A program made the translations under genes and the position numbers. 64,000 nucleotides of DNA from NCBI RefSeq assembly GCF_001027285.1, contig NZ_CP011509.1, positions 8,704,501-8,768,500 of the forward strand. The letters are read 5' to 3'. This document shows positions 1 to 64,000 of the stretch, in pieces; the first letter of the stretch is position 1, and each line of letters begins with the position of its first letter. This DNA comes from Archangium gephyra (GTDB lineage: Bacteria; Myxococcota; Myxococcia; Myxococcales; Myxococcaceae). The notes below the pieces were generated by a model, which was not told where the DNA came from, did no database searches, and was given only the letters and a program-made list of their open reading frames with translations.

Positions 1-647
1 AGGACTTCCAGGTGGGGCCCTCACCCTCGGACCTGGAGCCCACCCTCGCGGAGCAGGGCTTCCGGCTGCTCGAGGAGGCCGTCGAGGAAGCCGCGTCCCT
101 CCCGCCCCGGCAGTACGAGCTCCGCGCGTACATCGCGCTGGAGCTCCACGGCGATGCGCTCATGCGTAAGGGCCGCATGGAGGAGGCGATCGCCCGCTGG
201 CAGCGGTTCCTCGACCTGTTCCCGGCCGCGAACCGGTTCAACTTCATGAGCGACAAGATCAAGACCGCGCTGGGCGTGGGCTCCAACACCCGCTCGAACG
301 CGGGCGCCACCTTCCCGCAGGCCCTGGAAGACTGCGACAAGAAAGGCATCCTCGAGGGTTACAGCCAGGAACTCCACCGGCGGCTGATGACACGCGGCTA
401 CAAGGCGGCGCGCGAGCTGTTCACCGAGGTGGACACCCGGTGCGGTGAGTCCCGGGAGCTGAAGCCGTACTTGCGCAGCCTGCTCACCTCCTCGGCCCTG
501 TCCGCCGCGCAGGCCCACGACTGCGCCACGTTCCACGAGCTGATGACAACCCGCTTCCTCGCCCTCAACGGCAGCGCGAGCGACACGGCCGGGTACCTCA
601 AGAACTACGTGCCGCACTGCCAGAAGCCGGAGCCCGCGGCGCCCTGA
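1..647 (+). CDS. TPR-like protein, 5' end outside window
   Basis: The reading frame is open to the left edge, so this is probably the 3' part of a longer gene. A GTG at position 12 is the first possible start inside the window but has no ribosome site before it. The visible part of about 211 residues is helical and charged. It includes a TPR-like segment (residues about 45-75, ending in a LDLFP motif) and two cysteine-containing helices further on. No catalytic motif was recognised. It may be a tetratricopeptide-type scaffold, which is inference. It converges with the next gene across 12 bases. Confidence 0.6.
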   Translation, partial: DFQVGPSPSDLEPTLAEQGFRLLEEAVEEAASLPPRQYELRAYIALELHGDALMRKGRMEEAIARWQRFLDLFPAANRFNFMSDKIKTALGVGSNTRSNAGATFPQALEDCDKKGILEGYSQELHRRLMTRGYKAARELFTEVDTRCGESRELKPYLRSLLTSSALSAAQAHDCATFHELMTTRFLALNGSASDTAGYLKNYVPHCQKPEPAAP

Positions 648-659
648 GCCGCGAGCCCC

Positions 660-2984
660 TCAGCGCCTGCGCCAGCTCATCACCCGGGCGAGGAACACGG
701 TGCCGAAGACGAGCACCGTGAAGGCCGCCGTGTAGCCGAGGAAGACGAGCCAGCCCGTGGTGGCTCCGGGGATTCCCACCGAGGGGCTCATCTCCTGGAA
801 CTGCGCGCCGGAGAAGAAGCCGCACGCGAGGCTCACCGGCAGGAAGACGAACACCAGGATGCCCACCATCCGGTCGAACTGGTCCCGCTTGTACTGGTCC
901 AGCTCCGCGGCCTGGTCCTTCATCGCCTCCACCGTCTCCTGCAGTCCGTGCAGCGAGTGCCAGGAGAGGTAGCGCGTGTTGACGTCCGGGTCCTCGCTCA
1001 CGCGCGTGTGCCACAGCGAGTTGGTGAAGAGCATCACGTCGGAGCGCACGCTGCGCGCGGGCCGCAGGCTCTGCCAGCGCGAGGTGCGGTAGCGCTGCTC
1101 CACCTCGGCCATGCGCCGGCTCGTCTCGAAGGCCGAGTAGCGCTGGCCAATCGTCAGCAGGAAGAGGAGGAAGTCCCGGTCGCACGCGAGCGGTCCGCGC
1201 TCCTCCTCCTCGATGAGCAGCTCGAGCCGGGCACCACCCGTCGAGGTCAGCCAGTGCTCCGTCTCGCCCGCCGCGTCGCGGAGCACCCTTCGGCTCTCCG
1301 ACGCGGCCTCCGACGGCAGCTTCTCCAGCGTGGGCTCCGTGCCCGTGGCGAGCGCGTAGAAGAGCCCCTGCATGGAGCGCGAGTCATCGAGCATCGACGA
1401 GCGGCCGCGGGAGATGCGATAGCCCCCGTAGACGAGCCAGCGCTCCGGGCCGAGCGGCGCGAGCCAGGCGGGCAGGCCCCTCAGGGGCTCGAGCTCCCAC
1501 AGCTCCTTGCTCTCCACGAGCGCCGCCTGCTCGAGGGCGAGCTCATAGAGCGAGGTCGCCGTCGCCCGGGGCCGTTCGATCCACACGACGACGAGCCGGT
1601 TCGGGTAGACGGAGACGCGGACGGTGTGGCCCTCGGTGGGCTTCTCGTAGTGCAGCACGTCCGCCTCGGGCGTGGCGCCGAGGAAGGAGTGGACCACCGC
1701 GGGGTGGAAGGACGAGCCCTGGTTGGAGAGATCGCACCGGCGGAAGCCCCGGGACACCAGCTCCGCGTCTGGCGCCGGTCCCCGCCACAGGAAGGGCCGG
1801 GCGAAGACGGTGTGGGCCTTGAGGACATGCACGTGGCGGCCGACGTTGAAGCGGCTCCAGAGGGCCTCCCACAGCTCGCGGCGCGACAGCCGGGTGCCCG
1901 AGTAGGGGCCCGCCACCATCGTCGAGCGGCCCACCGGGCTGGCATAACCGTCCGAGTACCACGGGTCCGAGTAGTCATTGGGCTGGCGCTCGAAACGCCG
2001 GGCCCCCCTGGCGCGCGGATTGCCATCCGGAAGCCGCTCTCCCTCGAGCTCGTCCAGATGGCCCGCGAGGTTGGCGAGCGTCCCCGCGCGCTCGGGGGTG
2101 AGCGAGAAGGCATGCCAGGGCTTGGACTGGTCCGGCCGCGAGATGTGGATGGCCATGAAGTCGAAACCCTGGCCGTAGTGGGTGTTCTCGGTGTCGGTGC
2201 GCGCGAGGAGCCGCAGGACGGTGACGTCCTGGAAGGAGGACAGGAAGAGCGCGTCCACGCGCCGCACGGAGCCGTCCTGCTCGTCACCGAGCGGGATGTC
2301 GAGCTGCACGCGCTGGGCCCGCGACAGCTCGGCACGGTAGAGGCGCTCGTCGGCCTTGAGACGGCGGGAGATGACGGGGGGGATGAGCGCCTCGGGCAGC
2401 TTCGTCAGCTCCACGGAGAGGCGGCCGCGATCCAGCACGGTGGCCATGAGCTCCAGCAGCTCGCGCGTGGGGCGATCCGTCTCCGAGGGCCAGAGGTTCA
2501 AGGCGGCGTAGAACACCGTCCCCAGGGCGCGCTCGTAGTCGCCCACCGTCTCGGTGTGCCCCTGCTCCCACTCGCCCACGTATTCGACGAAGGCCTCGAC
2601 ACCCTCGGGCCAGGCGCCGTGGAGCAGCCGGTACATGGCCAGCATGGTGGCGCAGAGCACGTCCAGGGTGGGCTCGTGGACGCGCAGGGTGAGGGGGCCG
2701 AGCGAGCCCTCGGGCTGCCCCTTTCTCAGCTCCTGGGAGAAGGCGTCGAGCTCCTCGGCGGACAGGAGGACGGCGGCCGTGGTGGAGCGCACTGAGCGCC
2801 GCATCCACTGGGGCAGCTTCCACGCCAGCATGCGGGGATGGGGTGGCAGGGACTCGCCGCGCGAGCCCACGCTGAAGAAGAGCTCTCGCGGTCCCGGCTC
2901 CAATCCGGGCGCGGGCTTCTCGGCGAGCCACTCCACCTGCCCGCCCAGCAACACCTCCACCACCTGTCGCAACTTCGCATCCAT
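660..2984 (-). CDS. Large protein with two C-terminal membrane helices
   Basis: A 774-residue protein of unknown function. About 700 residues form a soluble part without recognised motifs. A predicted helical linker then leads into two hydrophobic segments at the very end (about residues 710-732 and 746-767) separated by a short loop, followed by a basic tail. A soluble N-terminus with two terminal helices is reminiscent of CorA-type metal transporters, but the GMN signature of that family is absent, so I do not assign transport. The ATG at 2984 overlaps, head to head, a possible ATG of the neighbouring plus-strand gene (the CCATGG at 2981-2986). AAGG lies about 8 bases upstream. Confidence 0.75.
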   Translation of the reverse strand: MDAKLRQVVEVLLGGQVEWLAEKPAPGLEPGPRELFFSVGSRGESLPPHPRMLAWKLPQWMRRSVRSTTAAVLLSAEELDAFSQELRKGQPEGSLGPLTLRVHEPTLDVLCATMLAMYRLLHGAWPEGVEAFVEYVGEWEQGHTETVGDYERALGTVFYAALNLWPSETDRPTRELLELMATVLDRGRLSVELTKLPEALIPPVISRRLKADERLYRAELSRAQRVQLDIPLGDEQDGSVRRVDALFLSSFQDVTVLRLLARTDTENTHYGQGFDFMAIHISRPDQSKPWHAFSLTPERAGTLANLAGHLDELEGERLPDGNPRARGARRFERQPNDYSDPWYSDGYASPVGRSTMVAGPYSGTRLSRRELWEALWSRFNVGRHVHVLKAHTVFARPFLWRGPAPDAELVSRGFRRCDLSNQGSSFHPAVVHSFLGATPEADVLHYEKPTEGHTVRVSVYPNRLVVVWIERPRATATSLYELALEQAALVESKELWELEPLRGLPAWLAPLGPERWLVYGGYRISRGRSSMLDDSRSMQGLFYALATGTEPTLEKLPSEAASESRRVLRDAAGETEHWLTSTGGARLELLIEEEERGPLACDRDFLLFLLTIGQRYSAFETSRRMAEVEQRYRTSRWQSLRPARSVRSDVMLFTNSLWHTRVSEDPDVNTRYLSWHSLHGLQETVEAMKDQAAELDQYKRDQFDRMVGILVFVFLPVSLACGFFSGAQFQEMSPSVGIPGATTGWLVFLGYTAAFTVLVFGTVFLARVMSWRRR

Positions 2985-3030
2985 GGGGGCACCTTATAGG
3001 CGCATCCCGTCCGTGCCAGAATCCCGCTTC

Positions 3031-3744
3031 GTGAAGGCAACCCGTCTCCTGTTCCCACGTCTCCTCGGCCTGCTGCTCGGGCTGTTCACCCTCCCCGTCC
3101 TGGCCGCGGATTCCGACAAGCCCACGGTCGCGGTGCTCTACTTCGACTACGAGGGCGCCAACGCCGAGATGCAGCTCCTCAAGAAGGGGCTGGCCCAGAT
3201 GCTCATCTCGGACCTGTCGGCCCACGAGCCCGTGCGCTTCGTGGAGCGGGACCGGCTCCAACAGGTCATGGACGAGCTGGAGTTGAACCAATCCAACAAG
3301 TTCGATCAGGCCACCGCCAACAAGGTGGGCAAGCTGCTCGGGGCGCGCTACCTCGTCCTGGGCGGGTATTTCGACGTGATGAACACCCTGCGCGTGGACG
3401 CGCGGGTCGTCGAGACCGAGACGGGCCGCATCATCCGCTCCGTCGGGGCGCAGAACACGCCGGAGAAGTTCCTCGCGCTCGAGCAGGAGCTGGCGCGGGA
3501 GCTCCACGCCGTCTTCGAGGAGCTCGTCGCCACCCCGGACGAGGCCGGCAAGGCCCCCGCGAAGCCGAAGCCCGTGCGCAAGCCGCGCAAGCTCACGCGG
3601 GACACGGCCCTGCGCTATGCCCGGGCGCTGGACGCGAAGGACAACAAGGATCTGGTGACGGCGAAGAAGGAGCTGAGCGCCGTGGTGAAGGCCCAGCCGG
3701 ACTTCCAGCTCGCGTCCAAGGAGCTGGCGCTGCTGATGAAGTGA
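3031..3744 (+). CDS. CsgG/LpoB-like secreted protein
   Basis: A 237-residue protein with a signal peptide (residues about 1-25, hydrophobic LLGLLLGLF core). A CsgG/FlgO-type fold follows: the opening VAVLYFDYEG strand, a helix, RFVERDRLQQVMDELEL, then LLGARYLVLGGYF and RVVETETGRII. These are the usual landmarks of the CsgG/curli-assembly superfamily (periplasmic or outer-membrane nucleation proteins). The C-terminal 70 residues are Lys/Ala/Pro-rich and end in a TPR-like helix pair. GTG 3031 gives the best signal peptide; an in-frame ATG at 2983 is possible. It ends 3 bases from the convergent next gene. Confidence 0.72.
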   Translation: MKATRLLFPRLLGLLLGLFTLPVLAADSDKPTVAVLYFDYEGANAEMQLLKKGLAQMLISDLSAHEPVRFVERDRLQQVMDELELNQSNKFDQATANKVGKLLGARYLVLGGYFDVMNTLRVDARVVETETGRIIRSVGAQNTPEKFLALEQELARELHAVFEELVATPDEAGKAPAKPKPVRKPRKLTRDTALRYARALDAKDNKDLVTAKKELSAVVKAQPDFQLASKELALLMK

Positions 3745-3747
3745 GGC

Positions 3748-5049
3748 TCAGGGGGCCGTGCAGAGGGCGGCGGCGTCCGGATGGCCGAGCGCCTTCGCGC
3801 GGCAGAAGGCGGCCCGGGCGAGCTCATGGTCCGCGACGGCCTCCTGGGGCCGGCCGGCCGTCTCGGTCTCCTTGGCTCGCGCCTGGTAGGCCTCTCCCAG
3901 CCTGAAGTGGATGTCGGCGATCTCGGGAGCGCTCTCGGCCGCGCGTTGCAGCCACAGCACGGCCTTGTCCACGCGAAGCACCTGCAAGTAGATCAACCCC
4001 AGGTTGTAGCGAGGCTTCCAGAAGCGTGCGTCCAGCTCCGCGGCGCGGGTGAGGCGCTCCACGGCCTCCTTCAGGTTCTGGTGGGCCACCCCCATCCGTC
4101 CCGCGAGGTTCTCCGCCGCCGCGAAGTTCGCGCACAGGAGCGCCTTGTTCATGGCCTCCGCATCGGGCTGGCCCGCCAGGAGGCTCGCCCTGGCCACGTG
4201 GAACCACCCTTCCGGGCTCCACTGAGGTCCCCGGGCCCGCAGCGCCGGGAGCGCCGCGGTGGCCTCGCGGACCCGGTCCTTGTCCGGGACGCCGTCCGAG
4301 AGCTTCGAGCCCAGCTCGAGGAGCATCACGAGCCCCTGTGGGTCCTTCTCCTGGCAATCGGCGGGAGGAGCAGGCTCCGCGTTCACCGCGTAGAGCGCAT
4401 CCACCTTTTCCCGGAGGCTGGGAGCCGTGGAGGACGGGCCGGCCCCGGGACGGTACGAGAGCACGCCCAGGCCCGCGGCCACCGCCACGAGAGCGGCACC
4501 TCCCGCCAGCGCCAGCCGCCGGCCGTCCGCGGGCCGGGCCGAGGGAACCCGCCGCACCGTGGACGCCGACGGAGTCACCTTCACGGGAGCCTCCGTCGCC
4601 GGGGCGAGCGCGGTCTCCTGGCCGTGTGACTCCTTGTACCAGGTGAGGATGGCCACCAGGGAGTTGAGGCTCGTCGCCGCCTCCTGGAGGTCCACCTTCA
4701 CGCCCGTGTCGTCGTGGAGCCCGGCCGCGTGGTCGTGCGAGCTCAGGTTTCCCCAGGCCTGCACCGTCCCCATGTGCGCGAGGATATGGGTGGGGATGAT
4801 TCCGGCGTTGGCCTGCTGGCGGAACTTGGTGATCAGCTCATCGAGCATCGCCTTGCCCGGCGTCTGCTTCAGCTCGGTGCTGACCAGCGAGCGCAGGAGC
4901 ATCTCGAGCACGAGCCGCGCGTTCTGCAACACGCCCTTGTAGTCCCGGTTGCGTCCCCGGGTGGCCAGGGCCACCAGGTCGTCCTGAGCCCTGCCAAAGT
5001 GCGGCGTGAGCTGCTCGATGCGCTGTAGCAGCGGCTCCAGTTCCGTCAT
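3748..5049 (-). CDS. DUF4145-like plus TPR membrane protein
   Basis: A 433-residue protein. The N-terminal 120 residues resemble DUF4145, with an NARLVLEMLLRSLV helix and a HMGTVQAWGNLSSHD segment; this domain is often linked to restriction and other conflict proteins. A Pro/Ala linker and one membrane helix (about residues 180-203) follow. The C-terminal half then contains TPR-like repeats (ARFWKPRYNLGLIYLQ and IADIHFRLGEAYQARA). The topology would place the TPRs outside the cytoplasm. The start was chosen at ATG 5049 because GGGAG lies 5 bases before it; a longer in-frame ATG at 5094 lacks one. The function is unknown. Confidence 0.75.
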   Translation of the reverse strand: MTELEPLLQRIEQLTPHFGRAQDDLVALATRGRNRDYKGVLQNARLVLEMLLRSLVSTELKQTPGKAMLDELITKFRQQANAGIIPTHILAHMGTVQAWGNLSSHDHAAGLHDDTGVKVDLQEAATSLNSLVAILTWYKESHGQETALAPATEAPVKVTPSASTVRRVPSARPADGRRLALAGGAALVAVAAGLGVLSYRPGAGPSSTAPSLREKVDALYAVNAEPAPPADCQEKDPQGLVMLLELGSKLSDGVPDKDRVREATAALPALRARGPQWSPEGWFHVARASLLAGQPDAEAMNKALLCANFAAAENLAGRMGVAHQNLKEAVERLTRAAELDARFWKPRYNLGLIYLQVLRVDKAVLWLQRAAESAPEIADIHFRLGEAYQARAKETETAGRPQEAVADHELARAAFCRAKALGHPDAAALCTAP

Positions 5050-5119
5050 GTCGCTCCCTCTCGTGGGAACCCTACCACCTTCGAGAGTGCCCACGAGCGG
5101 GCGAGGGAGCGCGGACGGC

Positions 5120-5659
5120 TCAGTGCGCCTCTCTCTCGGAGGGCGAGGGAGTGAGGCGCAGCACCGAGCCCTCTCCCGGCTCGAAGAAGGCCTCGTCCGA
5201 GGACTGCTGGCGCAGCCGCTCCAGGGTGCGCCGCTGGTGCTCGGCCCGGGCGATGAGCGAGGAGAAGTCGAAGCGGCCCAGCCGCTCGTCCTTGCGCGAC
5301 AGCCGCCGCAGCGTCCGCCACATCGACAGCCGCCCCTCGGTGCCCAGGCACAGCCCTTCCAGCTCCACCACGCGGCTCAGCGGCGAGTAGCCCGTCAGCT
5401 GCCCGTTGAGCTTCAGGCGTCCGAGCTTCTCGCCCACCCAGGCCATGCCCTGCTTCAGCACATCGCGCTTGAAGCCCAGGGCCGACATCACGCTCTGGAG
5501 TATCGAGCGATCCTCCAGCAACTCCCGCTCGAAGGTCTCCAGGTACTCGCCCACGGCGTTGTCCGCGTTCTCCGCCTTCGCGCGGCGCGCCAGCTCCAGG
5601 CCCAGGATCGAGCCCGCCAGATGATCGTTCAGGTAGATCTTCAACAGCGCCACGTTCAC
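5120..5659 (-). CDS. Conserved hypothetical helical protein
   Basis: A 179-residue, almost entirely helical protein beginning NVALLKIYLNDHLAGSILG, with several Arg-rich heptad-like stretches. It looks like a four-helix or ferritin-like bundle, but no metal-binding pair was found. GTG 5659 is preceded by GGAGG at 5 bases, a strong ribosome site. Similar short proteins are known only as hypotheticals, so no function is assigned. It lies 70 bases from the neighbouring TPR gene on the same strand, possibly one transcript. Confidence 0.65.
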   Translation of the reverse strand: MNVALLKIYLNDHLAGSILGLELARRAKAENADNAVGEYLETFERELLEDRSILQSVMSALGFKRDVLKQGMAWVGEKLGRLKLNGQLTGYSPLSRVVELEGLCLGTEGRLSMWRTLRRLSRKDERLGRFDFSSLIARAEHQRRTLERLRQQSSDEAFFEPGEGSVLRLTPSPSEREAH

Positions 5660-5774
5660 GCCATCCTCCTCGTGCTCGTCCCCACCGTGCGGAGGGTCGG
5701 CATGCCCGGGCGCTGGCGCAGGACGCCATGCCCGGGCGTTTGGAGAGCAGGCGGCGGAGCGGGCCTTCTTCCGC

Positions 5775-6221
5775 CTACCGGGCCTCGTCGGGGTAGCGGA
5801 AGGTCAGGGGAATCTTCACGTCCGGGTGCAGGCTGCGCGTGACGGGGCAGCCGTGCGCCACCTCTTCCAGCCGGGCGCGGTGCGCGGCGGAGAGGCCCGC
5901 GGGCATGTCGATCTCCAGCACCAGCTCGCCAATGCGGCGCGGCGGAGGCGTCATCCGCTTCTCCACCCGGGCGCGCGCATCACCGAAGGGAATCCCCTCG
6001 CGCGAGGCGGCCAGGGACATGGTGGTGAGGGCGCAGGAAGCGAGCGCCGCCCCCACGAGGTCCGTGGGTGAGAAGGACATGCCCGTGCCGCCGTTGTCCT
6101 TGGGGGCCTCGGTGGTGATCTTCGTGCCGGACGGGCCGTGCTCCAGCTTGCAGTGGAAGCCCGGCGCGCTCGCGACGGTCATCACGACGCCGGTGGCGGG
6201 AGTGGGTTGGCTCATGGTCAT
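5775..6221 (-). CDS. OsmC/Ohr family peroxiredoxin
   Basis: A 148-residue OsmC-family protein. Both family cysteines are present: Cys63 in the GAALASCALTTMS helix and Cys125 in GCPVTRSL. The SPTDLVGAALASC segment is diagnostic. Family members reduce organic hydroperoxides, usually with lipoyl or thiol partners, in the cytoplasm. Two ATGs, three codons apart, are possible: AGGAG is 2 bases before the first (6221) and 8 before the second (6215), so the real start may be 6215. It follows the deoxyhypusine-synthase-like gene by 21 bases on the same strand, so the two are likely cotranscribed. Confidence 0.88.
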   Translation of the reverse strand: MTMSQPTPATGVVMTVASAPGFHCKLEHGPSGTKITTEAPKDNGGTGMSFSPTDLVGAALASCALTTMSLAASREGIPFGDARARVEKRMTPPPRRIGELVLEIDMPAGLSAAHRARLEEVAHGCPVTRSLHPDVKIPLTFRYPDEAR

Positions 6222-6242
6222 GGCTCCTGTTCTGACGCCGCC

Positions 6243-7454
6243 TCAGCGGACGTAGGTCTCGTGCTCCGCCGGATCCGGCTTCGGCTCGTCGGGGCTCCAG
6301 TCGATCGTCTTCAGCAGCGACTTGCGGCGCTTCTGCACGTCCTTGTCGAGGAAGGTCACCGCCTCCTGCATCACGTCCATCAGCCGGCGCGGCTTGCGCT
6401 TCATCTTGGTGTCGCTGAGCAGCGCGTGGGTGAGCCACGGGAAGACGGCCGTGACGTCGGTGTGCACGTACATGGAGCCGGCCTCCACGGCCTCCATGGA
6501 CACCTTGCCCCAGGTGTGGCCCTCACCGGCCGGGCAGCTGGAGAGCGCGCCGTTGTCCACCGGGTCCACGCAGAACTGCACGTCGATGTCGAAGCCATCC
6601 GTGGGCACGCCGAGGATCTGGTCCAGCAGCGGCTCGCCCTGCAGCGTGTAGTTCTTGGGCACGCCGCCGCCGAGGATCCAGATGGCCATCTTGTTGGAGA
6701 AGTGGTGGCGGCAGTAGTGCTGGATCGCCGACATCCAGTAGACGTCGTCGTTGATGTCGATCTCGAACTTGAACTCATCGCCCATCAGGCGCTTGAGCTT
6801 GACGGCGTTGAGGAAGATGGAGCCGTCCTGCACGGCGCCCACGAAGATGGGCACGCCGTACTTGTAGCAGGTGGACAGCAGCGAGGGCTGCTTCACGCCG
6901 AGCTTCTTCTCGATGGCCTGGATGTTCTTGCCGAGCAGGTAGTGGAACTCGGGCGTGGTCATCTTGCGCTGGAACTCGGGGCGGCGCAGGAGGGCGGAGA
7001 AGAGCCGGTCGGTGTCCAGCAGGGCCTCCTCCCAGAAGCCCAGGTCGTAGATGCGGATGATGCGGGCCAGGCGGTACTGGAGGTCACCCGCGTTGGGGTT
7101 CACCTCGCGGATGGCGTGGCCGATGATGCGGTGGGCGTCGTGGTAGAGGTTGGCGCCGGTGGTGGTGAGCGCGGAGATGACGCCCTTCTCGATGAGCGGG
7201 ATGATGCAGCTCTGGTGCAGGCCGGCCGGCGTCATGGCGCCCGAGAGCGTGAGGAAGATGGAGGCATCCACCTCCATGGAGCGGCGCATCAGCTCGAACG
7301 CGGTGCGCTCCTGGCGTCCCACGTAGGCCGAGAAGGCGTGCTCGAGCAGCTCGGTGGGCGACTCCTTGCCGGTGATGGGACGCGGATCCGCCTTGCGCGC
7401 TCCCGAGTAGTGGGCGCGCAGGTTCTTTCGGTTGTTCGAGGGGTTCTTTGCCAT
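6243..7454 (-). CDS. Deoxyhypusine synthase-like protein
   Basis: A 403-residue member of the deoxyhypusine synthase superfamily, NAD-dependent aminobutyl-transfer enzymes that use spermidine or related polyamines. Landmarks are FLTLSGAMTPAGLH near residue 70, TTTGANLYHD (about 97-106), and the active-site loop LGGGVPKNY (261-269). Lys267 aligns with the lysine that carries the aminobutyl group in the eukaryotic enzyme, and GHTWGKVS near 315 matches the family's SWGK motif. Bacteria lack eIF5A, so the real acceptor is unknown; polyamine or homospermidine synthesis is the usual proposal. ATG 7454 was used. Confidence 0.85.
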   Translation of the reverse strand: MAKNPSNNRKNLRAHYSGARKADPRPITGKESPTELLEHAFSAYVGRQERTAFELMRRSMEVDASIFLTLSGAMTPAGLHQSCIIPLIEKGVISALTTTGANLYHDAHRIIGHAIREVNPNAGDLQYRLARIIRIYDLGFWEEALLDTDRLFSALLRRPEFQRKMTTPEFHYLLGKNIQAIEKKLGVKQPSLLSTCYKYGVPIFVGAVQDGSIFLNAVKLKRLMGDEFKFEIDINDDVYWMSAIQHYCRHHFSNKMAIWILGGGVPKNYTLQGEPLLDQILGVPTDGFDIDVQFCVDPVDNGALSSCPAGEGHTWGKVSMEAVEAGSMYVHTDVTAVFPWLTHALLSDTKMKRKPRRLMDVMQEAVTFLDKDVQKRRKSLLKTIDWSPDEPKPDPAEHETYVR

Positions 7455-7498
7455 GGCGCGCGATCTACCACCGCCCGCGCGCCGAGGGGAGCACGGGT

Positions 7499-7759
7499 TT
7501 ACTTGCGCTTCTTGCCCTGGGCGTTCTTGTCATCCGCCTCGGGAGTGCCCAGCACGCGCTCGCGCACCTGCTCGGCCGTCAGGTGCCCGGTGTCCGACAC
7601 GACACACGACACGTACGCCAGCTCCGCCAGGACCCGCTTCGCCCGGGCGCGCACCGCCTCGTCCTCGGAGGACAGCAGCTCGGACGCGGCGGAGATGTAG
7701 CTGCTCGCCAGCGACTCGAAGAGGTACACGCGGTTCTCGATGGTGTCGTCCTTGGCCAT
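7499..7759 (-). CDS. Small hypothetical protein
   Basis: An 86-residue soluble protein (starts MAKDDTIENRVYLF, ends in a Lys/Arg-rich tail). It is helical with no recognised motif. ATG 7759 has GGAGG 7 bases upstream, which is why the much longer open frame reaching 8419 was not used; that extension would run through the opposite-strand PHP gene. It may be cotranscribed with the deoxyhypusine-synthase-like gene 44 bases downstream. Confidence 0.62.
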   Translation of the reverse strand: MAKDDTIENRVYLFESLASSYISAASELLSSEDEAVRARAKRVLAELAYVSCVVSDTGHLTAEQVRERVLGTPEADDKNAQGKKRK

Positions 7760-7865
7760 GACGCTTCCTCCCCCGGGGGGACTCACAGGCTGGCGAATCC
7801 AAGGGTTATCCCACATCCTATGGATGGTAGGTGGAGCGTTCAACCCGAGGCCCCTGGAGTGATCG

Positions 7866-8693
7866 GTGATCGACTTGCATTCCCACACCACGGCGAGTGA
7901 TGGCCAACACTCGCCCGCCGAGCTGCTGTCCCTGGCGGCGAGCGCGGGGGTGACGGCGCTGGCGGTGACGGACCACGACACGGTGGCGGGGCTGGCGGAG
8001 GCCGCGGAGGCGGCGAGGGCACACGGGGTGGAGCTGGTGCCGGGCATCGAGGTGTCCGCGTTCGTGCTGAAGAAGGAGGTGCACATCCTGGGGCACTTCG
8101 TGCGGCCGGACTTCCCGGAGCTCGAGCGCTTCGCGGAGCGGCTGCGGGTGGACCGGGAGCAGCGGATGGAGCGGATGGTGGAGCAGATGCGCAAGCTGGG
8201 CTTCCCGGTGCGGATGGAGGAGGTGCGGGCCATCGCCGGGAGCGCGCAGCTGGGGCGGCCGCACCTGGCGCGGCTGCTGGTGGAGCGGGGCTGGTGTCTG
8301 GACGTGAAGGAGGCGTTCGACCGTTTCCTGGGCGCGGGCAAGCCGGCGTGGACGGACCGGTTCAAGCTGGAGGGGCGGGATGCCATCCGGCTCATCCACC
8401 GCGCGGGAGGCACGGCCACGCTGGCGCACCCGGGCAGCTCGAAGCTGGAGCGCTACGACATCCTGCAACTGGCGCGCGAGGGCCTGGACGGGCTGGAGGC
8501 GCTGCACACGGACCACAACCCGAGCGTGCGCGAGAGGTACCTGAAGTTCGCGAAGGAGTTCGACCTGGTGACCACCGGGGGCAGCGACTTCCACGGCGAG
8601 CAGGTGACGCCGGGCAGGCGCCCCGGTGACTCGACGACGCCGCCGGAGAACTTCGCGAAGCTGCGGGCCCGGGCCACGTCGGCGCGGGCGTAG
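7866..8693 (+). CDS. PHP-domain phosphoesterase (TrpH/RNase AM-like)
   Basis: A 275-residue PHP-family metal-dependent phosphoesterase. The opening IDLHSHTTASDG, the AVTDHDTV motif near residue 40, PGIEVSA near 60, the histidine of HILGHF, LAHPG near 185 and the terminal TGGSDFHG supply the expected histidine and aspartate metal ligands. This order matches YciV/RnaAM-type enzymes, which remove 5'-end nucleotides from RNA and hydrolyse 3',5'-nucleoside bisphosphates. GTG 7866 has GGAG 6 bases upstream. The gene stands alone on the plus strand, divergent from the preceding small gene. Confidence 0.88.
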   Translation: MIDLHSHTTASDGQHSPAELLSLAASAGVTALAVTDHDTVAGLAEAAEAARAHGVELVPGIEVSAFVLKKEVHILGHFVRPDFPELERFAERLRVDREQRMERMVEQMRKLGFPVRMEEVRAIAGSAQLGRPHLARLLVERGWCLDVKEAFDRFLGAGKPAWTDRFKLEGRDAIRLIHRAGGTATLAHPGSSKLERYDILQLAREGLDGLEALHTDHNPSVRERYLKFAKEFDLVTTGGSDFHGEQVTPGRRPGDSTTPPENFAKLRARATSARA

Positions 8694-8778
8694 TGGGCAG
8701 ACGGAGAGTGGTACGGACAATCCCCTACCCCGGGTGATGGGGTTGTGCCGGGCCCGCTCCGTCTGTATGCACTGGCCC

Positions 8779-10134
8779 ATGCAAGCCCTGACGAACCTGT
8801 TCTCCCGCTCGCCCCGGAAGGCGGAACTCCGGGAGGGAATCCCCGTCCTCCCTGGCGCCGTGCCTGTCCTGGGACATGCCCCGTACACCCTGGGCAACGC
8901 CCTCACCTTCCTCCGGGACGCGGAGTCCAAGGTGGGCCCGCTGTTCTGGACGAAGAACATCGGCCGCTACACGCTCGTGTGCATGGGCGAGCCCGGCTTC
9001 GAGCTGCTCAAGAACAAGGTGACCAGCAGCGAGTTCATCCGCGAGGGGTCTCCGGATTTCATCGGTGACTCCCTCATGTCGCGGGATGGGGCCTCCCACC
9101 GCAACCTGCGCTCGGCCATGAGCGCGGCCTTCACGCCCCGGGGCCTGACCGCCAGCGGCGCCGCCTCCATCGCGGCCGAGGTCGTCGAGTCCTACACGTC
9201 CCGCCTTCCCCAGGAGCCCTTCTCCCTGCTGGATCTCACCCAGGGGCTCACGCTCGACGTCATCTTCCGCATCATCGGCATCGACAACGAGGAGCTCGCG
9301 GCCTGGAACCGCAACTACCGCGAGTTCGTGCTGGGCGCCCTCCCCATCAAGCTCGACTTCCCCTACTCGCCCGCGCGGCGCGCCAGGCAGGGGAAGCAGT
9401 GGCTCGACTCGCGCCTCTCCAACCTGATCTCCAAGGCGCGCGGCAAGCCGGAGATGCCGGGCACGCTCTCGGCGCTGCTCAAGGCGCGCGATGAGGAGGG
9501 CAAGGAGCTCACCGAGGACGAGCTCATCCAGAACCTGCGCCTGCTGGCGCTCGCGGGGCACGAGACGTCCGCGTCGGTGATGGCGTGGATGGGCATCGTG
9601 CTCGCCCAGCAGCCCGCGCTCTGGGAGCAACTCCGGGACGAGGCGATGGCGGCCCCGGCCATGCCCCGCTCGCCCGAGGAGCTCAAGCGCCATCCCTTCG
9701 CCGAGGCGCTCTTCCGCGAGGTGCTGCGCCTCTACCCGCCCGTGTCGTGGACGGGGCGCGAGGCCATCGAGGACCTCGAGCTGTACGGCAAGCGCGTGCC
9801 CAAGGGCACGACGATCCTCGTCCCCGTGGGCACCTACGGCCACGACCCGAAGCTCTTCCCCGACCCGGAGCGCTGCGATCCCACGCGCTGGATGGGCAGG
9901 CGGTTGCCGCCGTCGGCCATCGAGACCGCGGCGTTCGGCGGTGGCCCGCACTTCTGCCTGGGCTACCACCTGGCCTGGGTGGAGCTCGTGCAGTTCGCCA
10001 CGGGCTTCGCTCGCGAGGTGGCGCGCCGCGGAATGAAGCCCCAGCTCGCCCCGGGAACCGCGGAGCCCAAGCTGACCTACTTCCCCTTCGGTGCTCCCCC
10101 GAAGAAGACGCGCATCCAGCTCGTGCCGGCCTGA
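8779..10134 (+). CDS. Cytochrome P450
   Basis: A P450 monooxygenase of about 451 residues. It carries the I-helix oxygen-activation motif AGHETS, the K-helix EVLR (ExxR), an SWTGREA/DLELYGKRVPKGT segment, and the haem loop FGGGPHFCLGYHLAW with the cysteine thiolate ligand. There is no membrane anchor, so it is a soluble class I type that needs separate redox partners; none are adjacent. Candidate starts are ATG 8737, 8767 and 8779, none with a clear ribosome site; 8779 was chosen because the family N-terminus follows closely. No substrate can be inferred from the neighbours. Confidence 0.9.
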   Translation: MQALTNLFSRSPRKAELREGIPVLPGAVPVLGHAPYTLGNALTFLRDAESKVGPLFWTKNIGRYTLVCMGEPGFELLKNKVTSSEFIREGSPDFIGDSLMSRDGASHRNLRSAMSAAFTPRGLTASGAASIAAEVVESYTSRLPQEPFSLLDLTQGLTLDVIFRIIGIDNEELAAWNRNYREFVLGALPIKLDFPYSPARRARQGKQWLDSRLSNLISKARGKPEMPGTLSALLKARDEEGKELTEDELIQNLRLLALAGHETSASVMAWMGIVLAQQPALWEQLRDEAMAAPAMPRSPEELKRHPFAEALFREVLRLYPPVSWTGREAIEDLELYGKRVPKGTTILVPVGTYGHDPKLFPDPERCDPTRWMGRRLPPSAIETAAFGGGPHFCLGYHLAWVELVQFATGFAREVARRGMKPQLAPGTAEPKLTYFPFGAPPKKTRIQLVPA

Positions 10135-10172
10135 GTGCCTGGCGGCCAGTACCCGCGGTACAGCGGCGTTTC

Positions 10173-10223
10173 ACACGAGGTATGCCTCCTCGCGAGGGAT
10201 ACCCCGTGTATCCTCGCGAGGGC
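10173..10223 (+). promoter_or_regulatory. Hairpin and paired palindromes before CHAT gene
   Basis: A dyad with arms ACACGAGGTAT (10173-10183) and ATACCCCGTGT (10199-10209), 10 of 11 positions paired, encloses an inner CCTC/GAGG stem. The palindrome CCTCGCGAGG occurs twice, at 10188-10197 and 10212-10221, exactly 24 bases apart. The second copy contains the GAGG closest to ATG 10224. It could be a protein operator or an RNA structure in which one copy pairs with the other and hides the ribosome site. If translation starts at the in-frame ATG 10182 instead, the repeats are partly coding. Confidence 0.5.
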
Positions 10224-12299
10224 ATGGCTAGAGCGGAGCGGAATCCCTGGCTGGAACTCACCATCTCGCGTGTCGGCGCCGAGATGCGGATCTCGGCCCG
10301 CAGCAGCCGTGAGGAGAATCCTCCGCCGCACACCCTCGACCCGGCCCTGTCCACGGGGCTGCTGCAGCAGTTCGCCACGAACCTCCAGCGCGCGGTCGAG
10401 GACGCCGGGCCCATCGAACAGGGGCTGCTCCATCAGTCCCACGCGCTCCACGAGGCCATCTTCCAGGGGGAGCTCCAGAAGACACTGGCCCGGTTGCTCG
10501 AGGCGGCGGAGGACCGGAAGGTCCTGCTGCGTTTCATGCTCCATGACAGCGAGCTCAAGGGCTTCCCCTGGGAGGCCCTCTGCGAGCCCCGCACGAGCCG
10601 CCACTTCCTGGGCAACTCGCCGACGCTGTTCCCCGTCCGGGGCATCCATACCGGTGAGCCGTGGCAGCCGCGCGAGGTCCGCAAGGGCGTCAGCTTGATG
10701 GTGGTGGCCCCCTCGGATCTCACGATGCACGAGCCCCTGCGGCTCAAGCTGCAGGAGTCCATCGAGGCCGGAGAGCTGACCTGGCTCGAGCCCATCGCCG
10801 GCATCGGGGCGGACAAGGAATACTTCTTCGAGCGCTTGAGGGACGAGCCAGAGCTCCACATCCTCCACTTCATCGGCCATGGGCGCGTCCACCAGGACAC
10901 GCCCCAGCTGCGGTTCGTGGACCCCGATGGCCAGGAGCACTGGCTGGACGTCGAGCTGCTGGCCCAGGAGATCAAACAGCTGGATCGCAAGGATCTGCGG
11001 CTGATCGTCCTCGAGGCCTGCCGGGGAGCCGAGCCGGGACCGCTGGCCAGCGCGGCGGAGCTGCTGCTGCGCTACGGCGTCGAGGCCGTCATCGCCTACC
11101 TGTGGCCGGTGGATGCCGATGTGGCCCGGCTGTGCTCGACCGCCTTCTACAAGGGGCTCACCAGCGCGACGAAGCAGCAGGGGGACGTGGCCCAGAGCCT
11201 CAACGTCGCGAGGCGGATGGTGCTCAGCAGCAAGTCCTCGAGCAGCGCCGCCGCCTTCTCGCCCGTGCTGTACCTGCGCGGCAGCAACCCCGTCCTGTTC
11301 AACTTCAAGCGCCGCAAGCTGGCTCCCGCGCTCACCGCCCCCAAGGAGCAGCCCGCGCTCCCCCCCGCCCTCCAGTGGCTGCTCCGGCAGCGCTTCTCCC
11401 TAGTGCTGGGGGACCGGTGGAGGAACGAGCGGCCCCTGCTGGAGCAATTCCGCGAGCGGCTCCAGCAGCGGCTCCGGGAGGATGGCCAGGAGCACCTGCC
11501 CGAGGGACTGCCGATCAGCGCCCTCACCCAGCGCTACGCCTTGCGCATCAACAAGAGCGCGCTGGAGGTCGTCTTCCGGGACCTGTTCGAGAACCTCGCC
11601 CGCCACTCGCCGCTCGTCGAGGCGCTGGCGCGCTGGCTCGCCCCCGGTTTCCACATCACCCTGCTGCGGCTGCCGGTGCTGGAGTTCGCGCTGGCCCGGC
11701 AGCAGCCGGGACGGACGATCTGCACGCTCCAGCCCTCGGGACCCGAAGGGTCGCGGATCCGCGTGATGTGGCGCACCGCCCACCAGGGAGACAATTGGAA
11801 GAGCCTGCAGCTCCAGGCCCGGCCGGAACCAGGATCGCCCCTGGAGGACAGCCTGGTCCAGGAGATGACCCAGGCCCTGAATCCCCGCCAGTCCATCGTG
11901 CTGGCCCGCCCCTATCGCGGCTATCCGCCCAGCCATCCCTTCGAGCTCGAGGAGCCCTTCCTCACCGAGGACGACTACCTGCAGGGCGCCTGGAGGCTGG
12001 AGAACGGACTGCCTCCGGATCTCGCCACGCCCCTGCTCGCCGCGGTGCGCAACCAGCCGGCGCTCCTGATGGGCATGTCCATCCTGACCTGGCACCACCG
12101 GATGCTGCTGCACCGGCTCTTCGATGGAAAGAAGCTGCCGGACAGGAGCCTCGTCCTGTTGGAGCCCGGCGAGAAGGAGCAGGTGCTGTGGGAGCGGGGA
12201 GATGGTCTGCCCAGCAAGCAGGGCGTCCGGGCGCTGGAGCTGGGTGACGCGGCGCTCATCGCCCAGCTCGAGGCCCACGCTCCTCCCGAGGTCCCATGA
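10224..12299 (+). CDS. CHAT protease fused to SIR2-like domain
   Basis: A 691-residue two-domain protein. Residues about 1-355 form a CHAT (caspase-fold) cysteine protease: His219 lies in HILHFIGHG and Cys266 in LIVLEACRGAEPG, followed by the VIAYLWPVDAD strand typical of the family. Residues about 380-690 resemble the C-terminal half of SIR2-like proteins found in conflict systems, with FLTEDDYL, LLMGMSILTWHHRMLLHRLF and a final ALELGD segment. The NAD-binding GAGxS and catalytic Asn/His motifs are not recognisable, so that domain looks enzymatically inactive. The stop overlaps the next gene's start (ATGA). An in-frame ATG at 10182 is an alternative start. Confidence 0.8.
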   Translation: MARAERNPWLELTISRVGAEMRISARSSREENPPPHTLDPALSTGLLQQFATNLQRAVEDAGPIEQGLLHQSHALHEAIFQGELQKTLARLLEAAEDRKVLLRFMLHDSELKGFPWEALCEPRTSRHFLGNSPTLFPVRGIHTGEPWQPREVRKGVSLMVVAPSDLTMHEPLRLKLQESIEAGELTWLEPIAGIGADKEYFFERLRDEPELHILHFIGHGRVHQDTPQLRFVDPDGQEHWLDVELLAQEIKQLDRKDLRLIVLEACRGAEPGPLASAAELLLRYGVEAVIAYLWPVDADVARLCSTAFYKGLTSATKQQGDVAQSLNVARRMVLSSKSSSSAAAFSPVLYLRGSNPVLFNFKRRKLAPALTAPKEQPALPPALQWLLRQRFSLVLGDRWRNERPLLEQFRERLQQRLREDGQEHLPEGLPISALTQRYALRINKSALEVVFRDLFENLARHSPLVEALARWLAPGFHITLLRLPVLEFALARQQPGRTICTLQPSGPEGSRIRVMWRTAHQGDNWKSLQLQARPEPGSPLEDSLVQEMTQALNPRQSIVLARPYRGYPPSHPFELEEPFLTEDDYLQGAWRLENGLPPDLATPLLAAVRNQPALLMGMSILTWHHRMLLHRLFDGKKLPDRSLVLLEPGEKEQVLWERGDGLPSKQGVRALELGDAALIAQLEAHAPPEVP

Positions 12300-15200
12300 G
12301 CACCCACGAGCTCCTGGAGTCCATGCTCGCCAGCGGCAAGCTGCTCGATCCCGCCACGGCTGGCGCGGCCCAGCTCAATCCCTTCCCGGGCCCCCAGCCC
12401 TACCGCACCAGCGACCGGGACCGGTTCTTCGGCCGGGAGGAGATGACGCAACGGCTGGTGAGCCACATCCTCGCCTACTCGTGCACCACGCTCTCCGGCC
12501 CCTCGGGGGCGGGCAAGTCCTCGCTGGTGCGCGCCGGGGCCATTCCCCTGCTGGAGGAGGAGCACGAGCACCGCACCGTCATCATCGACGGGTGGCCCTC
12601 CGACAAGGCGCCCCTGGACTGGCTCGTCGAGTCCATGTTCGACCAGCTCGAGCTGGAGCGGGGCGCCGCGTCCGGCGAAGGCGTGGACGGGGCGCCCGGG
12701 GCCCATGAGGCGCTGGACGGGGCCGTGCGGCTGGCCTTCCTGGGCTCGGAGCAACCCATCCTGCTCTACCTGGATCAGCTCGAGCAGCTCTTCTTCCCCT
12801 CGCGGGATGTGAAGAGGGCGGACGCCCTCCTCGAGCGCCTGGAGGCGCTCACCCGCCAGTCCACGCCGCGCGTGCGGCTCCTGCTGGCGCTGCGAGAAGA
12901 CTACCTGGGGCCCTTCCGGGAGCGGGTGCGCGGGCGCAGGGTGCTGCTGGAGCACGGGTTCCGGCTGGGCCCGCTCACGGTGGCGGAGATGCAGAGCGTG
13001 GCCTGCCGGGCGGCGGCGGCGGGCAGGCCGTCCCTGAAGTGGTCCCCCGAGCAGCTGCGGGAGCTGCTCCTCCAGGTGCGCACCCCCGGGCAGGACAAGT
13101 CCCCCGAAGCGGAAGTGCAGGCCACGTACGCGCAGATCGTCTGCCGGACGCTGTGGGAGCAGGAGGTGCGGGGCGAGGACCCGGTGGTGCTGATCGAGGC
13201 GGCGCCCATCCTCAACCGCTACCTGGAGTCGACCCTGGACGAGCTGGGGCCGCTGCGGACGGACGCCGAGCGGCTGCTGGAGGATCGGCTGATCGACGAG
13301 ACCGGCGGCCGGACGCTGTTGATGGAGAACCAGGCGCGCACGGCGCTGCGTGCGGAGAGCGCGGAGCAGGTGCTGCTGCACCTGGAGCGGGCGCGGGTGC
13401 TGCGAGCGGAGGAGCACCAGGGCAGCCGGTATTTCGAGCTGGGGCACGACTGGCTGGCCAGGAAGGTGCTGGAGCTGAAGCGGGAGCGGTTGAGGCGGGA
13501 GTGGGAGCAGGCGCGCCAGCAGCGGCAGGAGGCGGAGCGCAGGAAGCGCGAGGAAGCGGAGGCGCGCTACAAGCTCCAGCAAGCCCAGGAGCGCAAGCAG
13601 CGGGAGGCGGAGGAGCGCAGGCTGTACGAGGAGGCGGAGGCGGCGGAGAAGCGCAGGCTTCGCGAGGAGACGGAGCTGCGCGTGAGAGGCGCGGCGCAGC
13701 GGACGCGGAAGTTGCGGCACGTCGCCATGACGGCGCTCACGGCCCTGCTGTTGGTGTCCACGCTGCTCGTCTGGATGGCGCTGCAGCAGGCGGTGGTGGC
13801 GGAGGCCCGGAGCCAGGCGCTCGCCCGGGAGGGCCGGGCGCACGATCTGGCCTTGATGGCGGGTGCGCGGGAGTTGGCGAGCCGCAACCAGCCGGCGCTG
13901 GCTTCGAAGCTGCTGCTGGAGCTCTTCCGGCCGGAGGAGATGCGGGGGTGGCTGGCGCTCACCTATGAGGTGCTGAACGCCCACCCGCCCCAGGTGACGC
14001 TGGGGGAGCGCCAGGCGCTGTCCGCCGCGTTCAGCCTGGATGGGCGGTTCATCGTCACGGCCTCGGAGGACGGCACGGCACGGGTGTGGACCGCCGGGGG
14101 CGCGGGCCCCCTCACGGAGCTTCGGGGACACACGGGGGCCGTGCTGTCCGCCGCGTTCAGCCCGGATGGGCGGCTGCTCGTCACGGCCTCGGAGGACGGC
14201 ACGGCGCGGGTGTGGAACGCCGATGGCTCGGGCGCTCCCGTGGTGCTCCAGGGTCACGGGAAGGCGGTCCTCTCCGCCGCGTTCAGCCCGGATGGACAGC
14301 GCGTGCTCACCGCCTCGGAGGACGGCACCGCGCGGGTGTGGAGCACGGGGGGCGCGGGCCCCCTCTTGGAGCTCCGGGGACACCAGGGGGGCCTGACCTC
14401 GGCCGCGTTCAGCCCGGATGGGCAGCTGCTCGTCACGGCCTCGGAGGACGGCACGGCACGGGTGTGGAGCGCCAGCGCGGGACGTCCGCTCACGGTGCTC
14501 CAGGGACATGAATGGCTCGTCCGCTCGGCCGCGTTCAGCGCGGATGGGCGGCGCATCGTCACCGCCTCCTGGGATGGCACGGCGCGGCTCTGGAACGTGG
14601 AGGGCACGGGCACACCGGTGGTCCTCCAGGGCCACGAGGGCTGGGTCGTCTCCGCGGTGTTCAGCCCGGATGGACAGCGCGTCCTCACCGCCTCGGAGGA
14701 CGGCACCGCGCGGGTGTGGCGCGCCGACGGCACGAAGGAGCTCCGGGTGCTCCAGGGGTACGGGGGGAGCGTCCGTTCCGCCGTGTTCAGCCCGGATGGC
14801 CGGTCCATCCTCACCACGTCCAAGGACGGAACGGCGCGGGTGTGGCACACCGATGGACCGGAACTTCCCGCGCGGCTTCCGGCTCAAGAAGAGAAGATCA
14901 TCTCCGAGGCCCTCCTCTCGGAGGGCCAGCGCGTCCGCACCGCCTCGGAAGACGGCACCGCGCGGGTGTGGCGCACCGATGGCTCCAGGGCCCCCGTGGT
15001 GCTCCCCGGGCATGAGGGCCAGCTCACCTCCGCCGCCTTCAGTCAGGACGGACGGCACGTCGCCACCGCCACCCTGGACGGCACGGTGCGGGTGTGGAGC
15101 GCGAGCGAGGGACGTCCGCTCACGGTGCTCCAGGGGCACGAGAGCCAGGTCACCTCCGTGGCCTTCAGCCCGGACGGCCAGCGCCTCGTCACGGCCTCCT

Positions 15201-15514
15201 CGGATGGCACGGCGCGCGTGTGGAACGCCGATGGATCGGGGATCCCCCTGGTGCTCCGGGACCAGGGCGAGGGAGTCACCGCCGCCGCGTTCAGCCCGGA
15301 CGGCCAGAGCGTCATCACGCTCTCCGCGGCGGGAAGCGCCCTGCGTTGGCCCTTGTCCTTCTCCGCGCTCCGGCAGGCGCTCGACGACGTCAACGCCGAC
15401 TGCCTGCCCATCGAGCTGCGGCGGCTCTATCTGGACGAGAGCGACACGGAAGCCCGGCGGCAATACGAGACCTGCGAGCAACGTCACGGCCGCCTCACCC
15501 CGAGCGAGCACTGA
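12296..15514 (+). CDS. nSTAND ATPase with membrane helix and WD40 repeats
   Basis: A 1072-residue STAND-type NTPase. NPFPGPQPYRTSDRDRFFGR (residues 29-48) is the nSTAND1 entry motif. Walker A is GPSGAGKSS (68-76) and a Walker B-like stretch PILLYLDQLEQLFF lies near 155-168. Residues about 395-470 are a highly charged coiled coil, then one membrane helix (about 475-497). From residue 573 about 11 WD40 repeats follow at a strict 42-residue period, and a short C-terminal tail ends the protein. STAND proteins bind a signal through the repeat domain, then hydrolyse ATP and oligomerise to activate an effector, here plausibly the CHAT protein translated just upstream. Confidence 0.86.
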   Translation: MSTHELLESMLASGKLLDPATAGAAQLNPFPGPQPYRTSDRDRFFGREEMTQRLVSHILAYSCTTLSGPSGAGKSSLVRAGAIPLLEEEHEHRTVIIDGWPSDKAPLDWLVESMFDQLELERGAASGEGVDGAPGAHEALDGAVRLAFLGSEQPILLYLDQLEQLFFPSRDVKRADALLERLEALTRQSTPRVRLLLALREDYLGPFRERVRGRRVLLEHGFRLGPLTVAEMQSVACRAAAAGRPSLKWSPEQLRELLLQVRTPGQDKSPEAEVQATYAQIVCRTLWEQEVRGEDPVVLIEAAPILNRYLESTLDELGPLRTDAERLLEDRLIDETGGRTLLMENQARTALRAESAEQVLLHLERARVLRAEEHQGSRYFELGHDWLARKVLELKRERLRREWEQARQQRQEAERRKREEAEARYKLQQAQERKQREAEERRLYEEAEAAEKRRLREETELRVRGAAQRTRKLRHVAMTALTALLLVSTLLVWMALQQAVVAEARSQALAREGRAHDLALMAGARELASRNQPALASKLLLELFRPEEMRGWLALTYEVLNAHPPQVTLGERQALSAAFSLDGRFIVTASEDGTARVWTAGGAGPLTELRGHTGAVLSAAFSPDGRLLVTASEDGTARVWNADGSGAPVVLQGHGKAVLSAAFSPDGQRVLTASEDGTARVWSTGGAGPLLELRGHQGGLTSAAFSPDGQLLVTASEDGTARVWSASAGRPLTVLQGHEWLVRSAAFSADGRRIVTASWDGTARLWNVEGTGTPVVLQGHEGWVVSAVFSPDGQRVLTASEDGTARVWRADGTKELRVLQGYGGSVRSAVFSPDGRSILTTSKDGTARVWHTDGPELPARLPAQEEKIISEALLSEGQRVRTASEDGTARVWRTDGSRAPVVLPGHEGQLTSAAFSQDGRHVATATLDGTVRVWSASEGRPLTVLQGHESQVTSVAFSPDGQRLVTASSDGTARVWNADGSGIPLVLRDQGEGVTAAAFSPDGQSVITLSAAGSALRWPLSFSALRQALDDVNADCLPIELRRLYLDESDTEARRQYETCEQRHGRLTPSEH
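14012..15360 (+). repeat. WD40 repeats with 126-bp period
   Basis: Ten complete units of 42 codons plus a degenerate eleventh. Each contains a core close to AAFSPDGxxxxTASEDGTAR then VW, and ends in LxGH. Several units share long near-identical DNA (the TCGGAGGACGGCAC core), which indicates recent duplication or gene conversion. Unit 8 has lost the FSPDG motif and unit 11 the DGTARVW motif. Confidence 0.9.
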
Positions 15515-15532
15515 CGCCCGGTCCGGCCGTGC

Positions 15533-16999
15533 TCACACCGCCTTGAGGGGAAGCCGCACCGCGGGATCTCCCAGGAGGATGTAGCCACGCAGATCATTGC
15601 GCAGCATCCACAGCCATCCGAGCCGGGTGGAGTTGACCGGGTCTGGCTTGCGCCGGACGGCCGCGTCCTCCCGGAGCTGGTACTGCGCCATCACACTGTC
15701 ATTCACCTCGCGGTAGTAGGCCATGAGGACATCGAGCGCGACGCCCACCCGGCTGCCCTCGGCGAGGGTCTCCAACAGCTCGAGGAACCTGGAGGCGCGG
15801 CTGCGATGCAGGTTGTCCGGGTCGGCGAAGCCGATGGACCAGGCGAGATCGCTATGACCGATCACCGCCAGGGGCCCACGTGGATTGGCCAGCGCGGCCT
15901 GGGGTAGCGCGGCGAGGAATGGCCGCTCCCCGCGGCGAGGCAGGGACTGAAACACCGCATCGGGAGAGCCCGGGTACTTCCCCGCTCTGTGGAGCCGCTC
16001 CAGCCACGCATGGAAGGTGCTGTCCGGGGGCGTGGCGGCCCCGAAGCACGCCAGACAGAACCAGATGCCCTCGGGAAGGAAGGGAGTGGTGCGGAGCACC
16101 TGTCCCGAGAGAACCTGCCGGGGCCCCAGGCCCAGAGCCCCCTGCATCGCCCATTGCTGCTCGACCGAGGACCACCCTCCCGGAGGTGGGCCGAGGCCAT
16201 GGGAGGCCGAGAGCATCACCCCGGCACGAGCCTGTCCCGCGGCGCTCAGCAACCCATTCATGTCGCTCGGAGCGTACGGGACGTGCTGGATGCGCATGTC
16301 GGGGTGTTTCCGCTTCCACTTGCCCTCCATCGCCTGGAGACAGGGCTGTACGAGCAGACGCCGTGCGGACTCGGTGGCGGACGAACCATCGAGCGCCGTG
16401 AAGAACAAGGCCTCGGGGACGTCGGCGCGGTCCTGTGCGTGCTCACTGGCCAGCACCTTGCGGGCGTAGGCCGCGTAGCTCTCGAGGTCCGTCTCCCCCT
16501 TCGGCCCGGCGAAGTGCAGCCGCCCCACATAGGCGCCATGCACGAGCACGTGTTGCAGCTCGATGGACACCTGATGCAGGTCTCCGAGCACCACGAGGTA
16601 TCTCGGCCGCTCCTCCTTGGGAACGTCCTCCGCCCGGTGGACGGAGTTGCGCCACTGCACCGCCGTCTCCGCGTCCATGCCGCGAGGAACCCGGTAGCGC
16701 CGTGCACAGGCGCCCTGCTGGCGCTCCCGGTGCTGGATGAGGGGCTCGAGGGCCAGGAGCATCTCATCCCCCTCCTTCCCCTCCGGTGCGATCACCCCCC
16801 AGCGCTGCGCGGGCAGATCATTCGGATCCCTGCTGGGCGCATCGAGCGTCAGGGCCTCGGTGCGGCGAGGGAGCAGCCGGGGCTTCGGAACATCGAGGCT
16901 CTCCCGGAACTCCAGCCCCTCCTTCAGCACGGGCAGGTGCTCCCGCGCATCCGCGAGGAGCAGATGCAACCGTTCGTCAGCAGGGAGGGGGAGTGTCAC
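15533..16999 (-). CDS. C25/gingipain-like caspase-fold protein
   Basis: A 488-residue protein without a signal peptide. A strand YLVVLGDLHQVS (134-145) and GAYVGRLHF (155-163) resemble the entry of peptidase family C25. His267 in VMLSASHGLG and Cys318 in FCLACFGAATP are the expected catalytic dyad, and PLAVIGHSDLAWS plus LLGDPAVRL complete the family pattern. Cytoplasmic location suggests regulated internal proteolysis, not a secreted gingipain. The GTG start overlaps the stop of the upstream receptor gene (GTGA), implying translational coupling. It converges with the nSTAND-WD40 gene across 18 bases. The family call is from motif order only. Confidence 0.68.
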   Translation of the reverse strand: MTLPLPADERLHLLLADAREHLPVLKEGLEFRESLDVPKPRLLPRRTEALTLDAPSRDPNDLPAQRWGVIAPEGKEGDEMLLALEPLIQHRERQQGACARRYRVPRGMDAETAVQWRNSVHRAEDVPKEERPRYLVVLGDLHQVSIELQHVLVHGAYVGRLHFAGPKGETDLESYAAYARKVLASEHAQDRADVPEALFFTALDGSSATESARRLLVQPCLQAMEGKWKRKHPDMRIQHVPYAPSDMNGLLSAAGQARAGVMLSASHGLGPPPGGWSSVEQQWAMQGALGLGPRQVLSGQVLRTTPFLPEGIWFCLACFGAATPPDSTFHAWLERLHRAGKYPGSPDAVFQSLPRRGERPFLAALPQAALANPRGPLAVIGHSDLAWSIGFADPDNLHRSRASRFLELLETLAEGSRVGVALDVLMAYYREVNDSVMAQYQLREDAAVRRKPDPVNSTRLGWLWMLRNDLRGYILLGDPAVRLPLKAV

Positions 17000-18582
17000 C
17001 GATCGCGGGCGACCTTGAACTTGCTGGTCAGCACCGTGAGGCTGTCCGCCACGTTCTGCAGATCCTGGGCAATGCGCGTGGTGCGGCCCGTGGCGTCCAC
17101 GCCCTGCTTCACCAGTTCGGCCACGTTGCGCGCGCCCTGCACGGCCTGCTCGCTGGACTGACGCTGCTGCCGCGTCGCGATGGTGATCTGCCGCGCCGCC
17201 TCGCTCGTGCCGCGCGCCAGCTCGACGATCCGCTGGAACACCGCCGAGGCCTGCTCCGCCACCTCCACGCCGCGGTCGCTCGTGGCCATGCCCACGCGCG
17301 CCTTGGTGGCCGCCTCGTTGCCCGAGTCCTGCACCTTCTCCACGATGCGGGCGATGTCACGCGCCGACGCGGACACGTTCTCCGCCAGCTTGCGCATCTC
17401 CGCCGCCACCAGCGAGAAGCCCCGGCCCACCTCGCCCGCCTTGGTGCCCTCCAGCGCCGCGTTCAGCGCCAGCAGGTCCGAGCGCTCCGCCACCTGGTTG
17501 ATGACCTGGGCGATCTTCGACACCTGCTGCAGATCCTGGTTGAGGCCCACGATGGCGTCCGCCACGCCCTTGGACTCCATGCGGATGTCGTTGATGCCCG
17601 CCACCACCTGCGCCACCACCGCCATCGCCTCGGCCACCGCCTCGTGCGTGCGCCGCGCGCTGGACTCCACCACCTCGGTGGAGCTGGAAATCTGTTCCGC
17701 GGTGCGGCTCAGCTCCTCGAAGGTCGCGGCGATCTGCTGCGCGTACGCGGCCTGCTGGCTGATGACATGCTCCTGGTCCGCCGACGCGCCCGTCAGTCCG
17801 CGCGAGGCGCTGGAGAGCTGCTCCAACCGCGCCAGCAGCTCCGACACCGTGCCACGCAGCGTGCCGAGCATCTCGTTGAAGGAGTGCGCCATCATGCGCA
17901 CCTCGCCCGCCGAGGCCACGTCCATCTCACTGAGCGACAGGTCTCCCTGGGACACCTCGCGCGCCGCCTGCGTCATGCGCGTCACCGGCTCGGCGATGGC
18001 TCGCCCGATGAAGAAGGTGATGAACAGGCCCACCACCATGGCGCCCAGGTACACGAAGAGCGCCTCCCGCATGGACTCCGGCTTCATCTGATCGGCGTCC
18101 AGGCCCACCACGTAGGTGTGGTTGCCGGGCAACCTGCAGAAGGCCACCGGATGGCCCTGCAGGTGCACCATCGAGCACTCCTCGCCCTTGTCCGGCTCGC
18201 CCTTGAGCCCCTTGGGCACGGAGCCACGCTCGGACAGCACCTTGCCCCCGGACGAGAGCACCGCCTGGAAGGACACAGCGCCCACCTGCTCCACCCGATC
18301 GAAGACACGCAACATCTGCGGCAACGCCCGCAGACCGCCATCTCGCGACGCCACCGGCTGGGACTCGGAATGATCCGGGGCCGTCACTCCGGCCTGCTCC
18401 AGCACGGCCGAGAGCTCATCCGACGCGAGCAGGCCCACGACCCGGGTACGATCCTCGAGCCGCTCCAGCGCCGACTTCCGCTGCTGATCCGGAAAGTAGA
18501 AACCGCTGAACAGGGCCACGGCGATGCTGGGAACCAGCACCGCGAATGCCACCTGCCAGCGCAAACTGAGACGACCCCACAT
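16996..18582 (-). CDS. Methyl-accepting chemotaxis-type receptor
   Basis: A 528-residue transducer. An N-terminal membrane helix (about residues 8-28), an extracytoplasmic sensor of about 140 residues with three cysteines, and a second helix (ALFVYLGAMVVGLFITFF) lead to a HAMP segment (AEPVTRMTQAAREVSQGDL). The long signalling coiled coil has its hairpin tip at RSDLLALNAALEGTKAGE, GRGFSLVAAEMRKLAE. No CheR pentapeptide is seen. ATG 18582 was chosen (AGGAG about 10 bases upstream); the frame is open further to 18762. No che genes are near; the only partner gene is the C25-like protease translated from its stop. Confidence 0.85.
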   Translation of the reverse strand: MWGRLSLRWQVAFAVLVPSIAVALFSGFYFPDQQRKSALERLEDRTRVVGLLASDELSAVLEQAGVTAPDHSESQPVASRDGGLRALPQMLRVFDRVEQVGAVSFQAVLSSGGKVLSERGSVPKGLKGEPDKGEECSMVHLQGHPVAFCRLPGNHTYVVGLDADQMKPESMREALFVYLGAMVVGLFITFFIGRAIAEPVTRMTQAAREVSQGDLSLSEMDVASAGEVRMMAHSFNEMLGTLRGTVSELLARLEQLSSASRGLTGASADQEHVISQQAAYAQQIAATFEELSRTAEQISSSTEVVESSARRTHEAVAEAMAVVAQVVAGINDIRMESKGVADAIVGLNQDLQQVSKIAQVINQVAERSDLLALNAALEGTKAGEVGRGFSLVAAEMRKLAENVSASARDIARIVEKVQDSGNEAATKARVGMATSDRGVEVAEQASAVFQRIVELARGTSEAARQITIATRQQRQSSEQAVQGARNVAELVKQGVDATGRTTRIAQDLQNVADSLTVLTSKFKVARDR

Positions 18583-18793
18583 GCCCGGGCTCTCTCCTAT
18601 CTGATCGGAAGACGCGCCAGGCCGTGACCCTAGGCGCCCGGTGCGTGGAGCGTCAAACGGCCCGTCCCGGCCCCATGGACCGGTAGGCGGGCGGCCAGGC
18701 GTGCCCGGGGGCTTTCCCCTGTCATGTCCGGGGCTTGGCTTCCAGGGTTTCTCCATTGACACGGCTGCCCGGTGTCCCTAGGGTCCGCGCCGA

Positions 18794-19177
18794 ATGAACC
18801 CCACGCTCGACCCCAACCCCCTGGCGCCCTACCTGCCGCTGGCGATCGTGCTGCTGCTCGCGGGTGTGCTGTCGCTCATCATCGTGCAACTGGCCGCCGC
18901 CCTGGGCCCCAAGCGTCCGAGCTCCATCAAGTCCGCCCCCTTCGAGGCCGGCTCCGAGAGCAGCGGTCCGGCGCGCCAGCGCTTCGCGGTGAAGTTCTAC
19001 GTGGTGGCCCTCCTCTTCATCGTGTTCGACGTCGAAGCCGTCTTCCTGTACCCCTGGGCGGTGAACTTCCAGGCACTCGGCTGGTTCGGCTACGTGGAGA
19101 TGCTCGTTTTCGCTGCGACCCTCGTGGTGGGCCTTATCTACATCTGGAAGAAGGGCGCCCTGGAGTGGGAGCACTGA
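18794..19177 (+). CDS. nuoA: NADH-quinone oxidoreductase subunit A
   Basis: A 127-residue membrane subunit of respiratory complex I, with three hydrophobic helices (about residues 12-37, 70-92, 97-117). The loop KSAPFEAGSESSG between helices 1 and 2 is the conserved NuoA loop (YECG in others), and FDVEAVFLYPWAV is diagnostic. It starts the nuo cluster; the ATG follows a divergent promoter region shared with the receptor gene. nuoB begins 15 bases after its stop. Confidence 0.95.
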   Translation: MNPTLDPNPLAPYLPLAIVLLLAGVLSLIIVQLAAALGPKRPSSIKSAPFEAGSESSGPARQRFAVKFYVVALLFIVFDVEAVFLYPWAVNFQALGWFGYVEMLVFAATLVVGLIYIWKKGALEWEH

Positions 19178-19192
19178 GGGCACTGAGGAATC

Positions 19193-19750
<558 letters not shown>

Positions 19751-19780
19751 GCACCGCGCACCTCACGGTGCCGAGGCCCC

Positions 19781-19825
19781 AGGGCCCCGCGAACCTCTCC
19801 GGAGGTGGCGGGGCCCTCGCCTTTT
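19781..19825 (+). terminator. Terminator-like hairpin after nuoB
   Basis: Perfect outer stem AGGGCCCCGC / GCGGGGCCCT (19781-19790, 19808-19817) with an inner ACCTC/GAGGT stem and a 4-base loop, followed by cgcctttt. A smaller GGCACCG/CGGTGCC hairpin lies just before it (19750-19772). It implies that nuoAB is at least partly separated from the downstream genes. Confidence 0.7.
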
Positions 19826-19910
19826 CGGGCGGGCAGGCGGGCTCGTGACTCGTGCGGACCTCCGAGGTACGTGCGAGAATGCGTCTTCCCCCCATTACCG
19901 CCGAGGTCGC

Positions 19911-21254
19911 GTGGACGAGACCGGGCAGACACGACCCCCCCTCATCGACTTCCTGCGGGAGCCGGTGGGAAGGGCCCTCGAGGAGGAGCGCCGGCTCAAC
20001 ACCGTGCGCCTGGCGCTGCTGCGCTTCCTCGGCGTGTCCGCCATCCTCGCCGTCACGGTGTACCTCGCCCGGGTGCAGGGGCTGGCGGACTGGGAGGTGT
20101 ACCTCGCCCCCTTCGGCGCCTACTGGTTGTGCACCGCGATGACGGTGGGTGCCGTCTGGCGCTGGCCCCGGGGGGCGAGCTGGGCCGGACTGTCACTCGC
20201 GGTGGTGGACGTGCCGGCCATCTACTGGCTGCAGCACCTCGCCCTGCCCGTCTCCCCTTCACCCGGAGGCGTGGCGGGTTTCACCCTGGGGCTCTACGCC
20301 TGCCTCATCGTCCTGTCCGCGCTGTCGCTGCGCCGGCCGGTCATCTTCGCCGTGACGGGGGTGGCGGCCATCGCCGAGGTGACGTTGCAGGCCGAGGCCT
20401 CCATCGGCGTGGGGGCCCGCGTGGTGGCCGTGGTGGTGCTGGTGCTGACGGGCGCCGCCTCGCGCTACCTCTTCCACCGCATCCGCGTGCTCATCTCCGC
20501 GGTGACGAGCGAGGAGCTCAAACGCGCCCAGCTCGGCCGCTACTTCTCCCCCGCGGTGGCCGATCGCCTGCAGGACCTGGCCTCGCCCGTGTCCACCCCC
20601 GAGGTGCGCGAGGTGACCATCCTCTTCTCGGACCTGCGCGACTTCACCGCGCTCAGCGAGCGGCTGTCCCCCGAGGCCGTGGTGGCCGTCCTCAACGAGT
20701 ACTACGGGCACATGGTGGAGGTGGTGTTCCGCCACGGCGGCACGCTCGACAAGTTCATCGGGGACGCACTCATGGTGTACTTCGGCGCCCCCCTGCCCGA
20801 CCCGGAGCACCCCCGGCGCGCCGTGGCGTGCGCCCTGGAGATGGTGGAGGAGTTGGAGGCGCTCAACGCCGAGCGGCTCGCCCGGGGCGAGCCCAGCCTG
20901 CGCATGGGGGTGGGCCTGCACACCGGCCGGGTGGTGCTCGGCAACATCGGCTCCACCGCCCGCCGCCTGGAGTACACCGCCATTGGCGACACGGTGAACC
21001 TGGCCAGCCGCATCGAGCACCTCACCAAGCAGCACCGTACCCCGGTGCTCGTCTCCCGGGAGACCCGGGAGCGGGCGGGCGAGGGCTTTCGCTGGCGGGA
21101 GATGCCCCCCACCCCCGTGGCCGGCAAACGCGAGCCGGTGGCCACCTTCATTCCCGAGCCACTTCCCGCCCGGGAGGGCACCGAGGGGTCGGCCCGGAAG
21201 TCCCATTCCGGCGAACGCCGGCTTCTGACTCGCGTAAGTAGTGAGGATGCCTGA
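19911..21254 (+). CDS. Class III adenylate cyclase, membrane-bound
   Basis: A protein of about 447 residues. The N-terminal half has about five or six hydrophobic segments (an integral membrane sensor-like region). The C-terminal half is a class III cyclase domain with intact catalytic residues: the metal aspartates in [11 protein letters not shown] and [13 protein letters not shown], the lysine of LDKF for adenine recognition, and [14 protein letters not shown] with the aspartate/threonine and the transition-state Asn/Arg. It should make cAMP. GTG 19911 was chosen (GAGG 4 bases upstream); GTG 19845 is in frame. It sits between nuoB and nuoC, an unusual place. Confidence 0.87.
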
Positions 21255-21327
21255 GGGATTACGTTGACGCCTGCCGGGGGGCATCCTTATAACGCGCCGG
21301 ATTCCATAGCCAGCATTGGGGCCCCCT

Positions 21328-21855
21328 TTGAGCACTTTCGCACTGGACAGGGTCACCGCCCAGTTTCCGGAGGCGGTGGCGGAGCGCTACCTCGACCGCA
21401 CTGGCGGCGCCTGGGCCGTCATCCACGCGGAGCACCTTCCCAAGGTCGCCGCGTTCCTGAAGGACGAGCTGGACTTCAAGCTCTTCACTTCCATCGACGC
21501 GGTGGACCGCCTGCACCTCGCGGAGAATGATCCGCGCTTCGAGGTCGTCTACTTCATCTACTCGCTGTCGCGGCACGAGCACGTGCGCCTGAAGGTGCGC
21601 GTGAGCGAGGCCCGCCCGGAGCTCCCCTCCATCACGCCCGTGTTCCGCGGCGCCGACTGGTGGGAGCGCTTCGTCTGGGACTTCTACGGCATCCGCTTCT
21701 CGGGACACCCGGACCTGCGCCGCGTGTTGCTGTACGAGGAGTTCCAGGGCCACCCGCTCCGCAAGGACTACGCCCTGCGCGACCGTCAGCCGCTCATTCC
21801 CGAGCGGCCCATCAAGGACATCTTCCGCGGCCCCGGGACCAGCGGCGTTTCCTGA
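21328..21855 (+). CDS. nuoC: NADH-quinone oxidoreductase subunit C
   Basis: A complex I peripheral-arm subunit of about 175 residues. The signature WWERFVWDFYGIRFSGHPDLRRVLL (in part) and HPLRKDYALRDRQP mark the family. It is a separate protein, not the NuoCD fusion seen in enterobacteria. The start is uncertain: no ATG exists near the N-terminus, so TTG 21328 (or TTG 21316) is used. It opens the second nuo segment, C-D-G-H-I. Confidence 0.93.
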   Translation: MSTFALDRVTAQFPEAVAERYLDRTGGAWAVIHAEHLPKVAAFLKDELDFKLFTSIDAVDRLHLAENDPRFEVVYFIYSLSRHEHVRLKVRVSEARPELPSITPVFRGADWWERFVWDFYGIRFSGHPDLRRVLLYEEFQGHPLRKDYALRDRQPLIPERPIKDIFRGPGTSGVS

Positions 21856-21890
21856 GCGCCCCCACCGGCAGCCTCCCGAGGACAGACATC

Positions 21891-23156
21891 ATGGCGGACA
21901 CCCACAAGCCCGTGTCACCCCCCACCCCCGAAGCGCCCAACCCGGACACCGACGCCTACGCCCACGAGGCGGAGCTGGAGGCCCACCTCCAGACCAAGCG
22001 GATGTACGTGAACATGGGCCCCTCCCACCCGGCCACGCACGGCACCGTGCGGCTGAAGGTGGAGCTCGAGGGCGAGAACATCGCCGAGATCGACTGCGAG
22101 ATCGGCTTCCTGCACCGCGGCTTCCAGAAGAGCTGCGAGAACGTCACCTGGACGCAGTGCCTGCCGTACACGGACCGGTTGAACTACGTGTCCGCGATGA
22201 TGAACAACTTCGGCTTCCTCAACGCCGTGGAGAAGCTCATCGGCCTGGAGATCCCGGAGCGCGCCCAGTACATCCGCGTCATCGGCTCCGAGCTGCACCG
22301 CATCCATGATCACCTCACGTGCGTGGGCGCCACGGGCATGGAGCTGGGCGGCTTCGCCCCGTTCCTCTTCGCCGTGGAAGCGCGCGAGCTCATCATGGAC
22401 CGCGTGGCCGAGCTGACGGGCGCGCGTCTGACCACCAACTTCGGGCGCATCGGCGGCATGAACCGCGACCTGCCCGAGGGCTGGAGCGAGAAGGTCATCA
22501 AGACGCTCGACAAGGTCATGGAGCTGGTCAACGAGGTGGACGGGCTGCTCTCGCGCAACCGCATCTTCGTGGACCGCACCAAGGACACGGGCATCATCAC
22601 GGCCGCGGACGCCATCGACTACGGCTGGACGGGCCCCTGCCTGCGCGCCTGCGGCATCGACTACGACATCCGCAAGGCCAAGCCCTACTGGGTCTACGAC
22701 CGGATGGACTTCGACGTGCCGGTGGGTGAGAAGGGCGACAACTACGACCGGTACCTGATGCGCATCGAGGAGATGAAGCAGTCGGATCGCATCATCCGCC
22801 AGGCGCTCAAGCAGATTCCGGCCGGCCCCATCATCCTGGATGACTGGCGCATCGCGCTGCCGCCCAAGCCCGAGGTGTACGGCACCATCGAAGGCGTCAT
22901 CTCGCACTTCAAGCTGGTGATGGAGGGCGTGCAGGTGCCCGCCGGCGAGGTGTACGACGCCACCGAGGCCGCCAACGGCGAGCTGGGCTGGTACATGGTG
23001 AGCGACGGCAGCGGCCGTCCGTACAAGGTCCACGTGCGCGCGCCGGGCTACCCCATCCTGTCCGCCGTGCCCCACATCATCAAGGGCAAGCTGCTGGCGG
23101 ACCTCATTCCCACCTTTGACACGATCAACATGATCGGCGGCGAGGTCGAGCAGTGA
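21891..23156 (+). CDS. nuoD: NADH-quinone oxidoreductase subunit D
   Basis: A 421-residue 49-kDa-type subunit that forms the quinone-reduction site with NuoB. It carries [14 protein letters not shown], the quinone-site loop, then [42 protein letters not shown] and the closing [13 protein letters not shown]. About 30 Pro/Thr-rich residues precede the conserved part. ATG 21891 follows nuoC by 35 bases. Its TGA overlaps the nuoG GTG. Confidence 0.96.
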
Positions 23157-25018
23157 GCGACAACGACACCAAGAAGCCCACCGGAGACGCCCAGCCGCCC
23201 CCGAAGGGTGCGCCCACGGATACGCCGGCGGCGAAGATCGGCTCCCAGCCCTCCAACCCGCCCGCGGGTGCGAAGCTGGACACGCCTCCGGCCGCGCACA
23301 GCAACCCCACGGGGACTCCTCCGCCTCCCGCCGCCAAGCCGGCCGGGCCGCCCCCGCCGAAGAATCCGGGCTTCGTCACCTGCACCATCGACGGCAAGGA
23401 AGTCGTCGTGAAGCCGGGGACGAACATGATCGAGGCGGCCCGGATGGTCGGCTCGGACATCCCCTACTTCTGCTACCACCCGCGCCTGTCCATCGCGGCC
23501 AACTGCCGCATGTGCATGGTGGAGGCCTCCAACGCCCCCAAGCTGGTGCCCGGCTGCCAGACTCCGCTCGTCGAGGGCCAGGTCATCAAGACCACCACGC
23601 CCAAGGTGAAGGAGCAGCAGCGAGCCGTCATGGAGTTCCTGCTCCTCAACCACCCGGTCGACTGCTCCATCTGCGACCAGGCCGGTGAGTGCAAGCTGCA
23701 GGACTACTACATGCGCTACGACTACCGCCCCTCGCGTCTGGAGGGCGGCAAGGTCATGAAGAACAAGCGCAAGGTCCTGGGGCCCCGCGTGGTGCTGGAC
23801 CAGGAGCGCTGCATCATCTGCAGCCGCTGCGTGCGCTTCATGAACGAGATTCCGAAGGAGCCGCAGCTCGGCATCTTCGGCCGTGGCAGCCACGAGGTCA
23901 TCGACACCTTCCCGGGCAGCGAGCTCAACAGCAACTACTCGCTCAACACCGTGGACATCTGCCCGGTGGGCGCGCTGCTCAGCCGCGACTTCCGCTTCCG
24001 CGCCCGCTCCTGGTTCCTGTCCGCCGCTCCGTCCGTGTGCACCGGCTGCTCGCGCGGCTGCAACATCTACGCGGACTTCATGGCGCAGGACACCTACCGC
24101 TACCGCCCGCGCGAGAACGAGGCCATCAACAAGAGCTGGATGTGCGACCACGGCCGCGCGACCTACAAGGGTCTCAACGTCGGGCGCGTGCTCAGCGCCG
24201 TGGTGGGCCGCCAGCAGGGTGGCACCGCCCGTCCGGAAGTGGCGCGCAGGGAGGCCCTCCAGGCCGCCGCCAAGGCGCTCTCCGGCGTGAAGGGCCAGGT
24301 GGCCGTGCTCGCCTCGCCCGTGGCCTCCAACGAGGATCTGCTCGCCACGCTCACCTTCGCCAAGGCGACGCTGGGCGCGAAGGAGATTTACGTGGGTGGC
24401 CGCCCGCAGGGTGAGGCGGACCACTTCCTCCTCACGGCGGACCGTAACCCCAACCGCAAGGGCCTGGAGCTGATCGCCCAGGGCCTGGGGCTGACGCTCA
24501 AGCCGTTCGAGGACCTGGTGAAGGCCATGGACGGCGGCAAGGTGAAGGCGCTCTACGCCGTGGGCACCGAGGTGCCGGGCAACGTGGAGACCTTCGCCCA
24601 GGCGGCCGCGAAGCTGGACGTGTTCGTGGCGCAGGCCACCAACGAGTCGCCGCTCACCGCGCAGGCCACCGTGCTGCTGCCGGCCTCCGCGCACGTGGAG
24701 TTCGATGGCTCCTTCGTGCAGACGGACGGCATCGTGCAGCGCTTCCGCAAGGCCTACCCCTCCAAGGGTGACGCCCTGGCGCACTGGGCGCTGGCGGCCG
24801 AGCTCACCCGCGAGATGGGTGGCACCGCGGCCTGGACGTCCTCTCGCGAGGTGTTCCGCGAGCTGGGCAAGGCCGTGAGCGTGTTCGCCGAGTTCGACTG
24901 GGACAAGGCGGCTCCTCCCGACCGGGAGAAGCCGGGCATCAACCCGCTGCCGACCGCCGCCGACGGCCGGCCTCCGGGGTACCGTGAGTTCGGCGCTCCC
25001 AGGGTCCGGGGTATCTGA
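23153..25018 (+). CDS. nuoG: NADH-quinone oxidoreductase subunit G
   Basis: A 621-residue iron-sulfur subunit. After a Pro/Ala-rich N-terminal extension of about 70 residues comes a 2Fe-2S domain (CYHPRLSIAANCRMC), the HPVDCSICDQAGECKLQ histidine/cysteine cluster, then CIICSRCVRF and DICPVGAL for 4Fe-4S centres, and VCTGCSRGCN. The C-terminal part is a shortened molybdopterin-oxidoreductase-like domain. The proline-rich leader is unusual and may be a flexible tether. GTG 23153 overlaps the nuoD stop; nuoH follows 2 bases after its end. Confidence 0.94.
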   Translation: MSDNDTKKPTGDAQPPPKGAPTDTPAAKIGSQPSNPPAGAKLDTPPAAHSNPTGTPPPPAAKPAGPPPPKNPGFVTCTIDGKEVVVKPGTNMIEAARMVGSDIPYFCYHPRLSIAANCRMCMVEASNAPKLVPGCQTPLVEGQVIKTTTPKVKEQQRAVMEFLLLNHPVDCSICDQAGECKLQDYYMRYDYRPSRLEGGKVMKNKRKVLGPRVVLDQERCIICSRCVRFMNEIPKEPQLGIFGRGSHEVIDTFPGSELNSNYSLNTVDICPVGALLSRDFRFRARSWFLSAAPSVCTGCSRGCNIYADFMAQDTYRYRPRENEAINKSWMCDHGRATYKGLNVGRVLSAVVGRQQGGTARPEVARREALQAAAKALSGVKGQVAVLASPVASNEDLLATLTFAKATLGAKEIYVGGRPQGEADHFLLTADRNPNRKGLELIAQGLGLTLKPFEDLVKAMDGGKVKALYAVGTEVPGNVETFAQAAAKLDVFVAQATNESPLTAQATVLLPASAHVEFDGSFVQTDGIVQRFRKAYPSKGDALAHWALAAELTREMGGTAAWTSSREVFRELGKAVSVFAEFDWDKAAPPDREKPGINPLPTAADGRPPGYREFGAPRVRGI

Positions 25019-25020
25019 CA

Positions 25021-26502
<1,482 letters not shown>

Positions 26503-26520
26503 GGCTGAGAGAAAGACACC

Positions 26521-27279
26521 ATGGCTTACAAGGCAACTCAGGATCCCCGCACCGACATCCGCGAGCGGTCCTTCCTGCCGGAGCTGATCAAGGGCCTGGC
26601 CATCACCACGCGGCACTTCCTGCGCAACCTGTTCGGAACGCGCGAGGTGGGCGTCCCGTTCGAGGACCGCAAGGGCACCAGCCTGGTCACCACCGTGCAG
26701 TACCCCGAGGAGAAGGTCCCCTATCCTCCCGGGTACCGCGGTCTGCACCGGCTGGTTCCGCGCGAGGATGGCAAGCCGCGCTGCGTGGCCTGCTACATGT
26801 GCGCCACCATCTGCCCGGCCCAGTGCATCTACATCGAGGCCGGGGAGTACGAGGTGGACGCGGCCGAGGGTGAGTCGCGCGTCATCGAGAAGTTCCCCAC
26901 CCAGTTCGTCATCGATGAGCTGCGCTGCATCGTGTGCGGCCTGTGCGTGGACGCGTGCCCCAAGGACGCCATCCGCATGGACACGTACACGCACACTCCG
27001 CCGGAGTACAACCGGCAGGGCTTCGTGTACGACATCCCCAAGCTGCTCAAGGGGCCCGCCGTGTCCCACCCGTCCGACCCGTGGAACAAGCGTCCGGGCT
27101 CGGAGCAGCCGGCGCACGTGCACAAGGAGGCCCACACCCGCGTGGGCGAGGGCCACGAGGCGCACCACGGCCACGAGCTCGCGGCGGGCCACTCGCACGG
27201 CGACCACGTCACCCCGGGCACCCGCTCCACCGTCGTCTCCAACGAGGGCCCGGTGCCCGTGACGAAGTTCCTCAAGTAG
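26521..27279 (+). CDS. nuoI: NADH-quinone oxidoreductase subunit I with His tail
   Basis: A 252-residue subunit with two 4Fe-4S clusters (N6a and N6b): [16 protein letters not shown] (about 82-97) and [16 protein letters not shown] (about 137-152). The family normally ends soon after; here a tail of about 60 residues continues with ten histidines within 32 residues ([21 protein letters not shown]). It is the last recognised nuo gene of the cluster and is followed by a hairpin. Confidence 0.95.
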
Positions 27280-27302
27280 GACGTCCGGCACCCGCCGGCT
27301 CC

Positions 27303-27352
27303 CGGCCCGCCCTCCCCGCTCCCCTGCGGTGGACGGCGGGCCGGTGCCGTTT
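27303..27352 (+). terminator. Hairpin after nuoI
   Basis: Nine-base perfect stem CGGCCCGCC (27303-27311) and GGCGGGCCG (27335-27343), followed by gtgccgttt. The short T-run makes this a plausible terminator for the nuoC-D-G-H-I segment. Confidence 0.5.
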
Positions 27353-27476
27353 CAGGGGGCCCGCGTGCAGCCGGATTGGAGCCCTACAACCCGGCTCCCT
27401 GCGTGCGAGGGGGCTGGCCCTCACCGGCCGCGCGACCCTTTCCGGCCACTCGCAAACGCCGTAGGGTGGATGGCGT

Positions 27477-27833
27477 ATGAAGCGCTACCGCCTCTCCGTG
27501 TGCAAGGGCTCGAGCTGCAAGTCGAACGGCTCCGACTCCGTGGCCGCGGCCGCCCGTGACGAGCTGTCCGCCCGCAAGCTCCAGACGCGCTGCGAGCTGT
27601 ACCGCGGAGGCTGCTACGGCTTCTGCCACATGGGTCCCAACGTCGTCATCCGCGAGGAGACGGGACGCAAGCGGGATCCGCTCTCCCCCGAGGACTTCCA
27701 GCTCATGGGCTGGGAGGGCGAGGTGTACTACTCGCACATGACCCCGGAGAAGATGAAGCGCGTGGTGGCCGAGCACATCGAGCAGGACAAGCCCGTCGTC
27801 GAGCTCTTCGGCCACCCGGACGAGGCGGAGTAG
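27477..27833 (+). CDS. Thioredoxin-like 2Fe-2S ferredoxin
   Basis: A 118-residue protein with the (2Fe-2S) ferredoxin/NuoE-like thioredoxin fold. The four ligand cysteines are in the two expected places: CKGSSCKSNG near residue 9 and CELYRGGCYGFC near residues 38-49. Such proteins are electron carriers; the related domain in NuoE carries cluster N1a. It lies 197 bases after nuoI on the same strand. As nuoE is missing nearby, a role alongside complex I is possible but only inferred. Confidence 0.8.
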   Translation: MKRYRLSVCKGSSCKSNGSDSVAAAARDELSARKLQTRCELYRGGCYGFCHMGPNVVIREETGRKRDPLSPEDFQLMGWEGEVYYSHMTPEKMKRVVAEHIEQDKPVVELFGHPDEAE

Positions 27834-27845
27834 CCCGCCCCGCCT

Positions 27846-30434
27846 TCACTTCCCCTCGAGCGCGAACACGCCGTCCCAGTCCTCGGGAGGCGCCGCCGAG
27901 GCGAACTTGCGGCAGCGCTCGGCGTAGACGCCGGCCACCGGATCCTGGAAGGTCTCCGCGCCCTGCGTGAACAGCGCCAGCGCCTCGTCGAAGCGCCGCT
28001 GGTGGTACGCGGTGAGCGCCTGCTCGTAGAGCGCGAGCTGCTCCTGCATCCGCGGGGTGATCTCGCCCTTGCGGCCCACCAGCTCGTGCAGGCGCGAGGG
28101 CTCGGCCCGGTTCTTGAGCCGCACCCGGTCCACCTCGCGGAAGACATAGGCGTCCTGTGCCAGCCGCGCCGCGGTGTCCCCCACCAGCACGAAGGTGCCG
28201 TAGCCACGGTTGAGGCTCTCCAGGAACATGGAGAGCTTCACCGACTCGCCCATGACGGAGTACTTGGACTCGAAGTCGCTGCCCATGCCGCCCACCAGCA
28301 CCTCACCGCTGTCGATGCCGATGCGGCACTGCAGGTGCTGGCCGTACGTCTTGTCCCAGTACTCCTGACGCTCCGACAGCACCGTGCGCACCTTCAGCGC
28401 GGCCTCGCAGGCGTGGTGTGCGTGGCGCTCGGTGCGCACGGGCGCGCCCCAGAAGGCCATCACCGCGTCGCCAATGTACTTGTCCACCTGGCCGCGCGTG
28501 GCGCGCACCACGTCCGTCACTTCCGTCAGGTAGTCGTTGAGCAACTGGATGAGGCGCTCGGGCGTCAGCTCTTTGGAGAGCCGCGAGAAACCGTCCAGGT
28601 CACAGAAGAAGACCGTCACCTCGCGGCGCTCGGGCCGCGTCAGCAGGCGCAGGTCGCGCGTGACGAGCCGCGCCACCTCGGGGCTGACGTAGCGGCCGAG
28701 CACGTCGGTGATGAAGTGGCGCAACTGCCGCTCGGAGCGCGAGGCCTGGACGATGGTGAAGATGAAGGTGAGGCCCATGGCCAGCACCGGGCCCATCATC
28801 GCCACCCAGAGCCGATCCTTGATGAAGATGTGCCAGGCCCCCCAGGCGTAGAGCAGGCCCACCGCGCTCATGGCGCCCAGGTACATCAGCACGTCGCCGA
28901 AGGAGCGCAGGCCCCGGTTGAAGGTGAGCGCCACGAAGGCGCCGATGAAGGCCATCCCCAGCGTCAGGAAGAGATCCATCCGCGGCGTGGCGCGGGTGAT
29001 GCCCTCGGACTGCAGCAGGTTCACCAGCGACTGCGCGAGCACCGCGCCCGCGGGCGTGTACTCGCCAATGGGCGTGTGCTGGTAGTGCATCCCCTGGCGC
29101 GAGGTGTTGGTGAAGACGATGAGACGCCCCTCGATGTCGTGCACCGCCCGGGGTGGCACGCCCTCGCGCACGGCGAAGAGGTTGAGCAGCACGTTCCACG
29201 CGGGAATGGCCCGGGACACCGAGCCTCGCGAGCCTCGCCCCACCTCCGCCGCGTCCCAGCGCACCAGGCTGTAGCCGGACTCGTCCATGGGGATGGAGAA
29301 GCGATCTCCCACGTACAGCCGGCCATCGGCGTAACGCAGCTGGCGCGTGTTCGCCAGGCGCATCGCCGCCATCAGCGGCATCGACGGCAACACGTGCCGG
29401 GTGCCCTCGCGCGAGCGGTAGCTCACCAGATGGGGCACGGCCCGCACCACGCCGTCCGGCTCGGGAAGCACGGTGCTGGCCCCGTAGAGGCTCGCCGTGC
29501 CGAGCAGCGGCGCCACCGGGTGCTCCAGCTGCCGCACCTCCTCCAGCTGCGCCACGTCCAACCCCTCCACCTGCACCTCGGCCAGCGACACGAAGAGCTC
29601 GAGCGGACCCACGCGGTGCGTGTCGTCCGTGACCCGGCGCTCCTGCACCCTCGGCGGCTCGCGCACGCCCTGCTCCAGGGCGACCCGCTGGCCCTCCTGC
29701 TCACTGGCCACGCCCGCCCACACCTCGAGCGCGTTGCCCGCGGGGATGAGGTAGGCCGGACGCTGATCCGCCAACACCCGCTGCACCCGGCTCCGGGCCT
29801 CGGCCTCGTTCGGGTAGGTGCCCAGACGCACGCGGTACGGCCACAGCCGGCTGCCCGCGGGGATGCCCCGATCCAGCGACCAGGAGAAGGCCAGCAGCGA
29901 CTTCTCCGGGTGGCGATCCAACAGCTTGCGGAAGGCCTGATCGTCGTCCAGCCCCTCCAGCGCGGGCGTGCCCTGCGCGAGGCAGGCGCGCGGACTGCGC
30001 TCGGTGAAGGGGAAGTCGAGCAGCACCAGCTCCGCGCCCTCGTCGACGAGCCGGTTGGACAGCCCGCCGAGAATCTCCCGGGGCCACGGGTTGGAGGCGA
30101 TGCCGGAATGATCGTCCTGGCGCGCCTCGGCGAGCGTCTCGTCATCGAGCGCCACCACCACCACGCGATCCGAGCGCGAGGAGCGGCCCCCCAACGAGCG
30201 GGCGCGCCAATCATAGGTGCCGCGCTCCCAGGACTGCAGCAACGCCGAGGGCTGGGCCAGCAGCGCGATGGGGGTGGCGTCCTCGGAGAGCAGGGCACGC
30301 GGGACGCGATAGAAGACGAGCAGCCCCAGGATGGCGCCGAAGAGCGTGGCCTGCAGGAGCGAGTAGCCGAGCCGCTGCAGGAAGCGGAGACCGGCCGAGT
30401 AGATGGGAAGGCTTCGCACGAGAGCAGGCACCAT
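27846..30434 (-). CDS. CHASE2-type cyclase with altered active site
   Basis: An 862-residue protein. Helix 1 (about residues 24-44) is followed by a long extracytoplasmic CHASE2 domain (VVVVALDDETLAE..., ELVLLDFPF, IEGRLIVFTNTS), three membrane helices (about 490-600) and a class III cyclase domain, then a TPR-like C-terminal helix pair. The metal aspartates are present (FFCDLDGFSRL, DKYIGDAVMAFWGAP), but the usual GDTVNLASR motif reads GESVKLSMF, so the adenine-site Asp, the transition-state Asn and the Arg are replaced by Glu, Lys and Phe. Activity may be lost, altered, or dependent on a partner. It starts at ATG 30434. Confidence 0.85.
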   Translation of the reverse strand: MVPALVRSLPIYSAGLRFLQRLGYSLLQATLFGAILGLLVFYRVPRALLSEDATPIALLAQPSALLQSWERGTYDWRARSLGGRSSRSDRVVVVALDDETLAEARQDDHSGIASNPWPREILGGLSNRLVDEGAELVLLDFPFTERSPRACLAQGTPALEGLDDDQAFRKLLDRHPEKSLLAFSWSLDRGIPAGSRLWPYRVRLGTYPNEAEARSRVQRVLADQRPAYLIPAGNALEVWAGVASEQEGQRVALEQGVREPPRVQERRVTDDTHRVGPLELFVSLAEVQVEGLDVAQLEEVRQLEHPVAPLLGTASLYGASTVLPEPDGVVRAVPHLVSYRSREGTRHVLPSMPLMAAMRLANTRQLRYADGRLYVGDRFSIPMDESGYSLVRWDAAEVGRGSRGSVSRAIPAWNVLLNLFAVREGVPPRAVHDIEGRLIVFTNTSRQGMHYQHTPIGEYTPAGAVLAQSLVNLLQSEGITRATPRMDLFLTLGMAFIGAFVALTFNRGLRSFGDVLMYLGAMSAVGLLYAWGAWHIFIKDRLWVAMMGPVLAMGLTFIFTIVQASRSERQLRHFITDVLGRYVSPEVARLVTRDLRLLTRPERREVTVFFCDLDGFSRLSKELTPERLIQLLNDYLTEVTDVVRATRGQVDKYIGDAVMAFWGAPVRTERHAHHACEAALKVRTVLSERQEYWDKTYGQHLQCRIGIDSGEVLVGGMGSDFESKYSVMGESVKLSMFLESLNRGYGTFVLVGDTAARLAQDAYVFREVDRVRLKNRAEPSRLHELVGRKGEITPRMQEQLALYEQALTAYHQRRFDEALALFTQGAETFQDPVAGVYAERCRKFASAAPPEDWDGVFALEGK

Positions 30435-30527
30435 ACCGCGTTCGGCCCCCGTCCCCAGCCCTCCCGTGAGCCTGATATGCTCGCTCGCCGGGCCGTCCTT
30501 CTGGGCCGCCCTTCTGGAAAGACGCAC

Positions 30528-31394
30528 ATGAAACGCATCCTGCTGTCCGCCGCCGTGACCGCTCTCCTGCTCGCCCCCCTTGCCTGCAACTTCGACCAGC
30601 TCCTGGCCGAGAAGGTGATGGTGGGTACCCTCCTGTCCACACCGGACGTGGACGTGTCCCTGTACGCCATGGCCGGAGGCGACGCCGGCACGCTGCCCGA
30701 CGGCGGCGTCCCCGAGAACGAGCGGCTCACCATCCCGGGCCAGACGGCCGCCTTCGTCTTCCTCGCCACGCGCGACGGCGAGCAGGGCCAGCCGGAGCCC
30801 ATCACCAACGCCACCGTGCGCATCGAGACCCTGAACGGGAGCCCGATCGCCCTCGACAACAAGGGCGTGGGCACCTACGGCCTGACGAGCGCCTTCGGCG
30901 ACGAGAGCGGCGTGAAGTACCAGAACGGCGCCACCTACAACTTCGTCGCCGTGCACGACGGCAACTCGCACGTGGGCCAGGTGAAGGACGCGCCGGCCCT
31001 GGAGCGGATCGCGGCGCTCCACCCGACCGGAGGCTACGTGCGGCACGTGGCCAATCAGGGCCTCACGCTGACGCGGCCGGCGAACGGCGGCAAGGAGCGC
31101 ACGCTCGGCTTCGTCACCGTCGTCCCGGTCAGCCGCAACGGCGACAAGGGTGAGCCCACCTACACCAACATGCCGAAGGAGCCGCTGGACTTCCTCCAGC
31201 TCGTGACGGCGACGGGCGAGTGGCAGCAGGCGACCCTCTCCATCCCGGGCAGCGCCTTCCCCCAGAAGGACAGCAACTACCTCGTCGTCTTCCAGACGGC
31301 GCAGCTCGGCGGCCCGCAGTCCGACAACCTGTTCACCGGCAGCACGCTGCTGGTGGGCACCGCCGACCTGGGCCTGGTGCACACCGTGGAGTAG
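30528..31394 (+). CDS. Putative lipoprotein
   Basis: A 288-residue protein with a lipoprotein signal (KRILLSAAVTALLL then lipobox LAPLAC, cysteine near residue 20). The mature part looks beta-rich, with an Ig-like carboxypeptidase-regulatory-type stretch (TNATVRIETLNGSPIALDNKGVGTYG in parts). No catalytic motif is seen. It is divergent from the CHASE2 cyclase, with 93 bases between the starts, and convergent with the next gene. The function is unknown; outer-membrane location is likely. Confidence 0.72.
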   Translation: MKRILLSAAVTALLLAPLACNFDQLLAEKVMVGTLLSTPDVDVSLYAMAGGDAGTLPDGGVPENERLTIPGQTAAFVFLATRDGEQGQPEPITNATVRIETLNGSPIALDNKGVGTYGLTSAFGDESGVKYQNGATYNFVAVHDGNSHVGQVKDAPALERIAALHPTGGYVRHVANQGLTLTRPANGGKERTLGFVTVVPVSRNGDKGEPTYTNMPKEPLDFLQLVTATGEWQQATLSIPGSAFPQKDSNYLVVFQTAQLGGPQSDNLFTGSTLLVGTADLGLVHTVE

Positions 31395-31406
31395 TGCCCG
31401 CCTTCC

Positions 31407-32651
31407 CTACCCCGCTTCCACCTCGAGCTCGAGCTTGCCCTCGAGCTTGAGGCGCAGCAGGTGGCCCGCGAAGCGCTCGGACTCCTCGCGCGTGAGGACT
31501 CCGCGGAAGCCCGGGCCCTCGGCCACCTCCACTTCCATCACCGGCCCGCGCTGCAGCAGGCGGAAGAAGTCCTCACCACCCTCGGGGCGCGGGACGAAGA
31601 TGGGCAGGAACCCCTTCACGGGCAGCACCTCGCCCGGCGCGCGCACCCGAGCCACCAGGGCCGGAGCCTCCGGGCGCACCTCCGCCGGCACCACGCCCTC
31701 CTCCGGGTAGAGCGGCGCGGGCGGGAGCGCCACATCCTCGGTGGAGTCGTCGAAGAGGAACCCGTGACGCGAGGGAATGCGCCCGGCGAAGAGGTACAGC
31801 AGCAGCAAGGGAGCATCCCCGCCCACCCGCTCCACATGGAGGATGGCGCGCGTGGCCCCCACCTTGCGCAGCAGCAGCCTCAACCGGGGAGGCGACCCGG
31901 CCAGGTAGCGCCGCACCCTGTCCTTCACGGTGGAGCGGATCTCCTCGAAGGCCGCCTGGAAGCGCGCCTCGCTCTCGGCCTCTTCTTCCGCGAGCGCCTC
32001 GCGCGCCCGCGCCAGCTTCTCCTCGGCCTGGCGCAGGAAGTCCCGCATGGGCGCATCCACCGAGGTGAGCGCCGGCTCCACCGCCGGGGACGGTTCCACC
32101 GAAGCGGCCCGCTCCTGACTCGCCGCCCGCACCGCGCCCACCAGGAAGGAGCCCTGCTGATCCAACCGCTCGCGCTCCTCCTGGAAGCGTGCCCGCGCGG
32201 CGGCATACGCCTGCCGCAGCTCGAGCCAGGCCTCATAGGCGGGCTCCAGCGTCTCCAGGTCACGCACCCGGGCCAGGGCCCCGCGCGTCACGGCCTCCGC
32301 GGACGCCCCAGGCGCTCCCGGCACGCTCCCGGCACGAGCCACGGGCACCTCACCCACGCCACCCACCGCGGGCAGATCCCGCGGCGTGTCCCGGCGCTGC
32401 GAGGACACATGCCCGGGCTCCTGGGCCGCTGGCCGGCGGGGCCGCACGGGCGCGGGGAGCGGGCTGCCCTCCTCCCACGCCCCATCGATGGCGGCCATCT
32501 CCCTCGGCGTGTCGCGACGCAGCGGCGAGACCTCGCGCCGCGTCACACCCCGTGCCCGGACGGGAGCGTCCCCCTTGGGGTCCGCACCGGAGGCGCCCTT
32601 GCCTGCCCGGCCCTTGCCACTGGCCGGCTTGCGTTCCTTCCTCGACGTCAC
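31407..32651 (-). CDS. Hypothetical protein with coiled coil
   Basis: A 414-residue protein. The first about 110 residues are Arg/Pro/Ala-rich and contain a twice-occurring RRDTPRxxxA motif (RRDTPREMAA and RRDTPRDLPA). A long helical charged middle (LREQAEEKLARAREALAEEEAESEA-like) precedes a beta-rich C-terminal domain with GRIPSRHGFLFDDSTEDV. No family was recognised. Similar coiled-coil proteins occur in myxobacteria without known role, which is from general knowledge. It is a single gene, separated from the next by 119 bases. Confidence 0.65.
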   Translation of the reverse strand: MTSRKERKPASGKGRAGKGASGADPKGDAPVRARGVTRREVSPLRRDTPREMAAIDGAWEEGSPLPAPVRPRRPAAQEPGHVSSQRRDTPRDLPAVGGVGEVPVARAGSVPGAPGASAEAVTRGALARVRDLETLEPAYEAWLELRQAYAAARARFQEERERLDQQGSFLVGAVRAASQERAASVEPSPAVEPALTSVDAPMRDFLRQAEEKLARAREALAEEEAESEARFQAAFEEIRSTVKDRVRRYLAGSPPRLRLLLRKVGATRAILHVERVGGDAPLLLLYLFAGRIPSRHGFLFDDSTEDVALPPAPLYPEEGVVPAEVRPEAPALVARVRAPGEVLPVKGFLPIFVPRPEGGEDFFRLLQRGPVMEVEVAEGPGFRGVLTREESERFAGHLLRLKLEGKLELEVEAG

Positions 32652-32770
32652 GCCGCGAGCTCCCGCATGGACTTGGAGTGTACCGCCTGGAAAGCCGAAG
32701 GGGCGACCCGGTGTGAGCGGATCGCCCCTCGACGGCCGCCCGGGTCACGGGCGGAGTACGGACAACGCCA

Positions 32771-33043
32771 TCAGGCGCCGCGGGACACGGACTCGGGGCG
32801 CTGCTGGCCGGTGCCGTTGGACAGCGCGTCCCCGCCCTGCAGCCGGTTGCGCAGATCACCGCGCAGCTCGGCACCGGGCTTGGGCGCCATCAGCAGGCCG
32901 AGGCCCGCGCCCACCAGCATGCCCACGGAGAAGGCGCCCAGCGCGGGCAACAGCCAGTCCGTGGGGCCCTTCTTCGTCTCGAGGCCGATCAGCTCGAGCA
33001 GATCGTCCCTCTCCATCTTCTTCAGATCCTTGGCGCTGAACAT
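32771..33043 (-). CDS. YtxH-like small membrane protein
   Basis: A 90-residue protein with one Gly-rich helix (LGAFSVGMLVGAGLGLLMAP, about residues 35-54) followed by KPGAELRGDLRNRL, the YtxH-type pattern in which a glycine-rich membrane span is followed by APKSGxExR. It is the last gene of a five-gene run of small membrane proteins. ATG 33043 has GGAG 8 bases upstream. Confidence 0.75.
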   Translation of the reverse strand: MFSAKDLKKMERDDLLELIGLETKKGPTDWLLPALGAFSVGMLVGAGLGLLMAPKPGAELRGDLRNRLQGGDALSNGTGQQRPESVSRGA

Positions 33044-33083
33044 CGCGGGCGCTCCATGTGTGGCGGGTGGGAAGGCAAGTCAA

Positions 33084-33524
33084 TCACACCTGGGAACCCT
33101 GGGGGCGGTCCGAAGCACCACCGGCGTTGCCAGTTCCAGCCATGCGGGCCCCCGTCTCGACGCCGTGCAGCGCCGCCTCGGCCATGCCGATGAGCTCGTC
33201 CTTGACCATGGGCAGCGCCGCCAGCCGCACGCCCAACCGCAGCAGCCGTCCCGTGGTGCGCGTGAAGAGGCCACCGCCGAGCACGTAGCCCACGCCGAGC
33301 GCCGCGGCCATCATCAGGTACGGATTGCGATCCACGCGGCCCTTGAGGTCCAACGTGTCCTGCAGGTCCGTCACCGCGCCGCGCGCGTCATCCCACAGCT
33401 GCTGCGCGTCCGAGCCGATCCGGTCCACCTTATGGCCGAAGCCCGCCTGCCCCTCATTGCCCTGCGCCTGGCTGCCGTTGGAAGACGGGCCGCCATTGCC
33501 CGGGTTGCTCTGGAAGGTCGTCAT
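33084..33524 (-). CDS. Small membrane protein, unknown
   Basis: A 146-residue protein. The N-terminal 60 residues are Gly/Asn/Gln-rich and disordered, then come an amphipathic helix (DAQQLWDDARGAVTDLQD) and RNPYLMMAAALGVGYVLGGGLF, a Gly-rich membrane helix like those of its neighbours, then LGVRLAALPMVKDELIG. A GGAG stands 7 bases before ATG 33524. It probably belongs to the same transcript as the YqjD/YqjE-like genes. Confidence 0.7.
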   Translation of the reverse strand: MTTFQSNPGNGGPSSNGSQAQGNEGQAGFGHKVDRIGSDAQQLWDDARGAVTDLQDTLDLKGRVDRNPYLMMAAALGVGYVLGGGLFTRTTGRLLRLGVRLAALPMVKDELIGMAEAALHGVETGARMAGTGNAGGASDRPQGSQV

Positions 33525-33561
33525 GTAGGAACTCCGATGCGTCGAGAAAACGGTGACGGGC

Positions 33562-33762
33562 TCAGCGGCGCGAGGCGATGCGGCCGATGATGAAGCCCAC
33601 GGCCACGGCGCCCAGCAGGCAGGTGCCCGGGTTGGCGCGGATGAAGCTCACCACGCGCGTGTTCGCGTCCTCCAGGTTGCGCCGCGCCTCATCGAGTTGC
33701 GGCAGGAGGTTCTCCTGGAGCTGGCGGGCCTTGTCCTGCAACTGCTGCGGGTTGACGTCCAT
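33562..33762 (-). CDS. YqjD/ElaB-like (DUF883) small protein
   Basis: A 66-residue protein: an amphipathic helix with QDKARQLQENLLPQLDEARRN, then a C-terminal membrane tail FIRANPGTCLLGAVAVGFIIGRIASRR (last 26 residues). The order 'RxNP - glycine-rich helix - RR end' is the DUF883 pattern of E. coli YqjD/ElaB, inner-membrane tail anchors reported to bind ribosomes in stationary phase. ATG 33762 was used because the longer open frame has no ribosome site. Confidence 0.72.
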   Translation of the reverse strand: MDVNPQQLQDKARQLQENLLPQLDEARRNLEDANTRVVSFIRANPGTCLLGAVAVGFIIGRIASRR

Positions 33763-33814
33763 GGAAACCGTCTCCTCTCGGGGTGTTGAAGGGTGGTTGC
33801 GAAGATGGGGCGTC

Positions 33815-34036
33815 TCAGCGCCTTTGGCTATTGCCGATGAGGAAGCCGATGAAAAAAGCCGCCCCCACGCACGTGTAGGGCCGCTCGCGCACCCACTGGC
33901 GCCAGTCCGTGCGCCGCGCCACCTCCTCGCGCAGCTCGCCCACGGACAGGGCCAGCTCGGCGCGGGTGCGTTCGATCTCCGCGCGGATCTGCTCGGACGT
34001 CTGGGGCACGACACGCGCCTTGCCGTCAGCGGCCAT
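33815..34036 (-). CDS. DUF3618/YqjD-like small membrane protein
   Basis: A 73-residue protein. IRAEIERTRAELALSVGELREEV is the DUF3618 helix, followed by WVRERPYTCVGAAFFIGFLIG and a terminal QRR, again the YqjD-like tail. Its start lies inside the preceding gene (11-base overlap), and GGGAGG is 6 bases upstream of ATG 34036, so the two are translated together. Confidence 0.78.
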   Translation of the reverse strand: MAADGKARVVPQTSEQIRAEIERTRAELALSVGELREEVARRTDWRQWVRERPYTCVGAAFFIGFLIGNSQRR

Positions 34037-34508
34037 GGCCGGCCTCCCCGGGAAGTGTCGCGGGCTGGACCGCCGGAACCGGAACCGGAACCGGCGTCTG
34101 ATGCGCGAGCGCCGTCACACTGCGGTTGAGCTCCTGAGCGGTGTCATTCATGAGCCGGAAACCCTTGAGCCGCGAGGCGGCGCGCGCGATGCCCAGGCCG
34201 CCCCCCACGAGGTTGACGGCGCCCACCAGCGCGAGCGAGCCGTCCCAGCCGATCCACCGGGCCAGGAAGGCGGACAGCGCCGCGCACAGGAAGGCGTACC
34301 CCACCAGCACGAAGGGCACGAAGGCGGCGATGCGCGCCACATCCGAGCCCATGACGCGCGCGTCCTCCATCAACTCCACGCGCGCCAGCGTGAGGTGCTG
34401 AGTCACCAGTTTGCTGAAACCATCCGTCAAGCGCCCGAGGAGCGCGCTCAATCCGCGCTCCGTCTGTTCGGTGCCCAAGCCCATCTGCTCCCCAGCCGTC
34501 GCTCTCAT
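34026..34508 (-). CDS. YqjE-like phage-holin-superfamily protein (DUF1469)
   Basis: A 160-residue membrane protein. An amphipathic N-terminus (LSALLGRLTDGFSKLVTQHLTLARVEL) is followed by two hydrophobic helices (about 58-84 and 88-108). This is the DUF1469 'holin superfamily III' pattern, represented by E. coli YqjE, which is encoded next to YqjD. It is not part of a phage here. It is the first gene of the five-gene operon 34508-32771. Confidence 0.78.
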   Translation of the reverse strand: MRATAGEQMGLGTEQTERGLSALLGRLTDGFSKLVTQHLTLARVELMEDARVMGSDVARIAAFVPFVLVGYAFLCAALSAFLARWIGWDGSLALVGAVNLVGGGLGIARAASRLKGFRLMNDTAQELNRSVTALAHQTPVPVPVPAVQPATLPGEAGHGR

Positions 34509-34580
34509 TCGGAGGTCCCAACGTAGGATCCTCCCTTTCTCCGCGACAACCCCGCCACGGAGGAATCTGTCCGGCGTTCG

Positions 34581-35381
34581 TCAGCGTCGGCCATCCGACG
34601 GACCGGAGGTCCTCAGGCTAACCGATGAGCTCCACCGGTGCCGAGAGGGGGGCCGGGCTTCCAGGGACGCCTCGAAGCGCATCACCAGGGGAAGATGATC
34701 CGAGGCCACCGCCGAGAGCGGCGTGCGGTGGGCCTGGAGGGCCAGCGGCTTCACGCCCGCGTCCACGTAGATGCGATCCAACCGCAGCATCGGGAGACGG
34801 GAGTGGTAGGTGCGCACCCGGCTGCCCAGTTCCAGGGCCACGTCGTGGATGGCCTGGCGCACCAGCCCGGGCACCGCACCGGGGCCCCAATAGTTGAAGT
34901 CTCCACACACGACGACCGGATCATTCCGCACGGCGTCGCGCAGGATGTCGGAGGACAGCAGCAGCGCTTCCTGGCGGCGGCGCTCGCTCATGCTCAGGCC
35001 CAGGTGCAGGCAGAAGACATGGAGCTGCCGGCCGTTGCCCAGATCCAGGTCACAGCGCAGGGCGCCCCGGGGCTCGCGGCGAGGCACGCTCAGGTCGTAG
35101 TTCTTCGACTTGAGGATGGGCAGCCGCGAGAGGATGGCGTTGCCATAGCGGCGGCCATTGCGCACCACGTTGGGCCCGAAGGCCATGTGCAGCCCGAGCA
35201 GGTCCGCCAGGTGCTCGGGCTGATCCTCGCGGGACGTCACCCCCCGGTAGTCCCCCACTTCCTGCAGGGCGATGACGTCCGCGTTGATCTCTCGCAACAC
35301 GTCACCCACGCGGTTGAGGTCGAAGTGACCATCCGTCCCGATACCGCTGTGGATGTTGTAGGAGACGAGCGTCAGCTCCAC
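34581..35381 (-). CDS. Endonuclease/exonuclease/phosphatase family protein
   Basis: A 266-residue EEP-fold hydrolase. Landmarks: VSYNIHSGIG with the metal-site Asn, IALQEVGDYRG with the catalytic Glu, FCLHLGLS, VVCGDFNYWGPG, RLDRIYV, and the closing ASDHLPLVMRF. All metal and catalytic residues of the fold are present. There is no signal peptide. Members act on nucleic acids, phospholipids or inositol phosphates, and the substrate here is not predictable. GTG 35381 was used; it is 21 bases from the next gene on the same strand. Confidence 0.87.
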   Translation of the reverse strand: MELTLVSYNIHSGIGTDGHFDLNRVGDVLREINADVIALQEVGDYRGVTSREDQPEHLADLLGLHMAFGPNVVRNGRRYGNAILSRLPILKSKNYDLSVPRREPRGALRCDLDLGNGRQLHVFCLHLGLSMSERRRQEALLLSSDILRDAVRNDPVVVCGDFNYWGPGAVPGLVRQAIHDVALELGSRVRTYHSRLPMLRLDRIYVDAGVKPLALQAHRTPLSAVASDHLPLVMRFEASLEARPPSRHRWSSSVSLRTSGPSDGRR

Positions 35382-35402
35382 GTGTTGCCTGCTCCCGGGC
35401 GA

Positions 35403-35867
35403 CTAGCCCTGCACGAGCCGCATGCGCTGCGCGGCCAGACGGGCCGCTTCCATGGGCAGCGACAGCAGCCGCCCCGTGGCCTTGGTGGCGTCCTGGATGC
35501 CCGACTGGAGGGCGCGGAACTGGCGCAGGGCCTCGTCGAACACGTCCCGCAGCCCCGTGCGCGAGAGCAGCACCGGCTCCTCGGACATGGGCAGCGCGCC
35601 GATGGGCTGGCCCCGGTTGGTGGCGGTGGGCTTCACCGGTGCGTTGGCGGACAGTCCCGCCAGTGCCTCGAGCTGCGCGTTCATGGCGCGCACCTGGAAC
35701 ATCTCCTCCGTCTCCGCATGGTTGCGGCCGTAGTGGAGCTCCTTGTCGGATCGGCGCTCCACCGCGTGCCGCGCGGACAGGGCCTGCTTGTCCCGGCGGC
35801 GCACCCCACGGGCCGGAGTCGACGTCTTGGGTGCGTTGAAGTGCTCGAAACGGAAGTTGCGCGGCAT
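35403..35867 (-). CDS. Hypothetical protein
   Basis: A 154-residue soluble protein with a basic N-terminus (RNFRFEHFNAP, RRRDKQALSARHAVERR) and a helical C-terminus. No family was recognised. ATG 35867 has GGGAG about 8 bases upstream. It may be cotranscribed with the EEP-family gene. Confidence 0.6.
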   Translation of the reverse strand: MPRNFRFEHFNAPKTSTPARGVRRRDKQALSARHAVERRSDKELHYGRNHAETEEMFQVRAMNAQLEALAGLSANAPVKPTATNRGQPIGALPMSEEPVLLSRTGLRDVFDEALRQFRALQSGIQDATKATGRLLSLPMEAARLAAQRMRLVQG

Positions 35868-36105
35868 CCGATTATCTCCCCCTCAGAAACAGAAAACGGA
35901 TGACGCGCAAGCTAGGGAGCCATGCGAGCGGAGGGAACTTTGAAGCTCACATGGGCCCGCTCGTCCGCTTGCTCCTCGAAGGACGGAGCATGCGCCTTCC
36001 CTCCTTCTGGTAGTCGGCGCTGACAGCCACGCGGCGGACATTCCGGGGGTTGTCGCTGTCGGCATTCGTTGACGCGTCCCCCTTCCGCACGCATATCTCG
36101 CGACC

Positions 36106-37017
36106 GTGCACATCGCCCCCCTCAGAAGGCTTCCGTTCCTCCTGTTGGCCCTCGGCCTGTCCGCTCTCGCCGCCGAGGAGCGTCCCCTTCTCTCCCTCCA
36201 GCCCGCCGTGGCCCGGCCGGGCGACCCGGTGCTCGTCACCGTTCGCGGCCTCACCCAGGTGCCCACCGGGACGCTCGGGGAGCGCCCCCTGCGCTTCTAT
36301 CCGACGCGCGAGGGCTTCCAGGCCCTCAGCGGCCTTCCGGTGGAGCTGACGCCGGGACCGGTGCCGGTGAAGGTGTCGGTACCCGCCCAGGGGCTCATCG
36401 CGCCCGCGGAGCTCACGGGCACGCTGGACGTGGTGGCCGCGGGCTGGCCGTCGCGCACGCTGAAGGTGGCCAACAAGTTCACCGTGAAGAAGCCCGAGCC
36501 GGCGGTGCAGGCGCGCATGGAGGCGGACAGGGCCGCCTTCGCCGCCGCCTTCGCGCAGGCCTTCGTCGCGCCCGTCTTCAAGGAGAACTTCGCCTGGCCG
36601 CGCCAGGACAGCATCACCGCGCCCTATGGAGATCTGCGCACCTACAACGGCAAGAAGCAGAGCCAGCACTACGGCACCGACATCCGCGGCGCCACGGGCA
36701 CGCCCGTGTACGCGGCCAACGCGGGCACGGTGGTGATGTCGCGGGATGCGTACGCCTCGGGCAACACGGTGCTCGTGCACCACGGCGCGGGCCTCTACAC
36801 CGCCTACTTCCACCTGTCCGCCATGGACGTGAAGGACGGCGATCGCGTGGAGCGCGGCCAGCTGCTGGGCAAGGTGGGCGCCACCGGCCGCGTCACCGGC
36901 CCCCACCTCCACTGGGGCGTGAAGGTGGATGACATGTGGGTGGACGGCGAGACGCTGCTCAAGCTCGACTTCACCGGCGAGCCCGCCCCCGCGGTCACCC
37001 AGCGTGACAAGGAGTAA
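36106..37017 (+). CDS. M23 family metallopeptidase
   Basis: A 303-residue LytM/M23 endopeptidase. A signal peptide (LLALGLSALA, cleavage near residue 23) is followed by a beta-sandwich domain (about 25-150). The catalytic domain has HYGTDIRG (zinc His/Asp), HHGAGLYTAYFHL and PHLHWGV (HxH). It would act on peptidoglycan cross-links in the periplasm. GTG 36106 opens the gene. It converges with the BKACE gene across 9 bases. Confidence 0.88.
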   Translation: MHIAPLRRLPFLLLALGLSALAAEERPLLSLQPAVARPGDPVLVTVRGLTQVPTGTLGERPLRFYPTREGFQALSGLPVELTPGPVPVKVSVPAQGLIAPAELTGTLDVVAAGWPSRTLKVANKFTVKKPEPAVQARMEADRAAFAAAFAQAFVAPVFKENFAWPRQDSITAPYGDLRTYNGKKQSQHYGTDIRGATGTPVYAANAGTVVMSRDAYASGNTVLVHHGAGLYTAYFHLSAMDVKDGDRVERGQLLGKVGATGRVTGPHLHWGVKVDDMWVDGETLLKLDFTGEPAPAVTQRDKE

Positions 37018-37026
37018 GGCTCGGGC

Positions 37027-37923
37027 TCAGGCCCACGCCTTGCCGATGCCGAGCGCGGCCCGGGCCTCGTCCGGGCTCATCGGCTCGCGGCCGATGTCTC
37101 GCGCGAGCCGCACCGCCTTCTCCACCAGCGGCCCGTTGCCCTTGGCCATCTCCTTGCCCGCCGGGTCCAGGTAGAAGTTGTCCTCGAGCCCCACGCGCAG
37201 GTTGCCGCCCAGCACCAGCGCCGCGGCCACCAGCTTCCACTGCACCTTGGAGATGCCGATCACCTCCCAGGTGTCCTCGGGACGCACCTGCCGCGCCATG
37301 GCCAGCAGGTTCTCCGCCGTGGGCGCCACGCCGCCCAGCACGCCGAGGATGAAGCTGTACTGCAGCGGGCCCTTGAGTGCCCCCATGGCCAGCAGCGGCT
37401 CCGCGTTGTGGATGTGGCCCATGTCGAAGCACTCCAGCTCCGGCTTCACCCCCCCCTCGCGCATGGCGTCCGTGGCCAGCAGGATGTCCGAGAAGGGGTT
37501 GGGGAACACGAAGTCGAAGACGAAGTCCTTCCGCTTCTCCGAATACTTCGCGTAGTTCATCGAGCCCATGTTGAGCGCGGCCATCTCCGGCTTCGTCTTC
37601 CACACATAGGCCAGGCGCTCCTTCTTCGCCTCCTCCGAGTCGACGCCCATGTTGAAGCCGCCGGTGGAGAAGTTGACGATGATGGGGCTGCGCTTGCGCA
37701 CCTCTTCCTGGATCTGCCCGTAGATGTCCGCGCTCCAGGTCTGATCCCCCGTGTCGGGCTCGCGGCCGTGGATGTGGACCACCGCGGCACCGGCCTCGTA
37801 GGCGCGGCGGGCCTCCTCGCCAATCTCCACCGGCGAGTACGGCAGGTACGGGCACTGGTCCCGCTTGGCCAGCACACCCGTCAACGCGCAGGTGACGATG
37901 ACCTTGTCCTTCGACAGCGGCAT
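37027..37923 (-). CDS. Beta-keto acid cleavage enzyme (BKACE, DUF849)
   Basis: A 298-residue TIM-barrel enzyme that condenses a beta-keto acid with acetyl-CoA and cleaves it; the best known case is 3-keto-5-aminohexanoate cleavage in lysine fermentation. VIVTCALTG opens the barrel, VVHIHGREPDTG supplies the zinc-binding HxH, FSTGG and ECFDMGHI (with the metal His) follow, and NLRVGLEDN closes it. GAGGAG lies 7 bases before ATG 37923. It is downstream of an enoyl-CoA hydratase and a TetR gene, suggesting an acyl-CoA degradation operon. Confidence 0.87.
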   Translation of the reverse strand: MPLSKDKVIVTCALTGVLAKRDQCPYLPYSPVEIGEEARRAYEAGAAVVHIHGREPDTGDQTWSADIYGQIQEEVRKRSPIIVNFSTGGFNMGVDSEEAKKERLAYVWKTKPEMAALNMGSMNYAKYSEKRKDFVFDFVFPNPFSDILLATDAMREGGVKPELECFDMGHIHNAEPLLAMGALKGPLQYSFILGVLGGVAPTAENLLAMARQVRPEDTWEVIGISKVQWKLVAAALVLGGNLRVGLEDNFYLDPAGKEMAKGNGPLVEKAVRLARDIGREPMSPDEARAALGIGKAWA

Positions 37924-37963
37924 GGGGTTGCTCCTCGGAGCTCGGAGAAGGGGAAGGCGGGAA

Positions 37964-38752
37964 TCAGCGGTCGTTCCACTTGGGAGGACGCTTCTCGATG
38001 AAGGCGGTGACACCCTCGGCGGCGTCCTCGGCCAGCACATTGAGCGACAGCTGCGAGGACAGGTACTCCAGCGCGGCCGGCAGGGGCATGTCCTCGGCGG
38101 TGAAGAAGGCCCGGCGCCCCAGGGCCAACACCGCCTGGCTCTTGCCCGCGAGCTTCCCCGCGAGCGCCGCCACCGCCGTGTCCAGCTCCCCCGCGGGCAC
38201 CACCCGGTTGAGCAGCCCCAGCGCGAGCGCCTCGCGCGCCGGCATCCGCTCGCCCGTCAGCACCATCTCCAGCGCCCGCTTGCGGCCCACGTGCCGCTGC
38301 AGCAGCGCCATCATCATCATGGGGAAGAGCCCCACGTCGATCTCCGGCGTACCCAGCTCGGCGTGCCCGGCGGCCACGGCCAGGTCACACGCGAGCACCA
38401 GCCCCAGTCCGCCCGCGAGCGCATGGCCGTTGACGCGCGCCACCGTGGGCTTGCGCACGTCCTGCAGCCGCAGCAGCAACCGGCCATAGGCGCGGCGGCC
38501 CTCGTGGGTGGCGAGAAAACCCCCCTCCCCGCCCATCTGCCCGAGGTCTCCCCCGGCACAGAACGCCTTCTCGCCGGCGCCGGTGAGCACCACCACGCGC
38601 ACGGCGGCCTCCGCCTCGGCCCGGTCCAGCGCGGCCATCAACTCGCGCAGCACCTCGGGCGAGAGCGCGTTGCGCGCCTTCGGCCGATCAATGGTCAGGA
38701 GCGCTTGCCCGCCTTGGGCCTGGTACCGGACGACACCTTCTCCTGCTTCCAT
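37964..38752 (-). CDS. Enoyl-CoA hydratase/isomerase family protein
   Basis: A 262-residue crotonase-fold enzyme. The oxyanion-hole segments are GEKAFCAGGDL and GHALAGGLGLVLACDLAVA, and TPEIDVGLFP supplies a catalytic Glu. The first of the two usual glutamates (GGGxE) is replaced by Gly, so simple hydratase activity is uncertain and another crotonase reaction is possible. ATG 38752 lies 58 bases inside the end of the TetR gene, so the two are cotranscribed. Confidence 0.87.
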   Translation of the reverse strand: MEAGEGVVRYQAQGGQALLTIDRPKARNALSPEVLRELMAALDRAEAEAAVRVVVLTGAGEKAFCAGGDLGQMGGEGGFLATHEGRRAYGRLLLRLQDVRKPTVARVNGHALAGGLGLVLACDLAVAAGHAELGTPEIDVGLFPMMMMALLQRHVGRKRALEMVLTGERMPAREALALGLLNRVVPAGELDTAVAALAGKLAGKSQAVLALGRRAFFTAEDMPLPAALEYLSSQLSLNVLAEDAAEGVTAFIEKRPPKWNDR

Positions 38753-39408
38753 GACGCCTCCGCGGGAGTGGCGGCGCCGGGAAGGACGCCGCGAAGGAAG
38801 GACTCGGCGATCTGCAGCTTGGCGCGATCCAACGCCTCGGGGCCACGGTCCTCCATCAAGCCGGACACGAAGGCGGTGAGGCCCAGCTCGATGGCGCCGA
38901 AGAGGAGCGAGGCGCACAGCATGGGATCCAGGTCCCCGCGCAGCTCTCCGGTGCCCTGGGCGCGCGCGAACATGTCCGCGGCCATGCGGATGGTGTCCAG
39001 GTAGGCCTGCTGCCGGCTGACGACCTGGGTCCCCGCGGGGCTGCGGGCCACCTCGAGGATGAGCACCTTCACCGCGCGCGGATCCACCCGGTAGGCCTCG
39101 AAGGCCACGTCCGCGATGCCGCGCACCTTCTCCTCGAGCGAGGTGCTCTCGTCCAGGGCCACCGAGCGCATGCGCGCGACGAAGCCGCTCCACCCCGTCT
39201 CGACGACGGTCTCCAGCAGCTCGTCCTTGTTCTTGAAGTAGTGGTAGACGAGCCCGTAGGCCACGCCCGCCTCTCGCGCCACGTCCGCGATGCGGCACCC
39301 GTGGTAGCCCTTGCGCGCGAACACGTCGATCGCCGCGCGCAGGATGGTGCGGCGGCGCTCACTCTCCCGGTTCCCAGCCGCCTCCGACTTGCTCTGCCGC
39401 TGACTCAC
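38695..39408 (-). CDS. TetR family regulator of acyl-CoA operon
   Basis: A 237-residue regulator. The HTH is near the N-terminus (RRTILRAAIDVFARKGYHGCRIADVAREAGVAYGLVYHYFKNKDEL in parts), followed by a helical ligand domain similar to FadR/YsiA-type acyl-CoA sensors. GTG 39408 has GGGAGA upstream; a longer TTG start at 39441 would overlap the palindrome at 39428-39447. It heads the operon TetR - crotonase - BKACE and probably represses it. Confidence 0.88.
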   Translation of the reverse strand: MSQRQSKSEAAGNRESERRRTILRAAIDVFARKGYHGCRIADVAREAGVAYGLVYHYFKNKDELLETVVETGWSGFVARMRSVALDESTSLEEKVRGIADVAFEAYRVDPRAVKVLILEVARSPAGTQVVSRQQAYLDTIRMAADMFARAQGTGELRGDLDPMLCASLLFGAIELGLTAFVSGLMEDRGPEALDRAKLQIAESFLRGVLPGAATPAEASWKQEKVSSGTRPKAGKRS

Positions 39409-39427
39409 GCGGTGTCTCTCCCCGGCC

Positions 39428-39447
39428 GGTTGATTCGTCAATCAGCC
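39428..39447. promoter_or_regulatory. Probable TetR operator
   Basis: Inverted repeat with arms GGTTGATT and AATCAGCC around cgtc, matching at 14 of 20 positions, 20 bases before the GTG start of the TetR gene. Position and form fit autoregulation of the TetR - crotonase - BKACE operon. Confidence 0.45.
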
Positions 39448-39503
39448 GGGGAGGACGCTACGGAGGCAAGGGCCCGGGGTCAATGCCCTTGCCGGGCCAC
39501 TGG

Positions 39504-41048
39504 CTACTGGATGGTGCCCTCGACGGTGGGCGAGTACACGATGACCTCGTGGCCCTGCTCCGGCGAGGCGGTGAACGAGCACGGCGCGGTCACCGAGTAC
39601 GCGATGGGCCGGGGGTAGTCCGGCGCCGGGGGGTTGGCGGCGGGATCTCGCACGTCCGTCACCGCGTACGTCATGAGCGTGAAGGGCGGGTAGGTGAAGG
39701 CCATGCCCTTGAGGAACGTGGTCACCTCCACGGGCCCCACCGAGCCGTTCTCGCAGCCGTCCGACTCGCCGTTGCGGGCGATGCTGTTGAACCAGGGATC
39801 CGCCAGCAGGAACGAGGCGACGTACGCGTCGAACTTCAGCATGTTCCGGATGTTCTTGGGCGGAGTGCCGCTCGGGGCCGGCACGAGCTGGCGCACGACG
39901 GCCTTGGGGTTGCGCGAGGTGAGGTCGCGGTCCAGGTCATGCGGCCAGCCCGTCCAGATGATGCGCTCCTGGACCCAGATGAGCGTGATGATGTCGTACT
40001 TGCCGTTCTTGCCATCCCACTTGCCATTGCCGTTGGCGTCGACGTAGCGCTCCTTGAGATCCCAGGTGCCGTTGTCGTTGTTGTCGACGAAGGGCTCGGT
40101 CAGGTCGACGAAGGGCTCTTCCGCGTCGCGCACGCCGTTGTTGTTGTTGTCGTCGAAGGCTTCCTCGCCCGTGGTGACGGCGATCATGCTCACCAGGTTG
40201 TCGCGGGGGTTGTTCTCCTTGCCCGGACGGATGGGATCCTGCCGGCGGGGCTCCTGGAGGGTGGGCTCCTTGAGGTAGCCGGCGATGGGATCGTCCTGCC
40301 ACATGAACGGATGCATCCACAGCGGCGCGATGTACTCGCCGGTGTGGGTCTCGTCGTTGAGCGGGGTCCAGGAGAAGGTGCCCGGGGTCACGTCGTCGGG
40401 CATCGGCAGCGAGGTCTTGTAGATGACCTGGGCGTTGCCCACCACGTCGGTGACGCTGGTGGCGCTGGGGCCGATGGTGCCGGCCTCGGTGAGGAAGGAC
40501 ACCTGCGCCCCGGCGATACCATCACCGTTGCGGTCGGCCACGTGGGCGATGCAGTTCACCTTCACGCCCGCGATGAGGTGACGCGTCTCATCGTAGGCGC
40601 CAATGGCGTGCACACCACCGGAGCCATCACCGGAGATGGAGCCGCACTGGAACGTGAACTGGCGGGAGTTGGAGGCGGAGCCCGCGAAGGTGACCGCGGG
40701 ACTGGTCACCGACAGATCCTCCACCCGGGCGATCACCACCACGGAGGACACGCGGCCGCCCTTGGCCACCACTTGGGTGGAAGCGATGCCAGTGCCCACG
40801 TCGGTGGTGGCCTCCGGGGGATTGATTTCGACACCGGAAACGGGCGCCTGCGTCTCGAAGACGACGCGCACGCCCGGTTGCGGCTGACCACGAGAGTCGA
40901 TAGCGCGAAAGCGCAGAGTGGTGATCTCCCCCAGCTTGGGCTGGACGGGAGACTGATCCACGAACTCCAGCGTGGCCGGGAGTGAGGGCTGGCATGCGGC
41001 GAGCACCCCACTCGTGATCGCCACACACACGGCAAGACCCAGACGCAT
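39504..41048 (-). CDS. Lipoprotein with Ig-like and Ca-binding-like repeats
   Basis: A 514-residue lipoprotein (lipobox SGVLAAC, cysteine near residue 19). The N-terminal half contains two Ig-like (Big_1-type) stretches, such as ITTLRFRAIDSRGQPQPGVR and NGDGIAGAQVSFLTEAG. The middle holds acidic Asp/Asn-rich loops (DDNNNNGVRDAEEPFVD, DNNDNGTWDLKERYVD, DANGNGKWDGKNGKYD), which resemble EF-hand or thrombospondin type 3 calcium loops. Surface display or an adhesive role is inferred. AAGGAG lies 9 bases before ATG 41048. Confidence 0.75.
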   Translation of the reverse strand: MRLGLAVCVAITSGVLAACQPSLPATLEFVDQSPVQPKLGEITTLRFRAIDSRGQPQPGVRVVFETQAPVSGVEINPPEATTDVGTGIASTQVVAKGGRVSSVVVIARVEDLSVTSPAVTFAGSASNSRQFTFQCGSISGDGSGGVHAIGAYDETRHLIAGVKVNCIAHVADRNGDGIAGAQVSFLTEAGTIGPSATSVTDVVGNAQVIYKTSLPMPDDVTPGTFSWTPLNDETHTGEYIAPLWMHPFMWQDDPIAGYLKEPTLQEPRRQDPIRPGKENNPRDNLVSMIAVTTGEEAFDDNNNNGVRDAEEPFVDLTEPFVDNNDNGTWDLKERYVDANGNGKWDGKNGKYDIITLIWVQERIIWTGWPHDLDRDLTSRNPKAVVRQLVPAPSGTPPKNIRNMLKFDAYVASFLLADPWFNSIARNGESDGCENGSVGPVEVTTFLKGMAFTYPPFTLMTYAVTDVRDPAANPPAPDYPRPIAYSVTAPCSFTASPEQGHEVIVYSPTVEGTIQ

Positions 41049-41136
41049 CTGAGAAGACTCCTTAGAAGAGGACTTCCATCTTCCCGGTCTCAGATGCGTC
41101 CAGTCAAGGACAGCGGCCTTTTCAGGGCTGCCTGGG

Positions 41137-41487
41137 TCAGGCCGCGGAGCCGCTGAACATGGCCCGGGCCACGCCAAGCAGGCGATCGACATCCCGGGCG
41201 GTCAGGCCCCTCGCGCGAGCGAAGTCCGACAACGGCCGCAGCAAATCCTCTGTCTGCGCCGGTGTCTCCTCCGTTCCCGCGAAGAGTTCGCCCAGGCTAA
41301 CGCCCAGGGCCAAGGCCAGGGCGGCAAGGGTTTCCACATGCGCAACACGCTCTCCCCGCTCAATCATCGAGAGGAAGGAAACGCTGATTTGCGCCCGCTC
41401 CGCGAGCTCCTCCTGCGTCCAACGCTCCGGGCGCTGGGTGCGAAGTTCACGAATACGCTGTCCGATACGTTTGCCGAGTTCCGACAC
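41137..41487 (-). CDS. XRE-family transcription regulator
   Basis: A 116-residue protein with an HTH_3 (Cro/C1) domain: RIGQRIRELRTQRPERWTQEELAERAQISVSFLSMIERGERV (in parts), then LAALALALGVSLGELF, the usual end of the domain. The remaining about 40 residues have no recognised fold. GTG 41487 is preceded by GAGG at 6 bases. No toxin partner is adjacent, so it is not an antitoxin pair as far as can be seen. Confidence 0.85.
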   Translation of the reverse strand: MSELGKRIGQRIRELRTQRPERWTQEELAERAQISVSFLSMIERGERVAHVETLAALALALGVSLGELFAGTEETPAQTEDLLRPLSDFARARGLTARDVDRLLGVARAMFSGSAA

Positions 41488-41859
41488 GAAAGACCTCGTC
41501 CTCCTCAGGGGGAATCCAGTCAGGGAGTGAAGAACCACGCACACGCGGCCGGGATTCCTGCCTCCCGGTTTCCGACCGTCCCCGAGCTCCGTAACCGTGA
41601 GGTTCACTCCGAAGTCCGAGCACGCTCGCCCCCTTGTCGAGTCCTGCCGCCCCACGAAAAAAAGAGGGAGGACCCGCCGCGAGCTTGTGGCGGTGTGACG
41701 GACTCGTATCGCATCCCGAGTCCAAAGCCGAGCCCCACGTTCATACCCGCGGTGCGTCATCGGTCGCGTGGCCGGAGAGGGCGCGTGGGAGCGGGCCCTT
41801 CAGGAAAAATATTCAGGCCGGGGTGCTGGCATTCGAGCCCACGCTCCCCTGCCCGCGTG
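41488..41859. other. 372-base gap between XRE and AMIN genes
   Basis: No supported gene. It should hold the XRE promoter. On the minus strand a CCGCC/GGCGG stem (41674-41678, 41689-41693) is followed 10 bases later by a run of seven T (41657-41663), a weak terminator candidate for the AMIN-domain gene. The two small open frames here have no ribosome site or codon bias. Confidence 0.4.
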
Positions 41860-43359
41860 TCAGCGGCCGGAGGGACGCTGGAACTCGATGACGACCTCGT
41901 TGCCCTCCTGGCGCGTCTCGTACGTCACCTGCTCCTTGAGCTTGATGGCGACACGCACGGTGCGCGAGGGGCCCGCGTCGGCGTTCACCGAGGCCACCGC
42001 CGTGTCGAAGAAGGAGGTGTTGAGCGAGCGGGTGTTGTTGGACTCGGCGATGCGGGTGTTCTCCAGCTCCAGCACCACTTCCTTGTTGCCCTCGGTGACG
42101 TTGTAGCGGACGGGCTCGTTGGTGCGCACGAAGACGCGCGAGCCCGAGGGCTGGAAGCCCACCAGCGTCATGACCTTGCTGCGCGAGGAGCCGGCGGCGC
42201 TGTCTCCCTGGGCGGGCGCCCGGCGAGGCGTCTCCGCCTGGGCGACGCGGCTCTCCCGCGCCTCGGCCTGCTGACGCCTGCGCTCCTCGGCGGCGGCCCG
42301 GCGCTCCTCGGCGGCGGCCTCGGCCTCCTCGCGCTTCGCCTCACGCTCCTCGGCGGCCAGCCGCTTCTTCTCCTCGGCGGCGGCGCGGGCCTCGTCCTGC
42401 TGGCGCTTCTTCGCGTCGGCGGCGGCCTGGGCGTCCGCCTCGCGGCGAGCCTTCTCGTCGGCCTGCTGGCGCTTCTTCGCGTCGGCGGCGGCACGGGCCT
42501 CGTCCTGCTGGCGCTGCTTCTCCGCGGCCGCGGCGGCCTCCTTCGCCGCCCGCTCCTCCTGGAGACGCCGCTGCTCGGCCTGCTGGGCCTGCTGGGCCGC
42601 CACGCGCGCGGCATCCTCCTGCGCCTTGCGATCGGCCTCCGCCCGGGCCTGGGCCTGCCGCTGGGCCTCGGCATCCGATTTGGCCGCCGCGGTGGCCTGG
42701 GCCGCGGCCTTCTCCTGCTGCTGCCGGTCCGTCTGCGCCGCCGCGGTGGCCTGGGCCACGGCCTTCTCCTGCTGCTGCCGGTCCGTCTGCGCCGCCGCGG
42801 TGGACTGGGCCGCGGCCTTCTCCTGCTGCTGCCGGTCCGTCTGCGCCGCCACGGCCGCCTGCTCCGCGGTGGTACCGGGCGTGGTGGCCGCCGCCGCGGG
42901 AGCCGTGCCCGCCGCCGCCGGAGCCGTGCCCTGCGCGGCGGTGGGCCGCTCCGCCACGGCCGCGCCTCCACCGCCCGCGATGGTCACCACCAGGGTGTTC
43001 CCGGCGGCCTGGATGTCCGTCTCCACCTCGCGCTCATAGCCGATGAGCACTCGGGCGATCGACGACTCGTCCGAGCCATAGATGGCCGTCCGGATGCCGG
43101 TGATGGTGCCGTTGCCGACGGTGATCTCCTCCTTCACGCCGGAGATGACGGCCTCGGAGATGTCGATGACCAGGCGGGGCGGATCCGTCATGGTGAAGGT
43201 GGTGAAGTTGGGCTTCTTCGTGCCCACGATCTCCACCCGGCCGCCCGTCACGTTGACGCCCGTGATGGTGTTGAGATTGCCCGGGGCCTGCCCCTCCTGC
43301 GCCAGTGCCAGGGCTGGCACCATCACGCAGGCAAGCAACGCAACCATGATGGCCTTCAT
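41860..43359 (-). CDS. AMIN-domain protein with charged repeat region
   Basis: A 499-residue protein with a signal peptide (VALLACVMVPALALAQ). An AMIN-like beta domain (about 25-125: ITGVNVTGGRVEIVGTKKPNFTTFTM in parts, PPRLVIDI) is followed by a long Ala/Gln/Glu/Arg coiled coil (about 135-380) and a second AMIN-like domain at the C-terminus (VFVRTNEPVRYNV, VVLELENTRI). AMIN domains target PilQ-type secretins and amidases to the envelope. ATG 43359 has GGAAG 6 bases upstream; an earlier ATG at 43386 is less likely. A periplasmic scaffold role is inferred. Confidence 0.8.
   Translation of the reverse strand: MKAIMVALLACVMVPALALAQEGQAPGNLNTITGVNVTGGRVEIVGTKKPNFTTFTMTDPPRLVIDISEAVISGVKEEITVGNGTITGIRTAIYGSDESSIARVLIGYEREVETDIQAAGNTLVVTIAGGGGAAVAERPTAAQGTAPAAAGTAPAAAATTPGTTAEQAAVAAQTDRQQQEKAAAQSTAAAQTDRQQQEKAVAQATAAAQTDRQQQEKAAAQATAAAKSDAEAQRQAQARAEADRKAQEDAARVAAQQAQQAEQRRLQEERAAKEAAAAAEKQRQQDEARAAADAKKRQQADEKARREADAQAAADAKKRQQDEARAAAEEKKRLAAEEREAKREEAEAAAEERRAAAEERRRQQAEARESRVAQAETPRRAPAQGDSAAGSSRSKVMTLVGFQPSGSRVFVRTNEPVRYNVTEGNKEVVLELENTRIAESNNTRSLNTSFFDTAVASVNADAGPSRTVRVAIKLKEQVTYETRQEGNEVVIEFQRPSGR
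42683..42853. repeat. Three 54-bp tandem repeats in AMIN gene
   Basis: Encodes about three copies of an 18-residue unit TAAAQTDRQQQEKAxAQA within the coiled coil. The copies are almost identical at DNA level, so copy number may vary between strains. Confidence 0.85.
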
Positions 43360-43559
43360 CGGAGACTTCCCTTCGAACGGACGCATTGCGTCTCGAAGCT
43401 AGCACGCGGTGCCCGGGCTCCAACTTTCCAGCAATCCCGCAGCGAGCGTGGTGGTTGTGCCCTGAAAATGGCCATCGGCCCTGGCACTTCCACCTGGAAC
43501 GGCCACGCCCCGGAAACCGGTCTACGAGCGGCGGTCGCTCCCCCCGTGCGGCGGCCCGC

Positions 43560-44837
43560 TCAGCGCAGCCGCGGCAGGGCCGGCTTGCGGGTGCGGTGGG
43601 TGCGCGCGTACTCGATGAGGTTCTTGATGTCGTAGCAGATCTGCCGGATGTCGTGCCCCATCGTCAGCTCGATGTGGCTGTTGCCCTTCACCGGCCGCCA
43701 CAGCAGGTACTCGCTCTGGGCCGCGTGGTACACGCTCCGGGTGGACTCCACCGAGGCCAGCGGATCCATGTCCCCGAAGATGATGGCCATGGGGATGTGG
43801 ATCTTCGAGAAGCCCCGCTTGAAGTCGAAGCCGGTGCGGTAGCAGACCATCTCCCCGCGGCGGATCCACTTCGCGAACTGCTCCACCACCTTGCGGGGCT
43901 CGCGCTCCCCGCCCTCGCGCAGCAGCCAGCGCACGTCCTTGGAGCTGACGCGTGCGGGATTGCTCAACCGGTTGACGCGGGTGGTGAGGCTGTTGAAGAC
44001 GGGATGGTCCTCGGCCCGGGCGAGCTGCTTCTCCGCGAACTTCAGCCAGTCATCCACCGGGATGTAGTGGAAGCGGCGCTGCTGGGGCCCGTCCTTGGGC
44101 TCCAACCACCGGGCCAGCTTCTCATTGACGGCGGAGGCGCCCCGCGCGAGCAGCATCCGCCCGGCGTGCCCGACCCGCTCCTCCAGGTTGAGGCCGGCGA
44201 TCGCCGTGTCGATGGCCGCGCTCAGCACGGGCGTGCCCAGGGCCAGCACGCGCAGCGCCGCGATGCCGCGGCCCAGGTCCGCCGGAGAGCCGATGGTGAT
44301 GAGGCCCTCGAAGTCATCGTGGATGCCGGCGTAGCCATAGCCGAGCATCCCGCCCATGGAGTGGCCGCAATAGAAGATGCGCTCGCGCCGGGTGATGCGC
44401 TTGACCCCCGACACCGCCGCCGGCAGGTCATAGAGGAAGTAGCTGTCGATGTCCCAGCCGTAGTCCAGGTCCTGGGGCAGCGGGCGGCGGAAGCGCGCGG
44501 CGCGCTCCTTCTGGAACTCGAGCGAGCTCTTGCCGTGCCCGCGCAGCTCCAGGATGTGGATGTCCACCCCGAAGAAGAGCAGGTTCTTGACGAACTGGCC
44601 GCTCGTCCACGCGTGCCGGTTCTGTGAGAAACCGTGCACCAGCAGCAGCGGCTCGCCGAACAGCGGCTGCGCGAAGGGCTGCTTGACGGGGCGATAGCGG
44701 GTGATGACGAGAGACCAGCCATCGGCCGTCTCCACCACGTACTTCGTCTTCTGGTAGAGCGACCGGAAGTCGAGCTCATCGACTGTCGGTGTATGGGGAC
44801 CCGTTGGAGTCGCCGCTCTCCAATCCGGCAAGCGCAT
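43560..44837 (-). CDS. Alpha/beta hydrolase (lipase-like)
   Basis: A 425-residue alpha/beta hydrolase. LLLVHGFSQNRHAW supplies the oxyanion His-Gly, CGHSMGGMLGYG is the nucleophile elbow with the catalytic Ser, FGDMDPLAS the acid region, and GNSHIELTMG the catalytic His. About 45 residues precede the domain, and there is no clear signal peptide. Similar long hydrolases include polyhydroxyalkanoate-synthase-related and lysosomal-lipase-like enzymes, and the substrate is unknown. It follows folC by 9 bases, in the accD-folC transcript. Confidence 0.83.
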   Translation of the reverse strand: MRLPDWRAATPTGPHTPTVDELDFRSLYQKTKYVVETADGWSLVITRYRPVKQPFAQPLFGEPLLLVHGFSQNRHAWTSGQFVKNLLFFGVDIHILELRGHGKSSLEFQKERAARFRRPLPQDLDYGWDIDSYFLYDLPAAVSGVKRITRRERIFYCGHSMGGMLGYGYAGIHDDFEGLITIGSPADLGRGIAALRVLALGTPVLSAAIDTAIAGLNLEERVGHAGRMLLARGASAVNEKLARWLEPKDGPQQRRFHYIPVDDWLKFAEKQLARAEDHPVFNSLTTRVNRLSNPARVSSKDVRWLLREGGEREPRKVVEQFAKWIRRGEMVCYRTGFDFKRGFSKIHIPMAIIFGDMDPLASVESTRSVYHAAQSEYLLWRPVKGNSHIELTMGHDIRQICYDIKNLIEYARTHRTRKPALPRLR

Positions 44838-44846
44838 ACCGTGAAT

Positions 44847-46151
44847 CTACGAACTGTGATGCAACGCGCCAAGGTTTCCACCGAGCCTGGCGCGCACGGA
44901 ACCCACCAGGAACAGGGATCCCGTGCACAGGATGACGTCTGCCGGTGCGGCGCGAGCCCGTGCGCCCGCCAGGGCCGCGTCCAGCGATGACCAGGCGCAC
45001 ACGTCCGCACACAATGCACGGGCCTCGTCGAGGTAGCGCTCCGGGGCCAGCGAGCGAGGGGTGTCGAGCGGTGTGAGATGTACCGACGTACAGCTTGGCA
45101 GGAGCGCGCGCAGCATCGGTCCGCGATCCTTGTCGGCCACGACGCCGAACACGCAGTGCACCTTGCGACCCGGGTACAAGGAGCGCAGGCCCGCGAGCAG
45201 CACTTGCACCCCCGCGGGGTTGTGGGCGCCATCCAGCAGCACGGGGGGCGAGCCGCCCAGCTCTTCCAGGCGTCCAGGCCAGCGAGCCCCGGCGAGTCCC
45301 GCCCGCAGGGCCTCCGGGGAGACGGCGACCCCCCGCGAGGCGAGCTGCTCCAGGGAGGCGAGCGCCACCGCGGCGTTCTGCCGCTGGTGCTCCCCTCGGA
45401 GGCCCAGGGTGAGGCCCTCCAGCGAGAGGCCCGGTCCCTCGTAGGCGAGGCGGCCGTCCGGGCGCTGCACCACGGAGAAGTCACGGCCCTCGAGGAGCAG
45501 GGGCGCCCCCACCTCCCCTGCCTTGCGCTCGATGGCGGCGAGCGCCTCGGGCTCCTGACGGCTCACCACCCCGGGCACACCCGGCTTGAGGATGCCGGCC
45601 TTCTCCCCGGCGATGGCGCCCAGGGTGTTGCCCAGGTACTCCATGTGATCGAAGGACACCGGGGTGATGGCGGTGACGAGCGGCTGGCACGCGCTCGTGG
45701 CATCCAGCCGGCCGCCGAGGCCCACCTCCACCACGGCCACGTCCACGGCCTCGCGCGCGAAGTGCCAGAAGGCCACCACGGTGCCGAACTCGAAGTACGT
45801 GAGCGAGGTGGCCGCGGCCGGGTGCCGCTCGAGCACCTCGAGGATTCGCTGGCCGAACACCTCGTCGGAGATCTCCTCCCCGTCCACGCGGATGCGCTCA
45901 TTGACGCGCACCAGGTGGGGCGAGGTGTAGAGCCCCACCCGGTGGCCCGCGGCGTGGAGCGCGGCGGAGCAGAAGGCGCAGGTGCTGCCCTTGCCGTTGG
46001 TGCCCGCGACATGGAGCACGGGGTAGCGGCGCTCGGGGTGGCCAAGCGCCTCCAGGGTCTCCTGCACGCGCTCGAGGCCGAGCTTGATGCTGGAGGGGCT
46101 GAGCCGGGAGAAGAACTCCAGGGCCTCCGCCGGCGTCCGGGGCAGCGTCAT
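44847..46151 (-). CDS. folC: Folylpolyglutamate/dihydrofolate synthase
   Basis: A 434-residue Mur-ligase-family enzyme that adds L-glutamate to (dihydro)folates using ATP. HVAGTNGKGSTCAF is the P-loop, TSPHLVRVNERIR the folate loop, VVEVGLGGRLDAT and FDHMEYLG follow, and LLDGAHNPAG is the C-terminal signature. It lies 12 bases after accD, the same gene order as in many proteobacteria. Confidence 0.95.
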   Translation of the reverse strand: MTLPRTPAEALEFFSRLSPSSIKLGLERVQETLEALGHPERRYPVLHVAGTNGKGSTCAFCSAALHAAGHRVGLYTSPHLVRVNERIRVDGEEISDEVFGQRILEVLERHPAAATSLTYFEFGTVVAFWHFAREAVDVAVVEVGLGGRLDATSACQPLVTAITPVSFDHMEYLGNTLGAIAGEKAGILKPGVPGVVSRQEPEALAAIERKAGEVGAPLLLEGRDFSVVQRPDGRLAYEGPGLSLEGLTLGLRGEHQRQNAAVALASLEQLASRGVAVSPEALRAGLAGARWPGRLEELGGSPPVLLDGAHNPAGVQVLLAGLRSLYPGRKVHCVFGVVADKDRGPMLRALLPSCTSVHLTPLDTPRSLAPERYLDEARALCADVCAWSSLDAALAGARARAAPADVILCTGSLFLVGSVRARLGGNLGALHHSS

Positions 46152-46163
46152 CGCTCGTGGGGA

Positions 46164-47009
46164 CTAGCCGAGCAGGGTGACGAGCTGGCCCAGCTTCGCG
46201 CGCATCTCCTTGCGATGCACGATGGCGTCGATCATCCCGTGCTCCACGAGGAACTCGGAGCGCTGGAAGCCCTCGGGGAGCTTCTGGCGGATGGTCTGCT
46301 CGATGACGCGCGGGCCGGCGAAGCCGATGAGGGCCTTGGGCTCGGCGAGGATGATGTCACCCAGCCACGAGAAGGAGGCGGCCACGCCACCGGTGGTGGG
46401 GTGCAGCAGCACGGAGATGTAGGGCTTGCCCACGTTGCGGAAGCGGGCGATGGCCGCGCTCGTCTTGGCCATCTGCATGAGGGAGAAGATGCCCTCCTGC
46501 ATGCGCGCGCCGCCCGAGGCGGAGAACACGATGGCCGGGCACTTCAGCTCATGGGCGCGCTCGAAGACGCGGGTGACCTTCTCGCCCACCACCGAGCCCA
46601 TGGAGCCACCCATGAACTCGAAGACGAAGCAGCCCACGGACACGGGCTTGTTCTCGATGCGGCCCACGCCGGAGATGAAGGCGTCGTTCTCGCCGAGCGC
46701 CTTGCGGGTGGAGCGCAACCGGTCCTTGTACTTCTTCGAGTCCGTGAAGGTCAGCGGATCCTGCGGCTCCAGCTCCTTGTCGAACTCCTCGAAGCTGTCG
46801 GGATCCAGCAGGCCCGCCAGGCGGGCGCGCGCCGTCCAGGGCAGGTGGTGCTCGCAGTGCGGGCAGACGTTGAGGTTCTTCTCCAGCTCCTGCCGGTAGA
46901 TGATCTCGTCGCAGCTCTCGCACTTGGCCCAGAGCCCCTGCATACGGCTGGGGGCTTCGACGGGCTCGGGGGCGGTGGCGATACGGGGCTTCTTGGAGAA
47001 CCAGGCCAT
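46164..47009 (-). CDS. accD: Acetyl-CoA carboxylase carboxyltransferase beta
   Basis: A 281-residue subunit of acetyl-CoA carboxylase, the first step of fatty acid synthesis. The zinc finger CxxC...CxxC is visible at CESCDE and CPHCEHHLPW. The carboxyltransferase core follows (FSASGGARMQEGIFSLMQMAKT in parts, GGVAASFSWLGDIILAEP, GFAGPRVIEQTI). It is the first gene of accD-folC-hydrolase. No strong ribosome site precedes ATG 47009. Confidence 0.96.
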   Translation of the reverse strand: MAWFSKKPRIATAPEPVEAPSRMQGLWAKCESCDEIIYRQELEKNLNVCPHCEHHLPWTARARLAGLLDPDSFEEFDKELEPQDPLTFTDSKKYKDRLRSTRKALGENDAFISGVGRIENKPVSVGCFVFEFMGGSMGSVVGEKVTRVFERAHELKCPAIVFSASGGARMQEGIFSLMQMAKTSAAIARFRNVGKPYISVLLHPTTGGVAASFSWLGDIILAEPKALIGFAGPRVIEQTIRQKLPEGFQRSEFLVEHGMIDAIVHRKEMRAKLGQLVTLLG

Positions 47010-47122
47010 GGAGGGGCGGTTAATCCCACTGCCCGGGGCCCGTCAACTCCCATGCGCGTCTCCGCCTCGGGAGAAGACCGGGGAGGTCGTCCGCCCGGGG
47101 AACGGCCGGGGGAAGGCCCGCC

Positions 47123-47878
47123 TCAGAACTCGAACGTGTCGCCCAGCTCGAGGATCTCCACCGGCATCTCGTTCAGCTCCCGCTTCAGCTGGGGAAGGAA
47201 GGCCGGCTTGAGGTGGTAGACGAGCACGTTGCAGCCGTTGCGCTGGAACTTGGTCAGCTCGCTCTCGAGCATCTTGGGCGTGAGGTGACCGGAGACGTCG
47301 GCCAGTTGATGCAGTGCGTTGGGGAAGCTCGTCTCCACCAGGAGCGCCTTGAGGGTGGGCGTCTGGTTGAGCACCTTCCACAGCTTGTCGGTGGGCCCGG
47401 TGTCCCCGCTCATGGCCATGGAGCTCCGGCCGCGGGTGATCACGAAGCCACAGGACTCCACCGGGTGGTGCACGGGGATGGACTGCACCGTGTACGGGCC
47501 CACCTGGAAGGTGCTGCCGGCCCGGAAGGGCTTGATGCGCAGCACCGGCTCCTTGCGCGTGGGGATGCGCGTGAAGTCCGGCCAGAGGGCGTTGTTGAAC
47601 ATGTTCTCGCGCAGCGCACGGGCGCACTCCCGCGAGGCATGGATGGTGACCGGCTTGTCACGCCGGCCGATGATCAGATCCGCCATCAGCGGCAGATCCT
47701 TCACATGGTCGAAGTGGCTGTGGCCGACGAGGATGTCGTCCACCTTGCAGAGCTGCTCCAGCGACAACGTGCTGGTGAGCGCGCCCGCGTCCAGCGCGAG
47801 CACGTCATCCACCAGGAAGCACGTGGTGCGGCAGGAGGGAAGCTCACCACCATGACAGCCGAGGACCTGGAGCTTCAC
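47123..47878 (-). CDS. Class II cAMP phosphodiesterase, MBL fold
   Basis: A 251-residue metallo-beta-lactamase-fold protein of the class II 3',5'-cyclic nucleotide phosphodiesterase type. HSHFDHVKDLPL is the dinuclear metal motif, and IPVHHPVESCGF, SGDTGPT, VETSFPN and LVYHLKP provide the remaining ligands. It starts with GTG 47878, one base before the end of the Crp-like gene's stop region, with GGAGAG inside that gene, so it is translated from the same transcript. It should remove cAMP or cGMP, possibly tuning the Crp-like regulator. Confidence 0.83.
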   Translation of the reverse strand: MKLQVLGCHGGELPSCRTTCFLVDDVLALDAGALTSTLSLEQLCKVDDILVGHSHFDHVKDLPLMADLIIGRRDKPVTIHASRECARALRENMFNNALWPDFTRIPTRKEPVLRIKPFRAGSTFQVGPYTVQSIPVHHPVESCGFVITRGRSSMAMSGDTGPTDKLWKVLNQTPTLKALLVETSFPNALHQLADVSGHLTPKMLESELTKFQRNGCNVLVYHLKPAFLPQLKRELNEMPVEILELGDTFEF

Positions 47879-47879
47879 G

Positions 47880-48530
47880 CTAGAGCTCTCCGAACTTCCA
47901 CTTCATCTCCAGGTATTGGAGGAAGTCGTGGACGCGCGCGGTGTCATAGACGGTGAGTCTGTCACCCGAGCGCTCCACCAGGCCGGCCCGCTCCAGACGG
48001 TCCAGCATGTTGCGGATGGCCGGCTCGCCCACGCCGATCTGCCGGGGCAGCTCGCGCACCACCAGCTCGATCTCCACCCCCTCCTCCATGGGCCGCCCCC
48101 GCGTCTGACACACCTGGAGGATGTGGTGCACCACCCGGCTGGCCGGATCCGCGTGCAGCAGGTTCTCGATCTGCGCGTCCGCCTCGGACAGCCGCTCCGC
48201 CAGCTTCTTGATCATCCGCACGGCGATCTCCGCGTTGCCGCGGATCATCCCCTCGAACGTCTTGGGATCGATCACCAGGAGCTTGGCGTCCTCGCTCACG
48301 CTGGCCGAGGCATTGCGAGGCTTGTTGGAGATGATGGCCATCTCGCCGAAGAACTCGCCCGGGCCGAGCACGGCCAGGACCTTCTCCACGTCCCGCACTC
48401 GCTTGGAGATGGCGATTCGTCCCGACTGAATGACGAACATCTCCTTGCCAGGCTCGCCCTCTCGAAAGAGGACGGTGCCCTTCGGGAATTCCTTGCCGAA
48501 TCGCTGAAAGAGGGTTTCCTCGGCGCCCAT
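47880..48530 (-). CDS. Crp/Fnr-like cyclic nucleotide regulator
   Basis: A 216-residue regulator. The cNMP-binding domain (about 1-120) contains the phosphate-binding cassette [18 protein letters not shown] with its Glu and Arg, close to the eukaryotic PRAAT form. A C-helix and a winged HTH ([26 protein letters not shown] in parts) follow. cAMP or cGMP binding is plausible. ATG 48530 was used. It lies in one operon with the phosphodiesterase. Confidence 0.85.
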
Positions 48531-48565
48531 CGCAGGGCGAGTTAAGCCGTCCCCATCGACAGGGT

Positions 48566-48585
48566 CAAATTCCGGCCGGATTTTG
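48566..48585. promoter_or_regulatory. Palindrome upstream of Crp-like gene
   Basis: CAAATTCCGGCCGGATTTTG matches its reverse complement at 18 of 20 positions, centred on TCCGGCCGGA, 36 bases before the Crp-like start and in the region shared with divergent purM. It is a likely operator, possibly for the Crp-like protein itself; the sequence differs from the E. coli CRP consensus. Confidence 0.5.
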
Positions 48586-48729
48586 ATGCCTTATGGACCC
48601 TCGATGTCGTCCAGACGCCCACCCCCCGGGGCCCCTGGGGAGCCCCCGCGTCCAGGACGACGCGAATGTGACACCCGGGGTGCTGCCGGCCGAGACAAGC
48701 AGAGGGGGAAGCCGATAGAAGGCCCGGCC

Positions 48730-49767
48730 GTGGGAACGACCTACAAGCAGGCAGGAGTGGACATCGAGGCGGGCGATGCGTTCGTGGAGCGCATCAAGCC
48801 CTATGCGGCGCGGACGGTGAGGCCCGAGGTGGTGGCCGGGGTGGGAGGCTTCGGGGGACTGTTCGCCCTGCCGCCCGGGAAGTACCGGGAGCCGGTGCTG
48901 GTGGCGGGCACGGACGGGGTGGGCACCAAGCTGAAGGTGGCCTTCCAGGCCAACCGGCATGGGACGGTGGGAATCGACTTGGTGGCCATGTCGGTGAACG
49001 ACATCCTCACCTGCGGGGCCGAGCCGCTCTTCTTCCTGGACTACTTCGCCACGGGGCGGCTGGAGGTGGACGCCGCGGCCGAGGTGGTGAAGGGGATTGC
49101 CCAGGGCTGTGAGCAGGCGGGGTGCACGCTGCTGGGCGGGGAGACGGCGGAGATGCCGGGCTTCTACGCGCGGGGCGAGTACGACCTGGCCGGCTTCTGC
49201 GTGGGCGTGGTGGAGCGCTCGGAGCTCATCGATGGCAAGAGCGTGGCGCCGGGGGATGCGCTCATCGGGATGAGCTCTTCCGGCCTGCACTCCAACGGCT
49301 ACTCGCTGGCGCGCAAGGTGCTGCTGGAGGACGCGAAGCTGAAGCTGGACGCGGTGCCCGAGGGGTGGGACCGGCCGCTGGGCGACGCGCTGCTGGAGCC
49401 CACGCGCATCTACGTGAAGGACGCGCTGGCGCTGGCGAAGGCGGTGAAGGTGAAGGGCTTCGCGCACATCACCGGCAGCGGGATTCCGGGCAACCTGCCG
49501 CGGTGCCTGCCGGACGGGACGCGGGCGGTGCTGGACGAGAAGACGTGGAAGCGGCCGGCCATCTTCGAGCTCATCCAGAAGCTGGGCGGAGTCGAGCGAC
49601 AGGAGATGTACGACACCTTCAACATGGGCCTGGGGCTCATCGCGGTGGTGGCGAAGGCGGACGTGCCGGCGGCGCTGGCGCTGCTGAAGGGGCGCGGGGT
49701 GGAGGCGGCGGAGGTGGGCCGCGTGGAGGCGGGCCAGGGCGAGGCCACGGCGGTCATCGAGGCATGA
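48730..49767 (+). CDS. purM: Phosphoribosylformylglycinamidine cyclo-ligase
   Basis: A 345-residue AIR synthetase (fifth step of purine synthesis). [15 protein letters not shown] is the substrate loop, with [41 protein letters not shown] and [13 protein letters not shown] all present. GTG 48730 was used; AAGG lies 7 bases before. Its stop overlaps purN (ATGA), giving a purM-purN-DUF523 operon. Confidence 0.96.
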
Positions 49768-50426
49768 GCGGCCGGACGAAGCTGGGCGTGCTGGTGTCGG
49801 GCAGTGGGAGCAACCTGCAGGCGCTGCTCGACGCGTGCGCGCGGCCGGACTTCCCGGCCGAGGTGGCGGTGGTGGTGTCCAACGTGCCCACGGCCTTCGC
49901 GCTGGAGCGGGCGAAGAAGGCCGGAGTGGCCACGGTGGTGCTGGAGCACAAGGCCTTCGGCTCCCGGGCGGACTTCGAGAAGGCGCTGGTGGAGAAGCTG
50001 GTGGCGGCGGGCGTGGAGTGGGTGTGCCTGGCGGGCTTCATGCGGCTGCTGGGCGCGGACTTCCTGGGGCGCTTCGCGGGGAAGGTGCTGAACATCCACC
50101 CCTCGCTGCTGCCGGCCTTCACGGGGCTGCATGCGCAGCGGCAGGCGCTGGAGCGCGGGGTGAAGCTGGCCGGGTGCACGGTGCACTTCGTGGACCCGGG
50201 CATGGACACGGGCCCCATCATCGCGCAGGCGGTGGTGCCGGTGCTGCCGGGGGATGACGAGGCGGCGCTGACGGCGCGCATCCTGAAGGAGGAGCACCGG
50301 CTGTACCCGCTGGTGGTGAAGCTGGTGGCCACGGGCGCGGTGCGGCTGGAGGGCGGGCGCGTGGTGACGGCGGCGGGCCCGGCGGTGGGCGAGCTGAGCC
50401 TGCGCAACCCCGGGGAGCCGGGATGA
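49764..50426 (+). CDS. purN: Phosphoribosylglycinamide formyltransferase
   Basis: A 220-residue GAR transformylase using 10-formyl-THF. [15 protein letters not shown] binds the phosphate, [14 protein letters not shown] contains the catalytic Asn and His, and [15 protein letters not shown] the catalytic Asp. It overlaps purM before it and the DUF523 gene after it by four bases each. Confidence 0.95.
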
Positions 50427-50902
50427 CGCGCGAGGAGCGCCTGGCGGCACTGCGCGAGGCACCCGTGGTGCTGGTGAGCGCGTGCCTGCTGGGCGAGGCG
50501 TGCCGGTACGACGGCAAGTCGAAGGGCTCGAGCCCGGTGATGCGGGCGCTGGAGGGCAAGGAGGTGGTGCCCGTGTGTCCGGAGACGGGCGCGGGCCTGG
50601 GCATTCCGCGGCCCGCGGTGGAGCTTAAGGGCGGTGCGGGCGCGGAGGTGCTGGCGGGCCGGGCCCGGGCGGCGGAGGTGGAGTCGGGGAAGGATCGGAC
50701 GGAGGCCTTCCGTCAGGGCGCGGAGCTGGCGCTGGCGGCCGCACGGCGCTTCGGGGTGCGCGTGGCGGTGCTCAAGGAGCGCAGCCCCTCGTGCGGCACC
50801 CAGGGCACACACGTGGATGGCGCGGTGGTGCGGGGCCAGGGCGTCACGGCCGCCCTGCTCTCCCAGGCCGGGCTCATCGTGGTGAGCGACGAGGAGCTGT
50901 AA
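50423..50902 (+). CDS. DUF523 family protein
   Basis: A 159-residue protein with VSACLLGEACRYDG at the N-terminus, VPVCPETGAGLGIPRP, and ERSPSCGT near residue 120; these conserved cysteines define DUF523. A member has been linked to thiouracil desulfurisation, and iron-sulfur binding through the cysteines is likely. Overlap with purN suggests a link with nucleotide metabolism. Confidence 0.87.
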   Translation: MTREERLAALREAPVVLVSACLLGEACRYDGKSKGSSPVMRALEGKEVVPVCPETGAGLGIPRPAVELKGGAGAEVLAGRARAAEVESGKDRTEAFRQGAELALAAARRFGVRVAVLKERSPSCGTQGTHVDGAVVRGQGVTAALLSQAGLIVVSDEEL

Positions 50903-51001
50903 CGGCCGTCCGGGGGGCGGCCTGGCACCCGGCGGAAGGCCACCTCGACCCCGCGCCACGCCCCTGTTAGACCATCCTCCACCCACCGAGCGCGGGCAGC
51001 C

Positions 51002-51763
51002 ATGGCCATCATCCTGGGACATACCGTCGAGCCGCCCGGCCCCTGCAACTACCTGCCGGATCAGAGTTCCTCGCTGGAGCAGCTCGTGATGCGGGACGTC
51101 ACGGCGGAGGAGTACGAGCGGATGCTCGTGCGCGGGTGGCGCCGCTTCGGCCCGATGTACTTCCGGCCGGCATGCCAGGCGTGCAACCGGTGCGTCTCGC
51201 TGCGCATCCCCACGGACTCCTTCCAGCCCAACCGCAGCCAGCGCCGGGCCCGGGCCGCGTGCGCCCACTTCCGCGTGGAGGTGGGCCCGCCCCGCGTGGA
51301 CGAAAACCGGCTGGCGCTCTACCGCGCCTGGCACGCCGAGCGGGAGCAGACGCGCGAGTGGGACGCCTCACCGCTCGGGATGCGCGACTACTTCCTCCAG
51401 TTCGCCTTCCCCCACCCGGCCGCGCGAGAGGTGGCGTACTACGACGACACCGCCGAGGGCGGGCCCCGGCTGGTGGGCCTGGGCATCTGCGACGAGACGC
51501 CCAACGCCTGGAGCGCGGTGTACTTCTTCTTCGATCCCGCGTACGCGCGCTGCTCGCCGGGCTCCGCCAACGTGGTGTTCCAGGTGGAGCTGGCGCGGGC
51601 GCGGGGCATCCCCCACGTGTACCTCGGCTACCGCGTCCAGGAGTGCGCCTCCCTGCGCTACAAGGGCACGTTCCGCCCCCACGAGCTGCTCGAGGGCCGC
51701 CCCGAGCCGGAGGAGCCCCCGCGCTGGCTTCCCCCGGAGCCCTCCGGAGAGCCCCCGCCGTAG
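51002..51763 (+). CDS. bpt: Aspartate/glutamate leucyl- or arginyltransferase
   Basis: A 253-residue protein-aminoacyl transferase of the ATE/Bpt family that attaches an amino acid to N-terminal acidic residues, feeding the N-degron/Clp pathway. PCNYLPDQSSSLEQ contains the N-terminal cysteine, and GWRRFGPMYFRPACQACNRCVSLRI (in parts), DYFLQFAF, SAVYFFFDPAYARCSPG and YLGYRVQECASLRYKG are the conserved segments. The split between leucyl and arginyl donors cannot be told from the sequence, so bpt is tentative. Confidence 0.87.
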   Translation: MAIILGHTVEPPGPCNYLPDQSSSLEQLVMRDVTAEEYERMLVRGWRRFGPMYFRPACQACNRCVSLRIPTDSFQPNRSQRRARAACAHFRVEVGPPRVDENRLALYRAWHAEREQTREWDASPLGMRDYFLQFAFPHPAAREVAYYDDTAEGGPRLVGLGICDETPNAWSAVYFFFDPAYARCSPGSANVVFQVELARARGIPHVYLGYRVQECASLRYKGTFRPHELLEGRPEPEEPPRWLPPEPSGEPPP

Positions 51764-51766
51764 CGG

Positions 51767-52933
51767 CTACCGGCCGGCCTCCAACCGCCAGCCCCAGAGC
51801 TGCTCGTACTGCCGCCGCAGGAGACTCACGGGGGTCAGCCGGATGGACTGCTCGCGCATCCAGACGGCGGGCGGGCTCTCCCACTGTCCGATGACGCCGA
51901 ACTGCCAGGAGAGCCGTTGCAGCCAGGAGACGCGCTCCCGGCGCCGGGCCTCGTAGTGCCGCAACCCCTGCTCGAGGTCCTCCGAGGCGTCCAGCACCGA
52001 GGCCAGCACGCCCCCATCCTCGATGGCCGAGCACGCGCCCTGTCCCAGGTTGGGAGCCATCGGGTGTGCCGCGTCCCCCAGGAGCGTCACCCTCCCCTCC
52101 CCCCACCGTGCGAGCGGCAGCCGGTCCTGGATGTCGTTGCGCAGGAGCTCCGCCTCGTCCGTGGCGGCGATGAGCTGGGGGATGGGCGCGTGCGCCGTCC
52201 GGAAGGTGTCCAGCAGGAAGGCCTTGTCTCCGCCCGGCACGGGCTGGCCCTGGGGCCAGTTGGCGGTGGCCCACCAGTACACGAGGTCCTCGCGCACGTA
52301 GCCCACGCCGAAGCGCGCCCCCCGGCCCTGCGTCTCGCGCAGCAGGCCCCGGGGAAGCTCCGGGTGCTCGAAGCCGCGCACCAGGCCGCGCCAGCACGGG
52401 TAGCCCGCGTACCGCAGGGGCTCGCCGGGGTGGAGCTGCGCGCGCACCGCCGAGCGCAACCCATCGGCCCCCACCAGCACGTCTCCCCTTGCCTCCCGCC
52501 CATCCTCGAAGCGCGCCACCACGGAGCGCCCATCGTCCTCGAAACGCGCCAGCCGGGCCCCCAGGTGCACGTCTTCATTCCCGAAGGCCTCGTGCAGCGC
52601 CCCGTGCAGGGCCGCGCGGTGGAAGAGCACGGCCGGTGCATCCCCGCAGAAGAAGAGGGCCTCCGCGCGCTCGCGCATCAGCGGCTCCCCGCGCCATGCG
52701 CACAGGTCGAACCGCGTCACCTCCGCGCCCCGCTCCCCCACATGCCGCAGCCCCAGCCCCATCAGCACGCTCATGGCATTGGGCGAGAGCATGAACCCCG
52801 AGCCCACCTCCCGGAGTTGCGGCGCCTGCTCGAACACCTCCACCCCCCAGCCGCTCCGCCGCAGGGCGAGCGCCGCCGTCAGCCCGCCCACCCCTCCGCC
52901 GATGATCAACGCCTTCCGCTTCGCAGCGCACAT
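51767..52933 (-). CDS. FAD-dependent monooxygenase
   Basis: A 388-residue group A flavin monooxygenase. GGGVGGLTAALALRRSG is the Rossmann motif, FHRAALHGAL lies in the middle, VGADGLRSAVR contains the DG motif, and LLGDAAHPMAPNLGQGAC is the FAD-ribityl motif. Substrate is unknown; the family hydroxylates aromatics. A 20-bp palindrome stands about 60 bases before its ATG, and the TetR gene upstream, now frameshifted, was probably its regulator. It converges with bpt across 3 bases. Confidence 0.88.
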   Translation of the reverse strand: MCAAKRKALIIGGGVGGLTAALALRRSGWGVEVFEQAPQLREVGSGFMLSPNAMSVLMGLGLRHVGERGAEVTRFDLCAWRGEPLMRERAEALFFCGDAPAVLFHRAALHGALHEAFGNEDVHLGARLARFEDDGRSVVARFEDGREARGDVLVGADGLRSAVRAQLHPGEPLRYAGYPCWRGLVRGFEHPELPRGLLRETQGRGARFGVGYVREDLVYWWATANWPQGQPVPGGDKAFLLDTFRTAHAPIPQLIAATDEAELLRNDIQDRLPLARWGEGRVTLLGDAAHPMAPNLGQGACSAIEDGGVLASVLDASEDLEQGLRHYEARRRERVSWLQRLSWQFGVIGQWESPPAVWMREQSIRLTPVSLLRRQYEQLWGWRLEAGR

Positions 52934-52992
52934 GACATGACCCCCTGGGATGCCGGGACCCGACCCTGGCCCGAACCTCTCGAACAGGTTCT

Positions 52993-53012
52993 AATTCGAA
53001 CGCGTTCGAATT
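52993..53012. promoter_or_regulatory. Perfect 20-bp palindrome before monooxygenase
   Basis: AATTCGAACGCGTTCGAATT is fully self-complementary. A degenerate second copy of its half-sites (GAACAGGTTC) lies at about 52982-52991. It sits between the frameshifted TetR gene and the monooxygenase start, the expected place for a TetR operator. Confidence 0.65.
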
Positions 53013-53046
53013 TCCAGAAACCCCAGGAGCGGAGCTGATGGCTCCC

Positions 53047-53678
53047 TCAAGTCCGGCTCTTGCGGCTCCTCGGAGAGGCGGGCCGCAGGCCGCGCAGCTG
53101 CAATTCCAGGCTGTCGCGCAGGGCGCTCCGGGTGTCCTCCAGCCCCCGCATGCCGCTCAGCCAGGTGGAGACGTGGAAGAGGTACAGCCCGAATGCGTTG
53201 CTGGCGGCGGTCACGGGCGCCACGTCCGGGTCCACCTCGCCCTGCCGTTGGGCCCGCTCGACGAGCCCGCACAAGCGTTGGAGGACACGCAGGCCCCGCT
53301 CCATCCGGGGCCCCATGTCTCCCCCCCCGGGAAGAGGGTCTCCCGGACGAAGAGACGGGACATCGCCGGGTCACGCGCGTAGTGGTCCATCATCGTCCCG
53401 AAGACGTGCAGGAGCGCCTCGACGAGGCTGGCCTCCTCGGGAAGCGAGGCATAGGAGGCATCCTCCACGCGCCCCCACTCGTCCAGGAAGACCAGATCCA
53501 ACAGCTCGTGCTTCGTCTGGACGTAGGAGTAGAGCGTGCCCAGCCCGATGCCGGCGTGCTCGGCGATCTGCCGGATGGTGGTGGCTTCGAAACCCTGGCG
53601 GGCGAACAGCTCCCGCGCGGCCTGCTTGGCCCGCTCCAGCTTCTCGCGCTTGTTGCGCTCCCGAAGTCCCTCGGCCAT
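53047..53678 (-). pseudogene. TetR family regulator, frameshifted
   Basis: The first frame (start ATG 53678, GGAGG 5 bases upstream) encodes a typical TetR HTH: KQAARELFARQGFEATTIRQIAEHAGIGLGTLYSYV (in parts). It continues to RETLFPGG, then leaves the frame at a run of eight C (plus strand, 53322-53329). A second frame (from about 53316 to 53047) continues the domain with MERGLRVLQRLCGLVERA and LYLFHVSTWLSGM to a normal end. One extra G in the run would restore a full TetR of about 210 residues. This is either a sequencing error, a true mutation or a slippery tract. Confidence 0.75.
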
Positions 53679-53761
53679 CGGCTCCTCCCGGCCCTTTTTG
53701 GACCCCTTTAGCGGGAAAGCGGTGCCGGGCCCACGGCAACGTGTGTAGTGTGCGCCCCGCA

Positions 53762-55282
53762 ATGTCGACGCCAGTCGCCAGATCCAAGCCGCTCCCCTCC
53801 ACCACGGCACCTTCCCGGCACGTCTATGACGTGATCGTCCTGGGCAGCCAGCTGGGTGGAGCGCTCGCCGCGGCACTGCTCGCCAAGCGGGGATACAGCG
53901 TGCTCCTGGTGGAGCACGACGGGACCGGGCCGGGCTACGAGCACGACGGCTTCGTGCTGCCCTATGCCCCCTTCGTCGCCCCGGCCCTCAAGACGATGCC
54001 CGCGGTGGAGGAGGCCTTCACCGAGCTGACGCTCACCGCGGCCCTCCAGCGCAACCTCCAGCCGCACGCGCCCGAGCTGCAGCTGGTGATGCCGCGCCAC
54101 CGCGTGGACCTGCACACCGACGCCGTCCGCCGGCGCGCCGAGCTGGTGCGCGAGTTCGACGCCGAGGGCGAGCGCATCCTCGCGGACCTCACCGCCACGG
54201 CCCTCCAGCACGAGCCCTCTGACGCCTTCTTGAAGGAAGGCCCGCCGCTGCCGCCCGACGGCATCCTGGAGTCCTGGAACCTCAAGAAGCGCGTGGGCCA
54301 GCACCCGGGGCTCCAGACGGAGCCGCGGCTGGCCGGAGAGGACGAGCCCTCCAAGCTGCTGCGCGGCCTGCTGCCCTTCGTCGTCCACCTGGACCAGCCC
54401 GCCACGCCCCTGGCGCGCACGCGCCCCCTGTCCCAGGCCCTGCAGACCCCCTGGCGCTACCCGGGCGGCCGCGATGGCCTGCGCAAGCTGCTCTTCGAGC
54501 GGCTCGTGGAGCTGGGCGGAGATCTGCTCAGCCCCGAGAACACGGACACCTACGTGGTGGAGGAGCTGCACTTCGAGGGAGGCCGCTTCTCCGCGATCAA
54601 GCTGCTGCGCTCGGACACGCTCTACCGGGCCTCGTGCCTGGTGTCCGCCACGGACGCCGGAGCGCTGCGCCGGCTCATCACGGACCGCAAGAAGCACCGC
54701 GGCCTGAGCGAGCAGCTGGACCTGTCCACCCTCAAGTCCTTCCTCTTCACGGTGAACTGGGTACTGCCCGAGGCGGTGCTGCCCCGCGGCATGGGAGAGC
54801 TGTTGTTGCTGGACACCCAGGACGCCGAGCTCGGCCCCCTGCTCGTCCAGCAGCACCCCGCCCGCACGCCCGAGGGAAAGGAAGACCCCGCGCTGCGCGT
54901 CATCTGCGCGGGAGGCTTCGTGCCCGCCAGCGTGCGCGACCTCGGCGAGGGCTACCTCCAGTCGCTGGCCATGCGCATCGACGCCCACCTGGACGCGTTG
55001 ATGCCCTTCACGAAGGACAAGCGCCTGCTGCGCTCGGCCCCCTACCTGGATGCCGGGGCGGTGCGAGGCAGCCGGCTCATGCCCCACCCGCACTACGTCT
55101 TCGACACGGAAGCGGTGCTGGGCGTCACGGGGTTGAAACAGCACACTCCCACGAAGAACCTGCTGCTGGCTGGACGCGAGGTCCTCCCCGGCCTGGGGCT
55201 CGAGGGGGAGTTCCTGGCGGGTGCCCGCGCGGTGCGCCTCGTCCAGGAGATGCTCAAGAAGAAGGCGGTCCTCAAGCGCTGA
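53762..55282 (+). CDS. Phytoene desaturase-like FAD oxidoreductase
   Basis: A 506-residue NAD(P)/FAD oxidoreductase of the carotenoid-desaturase/amine-oxidase type. [26 protein letters not shown] is a Rossmann motif with the usual GxGxxG changed to [29 protein letters not shown] and VVSATDAG-like [13 protein letters not shown] match the family, and [26 protein letters not shown] closes it (in parts). It is divergent from the frameshifted TetR gene. Substrate unknown; no other carotenoid gene is near. Confidence 0.82.
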
Positions 55283-55382
55283 GGTCCGATCAGACTGGAT
55301 TTTCCGGTGGTTTGTAGATAGGTTCCGCCGCTCTCTTAGGGCGGGCTCTCATTTCGTCCCTGATTTCAAGGAGTTGGCAGTC

Positions 55383-55574
55383 ATGGCCTGGAAGTGTGAC
55401 ATCTGCGGGAAGCGGCCGCTCGTGGGCAATAACGTCAGCCACGCGAACAACAAGACGAAGAAGCGGACCCTCCCGAATCTGCAGAAGATCCGGGCGTCCG
55501 TCGAAGGGCGCACGGAGCGCGTGCTGGCCTGCACCCGCTGCATCAAGGCGGGCAAGGTGACGAAGGCCGCCTGA
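55383..55574 (+). CDS. rpmB: 50S ribosomal protein L28
   Basis: A 63-residue bL28. [23 protein letters not shown] and the final [10 protein letters not shown] make it the zinc-binding (C+) form, with CxxC pairs at residues 5-8 and 50-53. rpmG is not adjacent here. ATG 55383 is preceded by AAGGAG. A single-gene transcript is likely. Confidence 0.95.
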
Positions 55575-55593
55575 GGCAGCCCGGAGCTCGCGG

Positions 55594-56496
55594 GTGGGAA
55601 GATCGCGCTCGAAGAGGACCGCGCTCCCGCCCAGCGAGCGGCAGCACCCCCGTTCGGATGATCTGGACCTCGTCTCCACGGAGGAGGTCGTCCACCGGTT
55701 GCATGAAGAAGATGAAGCCGCCGTCCGTGCGGTCCGTCCCGCGCTCGTGGAAGTCGCGCGAGTGGCTCGGATCGTCGCGGATGCATTGCGGGCCAATGGC
55801 CGTCTGCTCTACGTGGGCGCGGGTACCAGCGGGCGCCTCGGGGTGCTCGACGCGAGCGAGTGCCCGCCCACGTTCGGAGCCTCCCCTTCCCAGGTGCAAG
55901 CGGTGATCGCCGGTGGACGCCGGGCGATGACGCACGCGGTGGAGGGCGCGGAGGACGACGTCGAGGCCGGCGCCGCGTCGATGATCCGGCTGCGCGTGGG
56001 TCCCCGGGACGTGGTGTGCGGCATCTCCGCGAGTGCCCGGACGCCCTTCGTGCTGGGCGCGCTGGACGAGGCCCGGCGGCGGGGAGCGCGCACGGTGCTG
56101 GTGTGCTGCAACCGGCCAGGTCCCAAGGCGAAGGCGGACCACGTGCTACTGGCCGAGACGGGGCCGGAGTTGGTGGCGGGCAGTACGCGGCTGAAGGCGG
56201 GCACGGCGACGAAGCTGATCCTGAACGCGCTCACCACGACGGCCTTCGTGACCCTGGGGAAGGTGTACCGGGGGCGGATGGTGGACGTGCGGCCCACGAA
56301 CGAGAAGCTGCGCGATCGGGCGGCGCGGATGGTGGCGGAGCTGACGGACCTGAAGCCGGCGGCGGCGAAGCGGCTGCTGGAGCAGGCCGGCCACGAGGTG
56401 AAGGTGGCGCTGGCGATGCACTTCACGGGACTGACCGCGAAGGAAGCGAAGCGCCGCCTGAAGCAAACCACCCTGCGGAAGCTGGCCGATTCCTGA
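55594..56496 (+). CDS. murQ: N-acetylmuramic acid 6-phosphate etherase
   Basis: A 300-residue SIS-domain lyase that cleaves the lactyl ether of MurNAc-6-P to GlcNAc-6-P in cell-wall recycling. LLYVGAGTSGRLGVLDASEC and PPTFG are diagnostic, and AVEGAEDD, CGISASARTPFVLGAL, GPELVAGSTRLKAGTATKL (in parts) and RMVDVRPTNEKL complete it. GTG 55594 has GGAG 7 bases upstream. Partners such as AnmK are not nearby. Confidence 0.93.
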   Translation: MGRSRSKRTALPPSERQHPRSDDLDLVSTEEVVHRLHEEDEAAVRAVRPALVEVARVARIVADALRANGRLLYVGAGTSGRLGVLDASECPPTFGASPSQVQAVIAGGRRAMTHAVEGAEDDVEAGAASMIRLRVGPRDVVCGISASARTPFVLGALDEARRRGARTVLVCCNRPGPKAKADHVLLAETGPELVAGSTRLKAGTATKLILNALTTTAFVTLGKVYRGRMVDVRPTNEKLRDRAARMVAELTDLKPAAAKRLLEQAGHEVKVALAMHFTGLTAKEAKRRLKQTTLRKLADS

Positions 56497-56525
56497 TTCC
56501 CAACCACCCCAACCTCCCCAACCTC

Positions 56526-56546
56526 CCCTCTCCCCTAGGGAGAGGG
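56526..56546. repeat. REP-like perfect hairpin
   Basis: CCCTCTCCC and GGGAGAGGG with a 3-base loop, followed by ACGGGGTGAGGG, between the convergent murQ and hydrolase genes. Sequences of this 'CTCTCCC-GGGAGAGG...GGTGAGGG' type are common intergenic repeats in proteobacteria; here it may also end both transcripts. Confidence 0.6.
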
Positions 56547-56597
56547 ACGGGGTGAGGGTACCCGGGCCATGGGTTCAATCCCTGAGCCCCACCGTCC

Positions 56598-57773
56598 CTA
56601 CCCGCGCAACCACTCCACGGCGCGATCGAACACGGCCGTGAACCCGCGCTCGACCTCCGCCTCGTCGGCCCCCTGAAGGGGAAACGGATTGGCGTGGTCG
56701 TACTCGTACGCCATGTCGAGGATCTCCACCCGCGCGCCGGAGCCCGACAGCGTCCCAGCGACGGCCTCGGCGGGCATGACGCTGTCCTTGCGCAGCGGAA
56801 TCACCCGCATCCGGGGGCCGATCCGCTGGAGGGCGGCCTCGCGTGCGGCATGGAGCCGGTCGTCCCGCACCATGAGCTCGAAGGCCCGGCCCACGGCGTC
56901 CTCCGAGAGCAGCCGGCCCAGCTCGGGCCGGTGCTGCTTGTGTGAGTCGAGCTGATCGAGAAACACGTGCAGCGCCCGGGCGGCGGCGCTGTCGAGAATC
57001 TCCCGGGCCAGGGGTGACGTCTGCGACAGGAGACAGCCTCCGCAGAAGGTCACGAGCCGGGAGTCGGCGAACCGCCCGCCGTCATCGGCCATGAAGAGGA
57101 GCTCGGCCAGGAAGGCGCCGATGGAGTACGCGAAGACATCCAGCCGGGCTCCGGGAGCCAGGAGCGGCTCCTCTCCCCGGTGGACGCTCTCGGACAGGCG
57201 CGAGAGATCCTTCAGGGTGCGGACCCCGGACCAGACGAAGCGCTCCGGCCGGGCGTGGATGCGGGTGCTCAGGGCGGCGTTCGCGAAGCTGGAAGCCTCG
57301 AGCTCCGGCATGCGGCGCATGCGCTCGCGGCTGAGCTGGCGCATGGAGCGAGGGTCGGACCAGAGCGCCGGAGACCTGTCCATGTGGAAGGCGACGGGGA
57401 AGAGGATGACGGGGACGCCGAGCCCCTCGACGAGGGCCTTGGCCCACGGCAGGTACTTCTCCCAGCGGCGCTCGTTGAGGCCATGCAGGAGGACCACGCC
57501 CCGGGAGCTCCGCTCGCACCCGGCCGGCGCGAGCACGCGGTAGGGGAAGTCGAGGTTCTCCTCGACGCCCTCGTCCCGGTCGAGCAATCCCTTGTGGGAC
57601 TCCGGCTCGAGCGCGGCCTCCGGCACCGGGAACGAAGGGGGACTCCCAACGGACGGCTCGGACGCGGAGCGGAACCGGCGCTGATGCAGGACGAGCCCGG
57701 TGTCCATGCTTCCGGCACCCCGCCCGTCCTGAAAGGCCTCGGCGAGCCTGCGGTACGTCCCGATGAAGCTCAT
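56598..57773 (-). CDS. Alpha/beta hydrolase-fold protein
   Basis: A 391-residue protein with a hydrolase-like core. GVVLLHGLNERRWEKYLPWA carries the oxyanion His-Gly, FAYSIGAFLAELL is the nucleophile elbow (AYSIG in place of GxSxG), and FLDQLDSHKQH and DMAYEYDHANPF contain possible acid and His residues. No signal peptide. It looks like a DUF6051-type protein, which is only a pattern impression. ATG 57773 has GGAGG close upstream. Confidence 0.72.
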   Translation of the reverse strand: MSFIGTYRRLAEAFQDGRGAGSMDTGLVLHQRRFRSASEPSVGSPPSFPVPEAALEPESHKGLLDRDEGVEENLDFPYRVLAPAGCERSSRGVVLLHGLNERRWEKYLPWAKALVEGLGVPVILFPVAFHMDRSPALWSDPRSMRQLSRERMRRMPELEASSFANAALSTRIHARPERFVWSGVRTLKDLSRLSESVHRGEEPLLAPGARLDVFAYSIGAFLAELLFMADDGGRFADSRLVTFCGGCLLSQTSPLAREILDSAAARALHVFLDQLDSHKQHRPELGRLLSEDAVGRAFELMVRDDRLHAAREAALQRIGPRMRVIPLRKDSVMPAEAVAGTLSGSGARVEILDMAYEYDHANPFPLQGADEAEVERGFTAVFDRAVEWLRG

Positions 57774-57891
57774 GCAACCCCTCCGACGGGAGACCGCCCT
57801 CCCGCGCCCCCATGGTGTCACGAGGACGAAGGGCAGGACAGGGCCACCCCAGCACCCTGCCCTGCCCCCGGTTCATCCCGAGAAGGTGGCG

Positions 57892-59700
57892 TTACGGCGC
57901 GGAACAGCTGTTCCCGACGGTCTGGCCGACGGAGAACAGCAAGGCCTCCTTCAGCGTGCCCGGCTGATCCGCGCGGTAGAAGCCGCCGCGGCCCGCCAGC
58001 GCGATGCTCTGGAGCATGGGGCTGCTGTCACCGTAGCCGACAACGAACGTGCGCACCGTCTGGCTGCCGCCCATGTCGCTCCGCAGATCCGTGTGCGACA
58101 GGAAGAAGGCCACGTCATCCATGAAGTTCTTGTTGCCCACGCCCAGGCCGGCCGGCCAGTTGTACTCGGTGTAATCACACGCCGCCTTGGTGGTGCCAAA
58201 CAGGTGGCAGTAGTTCACCCCTCCCACGTTGGGGTTCGTTGCGGGGTTGGCCGCATCGAACGTGAGCAGCGAACCATCGGGGTGCCTGGCGCCATTGACC
58301 TCGAGAATGTCCATCATCTTGGTGATGGGCACCGAGTTGTCGGACCGGGGCGCGCCAGCGCTCACCACGATGATGTTGTTGCTCTGTGAGGCATTGCAGA
58401 CGGATTTGTCAGACCCGGTGCCCTCCCAGGGCTGGCCCGGCAGGTACTTGCCGGTATAGGGGTCCGAATAGGGCGTCTTGAGCCACTCCTTGGCGTCCAC
58501 GCCCCAGAAGGCACCCGGCTTGCCGGTGTAGGGGTCGTCGTAGGTTCCACCATTGCAGCAGCCCGGCCAGCCGAAATATCCGGGACTGATGGGCTGCTGG
58601 AACCAGGACCCCCAGCGGTTGTCCGCCACCTGCGAGGAGAAGTAGCCACCCAGTCCGAAGAGGGCCTCACCGATGGAGCGCTCGTTGTTGCGGAACTTCA
58701 CCTCGTTGACGGCTTGCCTCAGCCTGGGCCGGTTCAGCGCCGCCTCGTTGAGGGTGGGGTAGGACTGGTCGCACGACGGACGGAGCTTCTCGCGCATCTC
58801 CGGCGGGTCGAACCAGCCATGGTCCTCACCGAAGGTGGCCACGCCCATGCGGACGTTGATCACCGAGCTGATGACGTCCTTGAGCGCCTTGCGCGCCACC
58901 ACGAACTTGGGCGGACGCACGTTGAGCACGCGGCCACTGACCACCCACTTGCGGAACGCCTCGGGGGGAAGTGGTGGCTCGTCCAATTCCCGGATGGGGC
59001 CCGCCTGACCCGGATTGGTGGCCTGGGTCTTGGAAGTCACGATCGGACCCCGCCACCACCCCTTGGTGCTCAGACACGTCATGCACTCGTTCATGAGCGG
59101 CGCGTTGCCGGTGGACCCGCCATAGGGGTAGTCCGTCGTGTCCCAGCCCACGCTCGCGTAGCAGGCCGACAGCGTATCCCCGTAGCTGTTCAAGGGGCCC
59201 GAGAAGTCGTTGCCGTTGATGGACCACGGGCCCTCCTTCACGTTCCAACCGAGGCGCCGGCCGCGCGAGAAGTAGAACCGGTTCGGGTCGAAGAACGGCG
59301 AATTCAGGTTGCTGTCGGAGTCAAAGGGAATGGCGCCATTCTTCGCCGGATCCACGCTGGCCTTGTCGAACCAGCTCATCGCGGACACCAGCGCCGGGTC
59401 CGAGCAGCCCGTGTTGATGGCCAATCCCGCGGACCCTTCCCCTCCCAGGTCACCCCGGGCGGGGCTCGTGGGCGTGGGGTAGTAGCCGGGCGTGAAGGCC
59501 TCGGGCAGGTACTGCGGGTAGTCCTGCATGGCCTCGCTGTTGTCCAGCAGGAAGACGACTCCCGGCGGGACCTGCTGCGCCTGGGCCGGCAGGGACAGCA
59601 GCCCCGAGACCCCGGCCGCCATCACCCCCACCGTCAATCCCAGCCGCTGGCCGAGTGGCCGCCTCGAAAAAGCTACACGTCTGCCCAAATCACTGTGCAT
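57892..59700 (-). CDS. VWA/PilY1-like secreted protein
   Basis: A 602-residue protein with a signal peptide (VGVMAAGVSGLLSLPAQA, cleavage near residue 41). VVFLLDNSEAMQDY is a von Willebrand A-like start with the DxSxx metal site, as in the N-terminus of PilY1-type pilus tip proteins, and GVATFGEDHG, IIVVSAGAPRSDN and TFVVGYGDSSP fit the rest of the VWA domain. It is too short to hold the PilY1 C-terminal propeller. Ten or so cysteines occur in the mature part. AGGAG lies 8 bases before ATG 59700. A surface or pilus-linked role is inferred. Confidence 0.7.
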   Translation of the reverse strand: MHSDLGRRVAFSRRPLGQRLGLTVGVMAAGVSGLLSLPAQAQQVPPGVVFLLDNSEAMQDYPQYLPEAFTPGYYPTPTSPARGDLGGEGSAGLAINTGCSDPALVSAMSWFDKASVDPAKNGAIPFDSDSNLNSPFFDPNRFYFSRGRRLGWNVKEGPWSINGNDFSGPLNSYGDTLSACYASVGWDTTDYPYGGSTGNAPLMNECMTCLSTKGWWRGPIVTSKTQATNPGQAGPIRELDEPPLPPEAFRKWVVSGRVLNVRPPKFVVARKALKDVISSVINVRMGVATFGEDHGWFDPPEMREKLRPSCDQSYPTLNEAALNRPRLRQAVNEVKFRNNERSIGEALFGLGGYFSSQVADNRWGSWFQQPISPGYFGWPGCCNGGTYDDPYTGKPGAFWGVDAKEWLKTPYSDPYTGKYLPGQPWEGTGSDKSVCNASQSNNIIVVSAGAPRSDNSVPITKMMDILEVNGARHPDGSLLTFDAANPATNPNVGGVNYCHLFGTTKAACDYTEYNWPAGLGVGNKNFMDDVAFFLSHTDLRSDMGGSQTVRTFVVGYGDSSPMLQSIALAGRGGFYRADQPGTLKEALLFSVGQTVGNSCSAP

Positions 59701-60164
59701 GTCACGGGCTCCTGGGGATGGATGCGTCAACGCCTCACACGGCCACGGCCGGTCTCGAGGCGGCAATCTTGATACCGCAACGAGCAAGCATTTGTACATG
59801 CCCAAATCAAACATTGACATGAAATCCCCATCCCATCCGCCCCTGAAACAAAGGTGCCATGAGAGCGAAAGACACATCATGCAAGACCATGCAGGGATTG
59901 CGGTGTGCAGGGATTGCGGTGTGCAAGAGTTGCGGTGCGCAAGGTTTGCGGGGTCCGCGGCCCCCCGGGATCCTCGTACGTGATTCTCTGTATGGCGTTG
60001 AGACCCCGGAAACGGAACGGCTCCGTCCGCCCAGTCAAGGGATGGAGCCGCGTATCCGGCCGGGATTGACTCCGGGTGCGGGTGGATTTCATGGCGCGGG
60101 CGGGGGGAACGGTGCAAATTGCCCGGCCGCCTACCTCAAGGCGAACTTCAAGGAGTCCGCACGA
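59701..60164. other. 464-base gap between VWA and GST genes
   Basis: No supported gene. The left part (59740-59890) is AT-richer than its surroundings and likely holds the divergent promoters. The 11-mer TGCCCAAATCA occurs twice (about 59682 and 59798). A 16-bp tandem repeat lies at 59891-59954. The GST frame stays open upstream to ATG 59859 but has no family similarity there. Confidence 0.5.
59891..59954. repeat. Four 16-bp tandem repeats
   Basis: Units GCAGGGATTGCGGTGT twice exactly, then GCAAGAGTTGCGGTGC and GCAAGGTTTGCGGGGT. The period is constant. It may be an operator array or slippage product in the GST leader. Confidence 0.75.
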
Positions 60165-60773
60165 ATGAAGCTCTACTACTCCCCGGGTGCCTGCTCGCTG
60201 TCGCCGCACATCGTCCTGCGCGAGGCGGGCCTGACGTTCGACATCGAGAAGGTGGACCTGCGCAGCAAGAAGACGGAGTCCGGCAAGGACTTCACCACCA
60301 TCAACCCCAAGGGCTACGTCCCGACCCTGCAGCTCGATGACGGCAGCATCCTCACCGAGGGCCCGGCCATCGTTCAGTACCTCGCCGACAAGGCGCCCCA
60401 GAGCAAGCTCGCCCCGGCCAACGGCACCATGGAGCGCTACCGCCTCCAGGAGACGCTCAACTTCATCAGCACCGAGCTGCACAAGGGCTTCAGCCCCCTC
60501 TTCAACCCCACCTATCCCGAGGACGCGAAGAAGATCGTCACCGAGAACCTCTTCAAGCGCTTCGCCTACCTGAACACCTTCCTCGAGAAGGGCCCCTACC
60601 TCACGGGCGAGCAGTTCACCGTGGCCGACGCCTACCTCTTCACCGTGCTGGGCTGGACGGCGTTCGTGAAGATCGACCTGGGCCAGTGGCCGGTGCTCAA
60701 GGCCTACCACGCGCGCGTGGCCGGCCGTCCCGCCGTGCAGGCGGCCCTCAAGGCCGAGGGGCTGCTGAAGTAA
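60165..60773 (+). CDS. Glutathione S-transferase, beta-like
   Basis: A 202-residue GST. MKLYYSPGACSLSPHIVLREAG carries Cys10, the residue that forms a mixed disulfide in bacterial beta-class enzymes. NPKGYVPTLQLDDGSILTEGPAI is the glutathione-binding loop with its cis-Pro (in parts), and FTVADAYLFTVLGW the C-terminal domain motif. AAGGAG stands 9 bases before ATG 60165. A 12-bp hairpin follows the stop. Confidence 0.93.
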   Translation: MKLYYSPGACSLSPHIVLREAGLTFDIEKVDLRSKKTESGKDFTTINPKGYVPTLQLDDGSILTEGPAIVQYLADKAPQSKLAPANGTMERYRLQETLNFISTELHKGFSPLFNPTYPEDAKKIVTENLFKRFAYLNTFLEKGPYLTGEQFTVADAYLFTVLGWTAFVKIDLGQWPVLKAYHARVAGRPAVQAALKAEGLLK

Positions 60774-60785
60774 GTCCCTGAAGTC

Positions 60786-60817
60786 CCCGGTGCCCGGGCC
60801 TCCACGGTCCGGGCACC
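60786..60817 (+). terminator. Hairpin after GST gene
   Basis: Stem GGTGCCCGG (60789-60797) and CCGGGCACC (60809-60817), extended by three inner pairs to a 5-base loop. No T-run follows, so it is a terminator by position only. Confidence 0.45.
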
Positions 60818-60895
60818 CCGTGCGCGAGAGGAATGGGCAGCGATGGCGCGGCCGTGCTGTAGTCGGCGCCCCTGTTCCGGACCGGAGACCGCACG

Positions 60896-62215
60896 GTGAA
60901 ATCCCTCCCCCTCCTCGCCCTCGTCCTCGCCGCGATTGTCTGGCCCGCCGCCCCCGCGCGCGCCGCGAAGGCCCCCTCCCCCGCCCTCGAGGGCCTCGAT
61001 GCGCTCTACCCCGAGCTCGACGCCCTCTACAGGGATCTGCACCAGAACCCGGAGCTCTCCCACCAGGAGGAGAAGACCGCGGCGAAGCTCGCCGAGCGCC
61101 TGCGCGCGCTGGGCTTCGAGGTGACGCCGAAGGTGGGCGGCCATGGCGTGGTGGCCGTGCTGCGCAACGGCAAGGGCCCCACGGTGCTGCTGCGCACCGA
61201 CATGGATGCGCTCCCGGTGGAGGAGAAGACGGGGCTGCCCTACTCCAGCAAGGCGACGGCGAAGGATGAGACGGGCCAGGGCGTGTCCGTGATGCACGCC
61301 TGCGGGCATGACGTCCACATGACGACCTGGGTGGGCACCGCCACCCTCCTGGCGCGCGCGAAGGACCGGTGGCGTGGCACGCTCGTCATGGTGGGCCAGC
61401 CCGCAGAGGAGCGCGGCAGCGGCGCGCGGGGAATGCTCGCGGATGGCCTCTACAAACGCTTCCCCAAGCCGGACTTCGCAGTGGCCCTCCACAACAGCGC
61501 CAGCGCCGTGGCGGGCTCCATCGAGTACGTGGCCGGCTATGCCCTGGCCAACGTGGACTCCGTGGACATCACCCTCTACGGCAAGGGCGGGCACGGCGCC
61601 TACCCGCACACCACCGTGGATCCCATCGTGCTCGCGGCCCGCACCATCCTCTCGCTACAGACGCTCGTGAGCCGGGAGAAGTCCCCGCTCGAGCCCGCGG
61701 TGGTGACGGTGGGCTCCATCCACGGCGGCACCAAGCACAACATCATCCCGGACGAGGTGAAGCTCCAGCTCACCGTGCGCTCCTACAAGCCCGAGGTCCG
61801 CAAGCAGCTCCTCTCCGGCATCGAGCGCGTGGTGAACGCCGAGGCCACCGCGGCCAACGCGCCTCGCAAGCCCGAGGTGTCCGTCTCCGAGGGCACTCCC
61901 GCCACCTACAACGATCCGGAGCTGACGAAGCGGCTGGTCGGCGCCATCACCCGGGTGCTCGGCAAGGAGAACCTCCGCGAGGCCACGCCCGTCATGGGCG
62001 GCGAGGACTTCTCCGAGTACGGCCTCGCCGGAGTCCCCGCCGTCATGCTCTGGCTGGGCACCGTCGAGCCCAAGCGGCACGCGGAGGCGAAGGCAGCCGG
62101 AGAGACGCTCCCCTCGCTGCACTCGCCCCTCTTCGCCCCGGACCGCGAGCGGACGCTGCGCACCGGCGTCACCACCCTGACCACCGCCGCCCTGGAGCTG
62201 CTGGGCAAGCCCTAG
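60896..62215 (+). CDS. M20 family amidohydrolase, exported
   Basis: A 439-residue M20D-type peptidase/amidohydrolase (IAA-amino acid hydrolase or N-acyl aminoacylase type). A signal peptide (LALVLAAIVWPAAPARA) suggests periplasmic location. RTDMDALPVEE and MHACGHDVHMT hold metal ligands, QPAEERGSGARGM the catalytic Glu pair, GKGGHGAYPHTTVDP the dimerisation lid, and PVMGGEDFSEY the last ligand. GTG 60896 was used. Confidence 0.9.
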   Translation: MKSLPLLALVLAAIVWPAAPARAAKAPSPALEGLDALYPELDALYRDLHQNPELSHQEEKTAAKLAERLRALGFEVTPKVGGHGVVAVLRNGKGPTVLLRTDMDALPVEEKTGLPYSSKATAKDETGQGVSVMHACGHDVHMTTWVGTATLLARAKDRWRGTLVMVGQPAEERGSGARGMLADGLYKRFPKPDFAVALHNSASAVAGSIEYVAGYALANVDSVDITLYGKGGHGAYPHTTVDPIVLAARTILSLQTLVSREKSPLEPAVVTVGSIHGGTKHNIIPDEVKLQLTVRSYKPEVRKQLLSGIERVVNAEATAANAPRKPEVSVSEGTPATYNDPELTKRLVGAITRVLGKENLREATPVMGGEDFSEYGLAGVPAVMLWLGTVEPKRHAEAKAAGETLPSLHSPLFAPDRERTLRTGVTTLTTAALELLGKP

Positions 62216-62386
62216 CGGTAAGCAAAGCCAGTACCGGGGTTAAAAGGCGGGCAAAGCCGTAGCCCTCTTTTTGAACATTTCTCGCTGTTTCGCGCGAAAC
62301 AGGAAGTGAGCCGCAACACCCAGTGCCGGTGCTGCCAACCCGTGGTGAACGGAAGTATAAGGCACAAGCCGTTCCTTGAGCTTCAC

Positions 62387-62974
62387 ATGAATGAAATCTT
62401 CCAGAGCCTAGAAAAACTCTTTACGACGTTCAGTTTGGGCCGACTTCTCTTTTGGACCATCATTGTGGCGGTGGCGCTAAAGGGGTTGATCATTTACGAA
62501 GGACTGAGTGGGCACTTCGCTTTAGGAGAAATGGAGCGCAAGGCCGCACTGCTCAAGGAACTTCATGCGCTCGCCAAGGAAGGCATTCCAAAGGACGAGC
62601 ACCTCAGGCCTGCCTATTTATCTCTAGTGGAACAAGTGAAGGGGTACCATGGCCAATCCATCACACAGCTCGATGTGGATTGGCGCTTCTTGGTTTCGAA
62701 ATTTTGGGTTGGTACTTGGCTCGGCCTACTGCTCTTTCTTTGGCTCTTTACCCAGATTGTCATCGCCGCACCTCCAACTGAGGACAGCCCGCAGAAGACA
62801 GCCGCAAACATGCTCGGGTTGGCGATTTTCGGTGGCGTGCTAAGCTTGGTGGTTCCCCGACTCGCGCAAAGCTTGTACCTGCATGGGCTCATCCTCGCGC
62901 TCTCGCAGTTGAGCCTATTACTTGCACTTACCTGGCTCCAGAAGCGCCATCGCAAGAAACAGGACTCAGTGTAG
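62387..62974 (+). CDS. Membrane protein of unknown function, low G+C
   Basis: A 195-residue protein with about four hydrophobic segments (near 17-34, 101-122, 142-160, 163-178) and a charged helical stretch between the first two. No family was recognised. G+C here is about 50% (two 60-base lines counted at 47% and 55%) against about 70% elsewhere, with A/T-ending codons, so it is probably foreign DNA. ATG 62387 is preferred to GTG 62306, whose AGGA is too close. Confidence 0.55.
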   Translation: MNEIFQSLEKLFTTFSLGRLLFWTIIVAVALKGLIIYEGLSGHFALGEMERKAALLKELHALAKEGIPKDEHLRPAYLSLVEQVKGYHGQSITQLDVDWRFLVSKFWVGTWLGLLLFLWLFTQIVIAAPPTEDSPQKTAANMLGLAIFGGVLSLVVPRLAQSLYLHGLILALSQLSLLLALTWLQKRHRKKQDSV

Positions 62975-63296
62975 TCACTACACTACTTCGGTGGCGACGT
63001 CGCGCCGTGCTCACATCTACTTAGCGTCTGATTGCGAAAGGCGGCAGAGGGTTGGAACTCTAGGGAAGATGAGTGGCTACGCACGCGAAAGACTCGTGCG
63101 CAGCCCACTTCTGGTGAAGCGAACCAAGCAACATCAGCTTGAGCAGGGATGCGAGCAAGCGCTTCGAACATGGAGGCCTACGTGAGCACCTATCTGCACC
63201 CGGCGCACCGCCGAGCCATGCTTGTGGTACCCGAGCGCCCGTAGGGGCGTCTCAAGTCAGTTCCCTCCACCGGAAGCCCGTCGACTGGATGCGCGG
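62975..63296. other. 322-base gap, foreign-looking
   Basis: No supported gene. Composition is still below average up to about 63240. Several short open frames exist on both strands but none has a ribosome site, conserved motif or coding bias. It could be the eroded end of a horizontally acquired segment. Confidence 0.45.
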
Positions 63297-64000
63297 TCAG
63301 TCGCAGACGCCGCAATCACTCATGCAGCTCTCGGCGATGGTCCCGGTGCCGCACTTCTCGGTGATCTGACACGTGCCATCTCCGCACCTGTAGATCTCCT
63401 CCTTGCGGATGCGGGTGGTGACGGGCTGGTAGGTGATGCCGTTGTAGGTGCAGGACGTGTAGAACTTCTTCGACGAGTCCTGGACGCAGAAGTTGCCGCA
63501 GTTGCCGCGAAGCCGGACGAGCGGCAGGCACTCCTGGTTCGTGTTGTTCTCCACGGTGGAGAGGGCGCAGCCGCGTGCGGTGCTGTCCTCGACGTGGAGC
63601 GGAGGGGCATCGCTGGCGGCGTAGATCCCCTCGTTGTTGAAGAGGTTGCCGAAGAAGCAGCCCTCGCGCGCGGAGAACGTCGTGAGCTCCGAGGACGTAT
63701 AGGAGATGGTCACCGCCTTGGCGTTCTTGCCCAGCACGGACATGGGGATGCGGATGCCATACTTGTTGCCATGGGCGGCGAGGCAGGCGGAGACGACCTG
63801 CTGCTCCTTCACGGTGGCGGGCTTGCCGCTGGCCCAGTCCGGCGCCAATCCCAGATTCCCCTTCCAGCTGTAGGTGGTACCCGTGCTGGGACTGGTGTAG
63901 GTGCGCGTCTGCCCCGAGGGGACCGCGCACTGCACCAGGTAGCTCATCAGCATGTTGCGCAGCGCCGGTTCCCCCTGGAACCAGGAATGGAACGCCGTGG
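63297..64000 (-). CDS. Cysteine-rich secreted protein, 5' end outside window
   Basis: The frame is open from the right edge, so the N-terminus is missing; about 234 residues are visible. It starts (in the window) with HSWFQGEPALRNMLMSYLVQCAV, followed by a beta-rich region with about 14 cysteines (REGCFFGNLFNNEGIYA, RLRGNCGNFCVQD). It closes with CGDGTCQITEKC, then ESCMSDCGVCD, a short Cys pattern seen in secreted myxobacterial proteins. Likely exported; function unknown. Confidence 0.68.
   Translation of the reverse strand, partial: TAFHSWFQGEPALRNMLMSYLVQCAVPSGQTRTYTSPSTGTTYSWKGNLGLAPDWASGKPATVKEQQVVSACLAAHGNKYGIRIPMSVLGKNAKAVTISYTSSELTTFSAREGCFFGNLFNNEGIYAASDAPPLHVEDSTARGCALSTVENNTNQECLPLVRLRGNCGNFCVQDSSKKFYTSCTYNGITYQPVTTRIRKEEIYRCGDGTCQITEKCGTGTIAESCMSDCGVCD

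Follow-up and report, generated by a model that had tools for sequence, protein, structure and literature searches.

A split tetR gene and a tandem operator before a class A flavin monooxygenase gene in Archangium gephyra

Results

A tetR–monooxygenase cassette with a broken regulator frame

The window analysed here is a stretch of 64,000 nucleotides (64 kb) from the genome of Archangium gephyra (NZ_CP011509.1), referred to as G000. On its minus strand a tetR gene, an operator and a gene for a class A flavin monooxygenase (FMO) follow one another, and the 113-bp gap between the two genes holds the operator palindrome. The features of the locus, in window positions, are as follows.

51002–51763, plus strand: arginyltransferase gene, left neighbour of the FMO–tetR cassette (PF04377, PF04376; NF002344 at 253.8 bits, cut-off 252)
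51767–52933, minus strand: class A FAD monooxygenase (FMO) gene, intact, 388 aa (PF01494), the presumed TetR target
52982–53007: tandem operator GAACNNGTTC-N6-GAACNNGTTC, one copy in G000
52993–53012: perfect 20-bp palindrome AATTCGAACGCGTTCGAATT, which contains, in its inner part, the operator half nearer to tetR
53047–53316, minus strand: open reading frame of the C-terminal part of tetR, 89 aa in the other frame, with the stop codon counted in the coordinates
53321–53328: C8 run (G8 on the coding strand), the site of the frame break, interrupted and in frame in relatives
53331–53678, minus strand: N-terminal part of tetR in the conserved frame, 116 codons, helix-turn-helix (HTH) and first ligand-domain helices
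53762–55282, plus strand: FAD/NAD oxidoreductase gene, right neighbour of the cassette (PF13450)

The sequence and the open reading frames of the window place the whole split tetR at 53678–53047 on the minus strand. The gene starts with the ATG at 53678 and leaves its conserved frame at the C8 run; as assembled, the N-terminal reading frame continues to 155 aa and stops at 53213–53211, and the C-terminal frame picks up at 53316 and ends at 53047. Instead of a single uninterrupted reading frame of about 200 aa, the assembled gene thus has two frames, one of 155 and one of 89 aa. The 155-aa product matches TetR_N (PF00440) with 50.5 bits against a cut-off of 24, identifying a TetR-type HTH. The C-terminal part has no family match, and an intact ortholog scores 23.3 bits against TetR_C_21, below the cut-off of 26.2. 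A truncated TetR would keep the HTH part only and lack the dimerisation helices at the C-terminal end of the TetR fold. The original prediction had described a TetR frame broken in a run of eight C, a perfect 20-bp palindrome next to it and an intact monooxygenase gene, and all three descriptions agree with what we found.

The FMO matches PF01494 (FAD_binding_3) with 72.2 bits against a cut-off of 22, as a class A FAD monooxygenase should. Its translation contains GGGVGG, GADG and LLGDAAHP, corresponding to the GxGxxG, DG and GD motifs, which we take to be the class A FAD monooxygenase motifs. The nearest solved structures are those of a flavoprotein monooxygenase, 3rp6 and 3rp8 (E 4.3e-46 and 1.3e-45). 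The dN/dS ratio of the FMO was 0.27–0.33 against the orthologs L007–L011 and L013 (about 0.30 against those of G003 and G006), 0.42 against L012 and 0.41–0.47 against the distant L014 and L015, and these comparisons indicate that the FMO is under purifying selection.

The cassette is an accessory unit

In G000, G003 and G006, the FMO and tetR genes sit between the arginyltransferase and oxidoreductase genes, and in six other genomes (G002, G004, G005, G031, G032 and G033) these flanking genes are direct neighbours, leaving the site empty. The flanking genes of G000 are, among the loci compared, closest to those of G004 (95–96% identity), where the site is empty and no FMO was detected above the limit used. 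The tetR–FMO pair occurs at other sites in G036 and G038, and FMO orthologs without this tetR are found at other sites in G005 and G031–G033 and at the same chromosomal site in G034. This distribution of occupied, empty and displaced sites marks the FMO–tetR pair as an accessory unit. With five FMO orthologs found in the absence of this tetR, the FMO is able to do without its regulator, whose loss is tolerated. The site in G034 (L012/L048) also lacks the operator; the regulator here is naturally lost or absent.

Intact tetR orthologs and little sign of decay

Orthologs of tetR with 75–92% identity over the N-terminal part were found in four of the 95 other family genomes (G003, G006, G036 and G038), so that five of 96 family genomes carry the gene when G000 is included. 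Each of the four other orthologs is one open frame, of 210, 210, 211 and 211 aa. In the alignment, the stretch that corresponds to the C8 run is broken up by other bases in all four, and the pure run is restricted to G000. The intact orthologs with their interrupted stretch show that the long run is new in G000 and not a conserved repeat. A further collection of contigs, from which records of the same genome were possibly excluded, yielded only distant TetRs with 34–50% identity in the best segment.

The N-terminal part of the window tetR is 92% identical to the intact orthologs L037 and L038; the C-terminal part is 71–72% identical to them and has zero internal stops. The dN/dS ratios against L037 and L038 were 0.09–0.12 for the N-terminal and 0.55–0.57 for the C-terminal part, compared with 0.16 and 0.28 between L037 and L038, and with 0.24–0.30 and 0.43–0.62 against the more distant ortholog pair used as outgroup. 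The C-terminal ratio of the window gene is therefore above that of the L037–L038 pair, yet similar to the outgroup comparisons. When changes were polarised by L039, amino-acid changes found only in the window and those shared by L037 and L038 stood at 3 to 2 in the N-terminal and 6 to 4 in the C-terminal part. Internal stops, polarised changes and dN/dS thus gave no clear decay of the downstream half of tetR. With a stop-free C-terminal part and no clear excess of changes, tetR is unlikely to have been dead for long, which leaves a recent break or an error. Taken over both genes, sequence comparison indicates that purifying selection acts on tetR as well as on the FMO.

G000 also carries a tetR paralog (G000:C1:12153195-12153539; L002, L168), which is 52–56% identical over the N-terminal part (55% over 115 aa) and which each of the six examined genomes of the genus carries. 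The 7 kb of G000 sequence taken for this paralog did not contain the tandem operator.

A tandem operator confined to TetR–FMO loci

The 20-bp palindrome is the sole match at up to three mismatches in the 64 kb, compared with 0.00 expected in shuffled sequences, and its core is kept in all four orthologous loci. A second palindrome of the same type, GAACAGGTTC, lies at 52982–52991, and the centres of the two GAACNNGTTC-type sites are 16 bp apart; the original prediction had overlooked both this second palindrome and the non-conservation of the run in relatives. The pattern GAACNNGTTC-N6-GAACNNGTTC occurs as one site each in 17 of 96 family genomes, and the total over the 145 genomes of the order is also 17. 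The reversed control pattern gave zero sites in either set. All 17 sites lie next to TetR and FMO genes (12/12 loci in one set examined and 5/5 in another). When the spacer was left free from 0 to 26, 54 sites were found, of which spacer 6 accounted for 17, spacer 5 for eight and spacer 2 for seven, as tallied by hand from the site list.

In five of the 17 loci, the Archangium type, tetR and the FMO gene flank the operator. In the other twelve, the distant type (L149, L150 and L153–L162, from twelve genomes of two other genera), the 17-row alignment places the operator directly before the tetR start; their TetRs are 30–36% and their FMOs 34–39% identical. In one of these loci, L149, the tetR and FMO genes overlap on one strand. 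A TTGAC box precedes the operator at a near-constant distance in ten of the twelve distant loci, and, as we read the aligned loci, a TATGAA -10 box would be overlapped by the first palindrome. An operator that overlaps the promoter before tetR is the arrangement of a repressor. A palindromic operator at the target promoter, the mark of a TetR repressor, is thus found by comparison alone; a scan of 52900–53800 for sigma-70 promoters found none. At the level of sequence, comparison of the loci establishes that TetR and FMO are paired and that the operator is tandem with a fixed spacing, and since all 17 tandem-operator sites adjoin TetR–FMO pairs, control of the FMO by TetR appears well supported. 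We also considered a wider regulon: the five other CGAACRYGTTCG sites in G000 are without AT-rich flanks or a second palindrome and look like chance occurrences.

Three conserved genes are broken at G/C runs in the G000 assembly

Four genomes (G000, G002, G003 and G006) were compared over 8.56–8.96 Mb of G000, that is 400 kb (332 kb for G003). We searched the open reading frames of each genome against the others and retained those whose divergence, judged by codon position, was that of coding sequence. A gene entered the count of broken genes when two or more of the other genomes revealed the break and the sequence was coding on either side of it. Between 93 and 200 genes were compared per genome pair. 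By this two-genome rule, three genes are broken in G000, none in G006 and G003, and one in G002, the latter without a run. The three breaks in G000 lie in tetR (C8), an anmK-type gene (C10) and an amidase/golvesin-domain gene (G7), and at each site a pure run is one base short where the relatives have an interrupted run. The anmK-type gene, near G000:C1 8774022 (L099), lies outside the window, is intact in G002, G003 and G006, and its G006 ortholog matches PF03702. The amidase/golvesin-domain gene, of 936–993 aa and also outside the window, lies near 8610333 (L091) and has a possible second shift at 8609811.

Many early frameshift candidates resembled over-extended open reading frames and were removed by the codon-position filter and the two-genome rule. 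Candidates resting on a single genome, some of them coding on both sides, occur in all four genomes and were excluded from every count alike; the second shift of the G7 gene, in a variable stretch, is among them. The tetR break was doubtful at a stricter codon-position limit (0.43 against 0.45), the final limit being 0.40. A second 400-kb block, compared with G006 alone and of uncertain collinearity, gave no further break in G000, and because of these limits we base the main count on the first block. Run-length spectra were alike across the genomes, with five runs of length 8 and one of length 10 in the 400 kb of G000; hence the runs themselves are not odd, and it is the loss of frame at runs that is odd. 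Two G/C runs of length 8 within conserved G000 genes are intact, which counts against an artefact.

Discussion

We favour a homopolymer error at the C8 run over a real recent knock-out of the regulator, with a probability of about 0.6. The loss of one base at pure runs is the signature of such errors, although the cases number only three and long runs are favoured by real slippage as well. The G000 assembly was, we presume, sequenced by PacBio. Excerpts of two studies describe long-read errors as predominantly short indels tied to homopolymers (PMC12007338), and homopolymer length as the commonest residual error of bacterial assemblies made from long reads only (PMC8812927).

The strongest competitor, which we hold to be the less probable by a clear step, is a real recent frameshift, in which slippage in the lineage-specific G/C run removed one base, so that the type strain has lost its repressor and expresses the FMO constitutively. 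The assembled sequence is unambiguous, the FMO orthologs without this tetR set a precedent, and a pure run that is unique to G000 among the five carriers of the gene is a new mutable site. Against it stand the two further conserved genes broken alike in the same assembly, with none at runs in the three comparison genomes, as well as an operator that is still a perfect palindrome and a C-terminal half of tetR that is still free of stops. That conserved G000 genes have lost single bases at G/C runs more often than those of the comparison genomes makes real loss of the regulator the less likely outcome. The fuller proposition that in the A. gephyra type strain a mobile TetR–FMO cassette has lost its repressor by natural mutation, and that the double-palindrome operator of this cassette, with its rigid 16-bp centre spacing, is kept in two lineages with TetRs only 30–36% identical, strikes us as tentative and rather unlikely as a whole.

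The original prediction had also offered phase variation of the repressor, with the C8 run as the switch. A coding mononucleotide run of eight could slip, but comparison with relatives speaks against a switch: a phase-variable repeat would be kept as a tract, other bases interrupt this stretch in each of the four intact orthologs, and runs of eight are not unusual in G000. We consider phase variation very improbable. Equally far-fetched, or slightly more so, is transcriptional slippage or ribosomal frameshifting at G8 giving some full-length repressor, for which the downstream frame is open and conserved to the normal C-terminus, but the four orthologs are uninterrupted single frames, so that no programmed shift is conserved. 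Of the proposal that the regulator is lost or phase-variable, what stands is the broken frame as assembled.

If the break is an assembly error, as we think most likely, the repressor probably works in the living strain. We picture an accessory two-gene cassette in which a TetR repressor would sit on a tandem operator before the class A flavin monooxygenase gene, probably as two dimers on the two palindromes 16 bp apart. TetR would repress the FMO gene, and binding of a small-molecule inducer, perhaps the FMO substrate, would release it. The regulatory unit is, in our view, a real one of an ordinary kind, in which a local TetR represses a flavin monooxygenase and the tandem operator is unusually clean. 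The linkage of TetR, operator and monooxygenase in the original prediction therefore holds, carried by the 17 tandem-operator loci, and the derepression of the monooxygenase that it had proposed is conditional on a real break.

An artefact would caution against reading one-base frameshifts at G/C runs of this reference genome, which affect three genes in one 400-kb stretch, as pseudogenes or switches. The 26-bp operator pattern picks out 17 TetR–FMO loci in 145 genomes with zero sites elsewhere, and being confined to these loci, it yields target predictions for 17 regulators in one step. The FMO would be derepressed and constitutively expressed only in the case of a real break, and the strain could then reveal the FMO substrate.

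A literature search, judged by titles and the beginnings of abstracts, found no described system of this kind. EthR–EthA resembles the window pair in that a TetR regulator lies beside the monooxygenase it represses; unlike the window FMO, EthA is a Baeyer–Villiger enzyme of another flavin class, and the operator layout differs. On the enzyme side, the window FMO resembles the HpxO-like class A flavoprotein monooxygenases, NF033623 matching residues 7–337 of 388. The score of 220.4 bits is below the cut-off of 500, and we therefore do not assign the FMO as a urate hydroxylase (HpxO); the match to tetracycline destructase (NF033476) reaches 67 bits against a cut-off of 550.

On the regulator side, the best NCBIfam match of the N-terminal TetR part is the TetR-family regulator KstR (NF033703), with 44.5 bits against a cut-off of 280, the N-terminal part alone having been scanned, and we did not adopt this identity. 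Both palindromes of the window fit the KstR motif TnnAACnnGTTnnA given in excerpts of the KstR study, where the motif partly overlaps the -10 box of the KstR promoter (PMC1995591). Unlike KstR, the window TetR has a single apparent target, tandem sites and an FMO in place of a lipid regulon.
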